Positions 1-64,000 of a stretch of DNA of 64,000 nt are shown piece after piece; positions within the stretch are counted from its first letter, which is position 1, and every line of letters starts with the position of its first letter. The position numbers and the translations under genes were made by a program. The DNA is from Bacteroidota bacterium. Lineage in GTDB: Bacteria > Bacteroidota > Bacteroidia > B-17B0 > Aurantibacillaceae. A model generated the notes under the pieces. That model saw only the letters and a list, made by a program, of their open reading frames with translations. It was not told the origin of the DNA and searched no databases. The DNA is taken from contig CAUJCR010000001.1 in NCBI GenBank assembly GCA_963169355.1, forward strand, positions 62,001-126,000, in the 5' to 3' direction.

Positions 1-948
1 AAAAAAGAGTACTGCTATGCGTTTTTCTGTTAGACCTCTAAAAAATAAATGATGTGTGGTGTGATCTTTACCACCTACAAAGGGAGAACTTCCTCTCGCA
101 ATACGATTTATACTTACTGTAATTGTATCTGTGAGTGGTAAAATAAATACTAATGCAATAATTAAAAAACCAAGAAGTATAGGGTTTATAGAATACCAGA
201 AATTTTGAACTAAGGAAAATGAATTCCAACAATAATCAATACCAATTACAGATAAAAATGCCCCTAAGAACTGACTTCCTGTATCTCCCATAAACATTTT
301 GGCAGGATGCCAATTATACACCAAAAATCCTAACAAAGCACCAACTAATCCCAAACTCAGAATAGGAATTGGAGCTAGAATACTATTTAAACTAGAATTT
401 AAAATTAATGCGTACGCCAATATTAATAATGAAACAATAGTGGTAATAGCATCCATGTTATCTAACATATTAATAGAATTCATAAAGCCAATTACCCAAA
501 AGAGTGTTAATGCAAAATTTAAAGCCTCGGTAGTAAAAATATTAATCTTTGTACCAGAAAAATATAAAATTAAACCACAAAGTAACTGAACTATAAACTT
601 CAGTAATGGTTGTGTATTATAAGCATCATCAGCCAATCCCATAATAAATGCGATGGTACATACGATAAAAATTCCAAGAACCTTTAAGTTACCATAATGC
701 AAGGGAAAAAGATTATTTATAAAGTTAAATACTATAAATGTGCATAAGAAAATAACAAAAAATGAAATTCCGCCAACTGATGGTCTTACCGTAGGACTCC
801 ATCTTATTTCTTTATGCAATTGTTTTTGTCGAACACCTAAAGTTTGAGAAAATTTTAATAAAATAGAATTAAAAACAACCGATACAACAAAGGTTATCCC
901 AATAATTAAAACAATAAATAACGATATGTTATTCTGAAAAAACTGCAT
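1..948 (-). CDS. WecA/MraY-family undecaprenyl-phosphate sugar-1-phosphate transferase (3' end cut by window)
   Basis: The minus-strand frame starts at the ATG at 948 and is open for 316 codons to the window edge, so the C-terminus is missing. The translation is a multi-pass membrane protein with the family's hallmarks: GLADD (about residue 104), NSINMLDN (about 157), a WHPAKMFMGDTGS stretch carrying the catalytic Asp (about 211) and a DHTTHHL histidine motif near the end. Enzymes of this family move a sugar-1-phosphate from a UDP-sugar to undecaprenyl phosphate on the cytoplasmic face, the first step of O-antigen, capsule or teichoic-type glycan assembly. It lies 6 bp upstream of the next minus-strand boundary (RfbC stop at 955), and with RfbC/Wzc/Wza forms an export module. 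The sugar used cannot be told; MraY itself is less likely because no mur cluster surrounds it. Confidence 0.85.
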   Translation of the reverse strand, partial: MQFFQNNISLFIVLIIGITFVVSVVFNSILLKFSQTLGVRQKQLHKEIRWSPTVRPSVGGISFFVIFLCTFIVFNFINNLFPLHYGNLKVLGIFIVCTIAFIMGLADDAYNTQPLLKFIVQLLCGLILYFSGTKINIFTTEALNFALTLFWVIGFMNSINMLDNMDAITTIVSLLILAYALILNSSLNSILAPIPILSLGLVGALLGFLVYNWHPAKMFMGDTGSQFLGAFLSVIGIDYCWNSFSLVQNFWYSINPILLGFLIIALVFILPLTDTITVSINRIARGSSPFVGGKDHTTHHLFFRGLTEKRIAVLFF

Positions 949-954
949 ACTAGA

Positions 955-1497
955 TTAGAATGGACTAACAAATTCTTTAAATGGTGTACCTTCTAAATCT
1001 TTTTCAGACAATAATGGATGAGAAACATTCCAATGAATATTCAAATCCGAGTCATTCCATAAAATACAGCCTTCCGATGGTTTATGATAAACATTAGTGC
1101 ATTTATATGAAAAAATGGTGTTATCTCTTAACGTTAAAAATCCATGAGCAAATCCAGTCGGAATATAAAACATGGTTTTATTTTCTTCATTTAATTCAAT
1201 AGTTACGTGTTGTCCGTATGTCTCAGAGTTTTTTCTAATATCAACGGCTACATCTAATACTGCACCAGTTATCACACGCACTAGTTTACCTTGATCATGA
1301 GGTGGTGCTTGAAAATGCAGACCTCTTAGAACGCCCGCCTGAGATAAGGATTGGTTATCTTGTAAAAAATTAGCAGTTATCCCATTATTTTTAAAAACAT
1401 CGGCATTATAACTTTCAAAAAAATAACCTCTTGCATCAGCAAACACTTTCGGTTTTACTATTAATAATCCTTCAATGGCTGTTTTAATTACTTCCAT
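955..1497 (-). CDS. rfbC: dTDP-4-dehydrorhamnose 3,5-epimerase
   Basis: The 180-residue cupin protein has the usual RmlC length. The catalytic His lies in RGLHFQ (residue 61) and the likely acid/base Tyr in FSYKCT (residue 131), the same 70-residue spacing as in the Salmonella enzyme; FAHGF supplies the conserved His near 118. It epimerises C3 and C5 of dTDP-4-dehydro-6-deoxyglucose on the way to dTDP-L-rhamnose. The start overlaps the end of the Wzc gene by 10 bp, so the two are probably translationally coupled. RfbA, RfbB and RfbD are not in the window, so the rest of the rhamnose pathway must lie elsewhere. Confidence 0.92.
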   Translation of the reverse strand: MEVIKTAIEGLLIVKPKVFADARGYFFESYNADVFKNNGITANFLQDNQSLSQAGVLRGLHFQAPPHDQGKLVRVITGAVLDVAVDIRKNSETYGQHVTIELNEENKTMFYIPTGFAHGFLTLRDNTIFSYKCTNVYHKPSEGCILWNDSDLNIHWNVSHPLLSEKDLEGTPFKEFVSPF

Positions 1498-3926
1498 AAC
1501 TTAGAAAAACTTTTTTTCTTATTCGATGTCTCTTGCTCATCAGCATAATAACCATTGCCATAGCCGTAACCATAACCATAGCCATAGCCGTACTTATAAC
1601 CATAACTTGAGCGAGTTGTATCTACACCATTTAATATAATAGATAAATTTTTGATATTAGCTTCATTAATTAATTTATCTAAAATTTGTACAAATGGTTT
1701 CTTAGAATAATCGGCTCTAAATACATAAATTGGGTAATCTGCCTTTTGAATAGTGGTTATACCATCTGTTACTAATCCTATTGGAGGATTATCAAATACG
1801 ATATAATCGTAAGATTGTTTTAATTCTTCTATTAGCGTATTTAAACGCTCACTAATAATTAACTCCGATGGATTAGGCGGAATAGGACCTGCGGTTATAT
1901 AATCTAAATTTGGGAAATGGCTATGCCTAATACAATCTTTTACTGGAGTTAAATCTGTTAAAATTGTACTCATTCCAATTTCATTTGGCACATCAAATCC
2001 CTTGTGAATTTTCGGTTTCCGCATATCTAAGTCAAGTAAGATGACTTTTTTACCAGTATAAGCAATAATACCTGCAATATTTAAGCATACAAATGTTTTT
2101 CCTTCTCCCGAAATGGAAGATGTGACGGCGATAATCTTTGGTCCTTCGGTATTTTTTATAAACGTTAAATTAGAGCGAATACTTCTAAATGCTTCTGCTA
2201 TTTGCGATTTTGAATTTTTATCTACTACTAATTGTGAAACTGGAATGTCGCTTGCATAATTAGGCACAATTCCTAAAACAGACAAAGAAGCATCTACGTT
2301 GTTTACAATATCATTAATGGATGTAATTTTATCATGTAAAAAATAACGTACAAATATTAAAAATAAAGAAGCTAAAAATGATACTAGAATAGCAATTACA
2401 ATCGTCAATTTTTTATTTGGCGAAACCCACGAACCGTTATTTACTGCTTCTTCTAAGATAACATTCTCCGATACAAATCCTGCTTTGTTGATAGAGAATT
2501 CCGTCTTTTTCTCTAACAACATAGTGTAATATTTTTCGCGAATATTAAATAAACGAGTTAGTCTTGAATGTTCCATATCCAGTTCTGGGTCTGGATTATT
2601 TTTGTCTTCAACGTCTTTATAGCGTTTAGATAAATCAGTATATTTTGATTTATATTTTAACCGAACGGCATTAATGGTTTCGAGCAATAATTTCTTTTGA
2701 GTTTCAATATTAAAATTTATTTGTTTAATGTTATCACTATTAGGTGTTACCATGTATAACAAATCTTCTTTTTCCAATAATAATTTTTGGATGGTTTGAG
2801 TATATTCTTTAATCGCACTTTCGTACTCAGTTCCAGAAATAAGCGATATTAATTGGTATGTATCAATGCTTTTATTTTTAGAAATATTTTGTTGAAGCTC
2901 TGCTAATATTTTTTCATTCAATTCTAACTCCAACATATCATCTTCCAACTTAGTTAGTCGCATTGAATTTAACTCCAAAGCATTATTCTGACTAAAATGA
3001 TGTTCTTTTCTAAATTCTTGTAAATTACTTTCAGATGTTTTTAAATCATTATACACAATACCCAATTGATCGTCAATAAAAGCAATTATGTTTTTAGAAC
3101 TTTCACTCTTGCGTTCCACATCAAATTTTAAATATTCGTAAGAAATTAAATTAACTAAGTCTTTAGATTTTTGTGCGTTTACATCAGTAACTTTAACTTG
3201 TATCGTTCTAGCAGCCTCATTAATCATCTTAATATCAATCTTAGATTGTAAAGCGGCTGTTACTTGATCAATATTATTAATAATAAAGTAAGATTTATTA
3301 TCTTCTAATAACTGAGCGTTTACGCTTTTAGAGTCTAATAATGTATTTGGAGAAATAACTAATTCGAAATAAGGGCTTGTGATAACATTAGAAACTGTAA
3401 AGGGTACTTTATGTTCAGTACCGCCTAACATAAATTCTAAATTACCAGATGTAAGATTATTAAAAGTGATATAAATTTTAACACCATAAATGGACTCATC
3501 TTTAACATTAAATTTCACTTGGTAAGGAGCCGACTTATAAAGTTCGTTATTTTTAAAAGTACCTTCATTAAAATAGCTTACCTGCACATCCGATTTTTCA
3601 ACCACTCTCTTTAAAAAAATCTTAGAGTGTATTTGTTCCATTGCTTCAGCAATCTTATTATCAGTTTCGTCGTATTTATTTAACTGTAATACTTTAGAGG
3701 CTTGATTAGCTGAGTTAATCTGAATTAAAGTTGCCGATTGATACTCGGGCTGACTATATCTTAAATATATGTAGGCAATACTTAAACTTAAGATAAAAAA
3801 CAAGGCTACAAATAATAAACTCTTTTTGATTATATAAATAACCAAACCTAAATCTAGCTCGCTACTAAACTTAGATACCCGATCTCTATATTTATCTATA
3901 GAATTATTATTTTGAGGTTGTATCAT
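1488..3926 (-). CDS. Wzc-like polysaccharide co-polymerase with BY-kinase domain
   Basis: 812 residues. A Wzz-type chain-length domain comes first, with a transmembrane helix at about 33-52 and a long coiled-coil periplasmic part. A second helix lies near 510-530, followed by a bacterial tyrosine kinase domain. The kinase shows Walker A (SGEGKT, about 603), Walker A' (LLDLDMRKP, about 627) and Walker B (IVFDNPP, about 709). The C-terminus carries a run of alternating Gly and Tyr (about 771-791), the typical autophosphorylation tail. Such proteins control chain length and drive export together with a Wza pore, whose likely gene lies immediately upstream with a 4-bp overlap (3923-3926). It functions in the inner membrane. 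Confidence 0.93.
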   Translation of the reverse strand: MIQPQNNNSIDKYRDRVSKFSSELDLGLVIYIIKKSLLFVALFFILSLSIAYIYLRYSQPEYQSATLIQINSANQASKVLQLNKYDETDNKIAEAMEQIHSKIFLKRVVEKSDVQVSYFNEGTFKNNELYKSAPYQVKFNVKDESIYGVKIYITFNNLTSGNLEFMLGGTEHKVPFTVSNVITSPYFELVISPNTLLDSKSVNAQLLEDNKSYFIINNIDQVTAALQSKIDIKMINEAARTIQVKVTDVNAQKSKDLVNLISYEYLKFDVERKSESSKNIIAFIDDQLGIVYNDLKTSESNLQEFRKEHHFSQNNALELNSMRLTKLEDDMLELELNEKILAELQQNISKNKSIDTYQLISLISGTEYESAIKEYTQTIQKLLLEKEDLLYMVTPNSDNIKQINFNIETQKKLLLETINAVRLKYKSKYTDLSKRYKDVEDKNNPDPELDMEHSRLTRLFNIREKYYTMLLEKKTEFSINKAGFVSENVILEEAVNNGSWVSPNKKLTIVIAILVSFLASLFLIFVRYFLHDKITSINDIVNNVDASLSVLGIVPNYASDIPVSQLVVDKNSKSQIAEAFRSIRSNLTFIKNTEGPKIIAVTSSISGEGKTFVCLNIAGIIAYTGKKVILLDLDMRKPKIHKGFDVPNEIGMSTILTDLTPVKDCIRHSHFPNLDYITAGPIPPNPSELIISERLNTLIEELKQSYDYIVFDNPPIGLVTDGITTIQKADYPIYVFRADYSKKPFVQILDKLINEANIKNLSIILNGVDTTRSSYGYKYGYGYGYGYGYGNGYYADEQETSNKKKSFSKLWK
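1553..1612 (-). repeat. GY-coding low-complexity repeat in the Wzc tail
   Basis: Near-tandem 6-nt units (TATGGC/TATGGT-like on the minus strand) encode alternating Gly-Tyr, giving a cluster of tyrosines for BY-kinase autophosphorylation. The short repeat unit makes copy-number change by slippage plausible; this is inference. Confidence 0.6.
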
Positions 3927-4684
3927 TTAATTCGACCAACTAAAGAATACAATAAAAAGGTAGTACTAATTAAAGAAACAATTGGAGTTATTTCAGCCAC
4001 TAATGTCCTAGCCAAACGATAACGTGGCTCTACATAAATAATATCATGAGCTAAAACAACTGTATTTCCTGCAGCCACACCATCTATTTTAGATAAATCC
4101 ATCATATAAACCTTTGGCGTGCTATTCGGCGGATTACGTATGAGTTTTACCTTATAAGCTTTTCCATCTTCGGTTATACCACCAGCATAAGCCAAGGCCT
4201 CAATTACTGTTGTATTATTATTAGTTAAGTTTAATATCTTAGCCGAACTACCATTTCCAGGAAAAACAATTACCCGTTTATTTGTTACCTGCAAATACAC
4301 AAAAGGCTTCACATAATAATCTGAATAAACTTGTTCCAAATATTCAGTAGCTTCTCTAATACTTAATCCCGACAGCTTTACACGCCCTATTAATGGTAAT
4401 TTTACAGTTCCATCTTGATTTATAACATAATCTAAATCAACAAAACGCATAAATTGAGAGGTAGAAGTTGCTAAGTCCACAATCTTAAAACCATCATTGG
4501 CAAAAATCCGCACATTAATATAATCATTCGACTCTATTTTATAATCCTGCTTTGCCAATGAATCCACAATTTTATCATAGGCATAATCTTTAGGTGTTTT
4601 CAACATCAAATTGGAACGGAAAATTTTACAGGACGATAAACCTAAAATTGCCGATAGAATAAAAAGGTATTTAATAAATCGCAT
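3923..4684 (-). CDS. Wza-like polysaccharide export lipoprotein
   Basis: 253 residues with a lipoprotein signal: a hydrophobic stretch followed by LSSC, so Cys19 would be lipidated. A Poly_export domain (about 55-125, including IGRVKLSGLSIREA) and one SLBB-type region (about 135-220) follow. A hydrophobic segment at the extreme C-terminus (IVSLISTTFLLYSLV) fits the amphipathic helix that spans the outer membrane in Wza. It would form the outer-membrane channel for the polymer handled by the Wzc homologue that follows with a 4-bp overlap. It is shorter than E. coli Wza (about 380 aa), as is common in Bacteroidota. Confidence 0.9.
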   Translation of the reverse strand: MRFIKYLFILSAILGLSSCKIFRSNLMLKTPKDYAYDKIVDSLAKQDYKIESNDYINVRIFANDGFKIVDLATSTSQFMRFVDLDYVINQDGTVKLPLIGRVKLSGLSIREATEYLEQVYSDYYVKPFVYLQVTNKRVIVFPGNGSSAKILNLTNNNTTVIEALAYAGGITEDGKAYKVKLIRNPPNSTPKVYMMDLSKIDGVAAGNTVVLAHDIIYVEPRYRLARTLVAEITPIVSLISTTFLLYSLVGRIK

Positions 4685-4733
4685 ATTAATTTTATGAACT
4701 ACAAATTTAAAATTTATCGGCTAATAACAAAAA

Positions 4734-5915
4734 TCATGCTGATTTTAACAGCTTTTGGTATAATTGCCTCATATCGCTTACCAAGCGTGTATAACTAAAC
4801 CTATCCATCGCCCATTTTTCGCCATTTTTCGCCATTTCCGTTAGGTTTTGGATATTTTTACAGGCTTTTTCTAAATTAGCACAAAAAGCCTGTGTATTGG
4901 TTACTTCCGATAAATAACCACAATCTGGGTGTAAAACATCTTCGATGCCACCCACATTGGTAGAAACTACAAATTTACCTGCTGCTTGTGCCTCTATAAT
5001 GCTTACAGGCGTTCCCTCATTTAATGAGGTTAAAGCCACTACATCTAATCCATGCAATGCCCATTCTACATTGGTAATCCACGACGTAAAAACAACATCT
5101 ACATTTGCTGTTGCCTCATTTGAAAAACTTACTTGGTTGGCATGGCAAGCCTCAATAATATTTTGGCGTGTGTCGCCATCACCTATTATAAATGCTTTAA
5201 AAGATTGAACGCCACTTTTTTTAAGATGTGCTATGGCTTCAATAAATAACGTATGATTTTTTACTGGAGCCAACCTGCCAATAATTCCAATGGCTATTTG
5301 CTGTGGTTGTAGCTGATAGGTTTCTCTAAATTCTTTTCGGTTTTGTACTTTGTTTATGGTAAATCTCTTTAAATCAAAGCCCAAAGGAATTACCTGAATT
5401 TTATCTTGAGATGTTATTTTATAAACCTCCGAAAGTTCTTTTTTTTGTTTATGACTAATGGCCACAATAGTTGTTGATTTTTTAGCCAAATACCTTTCAA
5501 TAGTTTTATAAAATTCAGTTTTTAATTTGCCAAAATAAGAATGAAAGACATGGCCATGAAATGTATGAATTATAACAGGCACTTTACAATGAATTGCTGC
5601 TAAGCGACCAATGGCGCCTGCCTTAGAGGCATGTGTATGTACAATATCTGGGTTAAATTCCTTAATTATTTTTTTAATCTCTTGATAAGCTTTGTAATCC
5701 GACTTAAAATTAATTTCGCGCTGAAACTGATGGAGCACTCTTGGTTGTAAGCCTAATGACTGTGGAATATACAATGAACTATCTTCGCCTTCTTCTTCTG
5801 GCCCACCTACCAAAAGTGTTTCAAATTCAGGCTCCAAGTATTTAGAAAGATACGTTACATTATAGGTTATTCCGCCTATATTAAACCGATTGATTATACG
5901 AAGTACTTTTGGCAA
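4734..5915 (-). CDS. GT4-family glycosyltransferase
   Basis: 393-residue GT-B glycosyltransferase. The N-terminal acceptor domain begins with a Gly-rich loop (NIGGITYNV) and includes the DIVHTHASKAG motif (about 94-104). The C-terminal donor domain has IGIIGRLAPVKNH (about 211-223) and the E-x7-E region GTPVSIIEAQAAGK (about 300-313), which binds the nucleotide sugar. It acts at the cytoplasmic membrane on a lipid-linked glycan. The stop lies 49 bp before the Wza-like gene start, and the gene begins 2 bp after the Mpl stop, so it links Mpl and the export module in one minus-strand run. The sugar specificity is unknown. Confidence 0.88.
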   Translation of the reverse strand: MPKVLRIINRFNIGGITYNVTYLSKYLEPEFETLLVGGPEEEGEDSSLYIPQSLGLQPRVLHQFQREINFKSDYKAYQEIKKIIKEFNPDIVHTHASKAGAIGRLAAIHCKVPVIIHTFHGHVFHSYFGKLKTEFYKTIERYLAKKSTTIVAISHKQKKELSEVYKITSQDKIQVIPLGFDLKRFTINKVQNRKEFRETYQLQPQQIAIGIIGRLAPVKNHTLFIEAIAHLKKSGVQSFKAFIIGDGDTRQNIIEACHANQVSFSNEATANVDVVFTSWITNVEWALHGLDVVALTSLNEGTPVSIIEAQAAGKFVVSTNVGGIEDVLHPDCGYLSEVTNTQAFCANLEKACKNIQNLTEMAKNGEKWAMDRFSYTRLVSDMRQLYQKLLKSA

Positions 5916-5917
5916 AA

Positions 5918-7282
5918 TTAATTCACATTAAGTTCAGTTGATAATTGCTTGAAATCTATCCCATCAAAATTTCCTGAACTCATCATTAACAACACATGAT
6001 TTTTTAGATGTTTGTTTTTTAAATAGCTAACCAATTTCTGACTATCTGTAAAAACTTGCAAGTCTTTTCTATTAAAATAGTTGAGTACTTGTTGCTCAGT
6101 AATTGGTTTTAGTTTTTTATGCTCAATGGTATGAGGATTAAAATAAACAATAGCTTCATCAGCTTCGTTCATTGAGCCATTGTATTCTGCTAAAAAGGTT
6201 TCGTTTAAACTACTAAAAGTGTGCAACTCCATGCAAGCAATTATTGTTCTGTCTTTAAACTGATGTTTTACGGCACTGGTTGTTGCTTTTAATTTGGATG
6301 GCGAATGGGCAAAATCTTTATAAAAAGAAAAATCATTTGTGCATTCTACCAATTCCAACCTTTTAGCAGCGCCTTTAAACGACTGAATAGCTTCGTAAAA
6401 TTGAGAATCGGTGATGCCTAAGGTTTGACAAACTAAATGTGCGCCATTTATATTCATTAAATTATGATCACCAAATACTTTTAGCGGAATTTGTTGTTGG
6501 TTGTCTTCTAAAATAGTTAACCCATTTTCAATTTTATGTTTTGGAATAGCGTATGGTATTTTGTGAATTGAAGTGTTGGTAGCTGATGCGGCTACTTTTT
6601 GCAATTCTTTATCTTCATTACAATAAATTAAAGTTCCATTTGGTTCAATCAGTTCTATAAACTTTTTAAACTGTTCAACATATATCTCAAAAGTTGGAAA
6701 TACATTAATATGATCCCAGGCAATGCCACTAATAATAGCAATATTGGGCTTATATAAATGAAACTTTGGTCGCCTGTCAATTGGAGATGCTAAATATTCA
6801 TCGCCTTCAATAATAGCAATTTTTGCCTCTTTAGTTAATTTCACCATGGTATTAAAGCCCTCTAGTTGAGCACCCACCATAAAATCGGTATTGATATGAT
6901 GGTAATTTAATACATGCAAAATCATGGCGGTAATAGTTGTTTTTCCGTGGCTGCCACCTATTACCACACGGGTTTTATCTTTAGTAGCTTCGTAAATATA
7001 CTCTGGATACGAATAAATTTTTAAGCCTAATTCTTTTGCTTTTATTAATTCAAGATTATCCTCGCGAGCGTGCATACCTAAAATAACAGCATCAATATCA
7101 GCAGTTATTTTTTCGGGAAACCAACCTATTTTTTCTGGTAAAAGGCCTGCATTTTTTAATCGCGTTTTCGATGGTTCATTTATTTCATCATCACTACCTG
7201 AAACAACAAATCCCTTTTCGTGAAGGGCTAATGCCATATTATGCATGGCACTTCCACCAATTGCAATTAAATGAACTCGCAT
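5918..7282 (-). CDS. mpl: Mur-ligase family protein, Mpl-type (UDP-MurNAc : murein tripeptide ligase)
   Basis: 454 residues. An N-terminal Rossmann domain (HLIAIGGSAMHNMA, then SGSDDEINEPS) resembles MurC/Mpl. The ATP loop GGSHGKTTIT lies near residue 113, the central ligase domain contains EGDEY (about 160) and the C-terminal domain HSPSKLKAT. Mpl re-attaches recycled L-Ala-gamma-D-Glu-diaminopimelate tripeptide to UDP-MurNAc in the cytoplasm. The opening GGSAMHNMALAL block and the 454-aa length favour Mpl over MurC, though the Bacteroidota version has little experimental support. A stop/start gap of 2 bp joins it to the GT4 gene downstream. Confidence 0.8.
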   Translation of the reverse strand: MRVHLIAIGGSAMHNMALALHEKGFVVSGSDDEINEPSKTRLKNAGLLPEKIGWFPEKITADIDAVILGMHAREDNLELIKAKELGLKIYSYPEYIYEATKDKTRVVIGGSHGKTTITAMILHVLNYHHINTDFMVGAQLEGFNTMVKLTKEAKIAIIEGDEYLASPIDRRPKFHLYKPNIAIISGIAWDHINVFPTFEIYVEQFKKFIELIEPNGTLIYCNEDKELQKVAASATNTSIHKIPYAIPKHKIENGLTILEDNQQQIPLKVFGDHNLMNINGAHLVCQTLGITDSQFYEAIQSFKGAAKRLELVECTNDFSFYKDFAHSPSKLKATTSAVKHQFKDRTIIACMELHTFSSLNETFLAEYNGSMNEADEAIVYFNPHTIEHKKLKPITEQQVLNYFNRKDLQVFTDSQKLVSYLKNKHLKNHVLLMMSSGNFDGIDFKQLSTELNVN

Positions 7283-7327
7283 AGTTTAATATTTAATTAT
7301 AATATACGAAGTAAGTATTTTAAAACA

Positions 7328-7358
7328 AAAAATGCAGACCGTTAAAGCCTGCATTTTA
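7328..7358 (-). terminator. Rho-independent terminator after the desaturase
   Basis: On the minus strand AAAATGCAG pairs with CTGCATTTT (9 bp, 11-nt loop) and is followed by a T run. It lies 20 bp after the desaturase stop, separating that gene from mpl. Confidence 0.65.
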
Positions 7359-7378
7359 AACAAATGAATGTTAAATGT

Positions 7379-8485
7379 CTATGCCGCCATTTTTACCGAG
7401 TTAGGTTGCCCTAATTGGTATAATAATTTAGCGTGAGCTGCCAATGCACCAATAAATGTTTTTTTGCTATGATAAGGTAAATTAAACTCAAGTGCTGTTT
7501 GCTTTACAATTGGAGCAATTTTTTTATAATGCACATGGCAAATGTTTGGAAACAGATGATGCTCTACTTGAAAATTTAAACCACCTACAAACCATGAAAA
7601 TGCCCAACTTTTTTGAGCAAAATTAGCAGTTGTTTTCATTTGGTGCGATGCCCAATCATCTTGCATATTACCTGTTGAATCAGGTGTTGGGAAATCCGTT
7701 AAGTCAATCACATGAGCTGGTTGAAAAATTAAAGCTAAAAACAATCCACAAGTAAAGTGCATAATGCTCCAGCCTATTAAAATATGCCACCAAGGATTCG
7801 ACATCAATATCATTGGAATAAATAAACTAAATGACATATAGAATATTTTATTAAGAATTAATAAAAATAACTCTTTAGAGTAAGTTGTTTGTTTGGTTTT
7901 TAAATGCCCTTCTCTATTATAACGTGCTAACTGATTAAAATCTTTAGTAGTTGCCCACATAAACGTCATTAATCCATAAAAAAACCAAGCATATATAAAT
8001 TGAAACTTATGTATTTTTTTATACTCGGCATGTGGTTCAAAGCGTAGGAAACCAAGAGGCGCTATATCCTCATCGTGTTCGTGAATATTAGTGTAAGTAT
8101 GATGTAAAACATTATGTTGAATTTGCCAATTAAGAGAGCTTCCACCTATAAAATTCATACTTAATGCCATTAACTTATTCCATTTTTGATGGCGAGAATA
8201 GGTGCCATGGTTGGCATCGTGCATGACTGATAAACCTATCCCAGCCATTCCAAGTCCCATTAAAAAAGCCAACAAAACTTGTATCCAATACGACTCAAAC
8301 ACGTTGCATATTAGCAAAAAATAAGGCGTAAGATATAAGGCGAACATAAAAATGGATTTTATAACCATTTGAGTATTAGCATATCTCGAGATATTATTGG
8401 TTTTAAAATACTCATCTACACGCTTTTTTACTGTTATATAAAACGAGCGATTGGAGGTATTAAATCTTAAAGTTTGTGCCGACAT
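7379..8485 (-). CDS. Membrane fatty-acid desaturase, front-end (linoleoyl-CoA) type
   Basis: 368-residue integral membrane protein with the three histidine boxes of a diiron desaturase: HDANH (residues 89-93), HNVLHH (124-129) and QVEHH (about 304-308). Gln in place of the first His of the third box is characteristic of front-end (delta-5/delta-6-like) enzymes. Hydrophobic segments lie around 46-62, 68-88 and 205-250. No cytochrome b5 domain is fused, so the electron donor must be separate. It introduces a double bond into membrane acyl chains. A well-formed promoter lies just upstream and a terminator just downstream, so it is probably monocistronic. The regioselectivity cannot be told. Confidence 0.9.
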   Translation of the reverse strand: MSAQTLRFNTSNRSFYITVKKRVDEYFKTNNISRYANTQMVIKSIFMFALYLTPYFLLICNVFESYWIQVLLAFLMGLGMAGIGLSVMHDANHGTYSRHQKWNKLMALSMNFIGGSSLNWQIQHNVLHHTYTNIHEHDEDIAPLGFLRFEPHAEYKKIHKFQFIYAWFFYGLMTFMWATTKDFNQLARYNREGHLKTKQTTYSKELFLLILNKIFYMSFSLFIPMILMSNPWWHILIGWSIMHFTCGLFLALIFQPAHVIDLTDFPTPDSTGNMQDDWASHQMKTTANFAQKSWAFSWFVGGLNFQVEHHLFPNICHVHYKKIAPIVKQTALEFNLPYHSKKTFIGALAAHAKLLYQLGQPNSVKMAA

Positions 8486-8521
8486 ATATGAATGTTATAT
8501 TAATACTAAAAATAAATTGGA

Positions 8522-8551
8522 CAAATATAACAGAAAAGTCTAGAACTACAA
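8522..8551 (-). promoter_or_regulatory. Bacteroidota-type promoter of the desaturase gene
   Basis: On the minus strand TTG (8551-8549) is followed after 19 bp by TATATTTG (8529-8522), matching the TTG-N19-TAnnTTTG consensus. Transcription would start about 30 nt before the ATG at 8485. Confidence 0.65.
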
Positions 8552-8624
8552 GATGCCTAAACTTTTTAGAATTGTATTCTTACAATGATAATAGTCAGCA
8601 AAAAAAATAATCTCGGATTAAAAA

Positions 8625-9755
8625 TTATTGATAAAGAGCTAGAACTTTGCTTACAAACATTTCTACTTCTTGTTGGCTTGTTTGTTTTCCTAACGAAATT
8701 CTGATACTGTTTTCAATTTCACTTTTACTTAAACCCATGGCTTGCAACACGTGCGATGGAGAGGCGTTGCTTGAGGTACATGCTGAACCTAAAGACACTG
8801 CAAACTCACGTTTAATTTTTGAGAAAACAGATGAGCCATCTTTTAAAACAGGAAAATATAAATTAGTGGTATTATATAATCTATCTCGTGTAGAACCATT
8901 AATTCTCAGTTCAGGAATTTCGAGTAATTGATGCTCGATATAACTACGTAGCTTTGAAACCTTGGTATTATTATCCCAATATTCTGATTGTGCCATTTCG
9001 CAAGCTTTACCCAAAGCCACAATACCTGATACGTTTAATGTGCCACTACGTTTGCCTTGTTCGTGACCGCCACCATGAAAAAGTGGAATTAAACTGACAC
9101 GTGGATTTTTTCTGCGTACATACAAAGCACCTACACCTTTTGGTCCATATAATTTATGTGCCGACATACAACACATATCCATTCCAATTTCATTAACATC
9201 TATTAATTGTTTGCCAACTAACTGCGTGGTATCGCTAAAAAAAATGGCTTGATGTTGATGAGTGAATGTCGCTATTTTTTCTACATCTTGTAAAACACCT
9301 GTTTCGTTATTAGCCGCCATAATGGCTACTAAAATTGTTTTATCAGTAAAACTTTGTTGTAATTCCTCTAAATCTATTCGTCCTTCGAAATCTACACCTA
9401 AGTAAGTTACCTGAGCACCTTTTTCTTCCAAGTAGGCGCACACATCTAGCACCGCTTTATGCTCTGTTTTACAAGTGATAATATGATTGCCTTTAGATTG
9501 ATAAGCTTCATACACGCCTTTAATAGCCATATTAATAGCCTCGGTAGCTCCCGATGTAAAAATAATTTCAGCATCTTCGGCATTTATCAAACTAGCAACT
9601 TGATTTCGGGCTTTATCAATAGCGCCTTTGGCGTACCAACCCAATTCGTGCGTGTTACTAGAGGCGTTTCCAAAATGCTTAGTGAAAAAAGGCAACATTA
9701 CCTCTAGCACGTTTTCATCTACGGGGGTAGTGGCGTTATAATCAAAGTAAATCAT
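8625..9755 (-). CDS. Cysteine desulfurase, NifS/IscS family
   Basis: 376-residue class V PLP-dependent aminotransferase fold. The N-terminal IYFDYNATTPVD motif is typical. The PLP lysine lies in SAHKLYGPKG and the persulfide cysteine in LGSACTSSNASPSHVL near residue 324, the short-loop arrangement of group I enzymes (IscS/NifS). It takes sulfur from cysteine for Fe-S cluster or thio-nucleoside synthesis in the cytosol. There is no IscU or SufE neighbour. It follows the MarR gene by 23 bp on the same strand and may be co-transcribed with it. Which sulfur acceptor it serves is unknown. Confidence 0.92.
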   Translation of the reverse strand: MIYFDYNATTPVDENVLEVMLPFFTKHFGNASSNTHELGWYAKGAIDKARNQVASLINAEDAEIIFTSGATEAINMAIKGVYEAYQSKGNHIITCKTEHKAVLDVCAYLEEKGAQVTYLGVDFEGRIDLEELQQSFTDKTILVAIMAANNETGVLQDVEKIATFTHQHQAIFFSDTTQLVGKQLIDVNEIGMDMCCMSAHKLYGPKGVGALYVRRKNPRVSLIPLFHGGGHEQGKRSGTLNVSGIVALGKACEMAQSEYWDNNTKVSKLRSYIEHQLLEIPELRINGSTRDRLYNTTNLYFPVLKDGSSVFSKIKREFAVSLGSACTSSNASPSHVLQAMGLSKSEIENSIRISLGKQTSQQEVEMFVSKVLALYQ

Positions 9756-9778
9756 GTTGCAAATTTAACGAACTTCGC

Positions 9779-10231
9779 TCACTCTCCTCTCAATTTATCC
9801 AACAAATCATTTAAGGTATTAATTTCGGAAGTGCTGAGTGTGGTAAATAATTGTTTGGCAGCATCGTCCATAACATCTAAGCTGGATAACAAGGCTAACC
9901 CTTTTTTGGTAATTAGCACATCTACATTTCTTCTATCCTCAGCGCTTTGCTTTCTTTGTAAAAAACCTTTGTTATACAATTTATCTACAATTCTAGAAGT
10001 ATCGCTCATTTTATCCAACATCCGCTCTTTTATTAATTTAATGTTACAGGGCTTAGGATATTGTCCTCTTAAAATTCGTAACACATTATATTGTTGCATG
10101 GTTACATCAGCCTGTTTAAATAAACTTTCATTTTTAGCATTAAGCCAGTTATTGGTATAATGAATGTTTAACATTAATTTTTGCTCAATGCTCTTAAATT
10201 TTTTTTGCTGTATTTCTTTTTCTAATTTCAC
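9779..10231 (-). CDS. MarR-family transcriptional regulator
   Basis: 150 residues with a central winged helix: a recognition-helix region around NIKLIKERMLDKMSDTSRIVDKLYNKG (residues about 65-90), then the wing RKQSAEDRRNVDV with the conserved D-x-R. MarR proteins bind palindromes as dimers and are usually released by small phenolic or lipophilic ligands. It lies directly downstream of yceI, separated by a terminator, and the yceI promoter holds two palindromic boxes that make it the natural candidate operator. A MarR next to a YceI gene is a common Bacteroidota pairing; the regulation itself is inferred. Confidence 0.88.
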   Translation of the reverse strand: MKLEKEIQQKKFKSIEQKLMLNIHYTNNWLNAKNESLFKQADVTMQQYNVLRILRGQYPKPCNIKLIKERMLDKMSDTSRIVDKLYNKGFLQRKQSAEDRRNVDVLITKKGLALLSSLDVMDDAAKQLFTTLSTSEINTLNDLLDKLRGE

Positions 10232-10247
10232 GGCATTACAATATTAT

Positions 10248-10280
10248 AAAAAAGTCCTGCTCATTCAAGCAGGACTTTTT
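10248..10280 (-). terminator. Rho-independent terminator between yceI and marR
   Basis: AAAAAGTCCTGCT, a 5-nt loop, then AGCAGGACTTTTT form a stem of about 13 bp with T/A runs on both sides, so it could act in either direction. It follows yceI by 16 bp and lies 16 bp before the marR ATG, which implies marR is expressed by readthrough or from a promoter inside this short gap. Confidence 0.85.
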
Positions 10281-10296
10281 ATTTTTAGTTGACAGC

Positions 10297-10890
10297 TTAT
10301 TTGGCTTTGGTCATCTCTACAATAATATCTAATCTTACCTCATCACTTACTGCTACTCCACCAGCTTCGAGTGCAGCATTCCAAGTTAAGCCATAATCTT
10401 TTCTGTTTAACTTACCAGTTACTTTAAACGCATAACGTTCCATACCATACGGATCTTTTACAACCTTTGAAGCTCCAATTGCTGTAAGCGTAACTGGCTT
10501 TGTAACTCCATGCACAGTTAAATCGCCTACTAACGTGTAAGTACCTTTAATTTTACCTGGTTTCATTGATTTACTTACGAATGTAATTTCAGGATATTTA
10601 GCTACATCAAAAAAATCAGGACTTTTTAAATGTCCATCTCTTTTTTCGTCATCTGTATTAATGCTTGACGCATCTACTGTAAACTCAATTTTAGCATCTG
10701 TAAAATCTAAATCAGATTTTGAAGAAACTGTTCCTTTATACACTTTAAATTTCCCTTCGGTTTCACTTACCATCATGTGAGTAACTGCAAAACCTAATTT
10801 ACTGTGTGAGGCATCAATATTCCAATTTACTTGTGCCTTTGCGCCCACCGAAAAAGCGATGATTGCCGCTAATGTTTTAATTGATTTCAT
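10297..10890 (-). CDS. YceI-family periplasmic lipid-binding protein
   Basis: The start is set at the ATG at 10890, giving 197 residues with a clean signal peptide (MKSIK, a hydrophobic core, GAKAQ cleavage region near residue 20). An in-frame upstream start 36 bp earlier would put charged residues before the signal. The mature protein is a lipocalin-like YceI domain, with WNIDASHSKLGF at its start and the DFFDVAKYPEITF motif (about 96-108). Family members bind isoprenoid or other amphiphiles in the periplasm. Expression is probably controlled by the neighbouring MarR through boxes in the promoter, and a terminator follows. Confidence 0.9.
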   Translation of the reverse strand: MKSIKTLAAIIAFSVGAKAQVNWNIDASHSKLGFAVTHMMVSETEGKFKVYKGTVSSKSDLDFTDAKIEFTVDASSINTDDEKRDGHLKSPDFFDVAKYPEITFVSKSMKPGKIKGTYTLVGDLTVHGVTKPVTLTAIGASKVVKDPYGMERYAFKVTGKLNRKDYGLTWNAALEAGGVAVSDEVRLDIIVEMTKAK

Positions 10891-10923
10891 AAAAATTGTT
10901 TTTGTTAATTTGTTTTTCGAGTA

Positions 10924-10957
10924 CAAATATATGTTATAACATTTAATGTTACAACAT
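10924..10957 (-). promoter_or_regulatory. yceI promoter with twin palindromic MarR-type operator
   Basis: On the minus strand TTG (10954-10952) lies 20 bp before TATATTTG (10931-10924), a Bacteroidota sigma-A promoter. Two similar boxes, ATGTTATAACAT (10931-10942, a perfect palindrome) and ATGTTACAACAT (10946-10957), sit 15 bp apart and fill the space between the -33 and -7 elements. A repressor bound there would block RNA polymerase. Assignment to the MarR product encoded downstream is inference. Confidence 0.6.
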
Positions 10958-11327
10958 ATAATTAAGAAATTTTGTTAAAATGAAAATGGAGCGACATTTA
11001 AAAAGAATTGCCTGCGATAGTTTGTTTGTAGAGATTAAATATCATTTATACTGTGGAGTCCACTACTTCACCCTAGCCGCACGGTCAAAAATCTTAATCG
11101 TAACCCTCCCATAATTAGGACTAGTTGTAAATATACGAAGTCTAGTGTGTATGTATTCAATCGAAAGTCTACTTTTAAACTGTCCTATTTTTTTAGAGGG
11201 TTACGCATCAATATAATTAAAGCATTGTGGATATTGAGCAACTATTATTTTATGTAATAGCAGAGTAACAATGACTATGTATTTTTTAAACTTCATTTTT
11301 TATTGAATTTTACAAAAGTAAAATTTC
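10958..11327. other. Gene-free stretch with a possible decayed coding remnant
   Basis: No convincing gene. On the minus strand a 40-codon frame (about 11067-11188) ends in PNYGRVTIKIFDRAARVK, which faintly resembles the PN-x-G-x-V-T-I-x-I-F-D-x-x-G-R-V start of T9SS sorting domains and may be a relic. A perfect 10-bp inverted repeat (CGTAACCCTC at 11099-11108, GAGGGTTACG at 11196-11205) spans 107 bp. Both signals are weak. Confidence 0.3.
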
Positions 11328-12044
11328 TTATTGAGTTTGAAATTGTTTTACAAGCTCACACCACACTGTGTCATTTAAGTTAGGCAAACAGGTGAGTTTT
11401 ATTTTTTCTTGTTTTACTGGATGTATAAATTCTGTTTGATACGAATGTAAGTGAATGAATGGAGTTGAATTTGAGCGCTCAAAGCCATATTTTAAATCGC
11501 CTTTTATTGGACAACCTATAGCAGCTAGCTGTGCTCTAATTTGATGATGTCTTCCTGTGTGAAGCTGTATCTCGAGCAAATGATAATTAGCAATAGAGGC
11601 TTTAAGCGTATAGCTTAACTCTGCTTTTAAAGCACCTTGACGCTCAGTAGCAAAGGCTTTTGAGGTATTATTTTTTTCGTTTTTAATTAAGTAATGTATA
11701 AGTCTGTCTGATTGTTTGGGTGGTTTATTTTTCACAACAGCCCAGTAAGTTTTCTGAATGGTTTTCTCTCTAAATAGGTCATTCATACGCGATAAAGCCT
11801 TGCTGGTTTTGGCAAATATCACAATACCTGAAACGGGTCTGTCTAATCTATGGCATACACCACAAAACACATTTCCAGGTTTCTGATCTCTTACTTTTAT
11901 GTAGTTTTTTACTTTTTCTGAAAGAGGAACATCGCCTGTTTTATCACCTTGAACAATTTCGGAAGGTCTTTTATTAATTACAATTAAATGATTGTCCTCA
12001 AAAATAATTTGATTAGCGTCAATAAGTTCAGGTGCTTGGGGCAT
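11328..12044 (-). CDS. RluA-family pseudouridine synthase
   Basis: 238 residues with the family signature HRLDRPVSGIVIFAKT (about 88-103), in which the Asp is the catalytic nucleophile. LEIQLHTGRHHQIRAQLA (about 174-191) is the second family motif. There is no S4 RNA-binding domain at the N-terminus, so it is a short form of the RluA/RluC/RluD group. It isomerises specific uridines in rRNA or tRNA; the target cannot be assigned. It is the last gene of a minus-strand run starting with folK, 7 bp after the OmpA-like gene. Confidence 0.9.
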   Translation of the reverse strand: MPQAPELIDANQIIFEDNHLIVINKRPSEIVQGDKTGDVPLSEKVKNYIKVRDQKPGNVFCGVCHRLDRPVSGIVIFAKTSKALSRMNDLFREKTIQKTYWAVVKNKPPKQSDRLIHYLIKNEKNNTSKAFATERQGALKAELSYTLKASIANYHLLEIQLHTGRHHQIRAQLAAIGCPIKGDLKYGFERSNSTPFIHLHSYQTEFIHPVKQEKIKLTCLPNLNDTVWCELVKQFQTQ

Positions 12045-12051
12045 GTATAAA

Positions 12052-14010
12052 TTATTTAAAAATCAACTTAAACTCTAAGCGACGATTCATAGCGTGTTCA
12101 TCATCACTACATATTACATCGTTTCCGCAGTTGTTGAGTAGTTTAGATTCTCCATACCCTTTGGCGATAATACGACTACCATCTATTCCTTTTGAAATAA
12201 TGTAATTTTTAGCTGAGTTTGCACGGCGCTCGCTAAGTATTAAGTTGTAAGAATCACTTCCTTTACTATCGGAGTGTGCACTGAGTTCAATAGATAATTG
12301 CTCGTTATTTTTAAGTGCTAAAACTACTTTATCTAATGTAAGTTGAGATTGAGGTTGTAAATCAGCCTTATTAAATTCAAATAAAATGTTTTCCATAATA
12401 GTGGTGTTACTTTGTTTTGTAACATCTTTACCAGCTTGTTTTTCAACTAAAGAAAGCCAAGGATCTTCCACATATATATCCGCTAATTTACTAAACTCTG
12501 TTTTTATAGGTTTATATTGAAATTTTTTGCCTTTAATAAGCGACACAAGTTTTATTAAATTATCACTATTATCAAAAACCATAATATTATTAAAAGACTC
12601 TAAAATACTTTTTTCATTGTTGATGGTTAGTAAAACCTGTTTAGTATATGGCAAATGTTTAAAGCTAAAATCGCCTTCTTTGTTGGTAGTTGCCGAATCA
12701 ATGGTTTGAAATTTCTCATTTAGCAATAACACTTTCATATCACTAAGTGGGTTATTTTTATTATTGCCATATAGCCGTCCTGTAAAATTCATTTTCAGTT
12801 CGCTTTCATCAACTAATAATTCGTTAAAGTTTTCATCGCTTACAGCTAAAAATTTATAGATAAATTTTTTATTCGCTACCGAATCTAATCTTCTAATAAA
12901 CTTATCCTTTAGGCTATATAAATTCATAATAAAGTTTAACTCAGCATCGGCACTATCGTAGGCAATACGATATTCATAGCCAGGAACAATATTTTTAAAA
13001 TAAAATATACCTAATGAATTAGTCTTAGCCTTTTGAATAACGGTGTTTTTATCATTTAAAAGATATACGGTTTTATTGGCACCAATCTTCTTTTCTGTAT
13101 CATTAGTGGCAATTAATTTTGCCGAAATAAAATAACTGTACTCGTTATTTTCTAATTTATCTGATAATTGATTTTTTATATTTTTAAAAATATAATTAAA
13201 GTTAGGGTCAAATAATACTGATTCAATAGCTTCTCCATCTGCCGTTGATAATAAAATTTTTTGATTTGTTGGATTTTCATTCTGCGGCACAATCACTTCA
13301 AGTGTTTCAAAATTATCAGAGGCTACATTTTTAAAAACAAACTTACCCTGATTACTTGTTTGCACTTTGGCTACTACCTCGCCTTTTTTATTTTTAATAA
13401 CTACGGTTTTATTTCTAATTGGTGTTTTTTTATCGTTATCAAGATGTAGCTTACCTGCTAATTGCAAGTATTCCTTAATTTTTTCAGTTGTTAATATTGG
13501 CGCCGTTGTGTCTTTAATAGGTTCAGGTTTTTTGATATAAACTTTTTGTAAAAAAGTGTTCATGTAAATTGTGTCATCTACAAATTTAGAGTTACCATCA
13601 AATCGAACTTGATGAAAAGGATTGCTAAATTGGGTAGAATCTACCTTAGTTGCATCTAATGTAAAAAATGGAATGTCTAATGCGTAGGTAATTTTATAAT
13701 GTCTCTTAGCTTCAGGTATGCCATTGGCATGAACTCTAATAAACATTTTTTGTGTTCTTGCATTACTAAAATAAATGTCATACGTTTTTCCGAATGGTAG
13801 TACGGCTTTAAAACTGTTTTCTTCCTTTGTATTAAATTCTTTAATAACTTTAGAGTTTGCAACTATTTTAATAGTGGTATTAGTTAATGGTTTTTGCTGA
13901 TAATAGTTTTTTCCTTCAAAGGTTAAATGCCCATCGTAAACCTGTGCAATTATTTGTGTAATACAACTAATGAATAAAAAAATAAATAACAGTCGTTTTA
14001 AAATCATCAT
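12052..14010 (-). CDS. OmpA-family protein with carboxypeptidase-regulatory-like repeats
   Basis: 652 residues with an N-terminal signal (hydrophobic 4-22). Several beta-sandwich repeats of the CarboxypepD_reg type follow, each with a VLLNE/VYLLNDK strand and a G-x-F-x-F-K-x-x-x-P/A/V turn (GKFVFKNVA, GIFYFKNIV, GDFSFKHLP). The C-terminal OmpA domain (about 535-650) includes LSAHSDSKGSDSYN and LSERRA, with conserved Asp and Arg that bind peptidoglycan. It should tether the outer membrane to the cell wall. This layout is shared with gliding/T9SS-associated OmpA proteins, but the start lacks the PorE-type TPR region. The gene sits 15 bp after the kinase gene and 7 bp before rluA. Confidence 0.85.
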   Translation of the reverse strand: MMILKRLLFIFLFISCITQIIAQVYDGHLTFEGKNYYQQKPLTNTTIKIVANSKVIKEFNTKEENSFKAVLPFGKTYDIYFSNARTQKMFIRVHANGIPEAKRHYKITYALDIPFFTLDATKVDSTQFSNPFHQVRFDGNSKFVDDTIYMNTFLQKVYIKKPEPIKDTTAPILTTEKIKEYLQLAGKLHLDNDKKTPIRNKTVVIKNKKGEVVAKVQTSNQGKFVFKNVASDNFETLEVIVPQNENPTNQKILLSTADGEAIESVLFDPNFNYIFKNIKNQLSDKLENNEYSYFISAKLIATNDTEKKIGANKTVYLLNDKNTVIQKAKTNSLGIFYFKNIVPGYEYRIAYDSADAELNFIMNLYSLKDKFIRRLDSVANKKFIYKFLAVSDENFNELLVDESELKMNFTGRLYGNNKNNPLSDMKVLLLNEKFQTIDSATTNKEGDFSFKHLPYTKQVLLTINNEKSILESFNNIMVFDNSDNLIKLVSLIKGKKFQYKPIKTEFSKLADIYVEDPWLSLVEKQAGKDVTKQSNTTIMENILFEFNKADLQPQSQLTLDKVVLALKNNEQLSIELSAHSDSKGSDSYNLILSERRANSAKNYIISKGIDGSRIIAKGYGESKLLNNCGNDVICSDDEHAMNRRLEFKLIFK

Positions 14011-14025
14011 ACGTAAATATAATTA

Positions 14026-14625
14026 TTATTTTAAATTTTCAATTACTTGTTCAATTTCTTTGTAATAAGTTTTAAGAGTAGCCGGGTTATAGTTCTTTAT
14101 ATTTAGTACTAATATAGTTGTTTTTAATTTATGTTTATGAATATAATATTCATCAAGCACAAGATTTAACTTTTCAAGATATACTTTTGGCAAATTTTGT
14201 TCCATCTTACGACCTCTTTTGGCTATATTTTGTTGTAATTGCTTGGTAGAGGTAGTTAGATAAACAACTAAATTTGGAGTAGGTAATGTATCTAATATAG
14301 ATTTAAAGTGTTTCTTAAAAAAAGTGTAATCATTTTTCGAAAGATTAACTTTAGCAAAACAAATACATTTATCAAAATGGTAATCACTAATAATTAACTG
14401 GTTGTTTTTGTAATTATTAAAAAAAGTGGTGAGTTGCTTGTGTCTTTCAATTAAAAAAGAATATTCAGTTGGAAAGGCATATTTCTTTTGGTCTTTATAA
14501 AAAAGTGGTAGCAAAGCATTTTCTTCAAATTGTTCGGGTAAAAATGTAGCCCTTAACTGTTTAGCTAATGCTTTAGCTAATGTGGTTTTTCCTGAACCAA
14601 TATTACCTTCAATACAAATAAACAT
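14026..14625 (-). CDS. Deoxynucleoside kinase
   Basis: 199 residues with the P-loop GNIGSGKTT at residues 7-15. The lid region is RGRKMEQ (about 137-143), and there is a SDYHFDKC segment (about 100-107) in the position of the family's D/E-R-S motif. It phosphorylates deoxynucleosides in the salvage pathway; substrate preference (dA/dG or dC/dT) cannot be read off. It lies 1 bp downstream of folK, a gene order commonly seen in Bacteroidota, so the pair is probably one transcript. Confidence 0.87.
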   Translation of the reverse strand: MFICIEGNIGSGKTTLAKALAKQLRATFLPEQFEENALLPLFYKDQKKYAFPTEYSFLIERHKQLTTFFNNYKNNQLIISDYHFDKCICFAKVNLSKNDYTFFKKHFKSILDTLPTPNLVVYLTTSTKQLQQNIAKRGRKMEQNLPKVYLEKLNLVLDEYYIHKHKLKTTILVLNIKNYNPATLKTYYKEIEQVIENLK

Positions 14626-14626
14626 A

Positions 14627-15118
14627 TTATGATGGATATAAAATGACGTTAAGTGAATCAGTACACTCTTGCAATAAAGTTATCATTTTTTTGTTGAGTA
14701 TAGGATGTATATAATCTGAATTAACATCTTGCATGGGTATTAACACAAATTTACGAAGATGCATTCGCGGATGCGGAATGGTTAATTCTGGTGTACTTAT
14801 AACCGATTGATTATAGAATAAAATATCAATATCTATTGTTCGCGCCTCGTAGGCTTGGGTGTTGCTTCGAGTTCTGCCTAATGTTTCTTCAATTTGAAGT
14901 AATTTGACTATTAATTCATCTGGCTTTAAAAGAGTTTGTACTTCCACCACCATATTTAAGTAAGGTTGTTGTTGAGCTACACCCCAAGCTTCTGTTTCAT
15001 ATACCCTCGATTTTTTTAACACATTCCCAATTTTATGTGTTATATGTTCTAAAGCCTGATTTATATGCTCTAATCTATGGCCAATATTACCGCCCAAACA
15101 TAAATATACTACGTTCAT
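14627..15118 (-). CDS. folK: 2-amino-4-hydroxy-6-hydroxymethyldihydropteridine pyrophosphokinase
   Basis: 163 residues, the usual length. The start LCLGGNIGHRLEHI is the pterin-binding N-terminus, with WGVAQQQPYLNMVVEV (about 45-60). The HPPK signature is RTIDIDILFYNQ (about 92-103), which holds the two magnesium-binding Asp residues, followed by IPHPRMHLRKFVL. It transfers pyrophosphate from ATP to the pterin alcohol in folate synthesis. It is the first gene of the folK, kinase, ompA and rluA run and is divergent from sppA, with 107 bp between them for both promoters. Confidence 0.95.
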   Translation of the reverse strand: MNVVYLCLGGNIGHRLEHINQALEHITHKIGNVLKKSRVYETEAWGVAQQQPYLNMVVEVQTLLKPDELIVKLLQIEETLGRTRSNTQAYEARTIDIDILFYNQSVISTPELTIPHPRMHLRKFVLIPMQDVNSDYIHPILNKKMITLLQECTDSLNVILYPS

Positions 15119-15225
15119 ATAATTATTGATAAATGTAAGATAAAGTAAGCTAACTTTAGGCTTAAAATTATTAACTTATTTGTAAGGAATAATAAAAATT
15201 ATTTATTTAAAATTTTAAAGGGTAT

Positions 15226-17001
15226 ATGAAACAGTTTTTTGGTGCATTTTTCGGATCATGTTTAGGAATCTTAATTACTGGTATAGTAATTACAGCTATT
15301 GTTATTGCCTCGGTGGCTAGTATGGTAACAGATGCGGTTAAATTTTCGGATGGTAAGGCTTACACACCAAAAGAAAACTCCATACTTAAATTAAGTTTAG
15401 ACAACGAAATTAAGGAACGTGGTGTTAAAAATCCATTTGGCGAGGTTGATTTAGGTCCATTTATACCTAAGCAAGCCATTGGACTTGACCAACTTTTAGC
15501 CGCTGTTAAAAAGGCTAAAGACGATAAAAATATAAAAGGAATTTACCTTGATATAAGTAACCCAGTTGCAGGTTTTGCTACGCTAGAAGAAGTGCGTAAT
15601 GCACTGATTGATTTTAAAAAATCTAAAAAATTTATTGTAGCCTACTCAGAGGTTTTATCGCAAAAGGCTTATTATGTAGCAAGTGTATCCGATAAGGTTT
15701 ATGTAAATCCTGAGGGAGGCATGGAGCTCAAAGGTTTAAGCACTCAAATGATGTTTTTTAAGAAAATGCTTGAAAAATTAGACATGGAAGTTCAAATTTT
15801 TAGACATGGTAAATTTAAAAGTGCGATTGAACCATTTATGCTAGATAAAATGAGCGAAGCTAATCGCTTACAAACAAAAACTTACTTAGGTTCATTATGG
15901 AATCACATGACAGAGGGCATAAGTAGCGCACGTGGCTTAACACCAGAATACTTAAATAATATCGCCGATAGCCTTTTATTAAGAACACCAAACGATGCCG
16001 TGAAATATAAATTAATAGATGATGTGATGTACGAGGATGAAGTTTTTAGTAACATCAAAAAAACAATAAAAGTAAAAGAAACAGATAAGGTAAATTTAGT
16101 TGCCCTGTCGGATTATGTAAAAAGTATTACAAATACAAAAGTTACAAAAGATAAGATTGCAGTAATTTATGCAGTTGGTGAAATAGAAAGTGGAGAGGGC
16201 GACGATGATAAAATAGGAAGCATTAGAATTGCTAAAGCAATTAAAGATGCTAGATTAGATGAAAATGTAAAGGCAATTGTATTACGTGTCAATTCTCCGG
16301 GCGGAAGCGCCTTGGCTAGTGATGTAATTTGGAGAGAAACCGTTTTAGCAAAAAAAGTAAAACCATTTATTGTATCAATGGGAGACGTGGCGGCAAGTGG
16401 TGGTTATTACATTAGTTGTGCCGCCGATAGAATTTTTGCACAACCTAATACTATTACAGGCTCAATAGGTGTATTTGGTTTAATTCCAAACGCACAAAAG
16501 GCACTATCCGAAAAATTAGGCATTACAATAGATACTGTAAATACAAATAAACATAGCGACGTAGGCACAATCTTACGAAAAGCATCTACTGAGGAATATA
16601 ATTACATTCAACAAAGTGTAGAACACGTATATGATGTATTTACTAAAAAAGTGGCTGAAGGAAGAAAAACAACACAAGCAGCTGTGGATAGTGTAGGACA
16701 AGGCAGAGTATGGAGTGGCGCCGATGCTATTAAAATTAATTTAGTAGATGAATTAGGAGGAATTAATGAAGCTATTGCTTATGCAGCAAAACAAGCTAAG
16801 TTAAGTGAATATAAAATACAAAGTTTACCTAAACAAAAAGACCCGATTGAAGAATTATTAGGTAATACCAAAGAAGAAATTGGAACAAGAGTGATGCAAG
16901 AAAACTTAGGAATTCAATATCAATACTTAAAACAAGTAAAAAATGTTTTAATGTTAAAAGGAGTACAAGCTCGATTACCTTATGAAATGGTAATTGAATA
17001 G
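15226..17001 (+). CDS. sppA: Signal peptide peptidase SppA, 67K type
   Basis: 591 residues with an N-terminal membrane anchor (about 8-34) and two tandem S49 peptidase domains. The catalytic dyad is split between them, as in E. coli: Lys157 in SVSDKVYV and Ser391 in AASGGYYIS. RVNSPGG (about 354-360) supplies the oxyanion region. It faces the periplasm and degrades signal peptides left in the membrane after secretion. It is divergent from folK and probably a single-gene unit, because a promoter-like sequence precedes the next gene. Confidence 0.93.
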   Translation: MKQFFGAFFGSCLGILITGIVITAIVIASVASMVTDAVKFSDGKAYTPKENSILKLSLDNEIKERGVKNPFGEVDLGPFIPKQAIGLDQLLAAVKKAKDDKNIKGIYLDISNPVAGFATLEEVRNALIDFKKSKKFIVAYSEVLSQKAYYVASVSDKVYVNPEGGMELKGLSTQMMFFKKMLEKLDMEVQIFRHGKFKSAIEPFMLDKMSEANRLQTKTYLGSLWNHMTEGISSARGLTPEYLNNIADSLLLRTPNDAVKYKLIDDVMYEDEVFSNIKKTIKVKETDKVNLVALSDYVKSITNTKVTKDKIAVIYAVGEIESGEGDDDKIGSIRIAKAIKDARLDENVKAIVLRVNSPGGSALASDVIWRETVLAKKVKPFIVSMGDVAASGGYYISCAADRIFAQPNTITGSIGVFGLIPNAQKALSEKLGITIDTVNTNKHSDVGTILRKASTEEYNYIQQSVEHVYDVFTKKVAEGRKTTQAAVDSVGQGRVWSGADAIKINLVDELGGINEAIAYAAKQAKLSEYKIQSLPKQKDPIEELLGNTKEEIGTRVMQENLGIQYQYLKQVKNVLMLKGVQARLPYEMVIE

Positions 17002-17026
17002 GAATATCATTGAGTTGCTACTTTTG
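16994..17026 (+). promoter_or_regulatory. Candidate promoter of the M1 peptidase gene
   Basis: TTG (16994-16996) and TACTTTTG (17019-17026) are 22 bp apart, matching the Bacteroidota consensus. The first element overlaps the sppA stop region. Transcription would start about 60 nt before the ATG at 17095. Confidence 0.4.
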
Positions 17027-17094
17027 TAAGATTACTGTATAAATCCATAAGAATTTCATTTTTAATCCCTATCTTTAAGGGTTAAAATAGCCTT

Positions 17095-20000
17095 ATGAAG
17101 TATTTTATATTTTTTATCTGCATGGTGTTTTCTGTAGAGGCATTGTACTCTCAGAATGAATATATAGATTACCGTTCTCAAACTAATCCGTTATACTGGA
17201 AAAACAGAAAGCCTTTTGCTGATTACTGGCAACAAGATGTGCATTATAACATCAAAGCCAATTTAAACGACTCAACCGATATCATCACAGGTTACGAGGA
17301 ACTAACCTATTGGAATAATTCGCCAAAACCATTGTATTATGTTTATTTTCATTTATACAGCAATGCCCAAACTAAAGATTCTTATTTAGCAGATTTATAT
17401 AAGAACAATAACTATCATTTAAAATTTGGGAAATACCGTCAGCAGGGATATGGCACAAATGTTGAAAAAATAAAATCGGGAAACGAAGAGCTTAAAACAG
17501 AATTAGATAATACCATCTTAAAAGTATATCTATCAAAACCTCTTATGCCAGGCGAATCGGTAACGTTTCAAATAGATTTTAAAACCTACTTTGATAAAGA
17601 AGTGATAAGAAATCGTATGAAATTATTTGATGCCTTTGGTAACAAGCATTATGATGTCGTGCATTGGTATCCTCGCTTAGCAGTGTTTGATAGAAAATTT
17701 GGTTGGAATACCGATCAACACATGGATCATGAGTTTTATGGCGATTTTGGTTCTTTTCATGTTGAGTTTACTTTACCTAATCATTATGTACTTGATGCAA
17801 CAGGTGTTTTGCAAAACGAGAAAGAGGTTTTACCAGATACATTAAGAGCCAAACTAGACATAAGAAACTTTGCAAAAAAACCTTGGAACTCCCCTCCTAG
17901 CACCATTATTAAAAGAGATGGCACAACTAAAACTTGGATTTTTTCTGCTATGAATGTGCACGATTTTGCTCTTACTGCCGATCCTACTTATCGCATTGGA
18001 GAGTATAAATGGAACGATGTACGTTGCATTGCCTTAGTTCAGGAACCACATTGTATTGGCTGGCAAAATGCACCAATTTATATTGCCAAAGTTTTAGAAG
18101 TCAATAGCTATAATATTGGTATGTATCATTACCCCAAAATGATTTGTGCCGATGCACAAGACGGTATGGAATATCCAATGCTAACTTTAGACGGTGGCTA
18201 CGATCCAGAATATAGAAGCTTATTAATACATGAGATGACGCATAACTGGTTTATGGGAATGGTAGGAAGTAACGAAAATTATAGAGCTTTCTTAGACGAA
18301 GGATTTACTCAGTTTTATACAGCAGACACTTATCAATTTATTGATGGTCCAAATTTAATTTCTCAACCTTCAAAAAGTAAATATGTACAACGCTTTACAG
18401 AACAGAATAGAATTTTAGACAATCAAGTTTATAATGGTTATATGACTTCTACTATTGCTAGAGGCGAAGAAGTAACCTTAAATACGCATAGTGATGATTT
18501 TAATGGAGCCATTCGTCATGGCGGCGGATACGGTGCTGTGTATTACAAAACAGCTACCATGCTTAAAAATTTAGAGTATGTATTGGGTAGAGCTTTGTTT
18601 GATAAATGTATGCAGCATTATTTTAATCAATGGAAATTTGCGCATCCTTACCCCGAAGATTTTAGAAACTCTATTATTCAGTATTCGGGTATTGATTTGA
18701 ATTGGTTTTTTGATCAATGGCTCGAAACCACTAAAAAAATTGATTATAAAATTGGTAGAATTAAAAAAGGAAAACAGAAAGGTGAATACCTTATCAAGTT
18801 TAAACGCAAAGGCGATATGCAAATGCCTATTGATTTTGCTGTGTTAGATAAAAATGATTCCGCTTATTTATATCATATTCCAAATACTTGGTTTGAGAAA
18901 CCAGTTCGTACCAATGTATTACCTCGTTGGATTGGTTGGGGAAAAGTAAAACCAACTTATGTAGCTAAAGTAAACTTAAATGCTAAACTTAAAAATGTTA
19001 TCATCGATCCTTCTCGTCGATTAGCGGATGTTGATATGACGAATAATATTAAAAAGCATCGCTTTAATATCACCTTCGACTCTAAAGTATATAATCCAAT
19101 GGATTGGAAAAAATATGAATTCAAAGCGCGTCCTAGCTTATGGTATAATGGCTATGATGGTATTAAAATTGGCGCTCATCTTAATGGTGGCTATATGAAT
19201 ACTAAAAATGTATTTGATGTAACGGCTTGGTTCAGTACTGGTTTTGGGCAAGCTTATTTAGATAGCACAGTAAGAAAAAACAGCTATAATATTTTCTCAT
19301 TTATTTTAAACTATCGTACCTCAACCGCAAAATTTATAAAGAAGTCGAATATATATACAACCTTAAAATCAGTTGATGGTTTGGAAAGCGGATTAATAGG
19401 ATTTGAGAAAAAAAGTAATAATGATAGAAGCAGAATCTACATTCAGTACAAAGCCATGTTAAGAGACTTGCCTAATGATTTAAACTATTTAATAAACAAA
19501 TACGAATGGCAAATTCAAAAACTAAACAGCTACTTGAATGTTGGCATCGAACATAATTATAATTACAAAAGAGGCACAGGTTTTATGAACTTAAATGTAC
19601 GCTCTAGCGCACTCACTCAAGATTACGATTACTCCTCTATACAATATACTGCCGTTAATAAAAACAATCTTGGAAAAATAAATATCAATACTCGTGTTTT
19701 TGGTCAGTTAGGTTTTGGAACCAAGTTAGCTAATGAATCGATGTTGTATGCAGCAGGAGCAAATAACGAAGATTTAATGGATAATAAATATACTCGCTCT
19801 ATGGGTTTTATTCCACCAAGTTGGGGAGGTTATGGTGTTAAAACAAATCATTTTACTTCGGGTGGTGGATTAAACTTAAGAGGCTATACTGGTTACTTAT
19901 TAGTTTCGCAAGATGCAACAAATTATACAAGCTACAATTATAAAGGAATGACAGGCGCATCGGCTAATGTTGAAATAGAATTTGGCAAATTATTTAGTTT

Positions 20001-20286
20001 TATGAATATTAAAAAATTAAATAATACCATTAAACTTAATCCTTACTTATTTGGCGATGCTGGTATTATTAATACCAATACACCAACTAATGCTTTAGCA
20101 ATGTCTGATTTATTAGCCGATGCGGGTGCTGGTATCGAATTAAAAATTCAAAAATGGGGACCATTATATGGCGTTCATCCATTATCCATTCGTTTTGATA
20201 TGCCTGTATTTATTAATCGTTTACCGTTTGCCGAAAAAGATTATTTCCAATTTAGATGGATGATTGGAATTAATAGAGCCTTTTAA
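17095..20286 (+). CDS. M1-family metallopeptidase with C-terminal beta-barrel-like region
   Basis: 1063 residues with a signal peptide (about 1-20). The catalytic domain has a DGMEYP substrate loop (about 356-361, in place of GAMEN), the zinc site HEMTH (379-383) and Glu402 in FLDEGF. M1 enzymes are usually 600-900 residues; here about 400 further residues follow the peptidase part. This extension (about 650-1063) is rich in alternating aromatic/polar strands, has GGGLNLRGYTG (about 923-933), which resembles the LRGY/VRGF element of Omp85 barrels, and ends in Phe. I infer an outer-membrane barrel that displays the peptidase, either in the periplasm or outside. The peptidase call is firm; the barrel is inference. 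Confidence 0.88.
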   Translation: MKYFIFFICMVFSVEALYSQNEYIDYRSQTNPLYWKNRKPFADYWQQDVHYNIKANLNDSTDIITGYEELTYWNNSPKPLYYVYFHLYSNAQTKDSYLADLYKNNNYHLKFGKYRQQGYGTNVEKIKSGNEELKTELDNTILKVYLSKPLMPGESVTFQIDFKTYFDKEVIRNRMKLFDAFGNKHYDVVHWYPRLAVFDRKFGWNTDQHMDHEFYGDFGSFHVEFTLPNHYVLDATGVLQNEKEVLPDTLRAKLDIRNFAKKPWNSPPSTIIKRDGTTKTWIFSAMNVHDFALTADPTYRIGEYKWNDVRCIALVQEPHCIGWQNAPIYIAKVLEVNSYNIGMYHYPKMICADAQDGMEYPMLTLDGGYDPEYRSLLIHEMTHNWFMGMVGSNENYRAFLDEGFTQFYTADTYQFIDGPNLISQPSKSKYVQRFTEQNRILDNQVYNGYMTSTIARGEEVTLNTHSDDFNGAIRHGGGYGAVYYKTATMLKNLEYVLGRALFDKCMQHYFNQWKFAHPYPEDFRNSIIQYSGIDLNWFFDQWLETTKKIDYKIGRIKKGKQKGEYLIKFKRKGDMQMPIDFAVLDKNDSAYLYHIPNTWFEKPVRTNVLPRWIGWGKVKPTYVAKVNLNAKLKNVIIDPSRRLADVDMTNNIKKHRFNITFDSKVYNPMDWKKYEFKARPSLWYNGYDGIKIGAHLNGGYMNTKNVFDVTAWFSTGFGQAYLDSTVRKNSYNIFSFILNYRTSTAKFIKKSNIYTTLKSVDGLESGLIGFEKKSNNDRSRIYIQYKAMLRDLPNDLNYLINKYEWQIQKLNSYLNVGIEHNYNYKRGTGFMNLNVRSSALTQDYDYSSIQYTAVNKNNLGKININTRVFGQLGFGTKLANESMLYAAGANNEDLMDNKYTRSMGFIPPSWGGYGVKTNHFTSGGGLNLRGYTGYLLVSQDATNYTSYNYKGMTGASANVEIEFGKLFSFMNIKKLNNTIKLNPYLFGDAGIINTNTPTNALAMSDLLADAGAGIELKIQKWGPLYGVHPLSIRFDMPVFINRLPFAEKDYFQFRWMIGINRAF

Positions 20287-20294
20287 GTTAGTAC

Positions 20295-22190
20295 ATGTAT
20301 TCTCTAAAGCCTATTTTAAAAACTCTTATAAAACAATTAGCACTTATTTTTTTATGCTATCAAATAAGTCGAGTGCTATTTTTTGTATTTAATTATCATG
20401 CTTTTTCTGATTTAGGCATTACTCAATTTTTACTTCTCTGTTTTTACGGACTAAGATTTGATACCTTTAGTGTTGCGGCTACTAACATCTTGTACGTACT
20501 CTTATTTATTCTACCTTTTAAATTTCATTATCATAAAGCCTATCAAAAGGGCTTACTATACTTGTTTGTTATTTCTAATGCTATTGCCTTAGCGCTTAAT
20601 TTTATTGATATTGCTTATTTTCCATACACACAAAAACGGACAACTTATGATGTTGGCGGATTAATCTTTGGTGGTCAATCCGACTTTTTAAAATTAATTC
20701 CACACTTTATTACCGAATTTTGGTATCTTATATTATTGTATGCCTTAGTTGTTTTTGGAATTTATAAATATGCAGTATTTATAAATAAAAAAGAACGAGT
20801 TATCGTTTTAACTTCAAATGCTAAAAACATAGCAATCGCTATATTAGTATTTGTAATAATGGGTGCGCTTGGTGTTTTAGGCATACGTGGTGGTTTACAA
20901 AGAGCGCCTATTGTGTTGCTAGATGCAGCTGCTTACACCACACCTAAATTTTTTCCACTTGTCATTAATACACCTTTTGCCTTTTTAAAATCTATTGAAC
21001 TTACAGAAATACAACGTTTAAATTATTATGATGAGGCAACTTTAAAAAAAATCTATTCACCCATTCATTACCCTTCTGATACAGGAAATTTTAAAAACTT
21101 AAATGTGTGTGTTATTATTTTAGAAAGTTTTTCTAAAGAATACACTGGCCTTTCTAATCGAAAAAGTTATACGCCTTTTTTAGATAGTTTAATGTCTGTC
21201 TCCACAGTATATACTAATGCCATTGCTAATGCTAAGACGTCTATTGATGGCATACCAGCCATTCTATCGGGTTTACCATGTTTTTTAGATGATAAATATT
21301 TGAACTCTAGATACAGTAATAATGTAATAGAAAGTTTACCTAGTTTATTAAAAACGAAAGGTTATTATAGTGCGTTTTTTCATGGTGGTACTAATGGCAC
21401 AATGAATTTTAATTCTTATGCTCAATTAGCCGGTTTTGATTTATATTACGGCAGAACAGAATATCATAATGATGATGATTTTGACGGGCAGTGGGGCATT
21501 TTTGATGAACCGTTTTTACAGCAAATGGTTAAGGAAGTCAATCGTTTTAAACAACCATTTTTTGTTTCGGTGTTTACATTAAGTTCTCACAATCCTTATG
21601 TTGTTCCAAAACAATATGAAGGTAAATTTGATAAAGGCACGTTAGTAATTCATCCTACCATTGCTTATGCCGATTATGCTTTAAAACGTTTTTTTGCCGA
21701 AGCCCAAAAACAAGCTTGGTTTAAAAACACCTTGTTTGTTTTATCAGCTGACCACACAGGTATTTCCGAAGACCCATACTACGCAAGTAATATTGGGCAA
21801 CATTCTATTCCTATTGTGTTTTATCAACAAGGACAAACACCTCAAAAAATAAATTATACCGTACAACAAATAGATATTATGCCCACTATTTTAGAATATC
21901 TGCATTTTGATAAACCTTATTATGCTTTTGGGAAAAGCATGAGCCAGTATAGCACACAACCCATTATTTATTACACTAGTCCTAATTATAACATTGTAAA
22001 AGATAGTGTTATTTACGATGTTGTTAATAATCAATTAACATCCAAGTACAATTATCAAGCCGATAGTGCCCAACAACATAATACAATAGATACGGATAAA
22101 CCAAATTCAAATCTCGAATTTTTTAAAGCATATTTACAAACCTATACCAACGATTTAATTGATAACAAAACACATTATCATGCAAAATAA
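20295..22190 (+). CDS. LTA synthase-family phosphoglycerol transferase/sulfatase-fold membrane protein
   Basis: 631 residues. About five transmembrane helices fill the first 200 residues, followed by a periplasmic sulfatase-fold domain. The conserved motif NAKTSIDGIPAILSG (about 312-326) holds the nucleophilic Thr, ILESFSKE (about 275) the metal-binding Glu, and SADHTGI (about 488) further metal ligands. Gram-negative homologues transfer phosphoglycerol or phosphoethanolamine to periplasmic glycans or lipid A; the substrate here is unknown. It begins 8 bp after the peptidase stop and its end overlaps the next gene by 11 bp, so the three are likely co-transcribed. Confidence 0.87.
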   Translation: MYSLKPILKTLIKQLALIFLCYQISRVLFFVFNYHAFSDLGITQFLLLCFYGLRFDTFSVAATNILYVLLFILPFKFHYHKAYQKGLLYLFVISNAIALALNFIDIAYFPYTQKRTTYDVGGLIFGGQSDFLKLIPHFITEFWYLILLYALVVFGIYKYAVFINKKERVIVLTSNAKNIAIAILVFVIMGALGVLGIRGGLQRAPIVLLDAAAYTTPKFFPLVINTPFAFLKSIELTEIQRLNYYDEATLKKIYSPIHYPSDTGNFKNLNVCVIILESFSKEYTGLSNRKSYTPFLDSLMSVSTVYTNAIANAKTSIDGIPAILSGLPCFLDDKYLNSRYSNNVIESLPSLLKTKGYYSAFFHGGTNGTMNFNSYAQLAGFDLYYGRTEYHNDDDFDGQWGIFDEPFLQQMVKEVNRFKQPFFVSVFTLSSHNPYVVPKQYEGKFDKGTLVIHPTIAYADYALKRFFAEAQKQAWFKNTLFVLSADHTGISEDPYYASNIGQHSIPIVFYQQGQTPQKINYTVQQIDIMPTILEYLHFDKPYYAFGKSMSQYSTQPIIYYTSPNYNIVKDSVIYDVVNNQLTSKYNYQADSAQQHNTIDTDKPNSNLEFFKAYLQTYTNDLIDNKTHYHAK

Positions 22191-23670
22191 TAAACAAGAA
22201 CACTACGATTTAATTGTAATTGGCGGAGGCCCCAGTGGCTATGCAGCTGCTATGCGTGCTTTAGATTTTAATAAAAAAGTGTTGTTAATTGAAAAGAAAC
22301 GAATTGGCGGAGCAGGCGTGTACGACGGTGTTTTAACTTCAAAAACATTGTGGGAATTATCACAAAAAACATCGTCAATTCGCGAAATGATTCCTGAGTA
22401 TAAAGTAAATTTTCAAGACATTACTAAAATACTTAATGAAGCGGTGTTTGAAAGAAAAACACAAATGACAGTGCATTTGAATTTATTGCAAAAACAACAA
22501 CCCGATAAGTATTATTACGAAAAAGGTGAAGCCAGTTTTATAGATAAACATACCGTTTTAATCAAAAAAGAAGACGCATCAGAGCGTGTTGTATCAGCCA
22601 ATTTTATTTTAATTGCTACTGGCAGTCGCCCACGTTATTTACCACACATCACTATCGATGAACAAATTATTTTAACTAGCGATGGTATTAAAAACTTAAC
22701 AAGCTTACCTAGCAGTTTAGTAGTGCTAGGTGCGGGGGTTATTGGTTGCGAATTTGCAACTATCTTTTCAAATTTTGGGCAAACCAAAGTGTATTTAATT
22801 GATAAAGCAGACCGCATTTTACCTTTTGAAGATAAAGATGTAGCCGATATTGTAAGTGATAGTTTACAAAAACAAGGAGCAGTTATTCATCATTGCGCTT
22901 CTTTAAAACGCATGGAAATTAAAAATGGAAAGGTAGAATATGAATTAGAATATAAAGATGGTAAATCGGAAATTATTACCGTAGATAAAGCGCTTATATC
23001 GGTGGGTAGAGTGCCAAATATTGAAGGATTAAAATTAGAGAATGCTGGTGTAAAACTTAATGAGCGTGGCTCCATTTGGGATGATGATACGCAAACTAAT
23101 ATTTCAAATATTTTTGTGGCGGGCGATGTTACTACCGAAATGGCACTTGTAAACGTAGGTGAAAGAGAGGCAAGACATGCCGTGGTAAGAATGTTTGGCC
23201 CTACGGTAAAACCTTTAACTTATCAAAATATTTCTACCATTATGTTTTTAAACCCCGAGGTGGCTAGTGTAGGCATGAGTGAGCAAGATTGTAAAAAGAA
23301 AGGCATTGCTCACAAAGTGGTGAAATTAGATTATAGTACCAACTCGAGGGCAATTGCTATGCGGAAAACGAAAGGCTTTTTTAAAATTATAGTTACCAAT
23401 GATAACGGAATGCGCATTTTAGGTATGCGCGTAGTGGGCGAACACGCTAGCACTGCTATTCAAGCGGTGGCATATCTTATTCATACCAATCAAGGTATTA
23501 GAGAATTAGCTGATATGATGCACCCACACCCAAGTATTATTGAGGGTATTCAAGAATGTTTACGCATGTTATTAGGTAAATCAATTTATAAACCTTATGT
23601 TTTTAAAGATAAACTAAAGTGTTATATCTGCGAAAATGACGTTTGTACGCCTATTGAATCGCTTGTGTAG
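22180..23670 (+). CDS. FAD/NAD(P) oxidoreductase of the dihydrolipoamide dehydrogenase fold lacking the redox disulfide
   Basis: The ATG at 22180 is preferred (496 residues), because the FAD motif DLIVIGGGPSGYAA then begins at residue 10; an in-frame start 21 bp earlier lies deeper in the upstream gene. The NAD(P) motif VVLGAGVIGCEFA (about 178-190), the second FAD motif IFVAGDV (about 308) and HPHPSIIEGIQ replacing the usual H-x-H-P-T-x-x-E are all present. The CxxxxC active site is gone: the aligned stretch reads GGAGVYDGVLTSK, with Gly46 and Val51 at the two Cys positions. The C-terminus adds CYICENDVC. It resembles lipoamide dehydrogenase but cannot do disulfide chemistry at the normal site; a transhydrogenase-like or diaphorase role is possible. 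Confidence 0.82.
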   Translation: MQNNKQEHYDLIVIGGGPSGYAAAMRALDFNKKVLLIEKKRIGGAGVYDGVLTSKTLWELSQKTSSIREMIPEYKVNFQDITKILNEAVFERKTQMTVHLNLLQKQQPDKYYYEKGEASFIDKHTVLIKKEDASERVVSANFILIATGSRPRYLPHITIDEQIILTSDGIKNLTSLPSSLVVLGAGVIGCEFATIFSNFGQTKVYLIDKADRILPFEDKDVADIVSDSLQKQGAVIHHCASLKRMEIKNGKVEYELEYKDGKSEIITVDKALISVGRVPNIEGLKLENAGVKLNERGSIWDDDTQTNISNIFVAGDVTTEMALVNVGEREARHAVVRMFGPTVKPLTYQNISTIMFLNPEVASVGMSEQDCKKKGIAHKVVKLDYSTNSRAIAMRKTKGFFKIIVTNDNGMRILGMRVVGEHASTAIQAVAYLIHTNQGIRELADMMHPHPSIIEGIQECLRMLLGKSIYKPYVFKDKLKCYICENDVCTPIESLV

Positions 23671-23687
23671 TTTTTTCCGTATCTTTG
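23654..23687 (+). promoter_or_regulatory. rbfA promoter, near-leaderless
   Basis: TTG (23654-23656), then 23 bp, then TATCTTTG (23680-23687). The ATG of rbfA is at 23692, only 4 nt after the -7 element, so transcription should begin at or within a few bases of the start codon and yield a leaderless or nearly leaderless mRNA. Confidence 0.5.
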
Positions 23688-23691
23688 CTAC

Positions 23692-24036
23692 ATGGAAAGT
23701 GTAAGACAGAGTAAAGTAGCTAAACTATTACAAAAAGAATTAGCCGAGCTCTTTAGAGCTAACTCAAAAACATTATTTAATGGTGGTTTTATTACCGTTA
23801 CCGTGGTGCGTATAAGCACCGATTTAAGTTCGGCTAAAGTGTATTTAAGTATAATGGCCACTCAGGATGTAAATGCTTTGTTTAATCATATTAACGAACA
23901 AAAAACACATATTCGTAAATTATTAGGAAATGCCATAGGCAAACAAGTACGCATCATTCCCGAATTGCATTTTTATATTGATGATTCGTATGACTACGCT
24001 GAAAAGATAAATGCTTTGTTTAATAAACCAATTTAA
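23692..24036 (+). CDS. rbfA: Ribosome-binding factor A
   Basis: 114 residues, the normal length. It starts SVRQSKVAKLLQKELAELFR and contains the KH-fold core with VTVVRISTDLSSAKVYLSI (about 31-49), the usual G-x-x-x-x-x-V-R-x-x-P-E-L-H-F segment (RIIPELHFYID) and a short acidic tail. It binds the 30S subunit for late 16S rRNA maturation. Its stop codon TAA (24034-24036) coincides with the left end of dispersed repeat copy A, so the repeat forms its 3' untranslated region, followed by a terminator at 24227. Confidence 0.95.
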   Translation: MESVRQSKVAKLLQKELAELFRANSKTLFNGGFITVTVVRISTDLSSAKVYLSIMATQDVNALFNHINEQKTHIRKLLGNAIGKQVRIIPELHFYIDDSYDYAEKINALFNKPI

Positions 24037-24204
24037 CACAGACTATGCATTAGCAATTCTATTACGAGCTAAAATCCCTTCAAAATATGAAGCTTCGCAA
24101 CTTTTTCTCAATCACCGTAGCAGTGGCTACGCTTCATTCGTAAAAGTTCATATTTTATTGGGCTTTTATCTCTCATTACTAATTTCTAATGCACAATCTG
24201 GGTT
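24033..24204 (+). repeat. Dispersed palindromic repeat, copy A (full length)
   Basis: About 172 bp. The left end TTTAACACAGACTATGCATT and the reverse complement of the right end (AACCCAGATTGTGCATTAG) form terminal inverted repeats of about 22 bp. Inside, AAAATATGAA and its partner TTCATATTTT form an inner stem, and CGTAGC-AGTG-GCTACG a central hairpin. The element is nearly identical to the reverse complement of copy B at 36.8 kb. It starts at the rbfA stop codon. One strand carries an open frame (DYALAILLRAKIPSKYEAS...) that continues through the element. Confidence 0.85.
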
Positions 24205-24226
24205 TAAGTTCAACAATTTCATACAT

Positions 24227-24254
24227 AAAAAAAGCCCGAATAACGGGCTTTTTT
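24227..24254. terminator. Bidirectional rho-independent terminator after rbfA
   Basis: AAAAAAGCCCG, a 5-nt loop, CGGGCTTTTTT. It has the same stem sequence as the terminator at 34.8 kb. Confidence 0.9.
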
Positions 24255-24294
24255 ATGTAGTTAGTTTTATTTTATTCCTTAATAAACTTTTTAG

Positions 24295-24360
24295 GGTAAT
24301 TTACTGAAAAATAGTTGGTGATTTTCTGGTAATGTACTGAAAAATAGTTGGTGATTTTCT
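24295..24360. repeat. Two tandem 33-bp direct repeats
   Basis: GGTAATTTACTGAAAAATAG... at 24295-24327 is repeated at 24328-24360 with one mismatch (TTT/TGT). Short tandem repeats of this style occur at the ends of IS21-family elements, so this may be the end of a lost insertion sequence; no transposase is present. Confidence 0.7.
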
Positions 24361-24544
24361 CGAAGATAATTAGTATAATGTGACCGTCAATCTAAAGAGG
24401 AAGTGGGCTCTGTTGGAGAACAACCTACCAGCAATACGATTGATGTCAATAAAGCAAGAAAAGGTAGTTTAATACTACCTTTTTTTATTCTTGCTGTTTG
24501 ACCCTATGGCTAAGAAAACTTACTTCTCGTTTGTTTTTCATATA
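24361..24544 (+). other. Gene-free remnant region with an orphan terminator
   Basis: No intact gene. A 35-codon plus-strand frame (KEEVGSVGEQP... ending at a TGA near 24502) crosses a strong hairpin: GCAAGAA-AAGGTAGT, loop TTAAT, ACTACCTT-TTTTTATTCTTGC (24454-24493). This looks like a plus-strand terminator with nothing obvious to terminate; together with the tandem repeats it suggests either the tail of a deleted mobile element or an unrecognised small RNA. Confidence 0.35.
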
Positions 24545-24581
24545 CAAAAAAAGTTTAGTGAAACGACTTTCACTAAACTTT
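24545..24581 (-). terminator. Terminator for the TPR glycosyltransferase-like gene
   Basis: A perfect 14-bp stem (AAAGTTTAGTGAAA, loop of 4, TTTCACTAAACTTT) is followed on the minus strand by a T run. It lies about 115 bp after the stop at 24698. Confidence 0.75.
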
Positions 24582-24697
24582 CTTCTATGCCTTATGTATC
24601 AATGGATTCAGCGGGTTTTAGCAACTTTTTTCAATATCATGCCAATTTAAATAAATCAAAAAATGACCTAATAACACCTAATGGGTAATTTATTTTA

Positions 24698-26443
24698 TTA
24701 TTTTCTAGATAACATTGAATTTAATTGATCATAATACAATTTATAATTTCTATTTCTAGGTTCTAGTTCAGAAGCTCGTTTTAAATCACCTAAAGCCTCC
24801 CATTTTAAATTTTGCGACAACAAATATTCTGCTCTTGCAACGTATAAGTCCGCTCTATTTGGAGCTTGCTGGATTTGCAAATTAAGATCTTCTAAATATT
24901 TATTTTTAAACACATTTGAAAGTGCTTTTTCTAAATCAGTTGGGATAATGTTTGGGTAATTTTGTGATAAAAACTCGAAATCCTTACCAGCATTATCATA
25001 ATCTCCAAATGCCTGATAAACCATCATTCTATTTAAATAAGCTGCTGCATCATTAGGCCATAATCTAATTGAAGTATTGCAATCATTAATAGCTTCATTC
25101 TTTTTTCTAAGTGCTAAATATACATTAGCTCTGCCATTATAAGCTTGAACCCGGTTAGGCTGAAGTTTTATAACAGTATTGTATGATATAAGCGCATCAC
25201 TATATTTTTTTTGTTTTAATAACGCATCTGCTTTTCTTAAATGAAATAAATAATAATTTGGTGCTTCTACAATACCAGTATTAGTAAAGGATTCTTCATT
25301 TTTATAAACATTCATTCTTAAAAAAGTTTTGGCCGAGAAAACAAGAAGAATAAAACACATTACATAATTGTATTTAATTGATTTAGTGTTAACGTTTAAT
25401 TGTGAAATAAATAGTAATACCCCGACTAAAGATGGATAAATACGATGTTCATATTGCTCACCATAAACACTAGTAGATGCAAATAATAAGGGAACAAATG
25501 AAGTAATAAAAAAAACAATTAACCCTAGGTGCACATTACCTTTATTTACTAAATCGATTTTAAAATACGCAATTGTCAAAAAGAATGAAACTAGTAGCCC
25601 AGGAATTAAACTTGAATTTTTTAATGTCGGAAAAACAGATTGTTGAACAGGAATGATTGTTTTTCCAATAAAAAGTATATATCCAAATAAGAAATTCTTA
25701 ACACCATTAAGTGAATCTAGTTTTAATAAGTGAGGTGACTTTATTGCATTGTCTCTAAGTATAAACCAAATTACAATTACTAATAGCCAACTTGCAATTA
25801 AACGAAATAAAAGATGCTTGCTAGTAGAAAAATTATAAAATATTACCAAAAAAATAATGAAAAAAAAACAGGCGTTTTCCTTTGTAAAAAGAGCGCAAAC
25901 AAAGAATAATAGATGTCCTATAAAAAATCTCTTCTGATTTAACAGAAGAAACTTTATTAGACATATCATAGCACCTAGCATAAATACCGTTAGTAATAAA
26001 TCGTTTCTTCCTGGAATCCATGCAACAGCATGCAGCACAATTGGATGGACACAAAACAATAGAGTCGACAAAAAAGCCTTCTTTTTATCTACATTTATTA
26101 TATCCAAAAAAACATAAAATAAAACAACAGATACGCTATGTAAAACAAGATTAGTTAAATGATAAAAAAAAGGATCTAACTTACCAATATGATAATCAAA
26201 CATTAATGAAACGTTTAACAGCGGTCTATAGTACAAGCCAACTATTGGTTTCTTAAACAACGTAGATAAATTTTTCCAGCTACTTAATTCGTTAATATTA
26301 TCTAATATCAACCACTGCTCATCTAATGGAGAAAAAGAAAAAAATAAACTTTTGAAAAATAAACACAAAGAGACTAAAATAAATAATAAATAAATCAAGG
26401 CTTTATTTCTTGGAAACATGAATACCTTATTCGTCACTTTCAC
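24698..26443 (-). CDS. GT-C glycosyltransferase-like membrane protein with TPR domain (TMTC-like)
   Basis: 581 residues. The first 390 are strongly hydrophobic with about ten transmembrane helices, preceded by a loop with SPLDEQWLILDNI (acidic residues where GT-C enzymes have their DD/DE motif). YYRPLLNVSLMFDYHIG and FYHLTNLVLHS (about 67-98) are typical of the TMTC/PMT-like family. The remaining 190 residues hold about four TPR units (YSDALISYNTVIKLQPNRVQAYNGRA and following). Relatives add sugars to secreted or surface proteins using lipid-linked donors, with the TPR part selecting the protein. The activity here is inferred. It has its own terminator and lies near genes for secreted T9SS proteins. 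Confidence 0.72.
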   Translation of the reverse strand: MKVTNKVFMFPRNKALIYLLFILVSLCLFFKSLFFSFSPLDEQWLILDNINELSSWKNLSTLFKKPIVGLYYRPLLNVSLMFDYHIGKLDPFFYHLTNLVLHSVSVVLFYVFLDIINVDKKKAFLSTLLFCVHPIVLHAVAWIPGRNDLLLTVFMLGAMICLIKFLLLNQKRFFIGHLLFFVCALFTKENACFFFIIFLVIFYNFSTSKHLLFRLIASWLLVIVIWFILRDNAIKSPHLLKLDSLNGVKNFLFGYILFIGKTIIPVQQSVFPTLKNSSLIPGLLVSFFLTIAYFKIDLVNKGNVHLGLIVFFITSFVPLLFASTSVYGEQYEHRIYPSLVGVLLFISQLNVNTKSIKYNYVMCFILLVFSAKTFLRMNVYKNEESFTNTGIVEAPNYYLFHLRKADALLKQKKYSDALISYNTVIKLQPNRVQAYNGRANVYLALRKKNEAINDCNTSIRLWPNDAAAYLNRMMVYQAFGDYDNAGKDFEFLSQNYPNIIPTDLEKALSNVFKNKYLEDLNLQIQQAPNRADLYVARAEYLLSQNLKWEALGDLKRASELEPRNRNYKLYYDQLNSMLSRK

Positions 26444-26654
26444 TTATGTCTGATTATTTGCTAAATTACAAAAACTAATACACCTTAATAATGCTGTAAA
26501 GATATACAATTTAAATAGTTAACAAATAAAATTTAGTTAATTAATTGATAGAAAATTTATTTCTTACAATTGTAAAAGAACGCTATCAGAATAATAAAAA
26601 ATTAAAATTTTATCGTCCAGGTAGAGTTAATTGACTCAATACAGTTATTAAATT

Positions 26655-26682
26655 AAAAAAGGTGAAGATTAATTCACCTTCT
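26655..26682 (-). terminator. Terminator after the 623-aa T9SS protein gene
   Basis: On the minus strand AAGGTGAATTAATCTTCACC is followed by TTTTTT. It lies 16 bp downstream of the stop at 26698. The rest of the 254-bp gap (26444-26697) holds no gene that I can see. Confidence 0.75.
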
Positions 26683-26697
26683 GATTGAATACTATTA

Positions 26698-28569
26698 TCA
26701 CTCTTTTACAACTTTAATTGTTTTTCTTGCATTATCAGTAACAATATCAAGGAAGTACATTCCAGATGGTAAACCAACTAAACTTACTTCTTTTTGTTTT
26801 TGATTTTCTAATATTAAGACACCATTTAGAGTCATAACAGAAATTGATTTAATATTTTCATTAGATTCAACGATAACTTTATCTGTGGTAGGATTCGGCT
26901 GTACTTTAATATTTTGAAAATAATCTGAATCCATACTTCGTATAATACTCTTATGTTTCAAATAACTAACATCTGGCGCATTTTTATCTTCTGTCCAGAT
27001 GAACCCTTCTGTAAAGCCATTTACGGTTCTATGAGGCCCTGACTGTGAGACTACATAAGATATTTGATTCCATGGACAATATGTATTCCATGTTCCCCTT
27101 GTTATACGATATAGTTTTCCCAATGGAAACTGTCCTACATTTGGAGTTGAAATACAACTACCTGTACAATTTACATTAGCTACTCCTGTATACCCTCCAA
27201 AATAGTTTATAGCTAGAGGCCACCAACAGCAAGGATTTGGATTTATACCCTGACCTGAATTTGTACCACTCACACCTGTATATGTATTTGGGTTAATACT
27301 GGTTTGAATAACCTCTTCAACAGACCATACGTGACCAAAACCAGGAACTGTATTTGCATTTAAAGACATAGGAGTGCAATCGACTGTATAAAAATTATCC
27401 ATTGGATTTGCATGTGTATTTCGTATAAAATCTGGGTCATTTTGGAAAACAGATACAAGAACTTGATCTGATTTAGCACATCCTGTTGCAGTTTCTGTTT
27501 GGGTTAATGTGTAAATTCCTGGCGAACATACAGATTGTTGAGGGGTAGTAACGCCATTACTCCATGACCAAGTAGAAGTAACAAGATCTTGCATTGATGG
27601 AACACTTCCGATTGTACCGCAAGAACCAGAGCATAAGTTAAGATCAGCGCCTGCATTTGTAGTAGGTCCGCATGAATAATAAATCACTTTTGTTGTTTCC
27701 TTCCATACTAAACAGTTATTCTGAATGGCAAGTTTTATTCTATAATATTTATTACACGGTGGCGTTGGAAAAGTATAAGAACCTGGATTACCAGATACCC
27801 ATTGTGAATAAGAATATCCTCCACTAACAATATTAGAATTTACATCACACTCAGCCATCTCCCAGTAATGATTAGTAACAGATGCAGGTATAGCAGAACC
27901 AATAAATTGTAAAGGTAAGCCTGCGCAATAATTTGCATTTGCATTAAAAGATGGCACGGGTGTATTATTGTATACTAATGTTATAAAACCTTTCAATAAT
28001 AATCCAGTCCATGTAGGCTGATTAGAGGTTCCTTGCCACGGATTATTAGTTGTAAACACTATTAAAGTGTTACTACCAACAGTAACTGGAATATTAACCG
28101 ATTGATTTGTTACCATTGTTGTACTAGTAGCATTATAAAAACCAATATCAGTTCCGTTAAGTTGAATTTTGTTAACCATATTATCAGCTCCCATTTTTTC
28201 TAAAGTCATTACAGCACTGCTTATGCTTCCGCAGTTAGTATTAAATATCATACGATATTGATAAGACCCCATAGCAACCTTTTCTGCCTGATTACTTGAG
28301 TTAATAGAAGGTGATATCCACTTTGCCCCGCTTACTTGTGGCCATTGGGAAACGGGACTACTATCTAAAAAACCATCCATACATTTAATACTAACAAAAC
28401 TTGTTGATCCAGGTACCTTTACCATCCATGTATCATCATTAGCGCCAGTAGTTAATAGATTCGTAGTACCATTTTGTTTACCAGTTGTTAAGTCAATTGT
28501 TGTTTGTGAAGCCAGAATATTAACATTAGCGACTAAAAAACACAATGCACTCAATAAGTTATTTTTCAT
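26698..28569 (-). CDS. Secreted T9SS-sorted protein of unknown function
   Basis: 623 residues with an N-terminal signal peptide (about 1-22, ending ILASQ). There are paired cysteines throughout and a region like PKD/gliding-associated adhesins around CAGLPLQFIGSAIPASVTNH. At about 545-623 a type A sorting domain follows: VQPNPTTDKVIVES, then VMTLNGVLILE and LPSGMYFLDIV. The T9SS would move it across the outer membrane and either attach it or release it. No catalytic motif is recognised. It is probably monocistronic, with its own promoter and terminator. Confidence 0.8.
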   Translation of the reverse strand: MKNNLLSALCFLVANVNILASQTTIDLTTGKQNGTTNLLTTGANDDTWMVKVPGSTSFVSIKCMDGFLDSSPVSQWPQVSGAKWISPSINSSNQAEKVAMGSYQYRMIFNTNCGSISSAVMTLEKMGADNMVNKIQLNGTDIGFYNATSTTMVTNQSVNIPVTVGSNTLIVFTTNNPWQGTSNQPTWTGLLLKGFITLVYNNTPVPSFNANANYCAGLPLQFIGSAIPASVTNHYWEMAECDVNSNIVSGGYSYSQWVSGNPGSYTFPTPPCNKYYRIKLAIQNNCLVWKETTKVIYYSCGPTTNAGADLNLCSGSCGTIGSVPSMQDLVTSTWSWSNGVTTPQQSVCSPGIYTLTQTETATGCAKSDQVLVSVFQNDPDFIRNTHANPMDNFYTVDCTPMSLNANTVPGFGHVWSVEEVIQTSINPNTYTGVSGTNSGQGINPNPCCWWPLAINYFGGYTGVANVNCTGSCISTPNVGQFPLGKLYRITRGTWNTYCPWNQISYVVSQSGPHRTVNGFTEGFIWTEDKNAPDVSYLKHKSIIRSMDSDYFQNIKVQPNPTTDKVIVESNENIKSISVMTLNGVLILENQKQKEVSLVGLPSGMYFLDIVTDNARKTIKVVKE

Positions 28570-28592
28570 AATTTTCTAATTTTAAATTCTGT

Positions 28593-28623
28593 TAAAAGTA
28601 AGAAAAAAAGAAATCGCCGTCAA
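28593..28623 (-). promoter_or_regulatory. Candidate promoter of the 623-aa T9SS protein gene
   Basis: On the minus strand TTG (28623-28621) and TACTTTTA (28600-28593) are 20 bp apart, a near match to TTG-N19-TAnnTTTG. The start codon follows about 24 nt later at 28569. Confidence 0.45.
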
Positions 28624-28687
28624 ATTCTGGGGATAAATTATATTTGTAAGAAAATTTAAGATTATCGAAAAGGGTTTAATATAGAAG

Positions 28688-28900
28688 ATATTTCCATTAG
28701 AGTTAGTGGAGTGTTTTGAGATTACAGAATATCGTGAATTATGTTCAGTACAAAATAAATTGGAGTATATCGTTATCGATTTTACTGCGCACAATGAATT
28801 ACCCAATGGTTATAGTTTTGAGGATTATGAAACGAAAGATCTTAAGTCATCAAAGCTTATACAAGACTTCCGATGTAATACCAGTTGCAAGGTTAATTAA
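28688..28900 (+). pseudogene. Possible gene fragment, function unknown
   Basis: A plus-strand frame without a convincing start reads KIFPLELVECFEITEYRELC..., with EYIVIDFTAHNELPNGYSFEDYET in the middle, and ends at a TAA at 28898-28900. The composition (Asp/Glu/Tyr-rich, ordered hydrophobic pattern) looks like real coding sequence, but it is short, has an in-frame stop just before it, and its end overlaps the 3' end of the opposite-strand secreted protein gene. I do not recognise the family. It may be a remnant brought in by the same event that cut that gene short. Confidence 0.3.
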
Positions 28901-29326
28901 TAAACCCCAGTTTAATGTTTGATTGGTAGGCCCCATACTGGTGTTAATATCAAAATTAACAGCTACTGTGTAAATACCAGCTACCGTAGGTGTTCCACTA
29001 ATATTTAAACAAGCACTCGCGCCGCCTGGAAAATTACCATTGGCAGGGTTTGTCGAATAAGTTAACCCTGCTGGTAAGCCATTTACTGCCGAAATGGTTG
29101 CATCAGTTAATGTAATCATTCCTCCCATTACAGAAGTAGCAATGGTAAAGTTAATATCGGTACTATAAGCAGTACCAGCAGTACCATTTGGAAGTGCCGT
29201 GTTTTCTGATGGCACAGCACAATAGCCTATTGTATTTGTTGAACATGCTGGACCAATCACACATTGAGCCGATAATTGTTGAAAGCCACTTGCTAAAATA
29301 GCAACAGATAGTAATAGTTTTTTCAT
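28850..29326 (-). CDS. Short secreted protein, probably lacking its T9SS sorting domain
   Basis: 158 residues with a clear signal peptide (hydrophobic 4-20, cleavage near LSAQ). The body is an immunoglobulin/putative-Ig-like domain typical of Bacteroidota cargo, with SAVNGLPAGLTYSTNPANGNFPGG... and SACLNISGTPTVAGIYTVAV. The protein stops at LATGITSEVLYKL, just where such proteins normally continue through a TGI-x-E linker into the sorting domain. I infer a 3' truncation; the downstream DNA is open in the opposite strand instead. It may be inactive or secreted only to the periplasm. Confidence 0.6.
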   Translation of the reverse strand: MKKLLLSVAILASGFQQLSAQCVIGPACSTNTIGYCAVPSENTALPNGTAGTAYSTDINFTIATSVMGGMITLTDATISAVNGLPAGLTYSTNPANGNFPGGASACLNISGTPTVAGIYTVAVNFDINTSMGPTNQTLNWGLLINLATGITSEVLYKL

Positions 29327-29423
29327 AGAGTATATTTTAAAATTTAGTCTATTACTCTCAAATTTTATACCATACTATTCTTATTACTATTGAAGGAAAG
29401 TACTAATATGATTTAGCTACTTC

Positions 29424-29455
29424 AACACAGATTGTGCATTATAGCAAACTATAAT
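29424..29455. repeat. Possible solo end of the dispersed palindromic repeat
   Basis: AACACAGATTGTGCATTATAGC resembles the terminal inverted repeat of copies A and B (AACACAGACTATGCATTAGC and AACCCAGATTGTGC) but no element interior follows. It lies just beyond the arsC stop. Confidence 0.4.
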
Positions 29456-29463
29456 TTATTTTT

Positions 29464-29823
29464 TTACTTTTTTCTGTTTACTAAATCAATCACTAATTCT
29501 GGTGGTCGCCCCACTACAGCCTTGTATCCATCTATCACAATGGGACGCTCTATCAAGGTTGGATTCTCTAATAATATTTGAATCCATTCTTCATTGGTAA
29601 ATTTTTTGTCCTTAAATTTTTTTAAATACAATTCTTCTTTCTTACGAACGATATCAATTGCCTTTACACCTAACTTTGATAAAATATCTTTTAACTCTTT
29701 CTTCGTTAGGCTTTCTTTAAGGTATTCCTTAATTTCTATTTCGCAGCTCTCGCCTTCTAATAAGCTGAGAGCTTCTCTGCACTTGCTACAACGTGGGTTG
29801 TATAATATTTGTACTTTAGCCAT
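29464..29823 (-). CDS. ArsC-family (glutaredoxin-type) arsenate reductase-like protein
   Basis: 119 residues with a thioredoxin fold. NPRCSKC places Cys12 as the nucleophile. The three arginines of the R773 ArsC active site are kept: Arg60 in DIVRKKE, Arg93 in ERPIV and Arg106 in VGRPPE. That argues for arsenate reductase chemistry rather than the redox-sensing Spx role, though an extra Cys15 makes a CxxC pair as in Spx. It lies 24 bp after prfB on the same strand and is probably co-transcribed. No ars efflux genes are near, so a detoxification role is not certain. Confidence 0.8.
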   Translation of the reverse strand: MAKVQILYNPRCSKCREALSLLEGESCEIEIKEYLKESLTKKELKDILSKLGVKAIDIVRKKEELYLKKFKDKKFTNEEWIQILLENPTLIERPIVIDGYKAVVGRPPELVIDLVNRKK

Positions 29824-29847
29824 TTTAGTTTAGTATTTTTTATTTTT

Positions 29848-30940
29848 CTATTTTCGTTTACCCTGACTCATTAAAAAGTTTTTAATTAACTCATCAATTT
29901 CACCATCTAATACGCTTTCTGCATCCGTAATTTTTAACTCCGTGCGATGATCGTTTACCATTTTATACGGATGCAACACGTAACTTCTAATTTGTGAGCC
30001 CCACTCTATTTTCATTTTTCCGTCTTCTATGGCATCACGCGTTTCGTTGCGTTTACGTAATTCTAATTCATATAACTGCGAACGTAACATTTGCATCGCT
30101 CTCTCTCGGTTTCCTAATTGCGAACGCTCTACTTGGCACACTACCACAATACCAGTGGGCTTGTGTGTTAATTGCACTTTCGATTCTACTTTGTTTACGT
30201 TTTGCCCGCCTGCGCCACCACTTCGCGAGGTAGTCATTTCTATATCGTTGGGATGAATATTAATTTCAATGGTATCATCTACCACCGGATACACATACAC
30301 CGAAGCAAAAGAGGTGTGGCGCTTGGCATTACTATCAAACGGGCTAATACGCACCAAACGATGTACGCCATTTTCTCCTTTCAAATTTCCGTAGGCATAC
30401 TCGCCATCAATTTGTATAGATACCGATTTAATGCCCGCCACATCGCCATCTTGGCGATCTAGTTCCATAAGCTTAAATCCTTTTTTCTCTGCCCACATCA
30501 TATACATGCGCTCTAAAATACTTGCCCAATCACAACTTTCGGTTCCTCCTGCTCCAGCATTTATTTGTAAAACACAACTCAAGGCATCGTCGGGTGAGTT
30601 AAGCATATTCTTAAACTCCACATCCTCTAATACCTTTAAAGCGGCTTTGTACAATTCTTCTACATCTTGTTCGGTAGCTTCTTCGGCTTTGTAAAACTCG
30701 TACATTGTATCTAAATCATTAACCGCATTGGTTAATTCATCATAAGCTTGCACCCATGTTTTACGCGACTTTACTTCTTTTAAAACCGCTTCGGCTTTCT
30801 TGGAATCGTTCCAAAAGTTTGGATCAAGTGTTTTTTCTTCTAGTTCTTGTAACTCGTGTTTCTTCTTATCATAGTCAAAGAAACCCCTTCAGAGCAGCAT
30901 ATCGCTCATGAAGGTCTTTATATTGTTCGCTTGTAAACAT
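29848..30940 (-). CDS. prfB: Peptide chain release factor 2, with programmed +1 frameshift
   Basis: Two frames make one protein of about 363 residues. Translation starts at the ATG at 30940 ([21 protein letters not shown], 21 codons) and meets an in-frame TGA at 30877-30875. Skipping one base at CTT-TGA-C restores a frame that runs to 29848. The downstream part has the RF2 recognition motif SPFD, the catalytic GGAGGQ loop and a standard C-terminus. A Shine-Dalgarno-like AAGGGG (30889-30884) precedes the slip site, as in E. coli. RF2 reads UAA and UGA, so low RF2 favours the shift and raises its own synthesis. An internal GTG at 30753 would give an N-terminally truncated product and should not be used as the start. 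Confidence 0.95.
30874..30889 (-). promoter_or_regulatory. Programmed frameshift signal in prfB
   Basis: On the minus strand the order is AAGGGG, TTT, CTT TGA C. It has the elements of the conserved RF2 signal: an internal Shine-Dalgarno-like sequence, a slippery CTT and a UGA stop with C after it. Confidence 0.9.
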
Positions 30941-31038
30941 GTAGCGAAATTATCATTTAATTATGACATACAAAAACAGTCTGGCTATTTTATACCAAAT
31001 ATAATTAAGAAAAAGTAGCATTGTGAATGACAGAACCT

Positions 31039-32352
31039 TTAGCGATGTTCAATAATTACTTTTTCACAAAACAAAACATCTTGTTGTGTTAAAACAAAAT
31101 AATACAATCCGTTTGCTAGATTTTTGGTATCAAATGAATATTCGCTCCCATCAATATCTTTGAATTCTTTTACAATTTGTCCGAATGAATTGTACAAAAC
31201 CAAAGTAGCATGTGTTATTTCTTTTGTAAATTTAATGACTGCTTTATCTTGTATTGGGTTTGAAACAATAAACCACTTATGGTCGTTCCTTAATTCGTTA
31301 ATACCAACTGTAGAACAATAAGGATTACTATTTAAAGTTCCTGTTAAAATTAAATTTGCATTCGACCATAGATTATTTCTATTGGCAACTGCCGAATTTA
31401 ACGTAGCCGTCATGCGGTTTACCTGCCCTTGGGTAAACATGGTATAACAATACGAGTAGTTCATAAAATTCTGTACATTATCAATATAACCACAAGTAGA
31501 AAGGTATAAATTAGTGCATCCAATAGAGCCTTTTGTAGGTGGTGTATCTGCCACATAATCATCTCCGGTACAATACATTCCTACATCAAAACTATATCCC
31601 CACACATGTAATAAGTTTAAATAATGCCCCATTTCATGCGATAAAATTCTGCCAAAGGCGGCTTGATAAGGTCCGCCACTACCAAACCGACCAACACAAT
31701 CATGTCGTATTAATATCCCATCTACATTTGGATTTGCATTAGCAAACACAGGTCCATAAGCATAACCTTGCACTCCTGCTATTCCGCCTATAATATCTAA
31801 TGAATCAACCACCCAAATATTAAGGTATTGAGATGGTGGCCATTGATTAATCTTAGAAGAATCATTGGCGCTATATGTAAGAGGTGTAAGATAACGATTA
31901 ATTCCCGATGTTGGATTTCCGCTTGGATCTATAGTAGCTAATCTAAATTCTATTCCTGCACTAGCAGCAATAGATGTAAAGGTGCTAATTGTATAAATGG
32001 TATCGGCATTTTTCTTTCCAAAATCTTCATTAAGCAATGTAATTGCATCACATATTTGAGCATCCGAAATGTTTTGAATTCCGTTATCGTGCAATACATG
32101 AAAAACAACAGGAATTATATAGTTAGTTGATGAACTTTTTGATAAGGATTTGTTTTGTATATACTGTGCTAATTCATCTTCATATTTTGTTTCTTGTTGG
32201 CTTAACTCTGGGAACTGCTCTATCGCCTGTTGGTGTTTATAATCAAATAAACAAGGTACATCTTGCGCTTTTGCTAAGCTACCAAGCAATATAATGTTTA
32301 TAAAAAATACGAAGCTTTGATATGTTTCTAAACAGTGTATTCTTATATTCAT
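31039..32352 (-). CDS. M43-family (pappalysin-like) zinc metalloprotease with T9SS sorting domain
   Basis: 437 residues with an N-terminal hydrophobic signal (about 12-29). The catalytic motif HEMGHYLNLLH (about 241-251) is the extended metzincin site of cytophagalysin-type M43 enzymes. The Met-turn lies in QNFMNYSYCYTMFTQGQ (about 295-311). Disulfide-type cysteines surround the active site. A type A sorting domain (about 360-437) has VSNPIQDKAVIKFT and LANGLYYFVL. It is thus an exported protease, attached to the cell surface or released; the substrate is unknown. Confidence 0.88.
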   Translation of the reverse strand: MNIRIHCLETYQSFVFFINIILLGSLAKAQDVPCLFDYKHQQAIEQFPELSQQETKYEDELAQYIQNKSLSKSSSTNYIIPVVFHVLHDNGIQNISDAQICDAITLLNEDFGKKNADTIYTISTFTSIAASAGIEFRLATIDPSGNPTSGINRYLTPLTYSANDSSKINQWPPSQYLNIWVVDSLDIIGGIAGVQGYAYGPVFANANPNVDGILIRHDCVGRFGSGGPYQAAFGRILSHEMGHYLNLLHVWGYSFDVGMYCTGDDYVADTPPTKGSIGCTNLYLSTCGYIDNVQNFMNYSYCYTMFTQGQVNRMTATLNSAVANRNNLWSNANLILTGTLNSNPYCSTVGINELRNDHKWFIVSNPIQDKAVIKFTKEITHATLVLYNSFGQIVKEFKDIDGSEYSFDTKNLANGLYYFVLTQQDVLFCEKVIIEHR

Positions 32353-32413
32353 AAATCGAATATACTAAATTATAGTTATATAATTGATATAATCTAAGTC
32401 AATTTCAATGCCT

Positions 32414-33229
32414 TCATATTGGCGCCTCATCATACTTTAAAAAAAGGAAATAAGTAATGAGCATTAATATTCCAAAACTAAAAATACCCATAGCAAAAGC
32501 AATTAACAGATGTTGTGTAAAGCCAAAGGCTAAGATGTACAACTTTGTGCGTGGCAACCAAACTAAAACAGGAAAGCATAATTGGTATATTATCGTTAAA
32601 TAATTAATAATAACCCACAACACAAAAGGAATGGATACCAACAAAGCATTGGAGTATTCTGGAATTTGAATGGTATCATAAACCGCTGTTCCACTCAACC
32701 ACGAGGCATCTAACAATTTATAAAGCCCTGCTAAAAAATACGCTAAGCACACTTGAATTTTAATAGCCACAAGCCCCACATTGTGAAACACCGTTTTAAA
32801 AGTATGCTGCGTTTTTTTTGAGGTTAAAAACACATTAAACAATAATAATTGATTTAATAAATAATCGCCGCCCGTGAGTGTTGGATATAAAAAATAAGAC
32901 ACATTCAATACCACATACCAAAGCAAGGCATTTGTTACATAGTTAGACAAACGAAATAAACCCAACAAACTTAGTAAAGCCATAAGAGCAATACTTACGG
33001 CGCCTAGCACTGGAGTGTAAAAATTATTTAACGCATACGAGGCATTTTGTAAAACATCGGTAAACTGAACGTGATGATATATAAACGACTCGTTTGAAAA
33101 CAACTCATCGAAAAAATAAACGTAAGTAATTGCCTTGTAAATTAAAAATAAATACAAAGCCTTACGAAACCAATTCACCTCAACGAGTTGGTTTTGCCTA
33201 TTAAAAAAATATGTGGATATTTTATTCAA
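32414..33229 (-). CDS. HTTM-domain membrane protein
   Basis: 271 residues with about six transmembrane helices. WFRKALYLFLIYKAITYVYFFDE at the N-terminus and AYFLAGLYKLLDASWLSGTAVYDTI (about 169-193) are typical of the HTTM (horizontally transferred transmembrane) domain, shared with the membrane part of vitamin K-dependent gamma-carboxylase. The carboxylase's C-terminal domain is absent, so the protein is HTTM alone. Its start overlaps the upstream gene's stop by 4 bp, so the two proteins are made together. The function of stand-alone HTTM proteins is not established. Confidence 0.75.
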   Translation of the reverse strand: MNKISTYFFNRQNQLVEVNWFRKALYLFLIYKAITYVYFFDELFSNESFIYHHVQFTDVLQNASYALNNFYTPVLGAVSIALMALLSLLGLFRLSNYVTNALLWYVVLNVSYFLYPTLTGGDYLLNQLLLFNVFLTSKKTQHTFKTVFHNVGLVAIKIQVCLAYFLAGLYKLLDASWLSGTAVYDTIQIPEYSNALLVSIPFVLWVIINYLTIIYQLCFPVLVWLPRTKLYILAFGFTQHLLIAFAMGIFSFGILMLITYFLFLKYDEAPI

Positions 33230-33768
33230 TAAATACTTAATTGTTTAAGATAGCAAGCGCTTTGTTCTATTTTATGGCGTTTCACAATCATAATTTCATA
33301 AGGTGTTTGAGAAGGTAAATTCTTATACATTTTTAGGTATTGCCTTACCGAATAATCAAGCACCTTAAATGAGTTTTTATTTGGCAATGCTTCCAACACA
33401 ACAGAAGAATCACGCATGTCGTACACCACCTGATGTAAGTTGCTAGAAAATAGCAACACCAAAGCATCTCTGCCAGAACACGGATTTTTTCGTCGCTTGA
33501 TGTATTCTTGCTGAAGTATATCTTCCCAAGCACTCCAGGTTTGCTGTTGTTTAAATCGCACCAATAAACAATGCTCATTTTTTGGACCCGGTACAAATAA
33601 ATTCCAATTTTGATGAAATATTGGAAATGTATAGCGTTGGGCAATTGTCATTATCTTTGCAGTGTCATTTGATAAATAACGAGAACCATACAAGGCTATC
33701 CAAAAAAAATGCCCTACCAAACACACGAGAATTACAATGGTTATATTTTTTTTGGTAGCCGTAGTCAT
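33226..33768 (-). CDS. Membrane-anchored partner of the HTTM protein (DUF5819-like)
   Basis: 180 residues with one N-terminal membrane helix (about 9-26) followed by an extracytoplasmic domain. The motif FPIFHQNWNLFVPGP (about 49-63) resembles the Q-x-W-x-L-F-A-P-x-P signature of DUF5819 proteins, which are often encoded beside HTTM genes. The rest (Cys97, a QVVYDMRD segment, basic C-terminus) is not recognised. The 4-bp overlap with the HTTM gene indicates coupled expression. The family assignment is from the motif and context only. Confidence 0.55.
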   Translation of the reverse strand: MTTATKKNITIVILVCLVGHFFWIALYGSRYLSNDTAKIMTIAQRYTFPIFHQNWNLFVPGPKNEHCLLVRFKQQQTWSAWEDILQQEYIKRRKNPCSGRDALVLLFSSNLHQVVYDMRDSSVVLEALPNKNSFKVLDYSVRQYLKMYKNLPSQTPYEIMIVKRHKIEQSACYLKQLSIY

Positions 33769-33895
33769 AAGTAAAACAAATATAGTAAATGAGTTTATAT
33801 AAAATCATAAAATTAGGGTTACTTGTTATCGCATTTTGGTATTAATCCATACATTTACCACACTTTTTTTAAAAACAAATAAACAACAACTATAC

Positions 33896-34756
33896 ATGAA
33901 AACAATTAAAATTTTTATTACAGCCGCATTTTTTGCTGCTATTTCTATGGTTTCACCATCTTGTGGAAGTTCCGAGAAAGAAGCCAATCCATTAGCCGAT
34001 AGTTTATCGATGGTAAACGGCGAATTAAATGGTCAGTTAAGCGAAAAAGAAAAAGCCTTACAAGAATTTGTAAACTCATTTAACGAAATACAAGAAAACC
34101 TAAATGCCATTAAAGAAAAAGAAAAAATTGTTACTGCTCAATCTCAAAGTGGCGATGTAAAAAGCAAAGAAGAAACCATTCAGGCTGATATTCAAGCTAT
34201 TTACGATTTATTAGCAAAAAACAAAAACCGCATTGCTTCTTTAAGCAAAAAATTAAAGAAAGCTAACTCTAAAATTGATGGCTTAGAAGAAATGATTGCA
34301 AATTTACAAGCACAAATTGACTCGAAAGACAATGAAATTGCCGACCTAAAATCTCAATTGGAGGCTAAAAACATTGAGTTGAGTAATATTGTAATGAACC
34401 TAGAAACTATAGAAGCAGAAAGTGAAGCTAAAACTGAAAAAATGAACACCGTATATTATGCCTTTGGTACAGCTAAAGAACTAAAAGAAAAAAATGTGAT
34501 AACCAAAGAAGGTGGTTTTATTGGCTTAGGTAAATCAACCAAAATGAAAGAAGATTTTAATAAAGATTATTTCACTAAAATAGATGCACAACAAGTAACC
34601 TCAATTAATATTGGAGCTAAAAAAGCCAAAGTAATTACGACTCATCCTAGTAGTTCTTATAAATTAGTAGGCGATAAATCTGTTGAAAAAATTGAAATCC
34701 TAAACCCAGATGATTTCTGGTCGGCTTCAAAATATTTAGTAATTATTACTGAATAA
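33896..34756 (+). CDS. Coiled-coil lipoprotein of unknown function
   Basis: The ATG at 33896 is chosen because it gives an immediate lipoprotein signal with SPSC (Cys22) after a hydrophobic stretch; an in-frame TTG 60 bp upstream would bury it. The mature 286-aa part has a long heptad-rich coiled coil (about 40-190; Lys/Glu/Leu/Ile repeats such as IASLSKKLKKANSKIDGLEEM). A small C-terminal domain (about 200-286) follows, with VYYAFGTAKELKEKNVITKEGG. It is probably attached to the outer membrane facing the periplasm. This layout recurs in Bacteroidota proteins of unknown role. It has its own terminator at 34775. Confidence 0.75.
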   Translation: MKTIKIFITAAFFAAISMVSPSCGSSEKEANPLADSLSMVNGELNGQLSEKEKALQEFVNSFNEIQENLNAIKEKEKIVTAQSQSGDVKSKEETIQADIQAIYDLLAKNKNRIASLSKKLKKANSKIDGLEEMIANLQAQIDSKDNEIADLKSQLEAKNIELSNIVMNLETIEAESEAKTEKMNTVYYAFGTAKELKEKNVITKEGGFIGLGKSTKMKEDFNKDYFTKIDAQQVTSINIGAKKAKVITTHPSSSYKLVGDKSVEKIEILNPDDFWSASKYLVIITE

Positions 34757-34774
34757 GCACCTATTTAAAAATCC

Positions 34775-34805
34775 CAAAAAAAGCCCGAATGTTCGGGCTT
34801 TTTTT
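34775..34805. terminator. Bidirectional rho-independent terminator
   Basis: AAAAAAGCCCGAA, TG, TTCGGGCTTTTTT, 19 bp after the lipoprotein stop. Confidence 0.92.
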
Positions 34806-34851
34806 ATGAGATAAACTCTCGTTTATTGTCATTTTGTCATTATTTTGGTAT

Positions 34852-34867
34852 TGGTACAGCCTTTGCC
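34852..34867 (+). promoter_or_regulatory. Candidate sigma-54 promoter of htpG
   Basis: TGGTACAGCCTTTGCC matches the -24/-12 consensus TGGYACRNNNNTTGCW at all fixed positions but the last. It lies about 45 nt before the htpG ATG, which fits a normal leader. No TTG-N19-TAnnTTTG promoter is as good in this gap. Whether the genome encodes RpoN is unknown. Confidence 0.5.
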
Positions 34868-34912
34868 TATATAGGCACTAGAAATTAATTAACCATAAAA
34901 ATAGATTGAATT

Positions 34913-36805
34913 ATGAGCACAGGAAAAATTAATGTACAAACCGAAAACATCTTCCCTATTATTAAAAAATTCTTATACAGCGACCACGAAATATTTTTGC
35001 GCGAGTTAGTAAGTAACGCTACCGATGCAACTCAAAAACTCAAAGCTCTAGCCTCTATGGGCGAAGTAAAGGGCGACCTTGGTGATTTAAAAATAGAAGT
35101 GGTATTAGACAAAGCCTCTAAAACCCTTACCATCAAAGATAAAGGGATTGGAATGACCGCCGAAGAAATTGAAAAATACATTACACAAATAGCCTTTAGC
35201 GGTGCCGAAGAATTTGTACAACAATACAAAGACAAAGTTGATAAAAATGTGGTTATCGGTCATTTTGGCTTAGGTTTCTACTCGGCATTTATGGTGGCCA
35301 AAAAAGTAGAAATTTATTCGCTTTCTCATAAAGCAGGTGCTAAAGCCGTGCGCTGGGAATGTGATGGTAGCCCCGAATACACCATCGAAGAAATTAGCAA
35401 TAAAACCGAACGTGGAACCAATATTGTTTTACACATTGCCGACGACAGCGAGGAGTTTTTAGAAAAAGAAAGAATTTCAACTTTACTGAATAAATACTGT
35501 AAGTTTTTACCTGTTGAAATAAAATTTGGTACTAAAAAAGAATGGGTAGATACCGATGAAAAAGACGACAAAGGCGAACCAAAACGCAAAGAGGTAGAAG
35601 TAGATAACATCATTAATAACCCTACACCAGCTTGGGTAAAAAAACCTAGCGACTTAAAAGAAGAAGACTACAAAGCTTTTTATCGCGAGTTGTACCCTAT
35701 GCAATTTGAGGAACCGTTATTTCACATTCACCTCAATGTAGATTATCCTTTTAACTTAACAGGTATTTTATATTTCCCTAAAATTTCAAATAAGTTCGAA
35801 GCGCCAAAAGACCGTATTCAATTATACAGCAACCAAGTATTTGTAACTGATAACGTTGAAAATATAGTGCCCGATTTTTTAACCATGTTGCGTGGTGTAA
35901 TTGATAGCCCAGATATTCCACTCAATGTAAGCCGTAGTTACTTACAAGCTGACGGGAATGTAAAAAAGATATCGGCACATATTACCAAAAAAGTAGCCGA
36001 TAAACTCGAAGAAATATTTAAAAAAGAGCGCGAAGATTTTGAGAAAAAATGGGACGACATTAAAATATTTGTACAATACGGTATGATAAGCGACGAAAAG
36101 TTTTATGAAAAAGCCATAAAATTTGCTTTACTTAAAAACACCGATGGCAAAGCCTATACCTTTGATGAATACGAAAATCATGTAAAAGCAACCCAAACCG
36201 ATAAAGACAAAAAAGTAGTGTATTTATATGCTACTAATACCGATGAACAATACACTTACATTGATGCTGCCAAAAACAGAGGCTATGATGTATTATTGAT
36301 GGACTCACCGCTAGATGCGCATTATATTAACCATTTAGAAAGCAAATTAAAAGACACTCAATTTGTGCGAGTAGATAGCGATACGGTTGAAAAACTAATT
36401 AAGAAAGAAGAAGCACAGGTAAGCAAACTTAGCGAAGACGAACAAAACAAACTAAAACCAATTGTAGAAGGCGTTGTTACCAAAGAAAAATACACCGTAG
36501 TATTTGAAAGCCTAAGCGAAAGCGATGCGCCTATGCTAATTACACGTCCCGAGTTTATGCGCCGTATGAAAGACATGCAAGCCCTTGGCGGAGGCATGAG
36601 TTTTTATGGTTCAATGCCCGATATGTATAACTTAGTTGTAAACGCAAATCATCCTTTAATTAGCAAAATATTAAACGAGGCAGATGCAACCAAACAAGGA
36701 CAACTAGCTAAGCAAGCCGTAGATTTAGCCTTATTATCGCAAGGTTTACTAAAAGGCGAAGAATTAACTAAGTTTGTTAAACGCAGTGTAGAAATGATTC
36801 ATTAA
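34913..36805 (+). CDS. htpG: Molecular chaperone HtpG (Hsp90)
   Basis: 630 residues, the normal length. The N-terminal GHKL ATPase domain has FLRELVSNATDA (about 27-38), DKGIGM (about 76-81) and GHFGLGFYSAFMV (about 113-125). The middle domain contains the catalytic-Arg region PLNVSRSYLQ (about 336-345) and the C-terminal dimerisation domain ends KFVKRSVEMIH. It is an ATP-dependent cytosolic chaperone. Its stop TAA forms part of the left end of dispersed repeat copy B. A sigma-54-type promoter may control it. Confidence 0.97.
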   Translation: MSTGKINVQTENIFPIIKKFLYSDHEIFLRELVSNATDATQKLKALASMGEVKGDLGDLKIEVVLDKASKTLTIKDKGIGMTAEEIEKYITQIAFSGAEEFVQQYKDKVDKNVVIGHFGLGFYSAFMVAKKVEIYSLSHKAGAKAVRWECDGSPEYTIEEISNKTERGTNIVLHIADDSEEFLEKERISTLLNKYCKFLPVEIKFGTKKEWVDTDEKDDKGEPKRKEVEVDNIINNPTPAWVKKPSDLKEEDYKAFYRELYPMQFEEPLFHIHLNVDYPFNLTGILYFPKISNKFEAPKDRIQLYSNQVFVTDNVENIVPDFLTMLRGVIDSPDIPLNVSRSYLQADGNVKKISAHITKKVADKLEEIFKKEREDFEKKWDDIKIFVQYGMISDEKFYEKAIKFALLKNTDGKAYTFDEYENHVKATQTDKDKKVVYLYATNTDEQYTYIDAAKNRGYDVLLMDSPLDAHYINHLESKLKDTQFVRVDSDTVEKLIKKEEAQVSKLSEDEQNKLKPIVEGVVTKEKYTVVFESLSESDAPMLITRPEFMRRMKDMQALGGGMSFYGSMPDMYNLVVNANHPLISKILNEADATKQGQLAKQAVDLALLSQGLLKGEELTKFVKRSVEMIH

Positions 36806-36976
36806 ACCCAGATTGTGCCTTAGAAATTAGTAGTGAGAGTTAAAAGCCCAATAAAATATGAACTTTTACGAATGAAGCGTAGCCGCTGCTACGGTGATTG
36901 AGAAAAAGTTGCGAAGCTTCATATTTTGCAGGGATTTTAGCTCGTAATAGAATTGCTAATGCATAATCTGGGTTAA
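36804..36976 (-). repeat. Dispersed palindromic repeat, copy B (full length)
   Basis: About 172 bp, in the opposite orientation to copy A. AACCCAGATTGTGCCTTAG at the left pairs with CTAATGCATAATCTGGGTT at the right. An inner stem (AAAATATGAA with TTCATATTTT) flanks CGTAGC-CGCT-GCTACG. The minus strand is open through the core (NPDYALAILLRAKIPAKYEAS...). It begins within the htpG stop codon, and TAA flanks both ends, a possible target-site duplication. Confidence 0.88.
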
Positions 36977-36984
36977 AACTAAAA

Positions 36985-37006
36985 CATCAGGCTGTTTAGC
37001 CTGATG
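36985..37006. other. Perfect hairpin upstream of the DUF3467 gene
   Basis: CATCAGGCT, loop GTTT, AGCCTGATG. There is no T run after it in either direction, so it is not a classical terminator; it may end htpG mRNA or form a leader structure. TATCTTTA, a weak -7 element, lies at 37021-37028. Confidence 0.5.
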
Positions 37007-37043
37007 TAACAGAAAAACTGTATCTTTATTAAAAAAATGAACG

Positions 37044-37355
37044 ATGGAAAATCAAAATCCCGATAACCAATTAAATATTGAATTGAGCGAAGAAATTGCC
37101 GAAGGCATTTACTCGAACTTAGCTATTATTACCCACTCGCCTACTGAGTTTGTGGTGGACTTTATACGCGTGATGCCAGGCGTACCAAAAGCCAAAGTAA
37201 AATCAAGGGTGTTACTAACACCACAACATGCCAAACGCTTAATGAAAGCCTTAGCCGATAATGTTCAACGCTACGAACAAATACACGGAAAAATAAAAGA
37301 CAGCGAAGTAAACGCCTTACCGCTTAATTTTGGTGGCCCTACTGCGCAGGCGTAG
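37044..37355 (+). CDS. DUF3467 domain protein
   Basis: 103 residues. The core EIAEGIYSNLAIITHSPTEFVVDFIRVMPGVPKAKVKSRVLLTPQHAKRLM matches, over its length, the small DUF3467 family found in most Bacteroidota. It is predicted to be soluble and cytosolic, with strands followed by a long helix. The function is not known. The start is the second of two close ATGs (37038 and 37044); they are in different frames and only the second opens the gene. Confidence 0.82.
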   Translation: MENQNPDNQLNIELSEEIAEGIYSNLAIITHSPTEFVVDFIRVMPGVPKAKVKSRVLLTPQHAKRLMKALADNVQRYEQIHGKIKDSEVNALPLNFGGPTAQA

Positions 37356-37383
37356 TAGAGATGATTGAAATAATTCAACTAAA

Positions 37384-38376
37384 TTGAATACTAAAATATC
37401 TCAACATATTCCTATCTTAGATAGCCTAAGAGCATTTGCTGCAATTTCGGTCTGTTTATTCCATTTCGTTTGTACAACCACTGGATATATAAAAACAGAT
37501 TGGCTTTTAGATTTCTTTTCGATGGGCAAATACGGTGTGCAGCTTTTCTTCGTTATTTCTGGGTTTGTTATACCTTGGTCTATGTATAATTCAAACTTTA
37601 AATCTAGCGACTTCTTCCGCTTTTTCATTAAGCGTCTTGTACGACTTGAGCCTCCTTATTTACTCTCATTAATTACAGTGTTAGTAATTATTTATGCTAG
37701 AAGTATTATTATAAAAGACTCCAACACACAGGTTCATCCTAGTATGACACAAATTTTTCTTCATTTTGGATATTTAATCCCGTTTTTTCAAGATTATAAA
37801 TGGTTAAATGATGTTTACTGGACTTTAGCTATCGAATTTCAATACTATTTATTTATCGCCATCATTTTTCCACTTATTATTAAATCAAAACTATATATTC
37901 GATTTACCCTATATGTTTTATTTATTATAGCCAGTTTTACAACAACTTCAAAATTTTTACCTCATTGGCTCCCATTTTTTAGTTTAGGTATAATTTTATT
38001 TTTGCTACTAGCCAATTTAATATCAAAAAAAGAATATTATATAACTACTAGTTTATTAGTAGCTTTTTGCATTTATAAATATCCAATAGCGATGACTATT
38101 TTTTCTTTATTACCAATTATTTCGATTCTATTTTGGAAGAATAAAGAGATATTTGGATTAGATTTTTTAGGGAAATTTTCCTATTCGATATACTTGTTTC
38201 ATCCTGTTTTAGGGGCAACATTTATAAATATAATGTCTCACCATTTCAAGGCACCACACGAAAAATTGATTGTGATTGCGATAGGTTTTATTATTACTAT
38301 TTTGAGTGCTTGGCTTATTTATATTTTTATTGAAAAACCATCTAAAACATGGTCTTCAAAAATAAAATACAGGTAA
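37384..38376 (+). CDS. Acyltransferase 3 family membrane protein (OafA-like)
   Basis: 330 residues, about ten transmembrane helices. The opening IPILDSLRAFAAISVCLFHF has the R-x-x-A and catalytic His of the family. FFVISGFVIPWSM and FIKRLVRLEPPYLL follow, and YSIYLFHPVLGA lies near the end. Such proteins move acyl groups, often acetyl, to surface glycans or lipids. No ATG precedes the conserved start, so TTG at 37384 is used; this is the only TTG start I chose. It lies 28 bp after the DUF3467 gene but is functionally unrelated. Confidence 0.85.
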   Translation: MNTKISQHIPILDSLRAFAAISVCLFHFVCTTTGYIKTDWLLDFFSMGKYGVQLFFVISGFVIPWSMYNSNFKSSDFFRFFIKRLVRLEPPYLLSLITVLVIIYARSIIIKDSNTQVHPSMTQIFLHFGYLIPFFQDYKWLNDVYWTLAIEFQYYLFIAIIFPLIIKSKLYIRFTLYVLFIIASFTTTSKFLPHWLPFFSLGIILFLLLANLISKKEYYITTSLLVAFCIYKYPIAMTIFSLLPIISILFWKNKEIFGLDFLGKFSYSIYLFHPVLGATFINIMSHHFKAPHEKLIVIAIGFIITILSAWLIYIFIEKPSKTWSSKIKYR

Positions 38377-38456
38377 GCATTTTTCAACTCCTATTTATCC
38401 TGCACTCAAAATATTTGTAAATTAACTTCCTCTTGGGTAAATTGCGGGTAGAATAT

Positions 38457-38465
38457 AAAGGAGGA
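38457..38465 (+). promoter_or_regulatory. Strong Shine-Dalgarno sequence before the second acyltransferase
   Basis: AAAGGAGG ends 11 nt before the ATG at 38476. Bacteroidota genes rarely use such a strong site and none of its neighbours has one. Confidence 0.6.
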
Positions 38466-38475
38466 ATAGATAGTT

Positions 38476-39516
38476 ATGACAAGAAATTTTGGATTAGACA
38501 TATTGAGAGCCTTTTCAATTTGGCTTGTTTTACTTCAACATGCTGGAATCAATATACGTGGACTTGCCCCTTTAAAAATAGGAGGAATAGGCGTAGAAAT
38601 ATTTTTTGTTTTAAGTGGTTTTCTAATTGGCGGCATACTTTTTCGAGAAATAGACAAAGGAAACTCATTCGTACAGACATTAAAATCATTTTGGATAAGA
38701 AGATGGATGAGAATATTGCCACTTTATTATGCCGTACTTTTATTTAAATTTACTTTCATCGACCACACCATTGGTTTTAATATTTTATATTATATTTTAT
38801 TTCTCCAAAACAATTTTTACGGCATACAATATCTTGAAGTTTCATGGAGTTTAGTTATTGAAGAATGGTTCTATTTATTTACACCCATTTTTCTTCTAGT
38901 AACAACCACACTTTTCAAATCAGATAAAAAAGTATTCATATCAATGATATGTATTGTTATATGCGTGATTGTTTTAAGAACTTTCTATGTTTTTAATGGC
39001 AATGTCCCTTATGAAGGTGTTAATGGAAACTTTCCTTTTAGGTTTGATTCGTTATTCTTGGGGGTTATTCTCGCCTTTATCAAACATAAAAAATGGAAAT
39101 TATTTGATATAGTATGCTCTCCAATTGTTTTTGTTTTAGGAATTATTTTATTTGTTGGATATATATATTTCTATTGGACTTTAGCTTATCCACATAATAT
39201 GATAAATACTGTTTGGTTTCCAAGAACATTAGGTTTCTTTATTCTTCCTTTGGGAATCTCTTTAATGCTTCCGTATATTTCAACCATTAAACTAAACACA
39301 GATAAAAATTTATTGATGAAACTATTTTACATATTTGTTAATAAGACTAGCATACTTACTTACAGTATATATCTTGTACATCCCTTTGTGTATTCTTTAA
39401 AATGGAACTTAATCATATCCATTCTAATTACATATTTAATTTCGTGGCTTATATATATTTATTTCGAAAGACCAATTTTAAACTACAGAGATAAAATAAC
39501 AGGCTATAACACATAA
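38476..39516 (+). CDS. Acyltransferase 3 family membrane protein, second copy
   Basis: 346 residues, about ten membrane helices. GLDILRAFSIWLVLLQHAGI carries the family Arg and catalytic His, and FFVLSGFLIGGILF and WIRRWMRILPLYY are the next conserved blocks. SWSLVIEEWFYLF (about 127-139) is the usual E-E-x-F-Y motif, and YSIYLVHPF lies near the end. It is clearly a different subfamily from the preceding copy, so this is not a recent tandem duplication. It probably O-acetylates a glycan or lipid. A strong Shine-Dalgarno sequence precedes the ATG, and degenerate repeat copy D follows. Confidence 0.86.
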   Translation: MTRNFGLDILRAFSIWLVLLQHAGINIRGLAPLKIGGIGVEIFFVLSGFLIGGILFREIDKGNSFVQTLKSFWIRRWMRILPLYYAVLLFKFTFIDHTIGFNILYYILFLQNNFYGIQYLEVSWSLVIEEWFYLFTPIFLLVTTTLFKSDKKVFISMICIVICVIVLRTFYVFNGNVPYEGVNGNFPFRFDSLFLGVILAFIKHKKWKLFDIVCSPIVFVLGIILFVGYIYFYWTLAYPHNMINTVWFPRTLGFFILPLGISLMLPYISTIKLNTDKNLLMKLFYIFVNKTSILTYSIYLVHPFVYSLKWNLIISILITYLISWLIYIYFERPILNYRDKITGYNT

Positions 39517-39519
39517 CCA

Positions 39520-39655
39520 TAAACCCTGATTGTATATTAAATATCAAGAGAGTTAAAAGCCCCATAAAATATGAAACTTTTACGAGCGAAATGTAGCCAC
39601 CGCTACAATGTAAAAAGAAAAGATGTTAAACTACCTATTCTGAAGGGGTTTTAGT
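39520..39655 (-). repeat. Dispersed palindromic repeat, degenerate copy D
   Basis: AACCCTGATTGT at the left end and GAGTTAAAAGCC-CATAAAATATGAA follow the copy B order. In the central hairpin, TGTAGC-CACC-GCTACA, the outer C:G pair of copies A and B is T:A, a compensatory change. The right half has diverged. It follows the second acyltransferase stop directly. Confidence 0.65.
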
Positions 39656-39678
39656 TTTTATACTAAACGGAATTTATT

Positions 39679-41685
39679 TTAGTTCTTCACCACCTTGTTG
39701 TAAGTAGTTTTACCCGATTTTTCGGCTACTACTTTTAAAATATACACCCCATTTTCGAGACTGCTCATGGGTAGGGTTAATTTATTTTTACCTTCGGTAA
39801 GTTGGTATGTGGCATCAAAGGCTATTTTACCAGCATAATCTACCAAGCTTACTTGTATGTTACCTGCATGTTTTAGGTAATACTCAAAGTTTAAATCGGC
39901 GGTGGTAGGGTTGGGATGAAGATTTAAAATGCTTTCATATAAACTATTCAAATTTAAACTTATGATATTAGAATATTTTTTTTCGCCTGAGAGAGTTAAT
40001 ACCCTAACCCTATAATAAATAATATCGGTATGTTTCATCCCTACATCTCTTACCACATATTTATTACCATTATATTGTTGTGATGATTTTATTTCAGCTA
40101 CGGGTTCAAAACTCATTGCATCATAAGAGCGCTCGAGTAAATAGGTTGAAACATTATAATCTGTATTGGTTTGCCAATTAATTACATTATATTTCCCCTC
40201 ATTTTCACTCAAAAAGCTCATAAAATTAACAGGCAATGTACCCGCTATCGACCAACCTGTTATACTAAATTGGCAAGTGGAAGTTAAACTATTTACCATT
40301 AAATAATAGGTAACGCCAGCTATTAAAGAACCAGCTGGTACTATGAAATCAAAGCTGGTGCTAGCCGTTGTATTTGTTGGGCAGGCAATTTTCGTAAACT
40401 CTTTACAACAACCATAACTATTGGTTGTAACACTAAATATGGTAGCTGATAAAGCACCGGTACAAGGTGCTACATAAGTAAATGGAATTGTTAAACCACT
40501 GGCTGCATCGGCACTTGTAGCCACAAAACTATACCACGCATTATTAGTTGGTGTTTTGCATGGCGAAAGACCCCACTGAGTATTAGTTTGTAAATCACCT
40601 GGTTTATCTGTAGTATAAGTCATACCAGTTGCATTATATGCTACATCGCCTGGCGATGCCCCACCCGTGCTTATAGAGATAGGATTTGAGCAAAAATCAT
40701 TGTTAGGTAAATTACCACAGGGTCCCATATCATTTACACAAATTGAAAAATTTTGTATAGTGGTTGCTTCCTTCCATACCCGAATATAAACGGTAGAATT
40801 AGGCACTGCACCTGTTATATACAAAGTTGGCATCTTTGTAAAATTAACCGTACCGCTTAAACCCTCTGGATTAGTAGTACTACAGCCCAAAATAGATGCC
40901 GTAGCACATACCGAACTAGAATAAACCGCCATTGCATAATCTTGTGTAGGGCTGTTTCCTTTTGTATTTATAAAAAATTCGCCCGAGGGTGGCACAACAG
41001 TACTAAACCACACATCATTACTTCCAGCGTTATAGGTACCGCATGGTGGATTAGCCCAACAATCAGTACCTGAGCCTGATGCATTGGTAGCTACAGTTTG
41101 GCTTATAGATGAATACGCTGTGTAATTGCAAGTTCCACCTCCCACAGTTAATGGCATGGCTCCCTCTACCACATCCTCAGCAGGCGGCTCATAAATGCAT
41201 AATCTAGTACTAGTCGCCGTTAGAGGCGTAAATGATGTAGCGAGATTTACAACTCTAACAAAATATGTAGTACTAGGTAATAAATTAAATACAGCGGTTT
41301 CGTTGTTATCTATAGAGGAGTTCTCGCAACCCTCATATACCAAAGAAGCACAAGTGCCGCTATATAACTCGAATGCCAAATTTCTTGTAGTAAGATTTAA
41401 ACCAGCACCAGTTACAATAGAAATAGTAGTTGATGCTGCAGAAATAGCACTAGAAAGTGTTGTAAAAGTAAACCATCTTTCCACCCTTATGGTATCTGAT
41501 GATGTTCCGTTACAAAATGCAATACTTACTGTAGGCGTATTGGGAAAAGTAGCTGAACTTGAACATGAATTTATTGGTACATTAACTGCCGCAGCGCAAC
41601 TCGTACCAGTAAATTGAGCCAATAGATTAAAAGGAATACAACAACTAATAATTGCAAGTATACGTATTTTAAAATATAAAGACAC
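39679..41685 (-). CDS. Large secreted T9SS-sorted protein of unknown function
   Basis: 668 residues with a signal peptide ending near LLAQ (residue 24). Beta-sandwich repeats follow, with paired cysteines (GTSCAAAVNVPINSCSSSATFPNT, CEN, CGTYNAGSNDVWFSTVVPPSGEF, CKTPTNNAWYSF). These match the choice-of-anchor / PPC-like domains in bacteroidetal adhesins. A fibronectin-like linker (about 495-580) leads to a type A sorting domain (about 590-668: LHPNPTTADLNFEY, ENGVYILKVV). No enzyme motif is seen. It is 21 bp downstream of a second T9SS gene on the same strand, so the two are probably co-transcribed. Confidence 0.8.
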   Translation of the reverse strand: MSLYFKIRILAIISCCIPFNLLAQFTGTSCAAAVNVPINSCSSSATFPNTPTVSIAFCNGTSSDTIRVERWFTFTTLSSAISAASTTISIVTGAGLNLTTRNLAFELYSGTCASLVYEGCENSSIDNNETAVFNLLPSTTYFVRVVNLATSFTPLTATSTRLCIYEPPAEDVVEGAMPLTVGGGTCNYTAYSSISQTVATNASGSGTDCWANPPCGTYNAGSNDVWFSTVVPPSGEFFINTKGNSPTQDYAMAVYSSSVCATASILGCSTTNPEGLSGTVNFTKMPTLYITGAVPNSTVYIRVWKEATTIQNFSICVNDMGPCGNLPNNDFCSNPISISTGGASPGDVAYNATGMTYTTDKPGDLQTNTQWGLSPCKTPTNNAWYSFVATSADAASGLTIPFTYVAPCTGALSATIFSVTTNSYGCCKEFTKIACPTNTTASTSFDFIVPAGSLIAGVTYYLMVNSLTSTCQFSITGWSIAGTLPVNFMSFLSENEGKYNVINWQTNTDYNVSTYLLERSYDAMSFEPVAEIKSSQQYNGNKYVVRDVGMKHTDIIYYRVRVLTLSGEKKYSNIISLNLNSLYESILNLHPNPTTADLNFEYYLKHAGNIQVSLVDYAGKIAFDATYQLTEGKNKLTLPMSSLENGVYILKVVAEKSGKTTYNKVVKN

Positions 41686-41706
41686 TATATAGGTGTTAAT
41701 ACTTTA

Positions 41707-44166
41707 TTATTTATACAATTTACTAGTTTTTACATTTCCTAAATTATCAACAGCTTTTACTATATATAAACCATTTGCTAAACCAGAAACATCAATAGTT
41801 GAAATTTGGTTAGCTATTATGCTCATATTATTAGTTTCTAATACTAATTTACCCGACATATCATATATTAACACCTGAGTTAATTGATAATCGGTAAAGG
41901 ATGATTTAAAATTAATGGTATTTTCTGAGCTAAATATAATTAAATCTGAAGAAATAATGGCAGGCTCTACACTAGAGGTAGTGCGTTTTTTAGTTAAATG
42001 TAATACATAATCTGTATTGGTTTCGGCATTATTTCCTTCAATAGCAATATCGTTATTTAAGTCGTATTTCACCCCCGTTTTTTTGTTTTCAATCCAAGCA
42101 TAATTATAATTGCCTAAATTAACTACCGAACTATTTATGTAGTAAACACCAGCCTTTGGCATAAAAATACCAAGAGGTATAGCGAGTTCATCTTCCGCTT
42201 CATTTATCATGTTATTTAACATCTTAGTATTATTCATTTCGTCAATAGTATAAATAGCTGGAGCACTTTTTATTGGCGAAGGGATATAACGTGCATCTAG
42301 TTTTTTATCAAAACTCTTACTCGCTAACTCATTAAAACAGATTCTGGTTTCGTGGTGACGTGCAATTACTGAACTAGACAAATTCAATTTAATATCATAT
42401 TTCGGTTTTTGACGATGGTAATCAGACGTATTATCTTCAATTTTACAATCCTCAGTAAATATAATACTTCCTGAGTTAACTACATCTACAAAAAATGCTT
42501 GATGAGGAGGAATTACAGTAGTAGAGAGGTCTCCCATTTCCCAATCTCCCTCATTCATAAAATATAAACTGTAAACACCAGCGTCTTCTGTTATTCCTGT
42601 TGACAAAGTTATTGGTGAGGCATACGGGTTACCAATTAAATTTGAACCATAAGCACCCTCAAGAGTAACTGGCACAGTTACATCACCATAATTTGGCTGT
42701 CCCACCGTATTAATTACCTTCTCATAAAAGGAATAATCCACACCGTCTATCTCATCTAACAATAATACACAATAGCCCACGCCAGGAGTTAAAGTTGTAG
42801 AAGATCCTGTAACTGCATCCCAAGTATTGTCTGGTTCATTATAAGTCATCACTGAATTATATCCATTATACACATCGCCATCCACACCTGCAGGTCCTCC
42901 AATGCCATCGTAAGTTCCAATTCCACTCATGTATAACTCATCATCCCAATCATTAATTGTTGTGTTTTGCACAGGACTAGCCAAACCATGATAAAAATAA
43001 CCAATATCACCTCCCAAAATTTCGGGTAAGTATTTTTGTATGACCATATCTCCAGAAAAAGAAACAGTAGCTGTATTAGTTATAGGAGCAATTCTTGCTG
43101 TTGTATTTTCATTACTTAATAACACAAGTCTTTTAGAGTTTGAGTTACAATTACCATCCGTCATAATTAAACTATTAATTATATTCTTAGTATTTGTAAA
43201 ACTAACAGAGCCACCTGGGTTATTAATTTCAACATCATAAAATTGCGTTAATGCAGCACCACCCACTACTTGAGTAGCTGAAGAAGAATTATTAAAAATA
43301 ATTTTAGACTCGTCTGATGCAAAATCAATCAGCCCAGAAGCGTGGGTAAAATTACCACCAACAGACATATTAAAACCATTCATATTTAAAGTACTACTAG
43401 CAGACGATAAAGTAAAACTCTCCTTTACTGTTAAATGATTGCTTAATGTTTTTGCTCCTGTAGAAGTAATGCTTAAATTAGAATAAACCACATCTTTAAT
43501 TGTTGATGCTGTACCAGCATACACCATCGTATTTGTAGGGGCAGAAAAATTAAACGTAGAAGAAGCCGTCATATCAACAGGAATACTTAAAAAAGAACCA
43601 GAAGCATTTGTCCATGAAGTACCAGTAACCCCAGAAATCTTTCCAACTGGGGAACCAGGTAATAACGTAATACTACCATTATTCACTATATGAGTACCCG
43701 AAATTTGTAGTAATATACTTCCTCTTTTTCGAATAACCGTTCCTGCAGCAATGGTTAATGTGCCTCCCGTAACACGAATTTGTCCAGAATTAGTAAAAGT
43801 TGTAGCAGAAGAAAACAAACAGTTTGCTTGAACTACTATGTTTACATTTTGAATCACTAATCCATTATTAGTAAAATTACCTTTTAAAACAATCTTACCA
43901 TTATTACCTTTTATTACACCCCCACTATTAATTGTTAATGATTTACTAGAACTATTTGCCCCACCACCTAATAAAGTAACAGTATGACTAGCTAATACCG
44001 TAACATTGTCATTAATATCAGGAATACCATCTCCATCTGAACCAGATACTACCGTCCACGTGGAAGCAGCCCCCCAACCACCTGAAGCTCTAGTTTCAAA
44101 ATTAGCCTGTGCGTGCATCATCACAGACATAAGTAAAAGGCAAATAACTAAATAATATTTTTTCAT
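41707..44166 (-). CDS. Large secreted T9SS-sorted protein with a G8-like N-terminal domain
   Basis: 819 residues with a signal peptide (cleaved near MMHAQA). The next part (about 25-75: GWGAASTWTVVSGSDGDGIPDINDNVTV...HTVTL) resembles the G8 domain of carbohydrate-binding proteins. A right-handed beta-helix-like stretch of about 250 residues follows (repeated LTINSGG, NGLVIQNVNI, SFTLSSASSTL). The rest includes YFYHGLASPVQNTTINDWDDELY, frequent in Bacteroidota surface proteins, and a type A sorting domain (about 745-819: FTDYQLTQVLIYDMSGKLVLE, LANGLYIVKAV). It may bind glycan; this is inference. Confidence 0.78.
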   Translation of the reverse strand: MKKYYLVICLLLMSVMMHAQANFETRASGGWGAASTWTVVSGSDGDGIPDINDNVTVLASHTVTLLGGGANSSSKSLTINSGGVIKGNNGKIVLKGNFTNNGLVIQNVNIVVQANCLFSSATTFTNSGQIRVTGGTLTIAAGTVIRKRGSILLQISGTHIVNNGSITLLPGSPVGKISGVTGTSWTNASGSFLSIPVDMTASSTFNFSAPTNTMVYAGTASTIKDVVYSNLSITSTGAKTLSNHLTVKESFTLSSASSTLNMNGFNMSVGGNFTHASGLIDFASDESKIIFNNSSSATQVVGGAALTQFYDVEINNPGGSVSFTNTKNIINSLIMTDGNCNSNSKRLVLLSNENTTARIAPITNTATVSFSGDMVIQKYLPEILGGDIGYFYHGLASPVQNTTINDWDDELYMSGIGTYDGIGGPAGVDGDVYNGYNSVMTYNEPDNTWDAVTGSSTTLTPGVGYCVLLLDEIDGVDYSFYEKVINTVGQPNYGDVTVPVTLEGAYGSNLIGNPYASPITLSTGITEDAGVYSLYFMNEGDWEMGDLSTTVIPPHQAFFVDVVNSGSIIFTEDCKIEDNTSDYHRQKPKYDIKLNLSSSVIARHHETRICFNELASKSFDKKLDARYIPSPIKSAPAIYTIDEMNNTKMLNNMINEAEDELAIPLGIFMPKAGVYYINSSVVNLGNYNYAWIENKKTGVKYDLNNDIAIEGNNAETNTDYVLHLTKKRTTSSVEPAIISSDLIIFSSENTINFKSSFTDYQLTQVLIYDMSGKLVLETNNMSIIANQISTIDVSGLANGLYIVKAVDNLGNVKTSKLYK

Positions 44167-44187
44167 AATCTTTTATAATTTTGAAAG

Positions 44188-44217
44188 TAAAAGTAATACA
44201 ATTTTCTAATTTCACAA
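44188..44217 (-). promoter_or_regulatory. Promoter of the T9SS gene pair
   Basis: On the minus strand TTG (44217-44215), 19 bp, TACTTTTA (44195-44188): consensus spacing and close match. The ATG follows at 44166. A second candidate, TAACTTTG, lies slightly upstream. Confidence 0.5.
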
Positions 44218-44245
44218 AGTTACACACAAAAAATGTTCCAAAATT

Positions 44246-45565
44246 TTAAACAAATTTGTTAAAATTTGACATGGATTCAACTTTAAAATGATGTTGAACT
44301 GATTGTAAAAAAATAATTGTTAAAATAAGTAGTAATTGTATGGTAAAGGGGTTTAATGAGGCCGTTAACCAAGATTCAAAATTATTTGAGATAAGAATGG
44401 CATACAACACTGGAATTGCTAATCGGCTTAATTTAGCTGCTTTTAGGAAAAGTGCAAGTAAAGCTACAAGAAACAAGATTAATCCAATTAATCCTGTATC
44501 TAACCAAAAAGTTAAATATGTATTATGGGCAGCGCCTTGATGCCCAAGCATACTTAAATATTCATAATTAATTTTATAAATATATTCAGTAAATGAAAAA
44601 CCCTTACCAATAAAAAAATTCTCTTGAATTTGTTGCCAAGCAAACTCCCAAGCCACAGCTCGGCCCGACATATTTGAAAAGGTATCAATTCTTAAAAATT
44701 CCGACAAGCCTAGTTGCAGGATGATAAACTCCATATTTGTAGAAATAATTTGATAAAGCAAGGCTAAAATGACAAAAATAGAAAATCCTAAAATGGGCGA
44801 CATCTTATAAAATTTTCTAAAAAAGAAAAATAATAAGGTAGCAAACAAGGAAGTCCTGGCGCCACAACGCAATAACGACAAAAAGCCAATAATATAAATA
44901 CTATTTTTTTCTTTAGAACTGAATACATCTGTTTTAAAATCAGTAATTGTAGTAAATAACATCATAAACAATGAGACATAAATACCTAATCCATTGGGAT
45001 TTCCTAACATCCCTCTATAGCGTCCAATTAATCTTGTAAAATCTGGATTAAGTATATCAATTAAAAAACCTAGTATTAATAAAGCAACAACTACAAACAC
45101 GATGCCTTTAAAAAACTCATCTCCATATTCTTGATACACCCATTGCGTATAAATTGGAATAGAAATAAATAATAAAATATACGATAAGGTTTTTTGAAAT
45201 GCTACAAAAGGGACAGGGCTATAAGCAATGCAAATAAATGATAAAATAAAAAACGGTATAAAATATTGGTAGAATTTGATAGGAATATCAATGAACTTTT
45301 GAACTTTAAGTGCAAACAAAAAAAGTAGTACAATGTATATATTCTTTACCTGAGCTGCAAAATCGAACAAATGACTTCGGCTATCTGAGAAGGTTAAAAT
45401 TAAAAAAAAACCCAGCAGTATTTCTAAATGCATGTCTTTTTTAAACATTAAAAAAAGCATAATAGGCAATACTAAATATATAACTGGCCCCATAAATGCT
45501 CCTACCACAAACCAAATTAAGGCAATAATGACTAGTTGTTTATATTCTATAATGTACTCTTTCAA
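44246..45565 (-). CDS. O-antigen polymerase/ligase-like membrane protein (Wzy/WaaL)
   Basis: 439 residues and about 11 transmembrane helices. A large periplasmic loop near 280-350 contains MSGRAVAWEFAWQQIQENFFIGKGF and LGHQGAAHNTYLTFWLDTG, the R-x-x-x-W and G-x-G-x2-x-H-N patterns of Wzy_C proteins. It polymerises or ligates lipid-linked repeat units on the periplasmic face. It lies at the end of the minus-strand surface locus starting near 64 kb and would polymerise that locus's repeat units; polymerase versus ligase cannot be decided from sequence. Confidence 0.82.
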   Translation of the reverse strand: MKEYIIEYKQLVIIALIWFVVGAFMGPVIYLVLPIMLFLMFKKDMHLEILLGFFLILTFSDSRSHLFDFAAQVKNIYIVLLFLFALKVQKFIDIPIKFYQYFIPFFILSFICIAYSPVPFVAFQKTLSYILLFISIPIYTQWVYQEYGDEFFKGIVFVVVALLILGFLIDILNPDFTRLIGRYRGMLGNPNGLGIYVSLFMMLFTTITDFKTDVFSSKEKNSIYIIGFLSLLRCGARTSLFATLLFFFFRKFYKMSPILGFSIFVILALLYQIISTNMEFIILQLGLSEFLRIDTFSNMSGRAVAWEFAWQQIQENFFIGKGFSFTEYIYKINYEYLSMLGHQGAAHNTYLTFWLDTGLIGLILFLVALLALFLKAAKLSRLAIPVLYAILISNNFESWLTASLNPFTIQLLLILTIIFLQSVQHHFKVESMSNFNKFV

Positions 45566-45681
45566 AATTTAATTAATACATATTTTGCTTCTTAACAACA
45601 TTAAACATCTCTTTTCTTAAAAATTCCATCGCCTTAATAAATAACGATTATCATTATTTTTAATAAAATTTATAGGCTAAT

Positions 45682-46647
45682 TCATAAAACAATTAGCTTA
45701 TAAAACAACCAATTAACCCCTGGTATTCTGGGTAGTTTATAGTTATAGAAGAAAAATAGTTGGCATATATATTTTTTTTTCTTTCCAATATCGTTTTTAA
45801 GTTCGTTTGAAAATAATAAATTCTCAAGTTCCTGAAAAATTGGGAAAGATATTTTTTTAGTTTTAAAATCTAAAATAATTTGAAAATATATTCTCAAAAT
45901 CGTGCCTAACAAATATTTTTTTTGATTTTCAGGAAGCTGTGGCCTAAATTTATTATAATACATTATACTAGAATTAACCCACCTCTTTAAAAATTCATAT
46001 TGATTAAAATTTTTCCTGTTATTATCTATTCTATAATAACAATCAATATACTGACTATATAATGTATATTTAATAGCTGGCATTAATAAAATTCTAGTAT
46101 GTAACTCAACATCTTGTAGGCGACTAAAATCTTCATCAAAACCTTGAGATCTTAATAATAGTTCTCTTTTCCAAATTGGTTGGGATGTCTGCCAAGGAAG
46201 GTTATGTTGTAAAAAATCTCTTAATGGGTTATGCGATTTAGGATTCCAAATAAAACTAGCATCGCCAATTTGCTTATAAAAAACCTGCATGCTAAATACA
46301 CAAAAATCAACCAAACTGTTCTCAATAATATTCACTCTGTTTTCAATACAAGTTGAAGTTAACAAATCATCTGCATCCAAAAAGATGATATATTTTCCCT
46401 TAGCACTTTTAATTCCTAGATTTCTAGAAAAATTGGCGCCTTTATTTCTTTCATTACATATTAGCCTAATTCTTTCATCACTTTTTGCATAAGCCTTTAT
46501 AATGTCAATTGTTCCATCGGTTGATACATCATCAATAATAAGTAGTTCCCAGTTAAGGTAAGTTTGTTGAATTACAGAATCAATAGTCTCCGAAATAAAT
46601 TCTACCTTATTGTAACTTGCTGTAATTATTGAAACTATTGGATTCAC
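45682..46647 (-). CDS. GT2-family glycosyltransferase
   Basis: 321 residues. It opens IVSIITASYNKVEFISETIDS and has the two donor-site motifs LLIIDDVSTDGT (about 35-46) and IFLDADDLL (about 89-97; DxD). The C-terminal half (about 130-321) is helical and varies in the family. It adds a sugar from a nucleotide donor on the cytoplasmic side. It lies between Wzy and WecB in the locus. Confidence 0.9.
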   Translation of the reverse strand: MNPIVSIITASYNKVEFISETIDSVIQQTYLNWELLIIDDVSTDGTIDIIKAYAKSDERIRLICNERNKGANFSRNLGIKSAKGKYIIFLDADDLLTSTCIENRVNIIENSLVDFCVFSMQVFYKQIGDASFIWNPKSHNPLRDFLQHNLPWQTSQPIWKRELLLRSQGFDEDFSRLQDVELHTRILLMPAIKYTLYSQYIDCYYRIDNNRKNFNQYEFLKRWVNSSIMYYNKFRPQLPENQKKYLLGTILRIYFQIILDFKTKKISFPIFQELENLLFSNELKNDIGKKKKYICQLFFFYNYKLPRIPGVNWLFYKLIVL

Positions 46648-46678
46648 TTATAATAACGCAAATAGTTATCTCATATTT

Positions 46679-47770
46679 CTAAAACAGTTTACTTAAATAA
46701 TCTAAGATTCGCTCAGTAGATTTCCCATCCCAAGCTTTTGGAATATTTCCTTTTTTATAGGTTCCTGATTCTATTTGGGAGATATATTGCTTAATACTAT
46801 TCAATTCAAAAGGCACTAAGGTATTCGTTCCTTCGGTAATGGTAACAGGGCGTTCGGTATTGGGGCGAAGGGTTAAGCAAGGTTTCCCTACAAAGGTGGA
46901 CTCTTCTTGAATACCACCACTATCCGTTAAAATAAATTGACAATATTTAATTAATTTTTGAAACGAAAAATAATCTAGTGGTTCGGTTAAAATTAAATGG
47001 GTATTGGATAAAAAATTTTCTTTTAATCCAAACTCCTCTAATCGTTTTAAGGTACGTGGATGAATAGGAAAAATAATTTTATACGTTTTCGTAACCTCAT
47101 TAATCAATGCCAATAATTTTTGTAAGCCTTGCAAATCATCAACCGTTGCCGGGCGGTGCATGGTCATTAATACGAAAGGCTGCTGTTCAATTTTTAAAGA
47201 AGATAAGATTGAAGAGTTTTCTATTTCTTTTTCAAACTTCACTAAAGTATCAATCATAGTATTTCCTGAAAAAATAATACGATGTTCTTCAACTCCTTCT
47301 TTTTTTAAAATATCTAAACCACTTTGTTCGGTTACAAAAAAATAATCGGCTAATTTGTCAGTTAGCACTCTATTGTGTTCTTCGGGCATGGTATTATCAA
47401 AACTACGTAAACCCGCCTCTATATGCCCAAGTGGAATGCCCATTTTATTGGCCACTAAAGCGCCTGCCAAAGTTGAATTAACATCGCCTGGCACTAATAA
47501 TAAATTAGGTTTGCCTATTACACTCATTAAATCCTCTAATCGAATCATAATTTCGGCCATTTGTTTATTAGCAGAAACAGGAGGTATGTTTAAAAAATAA
47601 TCGGGCTCCAACTGAAACTGGCGAAAAAACACATCCGCCATTTTCTCATCATAATGTTGCCCCGTATGAATGATTTTAATTTCCATATTAGGAAATGTTT
47701 TAGCTATTTCTTTAAAACGAGTAACTTTAATAAAATTGGGGCGTGTGCCTATGAGGATGTATATTTTCAT
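46679..47770 (-). CDS. wecB: UDP-N-acetylglucosamine 2-epimerase (non-hydrolysing)
   Basis: 363 residues, normal length. IGTRPNFIK starts the GT-B-like fold. VPGDVNSTLAG (about 93-103), GHIEAGLRSFDNTMPEEHNR (about 115-134) and MTMHRPATVDD (about 203-213) hold the catalytic residues; TDSGGIQEE (about 281-289) binds UDP. It interconverts UDP-GlcNAc and UDP-ManNAc. This provides ManNAc for the polymer, or for sialic-type sugar synthesis with NeuB of the same locus. Its start overlaps by one base the stop of a gene fragment upstream (TAATG), a sign that an intact gene once stood there. Confidence 0.93.
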   Translation of the reverse strand: MKIYILIGTRPNFIKVTRFKEIAKTFPNMEIKIIHTGQHYDEKMADVFFRQFQLEPDYFLNIPPVSANKQMAEIMIRLEDLMSVIGKPNLLLVPGDVNSTLAGALVANKMGIPLGHIEAGLRSFDNTMPEEHNRVLTDKLADYFFVTEQSGLDILKKEGVEEHRIIFSGNTMIDTLVKFEKEIENSSILSSLKIEQQPFVLMTMHRPATVDDLQGLQKLLALINEVTKTYKIIFPIHPRTLKRLEEFGLKENFLSNTHLILTEPLDYFSFQKLIKYCQFILTDSGGIQEESTFVGKPCLTLRPNTERPVTITEGTNTLVPFELNSIKQYISQIESGTYKKGNIPKAWDGKSTERILDYLSKLF

Positions 47771-47964
47771 TAAGAAAAAATGAGTGATTTTATTTTCGAT
47801 TGACCAATATTTGTGATTATATACTCTACAAATTCTCTAAAGGCTCCTTCTCCTCCATTCTTTTGGGTAGTGAAATGAACCAGCTCTTTTATGTAATGAG
47901 GTGCATTATTTGGAGAACAAGAAAAACCTAGTGATTTTAAAAGTTGAATATCGCTCATTTGCTA
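47770..47964 (-). pseudogene. C-terminal fragment of a KdsC-like HAD phosphatase
   Basis: About 63 codons (DIQLLKSLGFSCSPNNAPHY..., then TQKNGGEGAFREFVEYI) match the C-terminal third of 3-deoxy-octulosonate-8-phosphate/nonulosonate-9-phosphate phosphatases. The N-terminal nucleophile motif (D-x-D) is absent, and a stop codon TAG lies just before in that frame. The full family is about 165 residues. The sequence upstream belongs to a different gene fragment in another frame, so a deletion has joined the two. In nonulosonate pathways such a phosphatase acts on the NeuB-type 9-phosphate product. Confidence 0.8.
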
Positions 47965-48100
47965 GATCCATTAACACTTTCAGTCTCTCGATGATAATTT
48001 GAAAAATAATTTTCGAATGATAAAATGACAAGTTCATCTTATTAGGGAGCCGGGTAGAACCCATTCGAGTTTGTATAATGATGCCTAGGTTAATTTGCAT
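47906..48100 (-). pseudogene. N-terminal fragment of a SpsF/NeuA-type cytidylyltransferase
   Basis: The 64-codon frame starts with LGIIIQTRMGSTRLPNKM, the nucleotide-binding start of SpsF/NeuA-type transferases, and continues to about IIIERLK. It then loses resemblance at about codon 42, where the KdsC-like fragment begins in a different frame. The complete family is 220-250 residues. An intact relative lies at 57.1-57.8 kb, so this copy is redundant. Confidence 0.75.
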
Positions 48101-48201
48101 TAATTAATTTATATTATATTCCTGCTTAATCAGTAGAAAAGTAAACAATCTTTGTTACTTAATAGGAAAGAAAATTTTTCATTAGGGATTAAATCAAAAC
48201 A

Positions 48202-49449
48202 TTAATTAATAAGCAAATCTTCTATCTTCATCACTAATTCAGTAATATTAAATTCATTTATAAAATGAGGTGTATATTGTAAGTTAGGATCTTCATTAAG
48301 AATATATAACAGCTTTTCGCTCATATTATTTGCGGTAATTGAGTACCCAATTTTATTTCTTTCCACAAAACCGCCTGTGCTTCCACCATTTGAAAACACA
48401 AGTATCTTTTTCTTTTGCGAAAGATATTCCAAAAACTTAGTGCTAAAGCTATAATTAATATCATCTGTTAAAAATAAAGAACAATAATCTGATTGTTTTA
48501 TAACAGCATAAACCTCCGAAAGCCTAATAGGTGGATAATATTTAAATACATCTGGCAAACGATTCATATAATTGGTAACTTCATTTGGAATATTACCAAA
48601 AAAATGAAATTCAAACTTGTTTGAAAGGTCTTGATTTTGCTCTAATATATCAACTAAATTTCGTAAAAGGTAAAGTGATTTGATATAAAAAGTTCCAGTA
48701 AAAACAATTTTTATTCTTCCATTTTCCTTAAAGTAGTTGGTTGGTGAATTATCTAAATTCTTAAAATCGTCCTCATCAAATCCATTATTTATAACATAGA
48801 TTTTATGCCTCATATCAGGATAATTAGCATCCAAATGTGATTTCATATCGTTTGCAACAACAATAACTTTTTGAAATCTTTGGAGCACTTTATTTTCAGC
48901 ATTTTGCTCGAATTGTTGTCTTTTATTCGACATAGAGGTTAAACCATAAGCAGTATGATTGTTAATCCATGGGTCTCGAAAATCAACAATAAAATTTACG
49001 TTTGGATAAGTGGGTATTAACTCACTAATCCAAAGAGCTAATTTGAATGGAGCACAAGTTACAATTATATTGTTGTAACCAAGTCGAATGTTTTTGATTA
49101 ATTCATTAATTAATTGCCTTCTTGAAAACGATGCCCTATCATAGTAATTTCCTTTTGTAAAAGTTTTTACATAAAGTAAACTCATTCGATACATTATTTT
49201 ATCTACAATGGTTTTACTGTTTTTCTCGAGCCATTTCGGATATCTGCTTTTAAGCGGAATAATTTTATCTTTATAAGGCATTATATCCTTCTCCCAGTTA
49301 GATAAAGAACCCGTATTGAAGTTATTAAAAGTAATTACTTTTAAATCATAATCTCTTCTTGATAATTCTTTTGCAAACTTTGCCCACCTTCTTCCGCCAA
49401 TTCCATTGTTAGGAGGAAAAGTATGTGAAATAATGAGGACTTTTTTCAT
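48202..49449 (-). CDS. GT4-like glycosyltransferase
   Basis: 415 residues, GT-B fold. The start VLIISHTFPPNNGIGGRRWAKFAKEL has the Gly-rich acceptor loop with a basic cluster. IVDFRDPWINN (about 162-172) and IKIVFTGTFYIKSLYLL (about 242-258) follow, then TKFLEYLSQKKKILVFSNGG (about 356-375) as the nucleotide-sugar site. It is of the WcaI/GT4 glycan type. It begins right after AsnB (ATG next to the AsnB stop), so the two are translated together. The sugar is unknown. Confidence 0.86.
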   Translation of the reverse strand: MKKVLIISHTFPPNNGIGGRRWAKFAKELSRRDYDLKVITFNNFNTGSLSNWEKDIMPYKDKIIPLKSRYPKWLEKNSKTIVDKIMYRMSLLYVKTFTKGNYYDRASFSRRQLINELIKNIRLGYNNIIVTCAPFKLALWISELIPTYPNVNFIVDFRDPWINNHTAYGLTSMSNKRQQFEQNAENKVLQRFQKVIVVANDMKSHLDANYPDMRHKIYVINNGFDEDDFKNLDNSPTNYFKENGRIKIVFTGTFYIKSLYLLRNLVDILEQNQDLSNKFEFHFFGNIPNEVTNYMNRLPDVFKYYPPIRLSEVYAVIKQSDYCSLFLTDDINYSFSTKFLEYLSQKKKILVFSNGGSTGGFVERNKIGYSITANNMSEKLLYILNEDPNLQYTPHFINEFNITELVMKIEDLLIN

Positions 49450-51306
49450 CTATACTCGATTTACCTTTATCCAAGCACCCAAAGAATAATTTTTATATTT
49501 TTCAGATGTTACATTCTTCTTCCCTAAAACACTTTTATTATACGAAAGATAATCCTCAAATTCGTTTTTATATTTATTTAGCCAATCATCTTCTGGAGTT
49601 GTAAAACCTTTTTTATCTTTTCTAAATTTAATTTCAGATGGCATTTCGCGCATTGCTTGACGAATAATATACTTTTGCCATCCATTCTGAATAAGTAAAT
49701 TAGAAGAAAGAGAATAACCAAATTCAACCAATCGATAATCCATAAATGGATGTCGCGACTCTATACTGTGTGCCATACTATTTCTATCATCTACACGCAA
49801 ATATGTAGGCAACTGAAAAACGTTAAAATCAGCTAGTAGCATTTCGTCAAGAGTACTAATTCTGTTCCAATTCTTCGCTAGTACATTATCAAATTTGGCA
49901 ATACCTAATAACATTTTTGTACGTAATTTAATTTCATTAAAAACTATTCTATGTATATTATCCGTTTTTACCCCTTTTATTTCAGCATATTGATTAACTA
50001 GAGTAAAATATTGCGGTAAATCACCTTTCATTAAAAGTTGACGACAATAACGATAGAAATGATGATGATATCCTGCAAAAACCTCATCTGCACCCTGACC
50101 ATTAAATAAGATTTTAATGTTATTTTTTTGCACCTTTTGATATACATTCCACTGAGCTAAAAACGAAGTGCCAGATAGAGGTTCATCTTGATAATAGACA
50201 TGCTGTTCAAACGTATCTATACTAAAATCTTCCAAAGGATTGCAGTAAATAGTTTGACATGGTAAATCATTAGCGACTATTTTAATATATTTCGACTCGT
50301 CTGCTTTCTCGTAACCAGGAAAAATGGCCGAAAATCCAATAAGTTCGTTTTGCGAATTTTCCTCTTGAATAACATGGCGAGCCATATATAAAATAGCACT
50401 AGAATCTATTCCACCAGAAATAGCGAAACCAAAATTCACATCTGCCCTCATTCGTAAACGAACAGCATCATATAATAGTTCTCTAAATTTTTTTATCGCT
50501 TCTCTTTCGTAAATAGAAACCCTTTTTTGATTGATTTGATAATAACGTTCTTGCGTTTTTTGAATTAAATTTATTTGATAGCTTTTAGGTTCTATACATA
50601 TACAATGCGCTTTTTTAAATCTAAAAACATTATTGTAAATCGTATTCTCATCAGTATCAGTATAACCTCCATCAATAAAATTTTTCAAACTATTTTCGTT
50701 AATAGATAAGGTTATATTTTTATAGGCTTTTAATTGCTTAGTCTCTGAAACAAGCATAAAACCATTTGCATCTTCTTTATAATATAAAGGTTTCACACCA
50801 AATCTATCGTTGCTGATAAAGAACTGTTTAGTTTGAGCATCCCAAAGGAAGAAACTCCACATACCATTAAATCTATGAAGACAATTTTTACCCCATGTAC
50901 GATATGCTTCCAAAATAACTTCAGTATCGCTATTTGTTTTAAAGACACATCCGCTCTTTCGCAATTCTTCTCTTACTTCAATATAATTATAAATTTCACC
51001 ATTAAAAACCAGCCAAGAGCCATCTTTTCCTTTCATCGGTTGATGCCCATTTGCACTTAAATCAATTATACTTAATCGTTTATGACCTAAAGCCAAGTTG
51101 AATGAGCATGTCTGACTACTAGGCAATAAATTAATGTTCTCTATTTGTGAGCGTGTAACTATATAATCACCCGTATTTGTATTAATTAAAACAATCCCCT
51201 CATCATCTGGCCCTCGATGATTAATCAATTGCATAGATTTAAGAAACTCTATATATCTTTCTTCCGTAATAGACTCTTTATGAAACAGAACTGAAATACC
51301 GCACAT
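49450..51306 (-). CDS. asnB: Asparagine synthase, glutamine-hydrolysing (AsnB type)
   Basis: 618 residues. Cys2 of MCGISVLFHKE is the amidotransferase nucleophile. INHRGPDDEG, LGHKRLSIIDLS and FNGEIYNYIEVREEL follow. The synthetase domain has the PP-loop FAISGGIDSSAI (about 295-306) and NGQGADEVFAGYHHHF. Such genes are frequent in surface-polysaccharide loci, where they may amidate uronic or amino-acid substituents rather than make free asparagine. Which role applies is unknown. Confidence 0.92.
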   Translation of the reverse strand: MCGISVLFHKESITEERYIEFLKSMQLINHRGPDDEGIVLINTNTGDYIVTRSQIENINLLPSSQTCSFNLALGHKRLSIIDLSANGHQPMKGKDGSWLVFNGEIYNYIEVREELRKSGCVFKTNSDTEVILEAYRTWGKNCLHRFNGMWSFFLWDAQTKQFFISNDRFGVKPLYYKEDANGFMLVSETKQLKAYKNITLSINENSLKNFIDGGYTDTDENTIYNNVFRFKKAHCICIEPKSYQINLIQKTQERYYQINQKRVSIYEREAIKKFRELLYDAVRLRMRADVNFGFAISGGIDSSAILYMARHVIQEENSQNELIGFSAIFPGYEKADESKYIKIVANDLPCQTIYCNPLEDFSIDTFEQHVYYQDEPLSGTSFLAQWNVYQKVQKNNIKILFNGQGADEVFAGYHHHFYRYCRQLLMKGDLPQYFTLVNQYAEIKGVKTDNIHRIVFNEIKLRTKMLLGIAKFDNVLAKNWNRISTLDEMLLADFNVFQLPTYLRVDDRNSMAHSIESRHPFMDYRLVEFGYSLSSNLLIQNGWQKYIIRQAMREMPSEIKFRKDKKGFTTPEDDWLNKYKNEFEDYLSYNKSVLGKKNVTSEKYKNYSLGAWIKVNRV

Positions 51307-51309
51307 AAA

Positions 51310-52632
51310 TTAATTATATAAATAGTTGGCGTAATGTTTTATTCTGTTTTTATCAAAGAAATCAATATTTGAATATTTGATATTCTCTTGAATCTTTGAA
51401 AACAATTCATCTTCTGTATAAGCACATATATTCTTTATATTACTATCTTTTACAGGGAAGTTATTCTCTAAACCAATAGGCATTAATATGGTTTTAAAGC
51501 CATAATATAATCGTTCAAAGACTATTGTTGATGAAAAAGCTATACCTAATGATGCTTTTTCAAAACTCATAACAGAATCTTCTTTAATAATTTTAAAATT
51601 CACCCCTTTAAATATATCCGTGTATCTATCATTTGCTAACTTAATATATTTTTCCCATTTCTCTCTAGGATGTAAAAAAATAATTAACTGGTATTCTGGA
51701 TTTAAAATACAAATTTTTTTAATAATATTCATTACTTTATTCTCCATACTTTCCACATCTATAGTTTTCAATTTATGATTCTCTAATTTCCTCACCCAAC
51801 CACCTGTTGAATAAAATCCAATTGTTTTCTCTGAAATTTCAACTGGATTATCATATTTATATTTATTTTTTAAAAATTTTTCAGGCGCCCATAATTCAAT
51901 GTTTGTTGAGTAGAGAGTGGATTCAAAATGACTTATTTCATCTAATTGATAACCACTACAGAGATAAATATTATCAGCAACAATTACTTTATTCCAATAA
52001 CTAAGTGGGCTATCAGAAGTAATCTTATTAACTATAATTCTCTCTTTCTGCAATAAATAAGCAATAAGATTAGAATCTTTTTCGTATATACAGAAATAAT
52101 AAAGAACTTTAACATTAAGATGATGACATAAATTTAAAAGATTTATTATTTCGAAAATTTCTCTATAAATAATAGCATAAGGTGCTTTATCTTTTTGAAA
52201 AAAACTATAAAAAAACAAAAAAGGAGTCCATAAGGTTAATAATACAATTAAAATAAATCCTTGAAGAAAAGAATCACAATAATACGAATCAGACTTAAAA
52301 ATACCTCCAGAAATCACCCCTTCTCCTTTAAAAAATTCAATATATTTTTTTCTAAAACTATAGTCATTTCTGAATAAGTCATATATATACGTGTGTTCAT
52401 CGTTACTTCTAACAAAACATTTATTATTTTTAGGAGTAAGTACTGTAAGTATTGCTCTAAGAAAATATCTCAAAACTATCCACACACTACTTCTATCACT
52501 TTCAGGGACTCTATAAGTAGATCGAAATGTACTAAATGCAATATGCTGAATTTTAGTGTTTGGTTCATTTTTAAATATAAATAAAAGCCAAAAATGGACA
52601 TAAGAAAAAAATACAGAAAAAATATTTTTCAT
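51310..52632 (-). CDS. Probable glycosyltransferase, unrecognised family
   Basis: 440 residues with a hydrophobic N-terminus (about 8-20) and a possible membrane segment at about 122-145. The C-terminal part has IIFLHPREKWEKYI (about 318-331) and AFSSTIVFERLYYGFKTILMPIGLENN (about 364-390). These resemble the HP-x-E and S-S/T-x4-E donor sites of capsule glycosyltransferases such as the GT52/polysialyltransferase-like GT-B enzymes. No clear family name can be given. It lies between AsnB and another HP/SS-type enzyme in the nonulosonate part of the locus and may transfer the nonulosonic acid. Confidence 0.55.
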   Translation of the reverse strand: MKNIFSVFFSYVHFWLLFIFKNEPNTKIQHIAFSTFRSTYRVPESDRSSVWIVLRYFLRAILTVLTPKNNKCFVRSNDEHTYIYDLFRNDYSFRKKYIEFFKGEGVISGGIFKSDSYYCDSFLQGFILIVLLTLWTPFLFFYSFFQKDKAPYAIIYREIFEIINLLNLCHHLNVKVLYYFCIYEKDSNLIAYLLQKERIIVNKITSDSPLSYWNKVIVADNIYLCSGYQLDEISHFESTLYSTNIELWAPEKFLKNKYKYDNPVEISEKTIGFYSTGGWVRKLENHKLKTIDVESMENKVMNIIKKICILNPEYQLIIFLHPREKWEKYIKLANDRYTDIFKGVNFKIIKEDSVMSFEKASLGIAFSSTIVFERLYYGFKTILMPIGLENNFPVKDSNIKNICAYTEDELFSKIQENIKYSNIDFFDKNRIKHYANYLYN

Positions 52633-52654
52633 AAGTAATCCTCGTTTTAATTAA

Positions 52655-54067
52655 TCAATTTTCATATTTATTCAAAAATAAATAAAAACGCTCCTCGAAT
52701 CTCTCATCTATTGGAATATATTTGACTATACCATCTGATATAAGTTTCTTGTAATAAGTTTCGCCTACTTCGTGAACAACAATAGTCTTCTTTGATAACA
52801 AAGCAGCTTCAATAGTAGTTCCAGAAGAGTTAGTAACATGGATTAAGCATTTTTTCAATAACAATGGTAATGGTAATTCATTTGCTTCTTTAAAATTAAT
52901 TAAATGGGAAATATCTTCTTTAATAAAAAAAGCTTCAAATTCTGCATATTGATTAATCATTGCAGGATGCAATCTTATAAACCACTTTAGCTTTTTGGTT
53001 TTTATGAAATCTATAAGGATTTTAGGAAACAAAACATTAAACCCGTGACGAGGCTGTAATGAATATAAAACAAATCCTTCATTTTCATACACATTCTTTT
53101 TATCCTCCCAAAAATTTATCCATGTATTTCCGCCCACAAAATATTTATACAATGGATTTTTTGAAGCCCAGTTTGCAATACAATTCATACTACCTAGATC
53201 CCAAGACCAAAATGTTCGAGGGAGCATATCATATCCTTTATCTGGAATCTTAGTCCAATTCCCATAACATAAATGCTCATCAGTTTGAGCTCCATGTTGA
53301 AATTCAATGATTTCTACATTCCTTCTGTTTGCAACTAACACAAACGATAAATCATTATAATAACATAATATGTATGCTTGTTTAGGCTTTACTCTTTCAA
53401 AAATCATTTCATAAAATGCTATCCTAGGAAGAAAATCAATTCTAATAGTTTCTAAAATCGCTTCTGAGGAAAAATTCACACAGAAACGGCTTGCTATTTT
53501 CTTATCTTTTAGATACTGAATAAATAATTCGTACCCATCTATTTTTACATCAACTCTTCTTCTTTTAATACGATTTATTAGAAAATAATACGGAAGAAAG
53601 ATCTTAAATCTTTCTTCAAATCCAATTATCATATCACTATTTAATATATTTTCATCAGATCTTGGAGTTTCAATAAAATAATAGTCTCTGCCAATTTTTT
53701 TTTGTTCTATAAGCGAATCAAAAAAACGATTATATCTCTTTCCTTGAAAATTAATTCGATATCTTTCTTGAGCATTAAAAATATAGCTTTTTTGTTCCAA
53801 TGTCCTACTCCAAAAAAAATAGTTAAGTAAATCGTAAAATTTTCTAAAAGGTTTGAGTATAGGAATAGATTTTTGAATTGATTTATTTTTAGTAAAACCA
53901 CTAAGATTACTCTTTTTCATTAATCCATCCCCACATAGATTAAGGAAAAGGTTAATTCTAATATACGGCCAAAGATGTATATCATCAAACTTCCAATCAT
54001 TAACAGGAAACATTCGCTCAATCTCTAAAATAAAATGTTTGATATCTTCCCTAGTTTTAAATTCCAT
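52655..54067 (-). CDS. GT-B-type glycosyltransferase, Kdo/nonulosonate-transferase-like
   Basis: 470 residues, soluble. The N-terminal half is not recognised. The C-terminal half has IIEFQHGAQTDEHLCYGNW (about 254-272), WFIRLHPAMINQYAEFE (about 371-387) and HVTNSSGTTIEAALLSKKTIVVHE (about 417-440). QHG, R-x-HP and the S-S-x-T-x-E block are shared with capsular Kdo- and sialic acid-type transferases. It starts one base into the PseG-like gene's stop (TAATG), so they are coupled, which supports use of the nonulosonate made by this locus. Its role is inferred. Confidence 0.6.
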   Translation of the reverse strand: MEFKTREDIKHFILEIERMFPVNDWKFDDIHLWPYIRINLFLNLCGDGLMKKSNLSGFTKNKSIQKSIPILKPFRKFYDLLNYFFWSRTLEQKSYIFNAQERYRINFQGKRYNRFFDSLIEQKKIGRDYYFIETPRSDENILNSDMIIGFEERFKIFLPYYFLINRIKRRRVDVKIDGYELFIQYLKDKKIASRFCVNFSSEAILETIRIDFLPRIAFYEMIFERVKPKQAYILCYYNDLSFVLVANRRNVEIIEFQHGAQTDEHLCYGNWTKIPDKGYDMLPRTFWSWDLGSMNCIANWASKNPLYKYFVGGNTWINFWEDKKNVYENEGFVLYSLQPRHGFNVLFPKILIDFIKTKKLKWFIRLHPAMINQYAEFEAFFIKEDISHLINFKEANELPLPLLLKKCLIHVTNSSGTTIEAALLSKKTIVVHEVGETYYKKLISDGIVKYIPIDERFEERFYLFLNKYEN

Positions 54068-55071
54068 TAAGAAACAAGTTCTTGAATTTTTTGAATAGTA
54101 CGTACTGCCCCTCGTTTATCTAATAAGCCTTTGGTATTTTGCCTCATCTTCAATAATTCAATACGATTATGATAAAATAGTGTTAATTGTTCATTTAACT
54201 TTTCTAATGTATCTAAATTTAGCAGACCTAAATTTATGGATACATTCTTTTCAATTAATTCGTTTGAAATTATGCTTTGATGTATTTCTTTCTCAAAAAT
54301 ATTAATGGTAGGCAACCCTGCATAAATTGCCTCAAATGTTGTTAAACCTCCTGCAAAAACTGCCAAAGAACAATTTGAAAGTATTTTCCACATACTTCGG
54401 TTTGTCTTTGCCATAACAATCTCATGTGTTGAATCTTTTCTAATAACATCTACCAAATCCTGGTAGGAATGAGAATAGCCTTCTCCTAATAATACCCAAA
54501 TTGTTAAATCAATTTCTAACTTTACTAATGATTTTAAAATCTCTAAGGTTTTATTGGGTGCATCAACCCCTCCCATCGAAATGGCAATTGTTAATGGATT
54601 TTCATTGAGTGTTTTTTGATATTCCTCTTCAGATATTTCTCTGCAATACGAATTAAATATTGAATATTGGAGTCCGCTATAAACCTTTACATGTTTTGGA
54701 TAGTTTGAATTTGTGAAACGAGTAAAAAGTACATCGATAATATCATAATTATTAAAAACAGGAGATAATGAAATAATCGTTTGAAACCTTTCTCTCAATA
54801 TAATTTGACTCTCTTTCTGCAGTTCAACACAGTCAATAAGACAATTATTAATTTGGTTATCTAAAATCTTAACTTTTTCATTTAACTCAGATTCACTATA
54901 AATAAAAGAGACATTCGATATATTCTTAAACAAGACTTCTAATCCTTTATCAATAATAGCAATTATTGAATAGTCAGCATATTGTCTAGTATCTTCTACA
55001 AAAGAAATGACACGGTGTAGATGACCTAAACCTGTATTTATACCTCCCTTACAAATTATAGCAATTTTCAA
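54067..55071 (-). CDS. PseG-like nucleotide-sugar hydrolase
   Basis: 334 residues, GT28-like GT-B fold. The start has KGGINTGLGHLHRVISFV with the G-x-GH-x-x-R motif (Gly/His positions about 15-20). AISMGGVDAPNKTLEIL (about 165-181) and FAGGLTTFEAIYAGLPTINI (about 239-258) resemble UDP-6-deoxy-AltdiNAc hydrolase PseG, which removes UDP before NeuB-type condensation. It follows NeuB by 1 bp. A related glycosyltransferase role cannot be excluded, but the neighbour NeuB supports the hydrolase. Confidence 0.75.
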   Translation of the reverse strand: MKIAIICKGGINTGLGHLHRVISFVEDTRQYADYSIIAIIDKGLEVLFKNISNVSFIYSESELNEKVKILDNQINNCLIDCVELQKESQIILRERFQTIISLSPVFNNYDIIDVLFTRFTNSNYPKHVKVYSGLQYSIFNSYCREISEEEYQKTLNENPLTIAISMGGVDAPNKTLEILKSLVKLEIDLTIWVLLGEGYSHSYQDLVDVIRKDSTHEIVMAKTNRSMWKILSNCSLAVFAGGLTTFEAIYAGLPTINIFEKEIHQSIISNELIEKNVSINLGLLNLDTLEKLNEQLTLFYHNRIELLKMRQNTKGLLDKRGAVRTIQKIQELVS

Positions 55072-55072
55072 A

Positions 55073-56065
55073 CTAAATATACGTTAAATCAAAAGGTTGA
55101 TATTGTGTTATTGATTTTGTTAACTTTTTCCCAATAATCAAATCTATTTGTTCTGCTGGCATAGTATTCTCGGGGCGAACAACAAGCACATCGTCATTAG
55201 TTAAGAGATGACCTATTGGTAAATCCTTTGAGGCATAAAGTGAACGCCTAGCTCTTTTCTTAGTGTATTTTTCATCCTCACTTACTTTTTGTAGTCTTGG
55301 AACTAATGCCTGATTAGCATCATGTAAATCTTTTACGTATTTAGTAAATTCCAATTCCTCTTGTGCATAAGCATGGTCTAATCCTTCTTGCGTTTTATCT
55401 TCGGTAAAGTGCTTCTCAAACCAAGTAGCTCCCATTGTTAATGCCATACATGCTGCTACACTATCTCCAGTATGGTCTGAAAATCCAACAGGTAAGCCAA
55501 ATTTTTCTTTTAATACCTTTATAAATGAAATATTTGCCTGATGCAAATATGCTGGATAATTAGACACACAATGCATGATAACAATGTCCTTTGCACCTGA
55601 TTTCACTAATTCATTAGCTCCAATTTCAATTTCATGCATTTCTGACATACCTGTGGAGATTACAATTGGCTTACCACAAATTGCTACTTCTCTTAAAAAA
55701 CGAACATTATTAATATCACACGATGCAAGTTTAATATATGGAGGATTAAAACGTAGCATTAAGTCTAAACCTCTTTTATCAAATACAGAGGAGGTAAAAG
55801 GAATACCAATTGAGTTACAATAATTGTTTAACTCCGTATATTCTTCATCACTTAAAACTCCTTTTGCTCTAATTTCTATAACCTTTTCAATATCATATTT
55901 TCCATATTCATACTTACCAGGTAAATACAATCCCCAAGGATAAATAATTTGAAATTTTACAGAGTCTGCTCCGGCCCGTTTAGCAATATCTGCTAAATTT
56001 TTAGCTTTTTGTAAGCTACCATTATTATTGGTTCCAGCTTCGGCTATGATATGAATTTTTTCCAT
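55073..56065 (-). CDS. neuB: NeuB-family nonulosonate synthase
   Basis: 330 residues. A TIM barrel starts HIIAEAGTNNNGSLQKAKNLADIAKRAGADSVKFQI, with DSVKFQ a substrate motif. GFSDHTGDSVAACMALTMGATWFEKHFT (about 196-223) holds the metal-binding His/Glu. A C-terminal SAF (antifreeze-like) domain has ARRSLYASKDLPIGHLL (about 272-288), with the conserved Arg. It condenses phosphoenolpyruvate with a 2-acetamido hexose to a nine-carbon sugar acid. With the PseG-like gene it could be PseI; with WecB in the locus it could be NeuB or LegI. The 1-bp overlap with the pyruvyl transferase indicates one operon. Confidence 0.9.
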   Translation of the reverse strand: MEKIHIIAEAGTNNNGSLQKAKNLADIAKRAGADSVKFQIIYPWGLYLPGKYEYGKYDIEKVIEIRAKGVLSDEEYTELNNYCNSIGIPFTSSVFDKRGLDLMLRFNPPYIKLASCDINNVRFLREVAICGKPIVISTGMSEMHEIEIGANELVKSGAKDIVIMHCVSNYPAYLHQANISFIKVLKEKFGLPVGFSDHTGDSVAACMALTMGATWFEKHFTEDKTQEGLDHAYAQEELEFTKYVKDLHDANQALVPRLQKVSEDEKYTKKRARRSLYASKDLPIGHLLTNDDVLVVRPENTMPAEQIDLIIGKKLTKSITQYQPFDLTYI

Positions 56066-57135
56066 TATTGATTATTTAAAACAAGTTTTGCAAAATCTTC
56101 GCAACCTTTCGTCATAGTTTCTTTCAACTTTTGCCACGTTGGTTGCGCATTTTTTTTAACATTTTCAAGGTCTTTTATATTTTTCAATCGGTTCTCAAAC
56201 TCTACAGGTACATTGTCTTTCAACATATTAATATTCCATTCCGATACATTTAATGTTTCAAGCATACTTACTGCTCTTTGGTCATAACTAATCTTAATTG
56301 TTGGGATACCGTATGACAAACAAGGTATAAATGAATGTAAACGATATGTAACATTTAATTTTGTATTTCTAAGTAAGGAAACATAAGTATAAATATCTTC
56401 TGTAAACAAATAATCTAAGCCAAGAGAATCTGCAAATGGCATATCTCGGTGATCATGACATAAAATCTTTATATTTTGATACCCATATCGTTTTAATGTT
56501 TCTATCATTTTAATAATATCTTCTCTAATTTGATATTGATAATTAATTGGAACACTTACAAGAGATGGGGTTCTAATAGAAATCAAACAATCTGTTTTAT
56601 CCGTATCTTGAATAGGCACTAAATGTTGTGGAATCTCGTTTATAAAAAGAGTAGGGCAACCACCTAATTGATTATTCTTAGCGCCTCCTAATTGGTTAAT
56701 ATATTCAAAAGTAGCTTTATCTCTCGATAAAGATACGTCAGCACGTTTATTCAACAACTGTATCTTGTCATCAGTCATTACGTCGGTTCTATCTACTAAT
56801 TCCAACTTTTTATTATAAATTCTTCCACGAGAAACGCTAAAAATCATCATTGGTTTTTCTAGAGCTTTTATGGCTACTGGACTTACCTCCAACTCTCCAT
56901 TTTCATACAGGTTTCCACCACCAATAATTACTCCATGACCAAACTGATTAATTTCATAAACTGTTTGAGAACTTAATCCAGATTTTCTTTGACTCTCATA
57001 TTTACCTGTTGCAGGTAATGAAATGACATTGTAGTTTGCTTTAAATGCCTGACGAATGAAATGATTTACTCCCATGTAAATCATATCGTTACCGATGTTG
57101 AATCCTTTTGGACGGATGGAATAGATGTTTATCAT
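56065..57135 (-). CDS. Polysaccharide pyruvyl transferase family protein
   Basis: 356 residues. IRPKGFNIGNDMIYMG starts the GT-B-like fold; GHGVIIGGGNLYENGELEVSP (about 66-86), FSVSRGRIYN (about 97) and VTYRLHSFIPCLSYGIPTIKISYD (about 258-281) are the family's conserved blocks, with R-x-H binding phosphoenolpyruvate in CsaB-type enzymes. The usual product is a pyruvate ketal on a capsule sugar. It lies between the cytidylyltransferase and NeuB, and both this enzyme and NeuB use phosphoenolpyruvate. Confidence 0.83.
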   Translation of the reverse strand: MINIYSIRPKGFNIGNDMIYMGVNHFIRQAFKANYNVISLPATGKYESQRKSGLSSQTVYEINQFGHGVIIGGGNLYENGELEVSPVAIKALEKPMMIFSVSRGRIYNKKLELVDRTDVMTDDKIQLLNKRADVSLSRDKATFEYINQLGGAKNNQLGGCPTLFINEIPQHLVPIQDTDKTDCLISIRTPSLVSVPINYQYQIREDIIKMIETLKRYGYQNIKILCHDHRDMPFADSLGLDYLFTEDIYTYVSLLRNTKLNVTYRLHSFIPCLSYGIPTIKISYDQRAVSMLETLNVSEWNINMLKDNVPVEFENRLKNIKDLENVKKNAQPTWQKLKETMTKGCEDFAKLVLNNQ

Positions 57136-57147
57136 TATGTTTATTTT

Positions 57148-57825
57148 TTATTGATTTATATAATTTATTAATTTTTCTAAAGACATATCAAACAAGTTGT
57201 TATCTGATTTAAATAGTTTTTCCAGTCTTTCTAAATCTTCAAAAGTATCAACCGTTAAGCGAATATCGGAAAAATCTCCAAAAGGATTAGTGATATTCTC
57301 TATATTGAAACTATTTTGATTATTATAAAAAAAACTAGTAACATTTTCCAATTCAGGATTTTGATCAATGGTATCTATAAAAGTCCTCGCATTGAATACT
57401 TCTACAGAATATCCATAAGGAAATGTTCTAAATAAGAGATTCGTGTATAAATCAACCTTAGGGTTCGTCTCTAAGAAATTAAACGCATCTTCAATTAATT
57501 TTGCATTTATGAAAGGGCTATCAGCATTCACACGGGCAAAGGAATCTGCATTAAAATATTCTACACAACCTTTAATTCTATTTTTAATATTGTAAGCGTC
57601 CCCAGAAAAATAATCAATGTTCCTATTTATAGCCCATTCAACTAAAGGCTTATCAATATCTCTATCAGATGTTGCAAGCACTATTTTATATCCATTTCCT
57701 TTTTTAAGTTGATTTAAACAGCAATCTATTAAATAATCATTTCCTATTTTTTTGAAATGTTTCCTTGGCAGTCTTGTTGAATCCAATCTGGCTAATAAAA
57801 TTGCTATGTTCTTATTTTGCTTCAA
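57148..57825 (-). CDS. Acylneuraminate cytidylyltransferase-like protein (SpsF/NeuA family)
   Basis: 225 residues. IAILLARLDSTRLPRKHFKKIG is the nucleotide-binding start (R-x-x-S-x-R-L-P-x-K). VLATSDRDIDKPLVEWA and FARVNADSPFIN (about 96-107; metal-binding D) follow. It activates a nonulosonic acid to its CMP form for transfer. It is shorter than N. meningitidis NeuA (228) by only a few residues. Another copy of this family is broken at 47.9-48.1 kb. Confidence 0.83.
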   Translation of the reverse strand: MKQNKNIAILLARLDSTRLPRKHFKKIGNDYLIDCCLNQLKKGNGYKIVLATSDRDIDKPLVEWAINRNIDYFSGDAYNIKNRIKGCVEYFNADSFARVNADSPFINAKLIEDAFNFLETNPKVDLYTNLLFRTFPYGYSVEVFNARTFIDTIDQNPELENVTSFFYNNQNSFNIENITNPFGDFSDIRLTVDTFEDLERLEKLFKSDNNLFDMSLEKLINYINQ

Positions 57826-57828
57826 ATT

Positions 57829-59622
57829 CTAAACCTCCTGTAAACTTACCATTCTATTAAAGTATGGATTTCTATTCTTTAATGCTTCAAAATCGCCAAT
57901 GTCCTTAATATTTCCTTTTTCCATTAAGACGATTCGGTCGGCATTTTTAATTGTACTTAAACGATGAGCTACAATAATAATCGTATATTTTCCTTTTAGG
58001 GCATCAATGTTTTCTTGTATTGCTTTTTCGGTTTCAGAGTCTAATGCTGATGTCGCTTCATCCATCACTAAAATATCTAATTCTTTATACAATTCTCGTG
58101 CAATTGATATACGTTGTTTTTGTCCTCCACTCACCATAATTCCATTATTACCCAGTCTAGTTTGTTCTTTCTCGGGTAATTCATTCACAAATTGAGCAAT
58201 AGAAGCTCCCTCAATGGCTTTTTTAAACCTGAATAAATTCTCGGGAGTAGGTTCGTCCCAAAATGTAATATTATTAAACAAGCTATCATCAAAAACAATG
58301 GGTTCTTGTGTAATATAACCTATTCTGTTTTGAAATTGTCTAACATCATAACGTTCTATTTCTATATCGTCTAACTTATAAACACCCGTAGTTGGCACCA
58401 ATAAACCAGCAATTAAGTTTACTATGGTTGTTTTACCACTCCCACTTTCGCCAACAAAGGCTATAGTTTCATTTTTATGTATTGTTAAGTTTATATCTTT
58501 TAAAATTAAATCTCCGTTTTCATATTTAAAAGAAACATGTTTTAAATCTAAACAATGTTGAAATTGATGGAATTTTTGCTTTCCATAATGTTGTTTATTT
58601 ATAATAAGTTCAGCCTTAAAGTCTTGCATATTTTCAAGTGCTCCTATCGTTTGCATGAAACTATTCCAATTAGTTTGAAGCGCCATCAACACATTTAAGG
58701 CTCTATAAAATAACATTACACTAATTAAGATAGAGGATAAACCCTCGCCTATATAGGTTACTTGAAGATATATCACCAAAAACAGGACAGCTAAAACAAT
58801 TGGTTCTCGTATTGAAATTAAGAATGTATTAATCATACCCATTTGTCGAGTAAATTTCTCACCAGTATCGATTAAATAATTAATACGTTTATTAAAATAA
58901 TGGATTTTGTTCGTAGCTTTCAAATATTTAAAAAAAGTAACCGATTGAATGATCAATCCCTGAAAACTATGAGCATTACGCGTTAGTTTTCTAGAAATAG
59001 CTTTAGTTTGGCTATAAATAAATTTGAAAATAAAATTAGTTAAAACACCTCCTACAATTACTAAAATAGCGAATTTAAAATTAGAATAACAAGCAACAGC
59101 TAAATAAACTAGTACAATTATAAGATTCTGTAAGGTGAGAAAATAAGAGCGATAACTTGACACCACTTGATTTATTCCCGTTGTAAATGTATCTTGAACT
59201 TTTCCAGAATTAGCACTTGTATATGCAGCATATTTATAATCTTTAAATAAGTTAACAAGCTCTTTCCTCATCTTTACCACAAAATCGCGCTGGTTATTTG
59301 TGGAATAAACCCCCTCTACAAATCGTATGATATTTTTCAAAGTCAGAACAACAAAGATACATAACAACATCCCTCCAAGAGTTGGGTGTATTCCTAAACG
59401 TATTATCCACTCCTCTATAAATTGGAAATTACCAAACGCATCCTTGTCCTTAATAGTTTCACTACTTGCTAGACTTAATAATGGTAAAAAAAACACCAGT
59501 CCGATACTATCTAATAAACCAACTATAATACTTAACAATAATGCAACAAATATTCTATGTCTCAGATAAGAATAATAGTATGTAAAATGTTTAAAATACT
59601 TTTTTATAAAATTTTTAATCAT
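57829..59622 (-). CDS. MsbA-like ABC transporter (glycan flippase/exporter)
   Basis: 597 residues. An N-terminal six-helix transmembrane domain (about 25-310) is followed by an ATPase domain: Walker A GESGSGKTTIVN (about 394-405), signature VSGGQKQRIS (about 499-508; V instead of the usual L), Walker B ILVMDEATSALD (about 519-530) and the H-loop VAHRLST (about 554). It probably flips or exports the lipid-linked glycan of the locus. No Wzx-type flippase was found, so this may replace it, as PglK does in Campylobacter. It lies 14 bp after upxY. Confidence 0.88.
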   Translation of the reverse strand: MIKNFIKKYFKHFTYYYSYLRHRIFVALLLSIIVGLLDSIGLVFFLPLLSLASSETIKDKDAFGNFQFIEEWIIRLGIHPTLGGMLLCIFVVLTLKNIIRFVEGVYSTNNQRDFVVKMRKELVNLFKDYKYAAYTSANSGKVQDTFTTGINQVVSSYRSYFLTLQNLIIVLVYLAVACYSNFKFAILVIVGGVLTNFIFKFIYSQTKAISRKLTRNAHSFQGLIIQSVTFFKYLKATNKIHYFNKRINYLIDTGEKFTRQMGMINTFLISIREPIVLAVLFLVIYLQVTYIGEGLSSILISVMLFYRALNVLMALQTNWNSFMQTIGALENMQDFKAELIINKQHYGKQKFHQFQHCLDLKHVSFKYENGDLILKDINLTIHKNETIAFVGESGSGKTTIVNLIAGLLVPTTGVYKLDDIEIERYDVRQFQNRIGYITQEPIVFDDSLFNNITFWDEPTPENLFRFKKAIEGASIAQFVNELPEKEQTRLGNNGIMVSGGQKQRISIARELYKELDILVMDEATSALDSETEKAIQENIDALKGKYTIIIVAHRLSTIKNADRIVLMEKGNIKDIGDFEALKNRNPYFNRMVSLQEV

Positions 59623-59636
59623 TAATAGATTTAATG

Positions 59637-60146
59637 TCAGTTTATTTTGATAATGGCTTCTACCGGCAATGTAACCTGTAAATTAAGTTTCAAGCCTTCA
59701 AAAAAAAGAATAGCTTTGTTTTGTAGTAGTTTTTGTACAACTGCAATTTCATTTTTAAATGAAGCCATCGTTATTTTCACCCTCTCTCCTATCTTAATGT
59801 CTTCTTGTAAACCATTAAGTTGATAACCGTTATTGATTAAATATCGTAAATTATCAATCTCACTTTGTTTTACAATAGCTTTTTGTTTGCCAAATGACAA
59901 ATAATTTAAAACACCATTCACGTATAATGGTTGATCGAGTTCGTGTTCTGGTAACTTTACAAAAACATAACCTGTAAATAGTGGTTCTTCTACTCTTTTC
60001 TTTCTATCGCTCCATTGTTTCACGCGACTAACCATTGGCAAATAAGACTCTATTTTCTTTTCTTGCAATTTCTCATATACCTTTTTCTCATGCCTCACAT
60101 TCACATACAACACATACCATTGTTTATTTGTTTTATGTTCATTCAT
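59637..60146 (-). CDS. UpxY/RfaH-type transcription antiterminator (NusG family)
   Basis: Start at ATG 60146 (169 residues); a GTG 9 bp upstream lies in the conserved leader. WYVLYVNVRHEKKVYEKL, then YLPMVSRVKQWSDRKKRVEEPLFTGYVFV form the NusG N-terminal domain, and IGERVKITMASFKNEIAVVQKL the KOW-like C-terminal domain. UpxY proteins bind RNA polymerase at the locus leader so that long capsule operons are read through. It is the first intact gene of the minus-strand locus going to 44 kb. A near-identical 5' copy lies at 62.35-62.45 kb. Confidence 0.9.
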   Translation of the reverse strand: MNEHKTNKQWYVLYVNVRHEKKVYEKLQEKKIESYLPMVSRVKQWSDRKKRVEEPLFTGYVFVKLPEHELDQPLYVNGVLNYLSFGKQKAIVKQSEIDNLRYLINNGYQLNGLQEDIKIGERVKITMASFKNEIAVVQKLLQNKAILFFEGLKLNLQVTLPVEAIIKIN

Positions 60147-60191
60147 GCTTCTCACGGCTTCGCCACCTCAGTTACAGTTACTAAGTTGATA
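60147..60191 (-). promoter_or_regulatory. upxY leader, conserved in two copies
   Basis: The bases before upxY (ACTTAGTAACTGTAACTGAG and GTGGCGAAGCCGTGAGAAGC on the minus strand) are identical at 62453-62497. The whole identical block, including the first codons, is 57 bp (60135-60191). It can fold: ACTTAGT pairs with ACTGAGGT with one bulged G, and GGC-GAA-GCC is a small hairpin. It may be the sequence at which the antiterminator engages; this is inference. Confidence 0.5.
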
Positions 60192-60222
60192 TACTCTGTA
60201 AATTTAAATTAAATCTCGAAGT

Positions 60223-60266
60223 TATGAATAAAAATTTCATTAATAACTTAATACGAATTTTAGATG
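60223..60266 (-). pseudogene. Fragment of the locus regulator gene
   Basis: The stretch encoding SSKIRIKLLMKF matches the N-terminus of the regulator at 62.6-63.1 kb (SSKTRIKLLMKF; about 40 bp at high identity, TTTCATTAATAACTTAATAC shared). One A is missing and the rest of the gene is gone; the upxY leader follows directly. Confidence 0.75.
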
Positions 60267-60270
60267 ATCT

Positions 60271-60405
60271 GTTAAAATCCCTGCAAAATATGAACTTTTA
60301 CGAATGAAGCGTAGCCACTGCCACGGTGAAAGAGAAAAAGTTGCGAAGCTTCATATTTTGCAGAGATTTTAGCTCGTAATAGAATTGCTAATGCATAATC
60401 TGGGT
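60271..60405 (-). repeat. Dispersed palindromic repeat, copy C (left end truncated)
   Basis: It matches copy B from the inner stem (TTAAAATCCCTGCAAAATATG) to the right end CTAATGCATAATCTGGGT. About 38 bp at the left are missing, replaced by the regulator fragment. Its central hairpin (CGTAGC-CACT-GCCACG) has one mismatch, which would be a G:U wobble in RNA of the other strand. Its minus strand continues the NeuD fragment's frame as PDYALAILLRAKISAKYEAS. Confidence 0.85.
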
Positions 60406-60472
60406 CAATCACATCGATACAAGATTTACAGTAACCTTCACCACCAACTAATATCAACTTTGGTTTACTCAT
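60404..60472 (-). pseudogene. N-terminal fragment of a NeuD-type sugar O-acyltransferase
   Basis: 23 codons read SKPKLILVGGEGYCKSCIDVID from the ATG at 60472. This is the start of NeuD-family acetyltransferases (L-I-L-x-G-G-G-G-H-x-K-x-x-x-D). It is cut off by repeat copy C, whose frame then adds about 44 unrelated residues before a stop. The ATG overlaps the AlbA_2 stop (ATGAGTAA). The family is normally about 210 residues. Confidence 0.75.
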
Positions 60473-62141
60473 TTTTTTCAACAATAAAATATCCACCTGT
60501 TTTTCTGCTTCCTTTTCTTTCCACGAGTTGAAGCTCTATTAATTCTGCAATATATCGTTCTATTGTTCTCGTTGATGAGTTCTCTGTTAATGGTATTATA
60601 TCTTTAACTTGTATTCCAGGAGTTTCTTGTATTATTAAATAGATCTTCTCTAATTCTTCATTTAATCCGCCATTTAACCCGTCATTTAATCCGCCGTTTA
60701 ATCCGTCATTTAATCCGCCGTTTAATTTTTTATTGGACAATACAACCTTTATTCCGTTAGTTTCTTCTTCAAAAATAGGCGAATCATAACCTTTGTTAGT
60801 TATAAAATACCCGCCTGTTTTTCTGCTTCCTTTTCTTTCCACGAGTTGAAGCTCTATTAATTCTGCAATATATCGTTCTATTGTTCTCGTTGATGAGTTT
60901 TCTGTTAATGGTATTATATCTTTAATTTTTATTCCAGGAGTTTCTTTTATTATTAAATAGATCTTCTCTAATTCTTCATTTAATCCGCCATTTAATCCGC
61001 CATTTAACCCGTCATTTAATTTTTTATTGGACAATACAACCTTTATTCCGTTAGTTTCTTCTTCAAAAATAGGAGGAACGATACCGAAATCTTTACAAAT
61101 ATTATGAATACGTTGAATACCCGAACCATAACGTTCTATCAACCCAACCTCCTTAAATGCTTTAGCAATCAGTTTGTTTCGTGATTTTGAAGTATAATTT
61201 CCTGAAAGCAAATTTTGAAGAGTAATACCTCCAAATAATTTTCCAGGGTTATAAAATTCAATTCGGTTATCAAAAATCTTAATCACACTCCCCGAACTAT
61301 CTCGATAATCTCTATGAACAATCATATTAATTACCACTTCACGAATAGCATCAAGTGGATAATCAAAACGCTCTGTACGTTGTGGTTCGCCAGTGATGAT
61401 GTACTCTACTTTCAAATGTTTTTTAATAAACAACATAATTTCATCCACCTCTGAGAATAAATCTGTATTAAGCGAAAGAGAATCAATGATGGTAATGTCG
61501 CTTTTAAAACGCCCAATTTGTATGTCGCTTATAGCGCAATAATCAGAAACAAACAACAGATAAGCTCCGAAAGTTAATTTACCCTCTCGAATCATTTCCA
61601 TTTTTTGCAAAAACTCTAATGGTTTGTGCTGAATAGTATTTAAGGTTCTTTGTTCTATCTTCTTAATAAAGCGAGCTACCTTATCCAACGAAATGGTATC
61701 CAAGTTATGATTAGGATCTAAATAAAAGTCCCAGCTAGTGTTGATGGTTTTTAAATGTTCGTTGGCTATTTCTTCAACACTCATTAAATGATTAGAGCTT
61801 TCAACACGCTTATAACATTTCCCTTTAAAGGAGATTGGTTTAATAGGGTATTCTTGAATTTTAAACACAACAACTTGTTTACCATCATACGAAATTAATT
61901 CCACATCAGGAATAACAGTTGAAGCTGTTTTATTTTTGACTTCGTTAATCCATTGAGCAATGGTTTCTTTACCTAATTGAAGACCGATTACCTCTCCCGA
62001 GTCGGATATTCCAATAAATACAGAACCGCCTTTTGTATTAGCAAATGCCACCAATGAAATTATCACTTCATCATTGAAAGAAGTTTTAAACTCAATAGTT
62101 TCGTTTTCAACTAATGCTGTATTTTGAATAATTTTTTTCAT
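60465..62141 (-). CDS. AlbA_2 (Schlafen-like) domain protein with duplicated winged-helix tail
   Basis: 558 residues. The N-terminal AlbA_2 domain has ENETIEFKTSFNDEVI (about 11-26), then FANTKGGSVFIGISDSGEVIGL (about 33-54). The middle HATPase_c_4-like domain has PLDAIREVVINMIVHRDYRDSSGSVIKIFDNRIEFYNPG (about 256-294) and ERYGSGIQRI. The C-terminal part is duplicated: IFEEETNGIKVVLSNKK, an LNGG/LNDG linker and a wHTH with SSTRTIERYIAELIELQLVERKGSRKTGGYF appear twice. Such proteins are putative DNA-binding regulators or defence factors of unknown role. It interrupts the polysaccharide locus between two broken headers. Confidence 0.82.
   Translation of the reverse strand: MKKIIQNTALVENETIEFKTSFNDEVIISLVAFANTKGGSVFIGISDSGEVIGLQLGKETIAQWINEVKNKTASTVIPDVELISYDGKQVVVFKIQEYPIKPISFKGKCYKRVESSNHLMSVEEIANEHLKTINTSWDFYLDPNHNLDTISLDKVARFIKKIEQRTLNTIQHKPLEFLQKMEMIREGKLTFGAYLLFVSDYCAISDIQIGRFKSDITIIDSLSLNTDLFSEVDEIMLFIKKHLKVEYIITGEPQRTERFDYPLDAIREVVINMIVHRDYRDSSGSVIKIFDNRIEFYNPGKLFGGITLQNLLSGNYTSKSRNKLIAKAFKEVGLIERYGSGIQRIHNICKDFGIVPPIFEEETNGIKVVLSNKKLNDGLNGGLNGGLNEELEKIYLIIKETPGIKIKDIIPLTENSSTRTIERYIAELIELQLVERKGSRKTGGYFITNKGYDSPIFEEETNGIKVVLSNKKLNGGLNDGLNGGLNDGLNGGLNEELEKIYLIIQETPGIQVKDIIPLTENSSTRTIERYIAELIELQLVERKGSRKTGGYFIVEKNE
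60494..61073 (-). repeat. Near-identical duplicated segment with 12-bp repeats
   Basis: Segments 60812-61073 (262 bp) and 60494-60779 (286 bp) encode the same linker and wHTH and are nearly identical in DNA. The 24-bp difference is two units of a 12-bp repeat (TTAATCCGYCRT on the plus strand, encoding L-N-G/D-G): three units in the first protein copy, five in the second. Confidence 0.85.
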
Positions 62142-62160
62142 TTCCTCACGCTACGAGGAT

Positions 62161-62322
62161 TTATTTAAAATTTTCCTTTGTAACCGTCTGAGCTATTGAA
62201 CCTGCGCCACCTATAACTAAAAATGAAGATGAGGAAACAATCTTTTCTAGTTCTACTTGATGGGCTTGTAAATCATCTGTAAAAAATGCTGAGTTTCTTC
62301 CTATTAAAGGTAATATATTCAT
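62161..62322 (-). pseudogene. N-terminal fragment of a nucleotide-sugar 4,6-dehydratase
   Basis: 53 codons: MNILPLIGRNSAFFTDDL, then SSFLVIGGAGSIAQTVTKENFK and a stop. This matches the start and the NAD-binding GGAGSIGQAVTKE loop of the FlaA1/PseB-like SDR enzymes found in legionaminate/pseudaminate loci. It ends where the family continues for about 300 more residues. The enzyme would make the 6-deoxy sugar for the pathway of which NeuB is part. Confidence 0.8.
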
Positions 62323-62350
62323 TTCTAATTTTGATGAAAATAAATTAAAT

Positions 62351-62452
62351 CTAATTTATCTTTTTTTCTCGCAATTTCTCATATACCTTTTTCTCATGCC
62401 TCACATTCACATACAACACATACCATTGTTTATTTGCACTATGTTCATTCAT
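62351..62452 (-). pseudogene. 5' fragment of a second upxY copy
   Basis: 33 codons (MNEHSANKQWYVLYVNVR..., YEKLREKKIN, stop) match the intact upxY except for three residues, then stop where the intact protein continues KKIESYLP. A 66-bp stretch (62371-62436) is identical to 60065-60130. The frame is followed after 28 bp by the dehydratase fragment. Confidence 0.88.
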
Positions 62453-62497
62453 GCTTCTCACGGCTTCGCCACCTCAGTTACAGTTACTAAGTTGATA
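62453..62497 (-). promoter_or_regulatory. Second copy of the upxY leader
   Basis: Identical to 60147-60191. It diverges only further upstream (CACTTTGTTAAATTTAGATT against TACTCTGTAAATTTAAATT). Confidence 0.55.
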
Positions 62498-62585
62498 CAC
62501 TTTGTTAAATTTAGATTAAAGCTCGAGGCTAATACACTCTTTAAAATCTATTCTTTAACAGTATTTTATTAATAAGTTCAGCCCT

Positions 62586-63122
62586 TTATGTTTTACTCCA
62601 TAATAAAAGTGGGTACATATCTGGCTCTTGTATTTGTTCTAATGTAAATTCATCTGCTGTAAAATGTACAAATCGAATCTTTTTCTCAATTTTCTTTTCT
62701 GCTTTTTCAATTTGCACCATTAAAAATGCTTTATTCAACTGATCGCCCACTAATACCAAATCTATAATGCCCGTATCTTGTCCTTTTGCTAATTTACCTA
62801 CCAAATAAACTTGTTGCAAATCACCTATTTGTTTTACTACATAGTCAACGGCATACTCAATACCCGTCATTTTTAAAATAATTTGATGGATGTTTTTAAA
62901 CAAGGGATGTTTTGAATTTACGGTAAACAACTTTTTATTCCCTTGATTAAATGATTGCAAGAAGCCAGCTTTTTCAAAGCGGTTTAATTCTAATCTTATA
63001 CCATTGGTGGACTCCCCAAACTCCTCTTCGAGACTACGTAAATAGGCGGTATTTTGGCTATTAATAAAAAATTTCATTAATAACTTAATACGCGTTTTAG
63101 ATGATATGAGGGTTTCAATCAT
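62586..63122 (-). CDS. Locus regulator: winged helix plus nucleotidyltransferase-like domain
   Basis: 178 residues from the ATG at 63122 (a start 15 bp upstream is possible). The N-terminal ArsR-type winged helix has IKLLMKFFINSQNTAYLRSLEEEFGESTNGIRLELNRFEKAGFL. A nucleotidyltransferase-fold region follows (YLVGKLAKGQDTGIIDLVLVGDQ, about 116-138) in which the usual G-S-x-A-R-G motif has become GKLAKG, so catalysis is doubtful. Proteins of this layout stand at the head of polysaccharide loci in Bacteroidota, near UpxY. It follows the epimerase by 37 bp and precedes the broken upxY copy. Confidence 0.72.
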   Translation of the reverse strand: MIETLISSKTRIKLLMKFFINSQNTAYLRSLEEEFGESTNGIRLELNRFEKAGFLQSFNQGNKKLFTVNSKHPLFKNIHQIILKMTGIEYAVDYVVKQIGDLQQVYLVGKLAKGQDTGIIDLVLVGDQLNKAFLMVQIEKAEKKIEKKIRFVHFTADEFTLEQIQEPDMYPLLLWSKT

Positions 63123-63159
63123 AATATTGAGTAACAAATTTACTCAATATTATGTAAAA

Positions 63160-64000
63160 TCAAAATTTTTGGGCTAAAAACCAATCAACGGTTTTTTTTA
63201 AACCTTCATTTAAGGGGACTATAGGCTTAAAATTAATTTTTGCTTTAGCTAAAGAAATATCGGCATAGCTATCTTTAATTTCTCCTGAGCGTTCGGGCAT
63301 ATACACAGGCCTTATATGTGGTGTATTGGTAAATTGTTGAATTTGATGGTATATCTCATTCACCGAGATGGTTCCTCCAAAGGCAATATTCATCACTAAA
63401 CTTTTATCCTTAGCCTCAGATAAAATAGCCAAACGATTGGCCTCTACTACATTGGCTACATAGGTAAAATCTCGAGTATTTTGACCCGTTCCATAAATTT
63501 GGGGTGATTCCCCTTTCATTAAAGCATGAATAAATTTGGGGATAACGGCCGCATAGGCACCATGCGGGTTTTGCCGCTCGCCAAATACATTAAAATACCG
63601 AAAACCGATGGTTTGTAGATTATATAAGTCCGAAAACACTGCGGCGTATTTTTCATTCGTATATTTTGAAACCGCATAAGGCGATAATAAAGCGCCTGTT
63701 TTAGTTTCCACTTTTGGAAAAGTTGTATCACTCCCATACACCGATGAAGAAGATGCGTAAATAAACTTTTTCACTCCTTGTTCTTTGGCGGCAAATAACA
63801 TATTTACAAAACCTGATACGTTCACCTCATTGGTGGCTATTGGATTTTCAATACTACGAGGCACCGAGCCTAAGGCGGCATGATGCAATACGATATCAAT
63901 TCCCTCGCAAGCCTGCAAACAAGCCTCTTTATCCACTATACTGGCTTGTATAAATTTAAAATGAGGGTAAGTAAAAAAGGGTTCAATATTTTTTTTAAAA
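63160..64000 (-). CDS. NAD-dependent sugar epimerase (WbpP/GalE-like), 5' end outside window
   Basis: The frame runs off the right edge; 280 codons are seen, starting before FKKNIEPFFTYPHFKFIQASI. An extended SDR: LHHAALGSVPRSIENP is the family motif for UDP-GlcNAc 4-epimerases (WbpP/Gne), ASSSSVYG holds the Ser and YAVSKYTNE the catalytic Tyr-x3-Lys. YGTGQNTRDFTYVANVV follows. It probably converts UDP-GlcNAc to UDP-GalNAc for the polymer. A GTG at 63936 should not be taken as the start because the conserved frame continues upstream. Confidence 0.85.
   Translation of the reverse strand, partial: FKKNIEPFFTYPHFKFIQASIVDKEACLQACEGIDIVLHHAALGSVPRSIENPIATNEVNVSGFVNMLFAAKEQGVKKFIYASSSSVYGSDTTFPKVETKTGALLSPYAVSKYTNEKYAAVFSDLYNLQTIGFRYFNVFGERQNPHGAYAAVIPKFIHALMKGESPQIYGTGQNTRDFTYVANVVEANRLAILSEAKDKSLVMNIAFGGTISVNEIYHQIQQFTNTPHIRPVYMPERSGEIKDSYADISLAKAKINFKPIVPLNEGLKKTVDWFLAQKF

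Follow-up and report, generated by a model that had tools for sequence, protein, structure and literature searches.

Twin palindromic boxes over a yceI promoter, a candidate operator for the adjacent MarR-family regulator

A yceI gene in the window (the whole 64 kb stretch of DNA analysed here) is followed by a gene for a MarR-family protein, and two short palindromic boxes lie on the promoter upstream of the pair. The question raised by this arrangement is whether the boxes are the operator of the neighbouring regulator and, if so, which other genes are likely to share it. The initial annotation had put the boxes 15 bp apart on the yceI promoter, and both were found there (Table 1). It also had them lying exactly between the TTG and the -7 element; they are indeed on the promoter, but the upstream box contains the TTG and the downstream box has one base in common with TATATTTG (10931-10924), hence the boxes overlay both promoter elements.

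Table 1. Features of the yceI-marR locus, in window coordinates
Feature	Position	Strand	Remarks
Upstream candidate operator box, ATGTTGTAACAT (yceI direction)	10946..10957	-	Contains the putative -33 TTG
Downstream candidate operator box, ATGTTATAACAT	10931..10942	-	Its final base also begins the -7 element
Putative -7 element, TATATTTG	10924..10931	-	Fits the TAnnTTTG consensus, Bacteroidota primary sigma factor
Putative -33 TTG	10952..10954	-	20 bp before the -7 element, within the upstream box
yceI, 197 aa, YceI family, first operon gene	10297..10890	-	Reading frame; PF04264, E 3.2e-49
Stem-loop with U-run, terminator-like, between yceI and marR	10249..10280	-
marR, 150 aa, GTG start, proposed repressor	9779..10231	-	Asp77 in the recognition helix

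The boxes, the promoter and the two genes

Read on the forward strand, positions 10931-10942 are ATGTTATAACAT and positions 10946-10957 are ATGTTACAACAT, the distance from start to start being 15 bp. The former is a perfect 12 bp palindrome; the latter has perfect 5 bp arms around a non-palindromic AC centre, such that 10 of its 12 positions are self-complementary. In the direction of the gene, the promoter reads ATGTTGTAACAT-TAA-ATGTTATAACAT-ATATTTG. Promoters of this type have a -33 element in addition to the -7 element. An excess of G in the upstream box (39/63 against 13/63, p about 4e-6, with rows that are not independent) was considered as proof of the -33 TTG and set aside as weak, C being likewise commoner across the centre. 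According to PMC9723704, the primary sigma factor of Bacteroidota has TAnnTTTG as its -7 consensus. An E. coli-type sigma-70 promoter was rejected, with six found against 8.1 expected in shuffled sequences, and no Rfam match to a structured RNA was detected at the locus.

On the basis of base composition, chance would give 0.07 exact copies of ATGTTRYAACAT per 64 kb and 3.7 in the genome, and about 1e-7 exact pairs at the fixed 15 bp spacing within the window. The window shows no excess of single boxes with up to two mismatches (15 against 26 expected). The genome has four exact boxes, two of them at the yceI promoter, and the other two (L003 and L004) lie inside long reading frames; single boxes were rejected as operators on the grounds of this intragenic location and of the lack of enrichment of mismatched copies in the window. 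The twin pattern, with up to three mismatches allowed, occurs once in the whole genome, and the control gave zero.

The start of yceI was taken to be the ATG at 10890-10888, an upstream TTG start also being listed. The marR product matches the MarR winged-helix domain (PF01047, E 4.5e-11, above its cut-off), and its matches in the PDB are MarR proteins. Eleven of the named NCBIfam equivalogs (HpaR, SlyA, MprA, MarR, OhrR, FabT and others) matched, none at its cut-off, the best being HpaR with 43.2 of the 121.2 bits needed. A cysteine switch of the OhrR kind was discounted, as the sole cysteine, Cys62, is Ser, Ala, Thr or another residue in many relatives with the same operator.

Distribution of the twin motif and its associated genes

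Loci for comparison came from two sources: 60 relatives, which contributed 30 retained loci, and named stretches, of which 217 matched and the best 80 were used. After de-duplication, and with the window included, this gave 69 loci in which yceI is upstream of marR on the same strand, at a distance of up to 2.5 kb, and has a readable promoter. The initial annotation had staked its proposal on conservation of the motif upstream of yceI genes paired with this MarR, and such conservation was found: the twin motif matches at least 19 of 24 specified positions in 64 of the 69, related loci being non-independent observations, whilst the maximum among 1,380 mononucleotide-shuffled promoters was 18. 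The loci below 19 are L027 (18), L008, L068 and L106 (17 each) and L055 (13); the contig of L008 ends within the upstream box, and the other yceI of L055 scores 21. Only one convincing box is present at L024 and L057, both scoring 19, and L024 and L027 have a single box each. All four arms are conserved, the core G-T-T and A-A-C positions mostly having 1.5-2.0 bits, with the 3 bp spacer and the box centres less conserved. When the 60 relatives were searched whole with up to three mismatches, the twin was found in 20 genomes, 17 times at yceI, against 1/60 in the control; the three twins away from yceI (G015, G035 and G051) have three mismatches each.

Paralogues of yceI that are not beside this MarR, of 41-46% identity and from 10 related genomes, lack the motif in every case (0/10), their best general scores being 9-11 of 18 compared with 18/18 in the window. 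The operator is decayed in three genomes of this genus whose marR and nearest yceI do not share a contig. G015, where the two genes are separated in this manner, has a twin matching 10+10 of 12+12 positions; G001 and G014, also with separate contigs, have one exact box and a ruined second, their score of 19 corresponding to a shifted register. Amongst distant yceI-marR pairs, L191 has a twin scoring 17/18, and L170 a twin scoring 15 of the type with A as the fifth base of the half-site (A-type, as opposed to T-type).

A scan blind to genes was made of 296 genomes of the class, using the pattern ATGT-N4-ACAT-N3-ATGT-N4-ACAT followed by AYATTTG with one mismatch allowed. It returned 61 matches in 49 genomes and none in the backward control; with each palindromic site counted once, these are 58 distinct sites, each read from a locus. 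The first gene is yceI at 29 sites, this MarR at 23, pirin at four, and a SnoaL-like gene and an old yellow enzyme gene (Oxidored_FMN, in the direction opposite to the pattern match) at one each, the yceI and MarR assignments having been made by BLAST to the two window proteins (weakest yceI match E 1.7e-5). The twin motif is specific enough to annotate members of the regulon by pattern alone, 58/58 sites falling to five gene families. The initial annotation's choice of the neighbouring MarR as repressor gains from these data, as yceI or MarR is first at 52 of the 58 sites and the motif is conserved in pairs and absent from unpaired paralogues; however, the distant pairs L166, L175 and L182 have no twin, and the association does not extend to them. 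Seven genomes (G135, G164, G172, G195, G212, G233 and G236) have two or three separate twin promoters, one of which is always that of MarR, hence action in trans fits. Of the 296 genomes, 212 encode a MarR relative with an E value of 1e-20 or lower and 49 have the strict twin, so the twin marks only part of the family.

At some other loci, mostly in Ignavibacteria and their relatives, genes for pirin, nitroreductase, OsmC and a Fer4_19-CDGSH protein lie between yceI and marR. Together with the old yellow enzyme and SnoaL-like genes, this gene content suggests that the regulon responds to electrophiles or quinones. To our knowledge, YceI and pirin are widespread proteins with poorly defined physiological roles; the common operator connects them with a single regulator and with genes for nitroreductase, old yellow enzyme and OsmC, and this shared regulation points to a common stress and offers a direct route to an inducer screen. 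No description of this MarR regulon was found in the literature on YceI, pirin and Bacteroidetes MarR regulation, as judged by titles and abstract openings, and in the available part of an article on Bacteroides pirins (PMC11304471) MarR and nitroreductase occur only in the references. This is a candidate MarR regulon, perhaps for electrophile stress, of which no account was found in print.

Two further observations concern individual loci. In the long yceI-...-pirin-marR operons of L049, L056 and L061, a 98 aa protein, with no Pfam match in the case of L049, is encoded beside the OsmC and CDGSH genes. G026 and G032 each have a second MarR (L183 and L185), preceded by a twin-like TTGTT..AACAA arrangement with an N3 spacer and an imperfect second box before the -7 element; as this distant MarR paralogue has twin-like boxes of its own, the 15 bp twin layout may predate this MarR subgroup.

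Residue 77 of MarR and the fifth base of the operator

Most relatives have the recognition-helix motif [S/C]-[D/N]-x-[S/T]-R, to which residue 77 belongs; of the 258 aligned MarR relatives, 167 have Asp at this position, 90 have Asn and one lacks the residue. Where the operator type is clear (112 relatives), residue 77 agrees with base 5 of the half-site in 109 (Asp with T, 72; Asn with A, 37), the exceptions being two Asn-T combinations and one Asp-A (L211), and no other column of the MarR alignment has as much mutual information as column 77. Three residue changes and six operator changes were placed on the tree, with one independent pair when supported branches are used and three over all branches, numbers too small to be significant; a Fisher value was disregarded, as it counts the rows as independent. 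Since there are only about three residue switches on the tree, the association is a strong lead, and not proof, that the operator letters change in step with residue 77.

In SlyA, Ser62, Val64 and Arg65 contact bases, and these residues correspond to Asp65, Ser67 and Gln68 of CouR, according to the available part of PMC4737184. By our own register Asp77 would align with SlyA Ser62 and CouR Asp65, an assignment that is not certain because the phmmer alignment to the SlyA chain has a gap at this point. As operator type tracks the residue at this SlyA base-contact position, the motif would be tied to this MarR family. In changing together, residue 77 and base 5 provide a natural two-letter test of the choice of DNA by a MarR protein.

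Amongst 24 genomes with an Asp77 MarR that is not beside yceI, a T-type twin is present anywhere in three, and in one for the control. One of the three lies inside an ABC-transporter gene, another precedes a SnoaL-like gene (L327) and the last precedes a nitroreductase-pirin pair (L328). In a broader interpretation, which falls a little short of being probable, Asp or Asn at position 77 would switch the operator between ATGTT..AACAT and ATGTA..TACAT whilst the 15 bp twin stays fixed. One old, class-wide regulon for electrophile stress (yceI, marR, pirin, nitroreductase, old yellow enzyme and SnoaL-like genes) would then have split into two insulated forms, namely a linked yceI-terminator-marR operon in the Asp form and, in the Asn form, a marR that regulates itself and acts in trans on yceI or pirin. 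In G236, the yceI next to the Asp-type MarR of L211 has an A-type operator, and the genome also has an Asn-type MarR (L278); cross-regulation between the two forms is possible there.

Predicted mechanism and its alternatives

An inverted repeat of operator type covers the promoter of the linked gene and is conserved together with the regulator. The boxes are very probably the operator of the adjacent MarR, with two dimers over the promoter giving repression, an inducer causing their release and read-through leading to marR. Each 12 bp box (5-2-5, ATGTT-RY-AACAT) would bind one MarR dimer, and the dimers, 15 bp or about 1.4 turns apart, would be on nearly opposite faces of the DNA; between them they would occupy the -33 to -7 region of the promoter and exclude RNA polymerase. 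With its gene second in the same transcription unit, MarR would limit its own synthesis, the stem-loop before marR would keep its level low relative to YceI, and an inducer, most likely an electrophile, a quinone or an aromatic compound, would release the dimers. We infer the binding by MarR, repression as opposed to activation, the presence of two dimers at once, the class of inducer and the read-through past the stem-loop.

Conservation, uniqueness in the genome, association with a gene set and absence from the examined unpaired paralogues support the operator reading. Counting against it are the 116 of 258 MarR relatives with no twin detected nearby, the limited spread of the strict twin (49 of 296 genomes), the few T-type twins in genomes whose Asp77 MarR is apart from yceI (three of 24), and the yceI-marR pairs that have one box or none. 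The boxes might form one operator only, in which a single dimer binds the inner inverted repeat AACAT-N3-ATGTT, with an accessory role for the outer arms. An inverted repeat with an odd spacer is indeed made by the inner arms, and all four arms are conserved; yet the outer arms are as conserved as the inner (G-T-T at 1.8-1.9 bits upstream, A-A-C at 1.5-1.9 bits downstream), decayed sites (L024, L027, L128 and L129) keep a whole 12 bp box and not the inner repeat, and the CouR repeat ATTGA--TCAAT matches the 5-2-5 box and not a 5-3-5 one, all of which makes such an arrangement very improbable. A shade less credible again is that some other transcription factor binds the boxes and the MarR neighbour is coincidental: whilst 116 of the 258 MarR relatives have no twin detected nearby, as might then be expected, the MarR gene is itself first at 23/58 of the gene-blind sites and operator type tracks residue 77. 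Least probable of all is that MarR, once bound to the boxes, activates yceI or lifts its silencing, as relatives of SlyA and RovA can be countersilencers (by the title of PMC6401476); here the boxes are on the promoter elements themselves, a position that favours exclusion of the polymerase, and the sites that precede marR likewise extend into the -7 box.

Described systems offer partial parallels to the proposed MarR operator, as far as the available portions of their sources extend. CouR of Rhodococcus jostii and SlyA are, as here, winged-helix MarR proteins on 5-2-5 inverted repeats over promoter elements (PMC4737184), and CouR has Asp where, in our own register, Asp77 aligns; however, the CouR sites are single repeats at aromatic catabolism genes, whereas here there are two boxes at 15 bp and targets of the yceI and pirin type. 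SCO3205 of Streptomyces coelicolor is likewise a MarR-family protein with a palindromic operator, the footprint of which is about 24 bp (PMC3737563), hence a pair of dimers at a 15 bp spacing could be accommodated only on different faces of the DNA; its operators are single, unrelated in sequence and from another phylum. The small operon of MgxR (Bxe_B3018, Burkholderia xenovorans) contains its own gene and a YceI gene, as here, and is induced when MgxR leaves the DNA on exposure to methylglyoxal, an electrophile (PMC4349456), but MgxR is from the TetR family and another phylum, has a different operator and shares its operon with a GlpT-like transporter. By analogy, the present system appears to work as other MarR repressors do, with short palindromes over a promoter and a linked regulator and target; the twin geometry and the specificity lead set it apart, binding and repression being predicted. 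NemR, MhqR and YodB are quinone or electrophile regulators of nitroreductases, old yellow enzymes and similar genes; these resemble the wider regulon found here, the main targets of which are YceI, MarR and pirin.

There are 73 yceI-marR loci with a gap of less than 400 nt, 50 of which have a gap of at least 30 nt. A stem-loop followed by a U-run is present in 40 of these 50, compared with 0.3% of shuffled gaps, and for 37 of the 40 the distance from the end of the stem to the start codon of marR is 6-22 nt; in the shorter gaps a stem-loop of this kind was found at 0/23 loci. Every gap in 27 loci inspected closely folds into a stem-loop and the sequences differ, hence it is the arrangement, not the sequence, that has been kept. 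We infer that marR is reached by read-through past the stem-loop, so that little repressor would be made.

On the other side of the operon, the window and its nearest relative (L006, with a marR 98% identical) stop matching upstream of the yceI promoter, at approximately 10990-11327. This gap of roughly 330 bp lies before a pseudouridine synthase gene.
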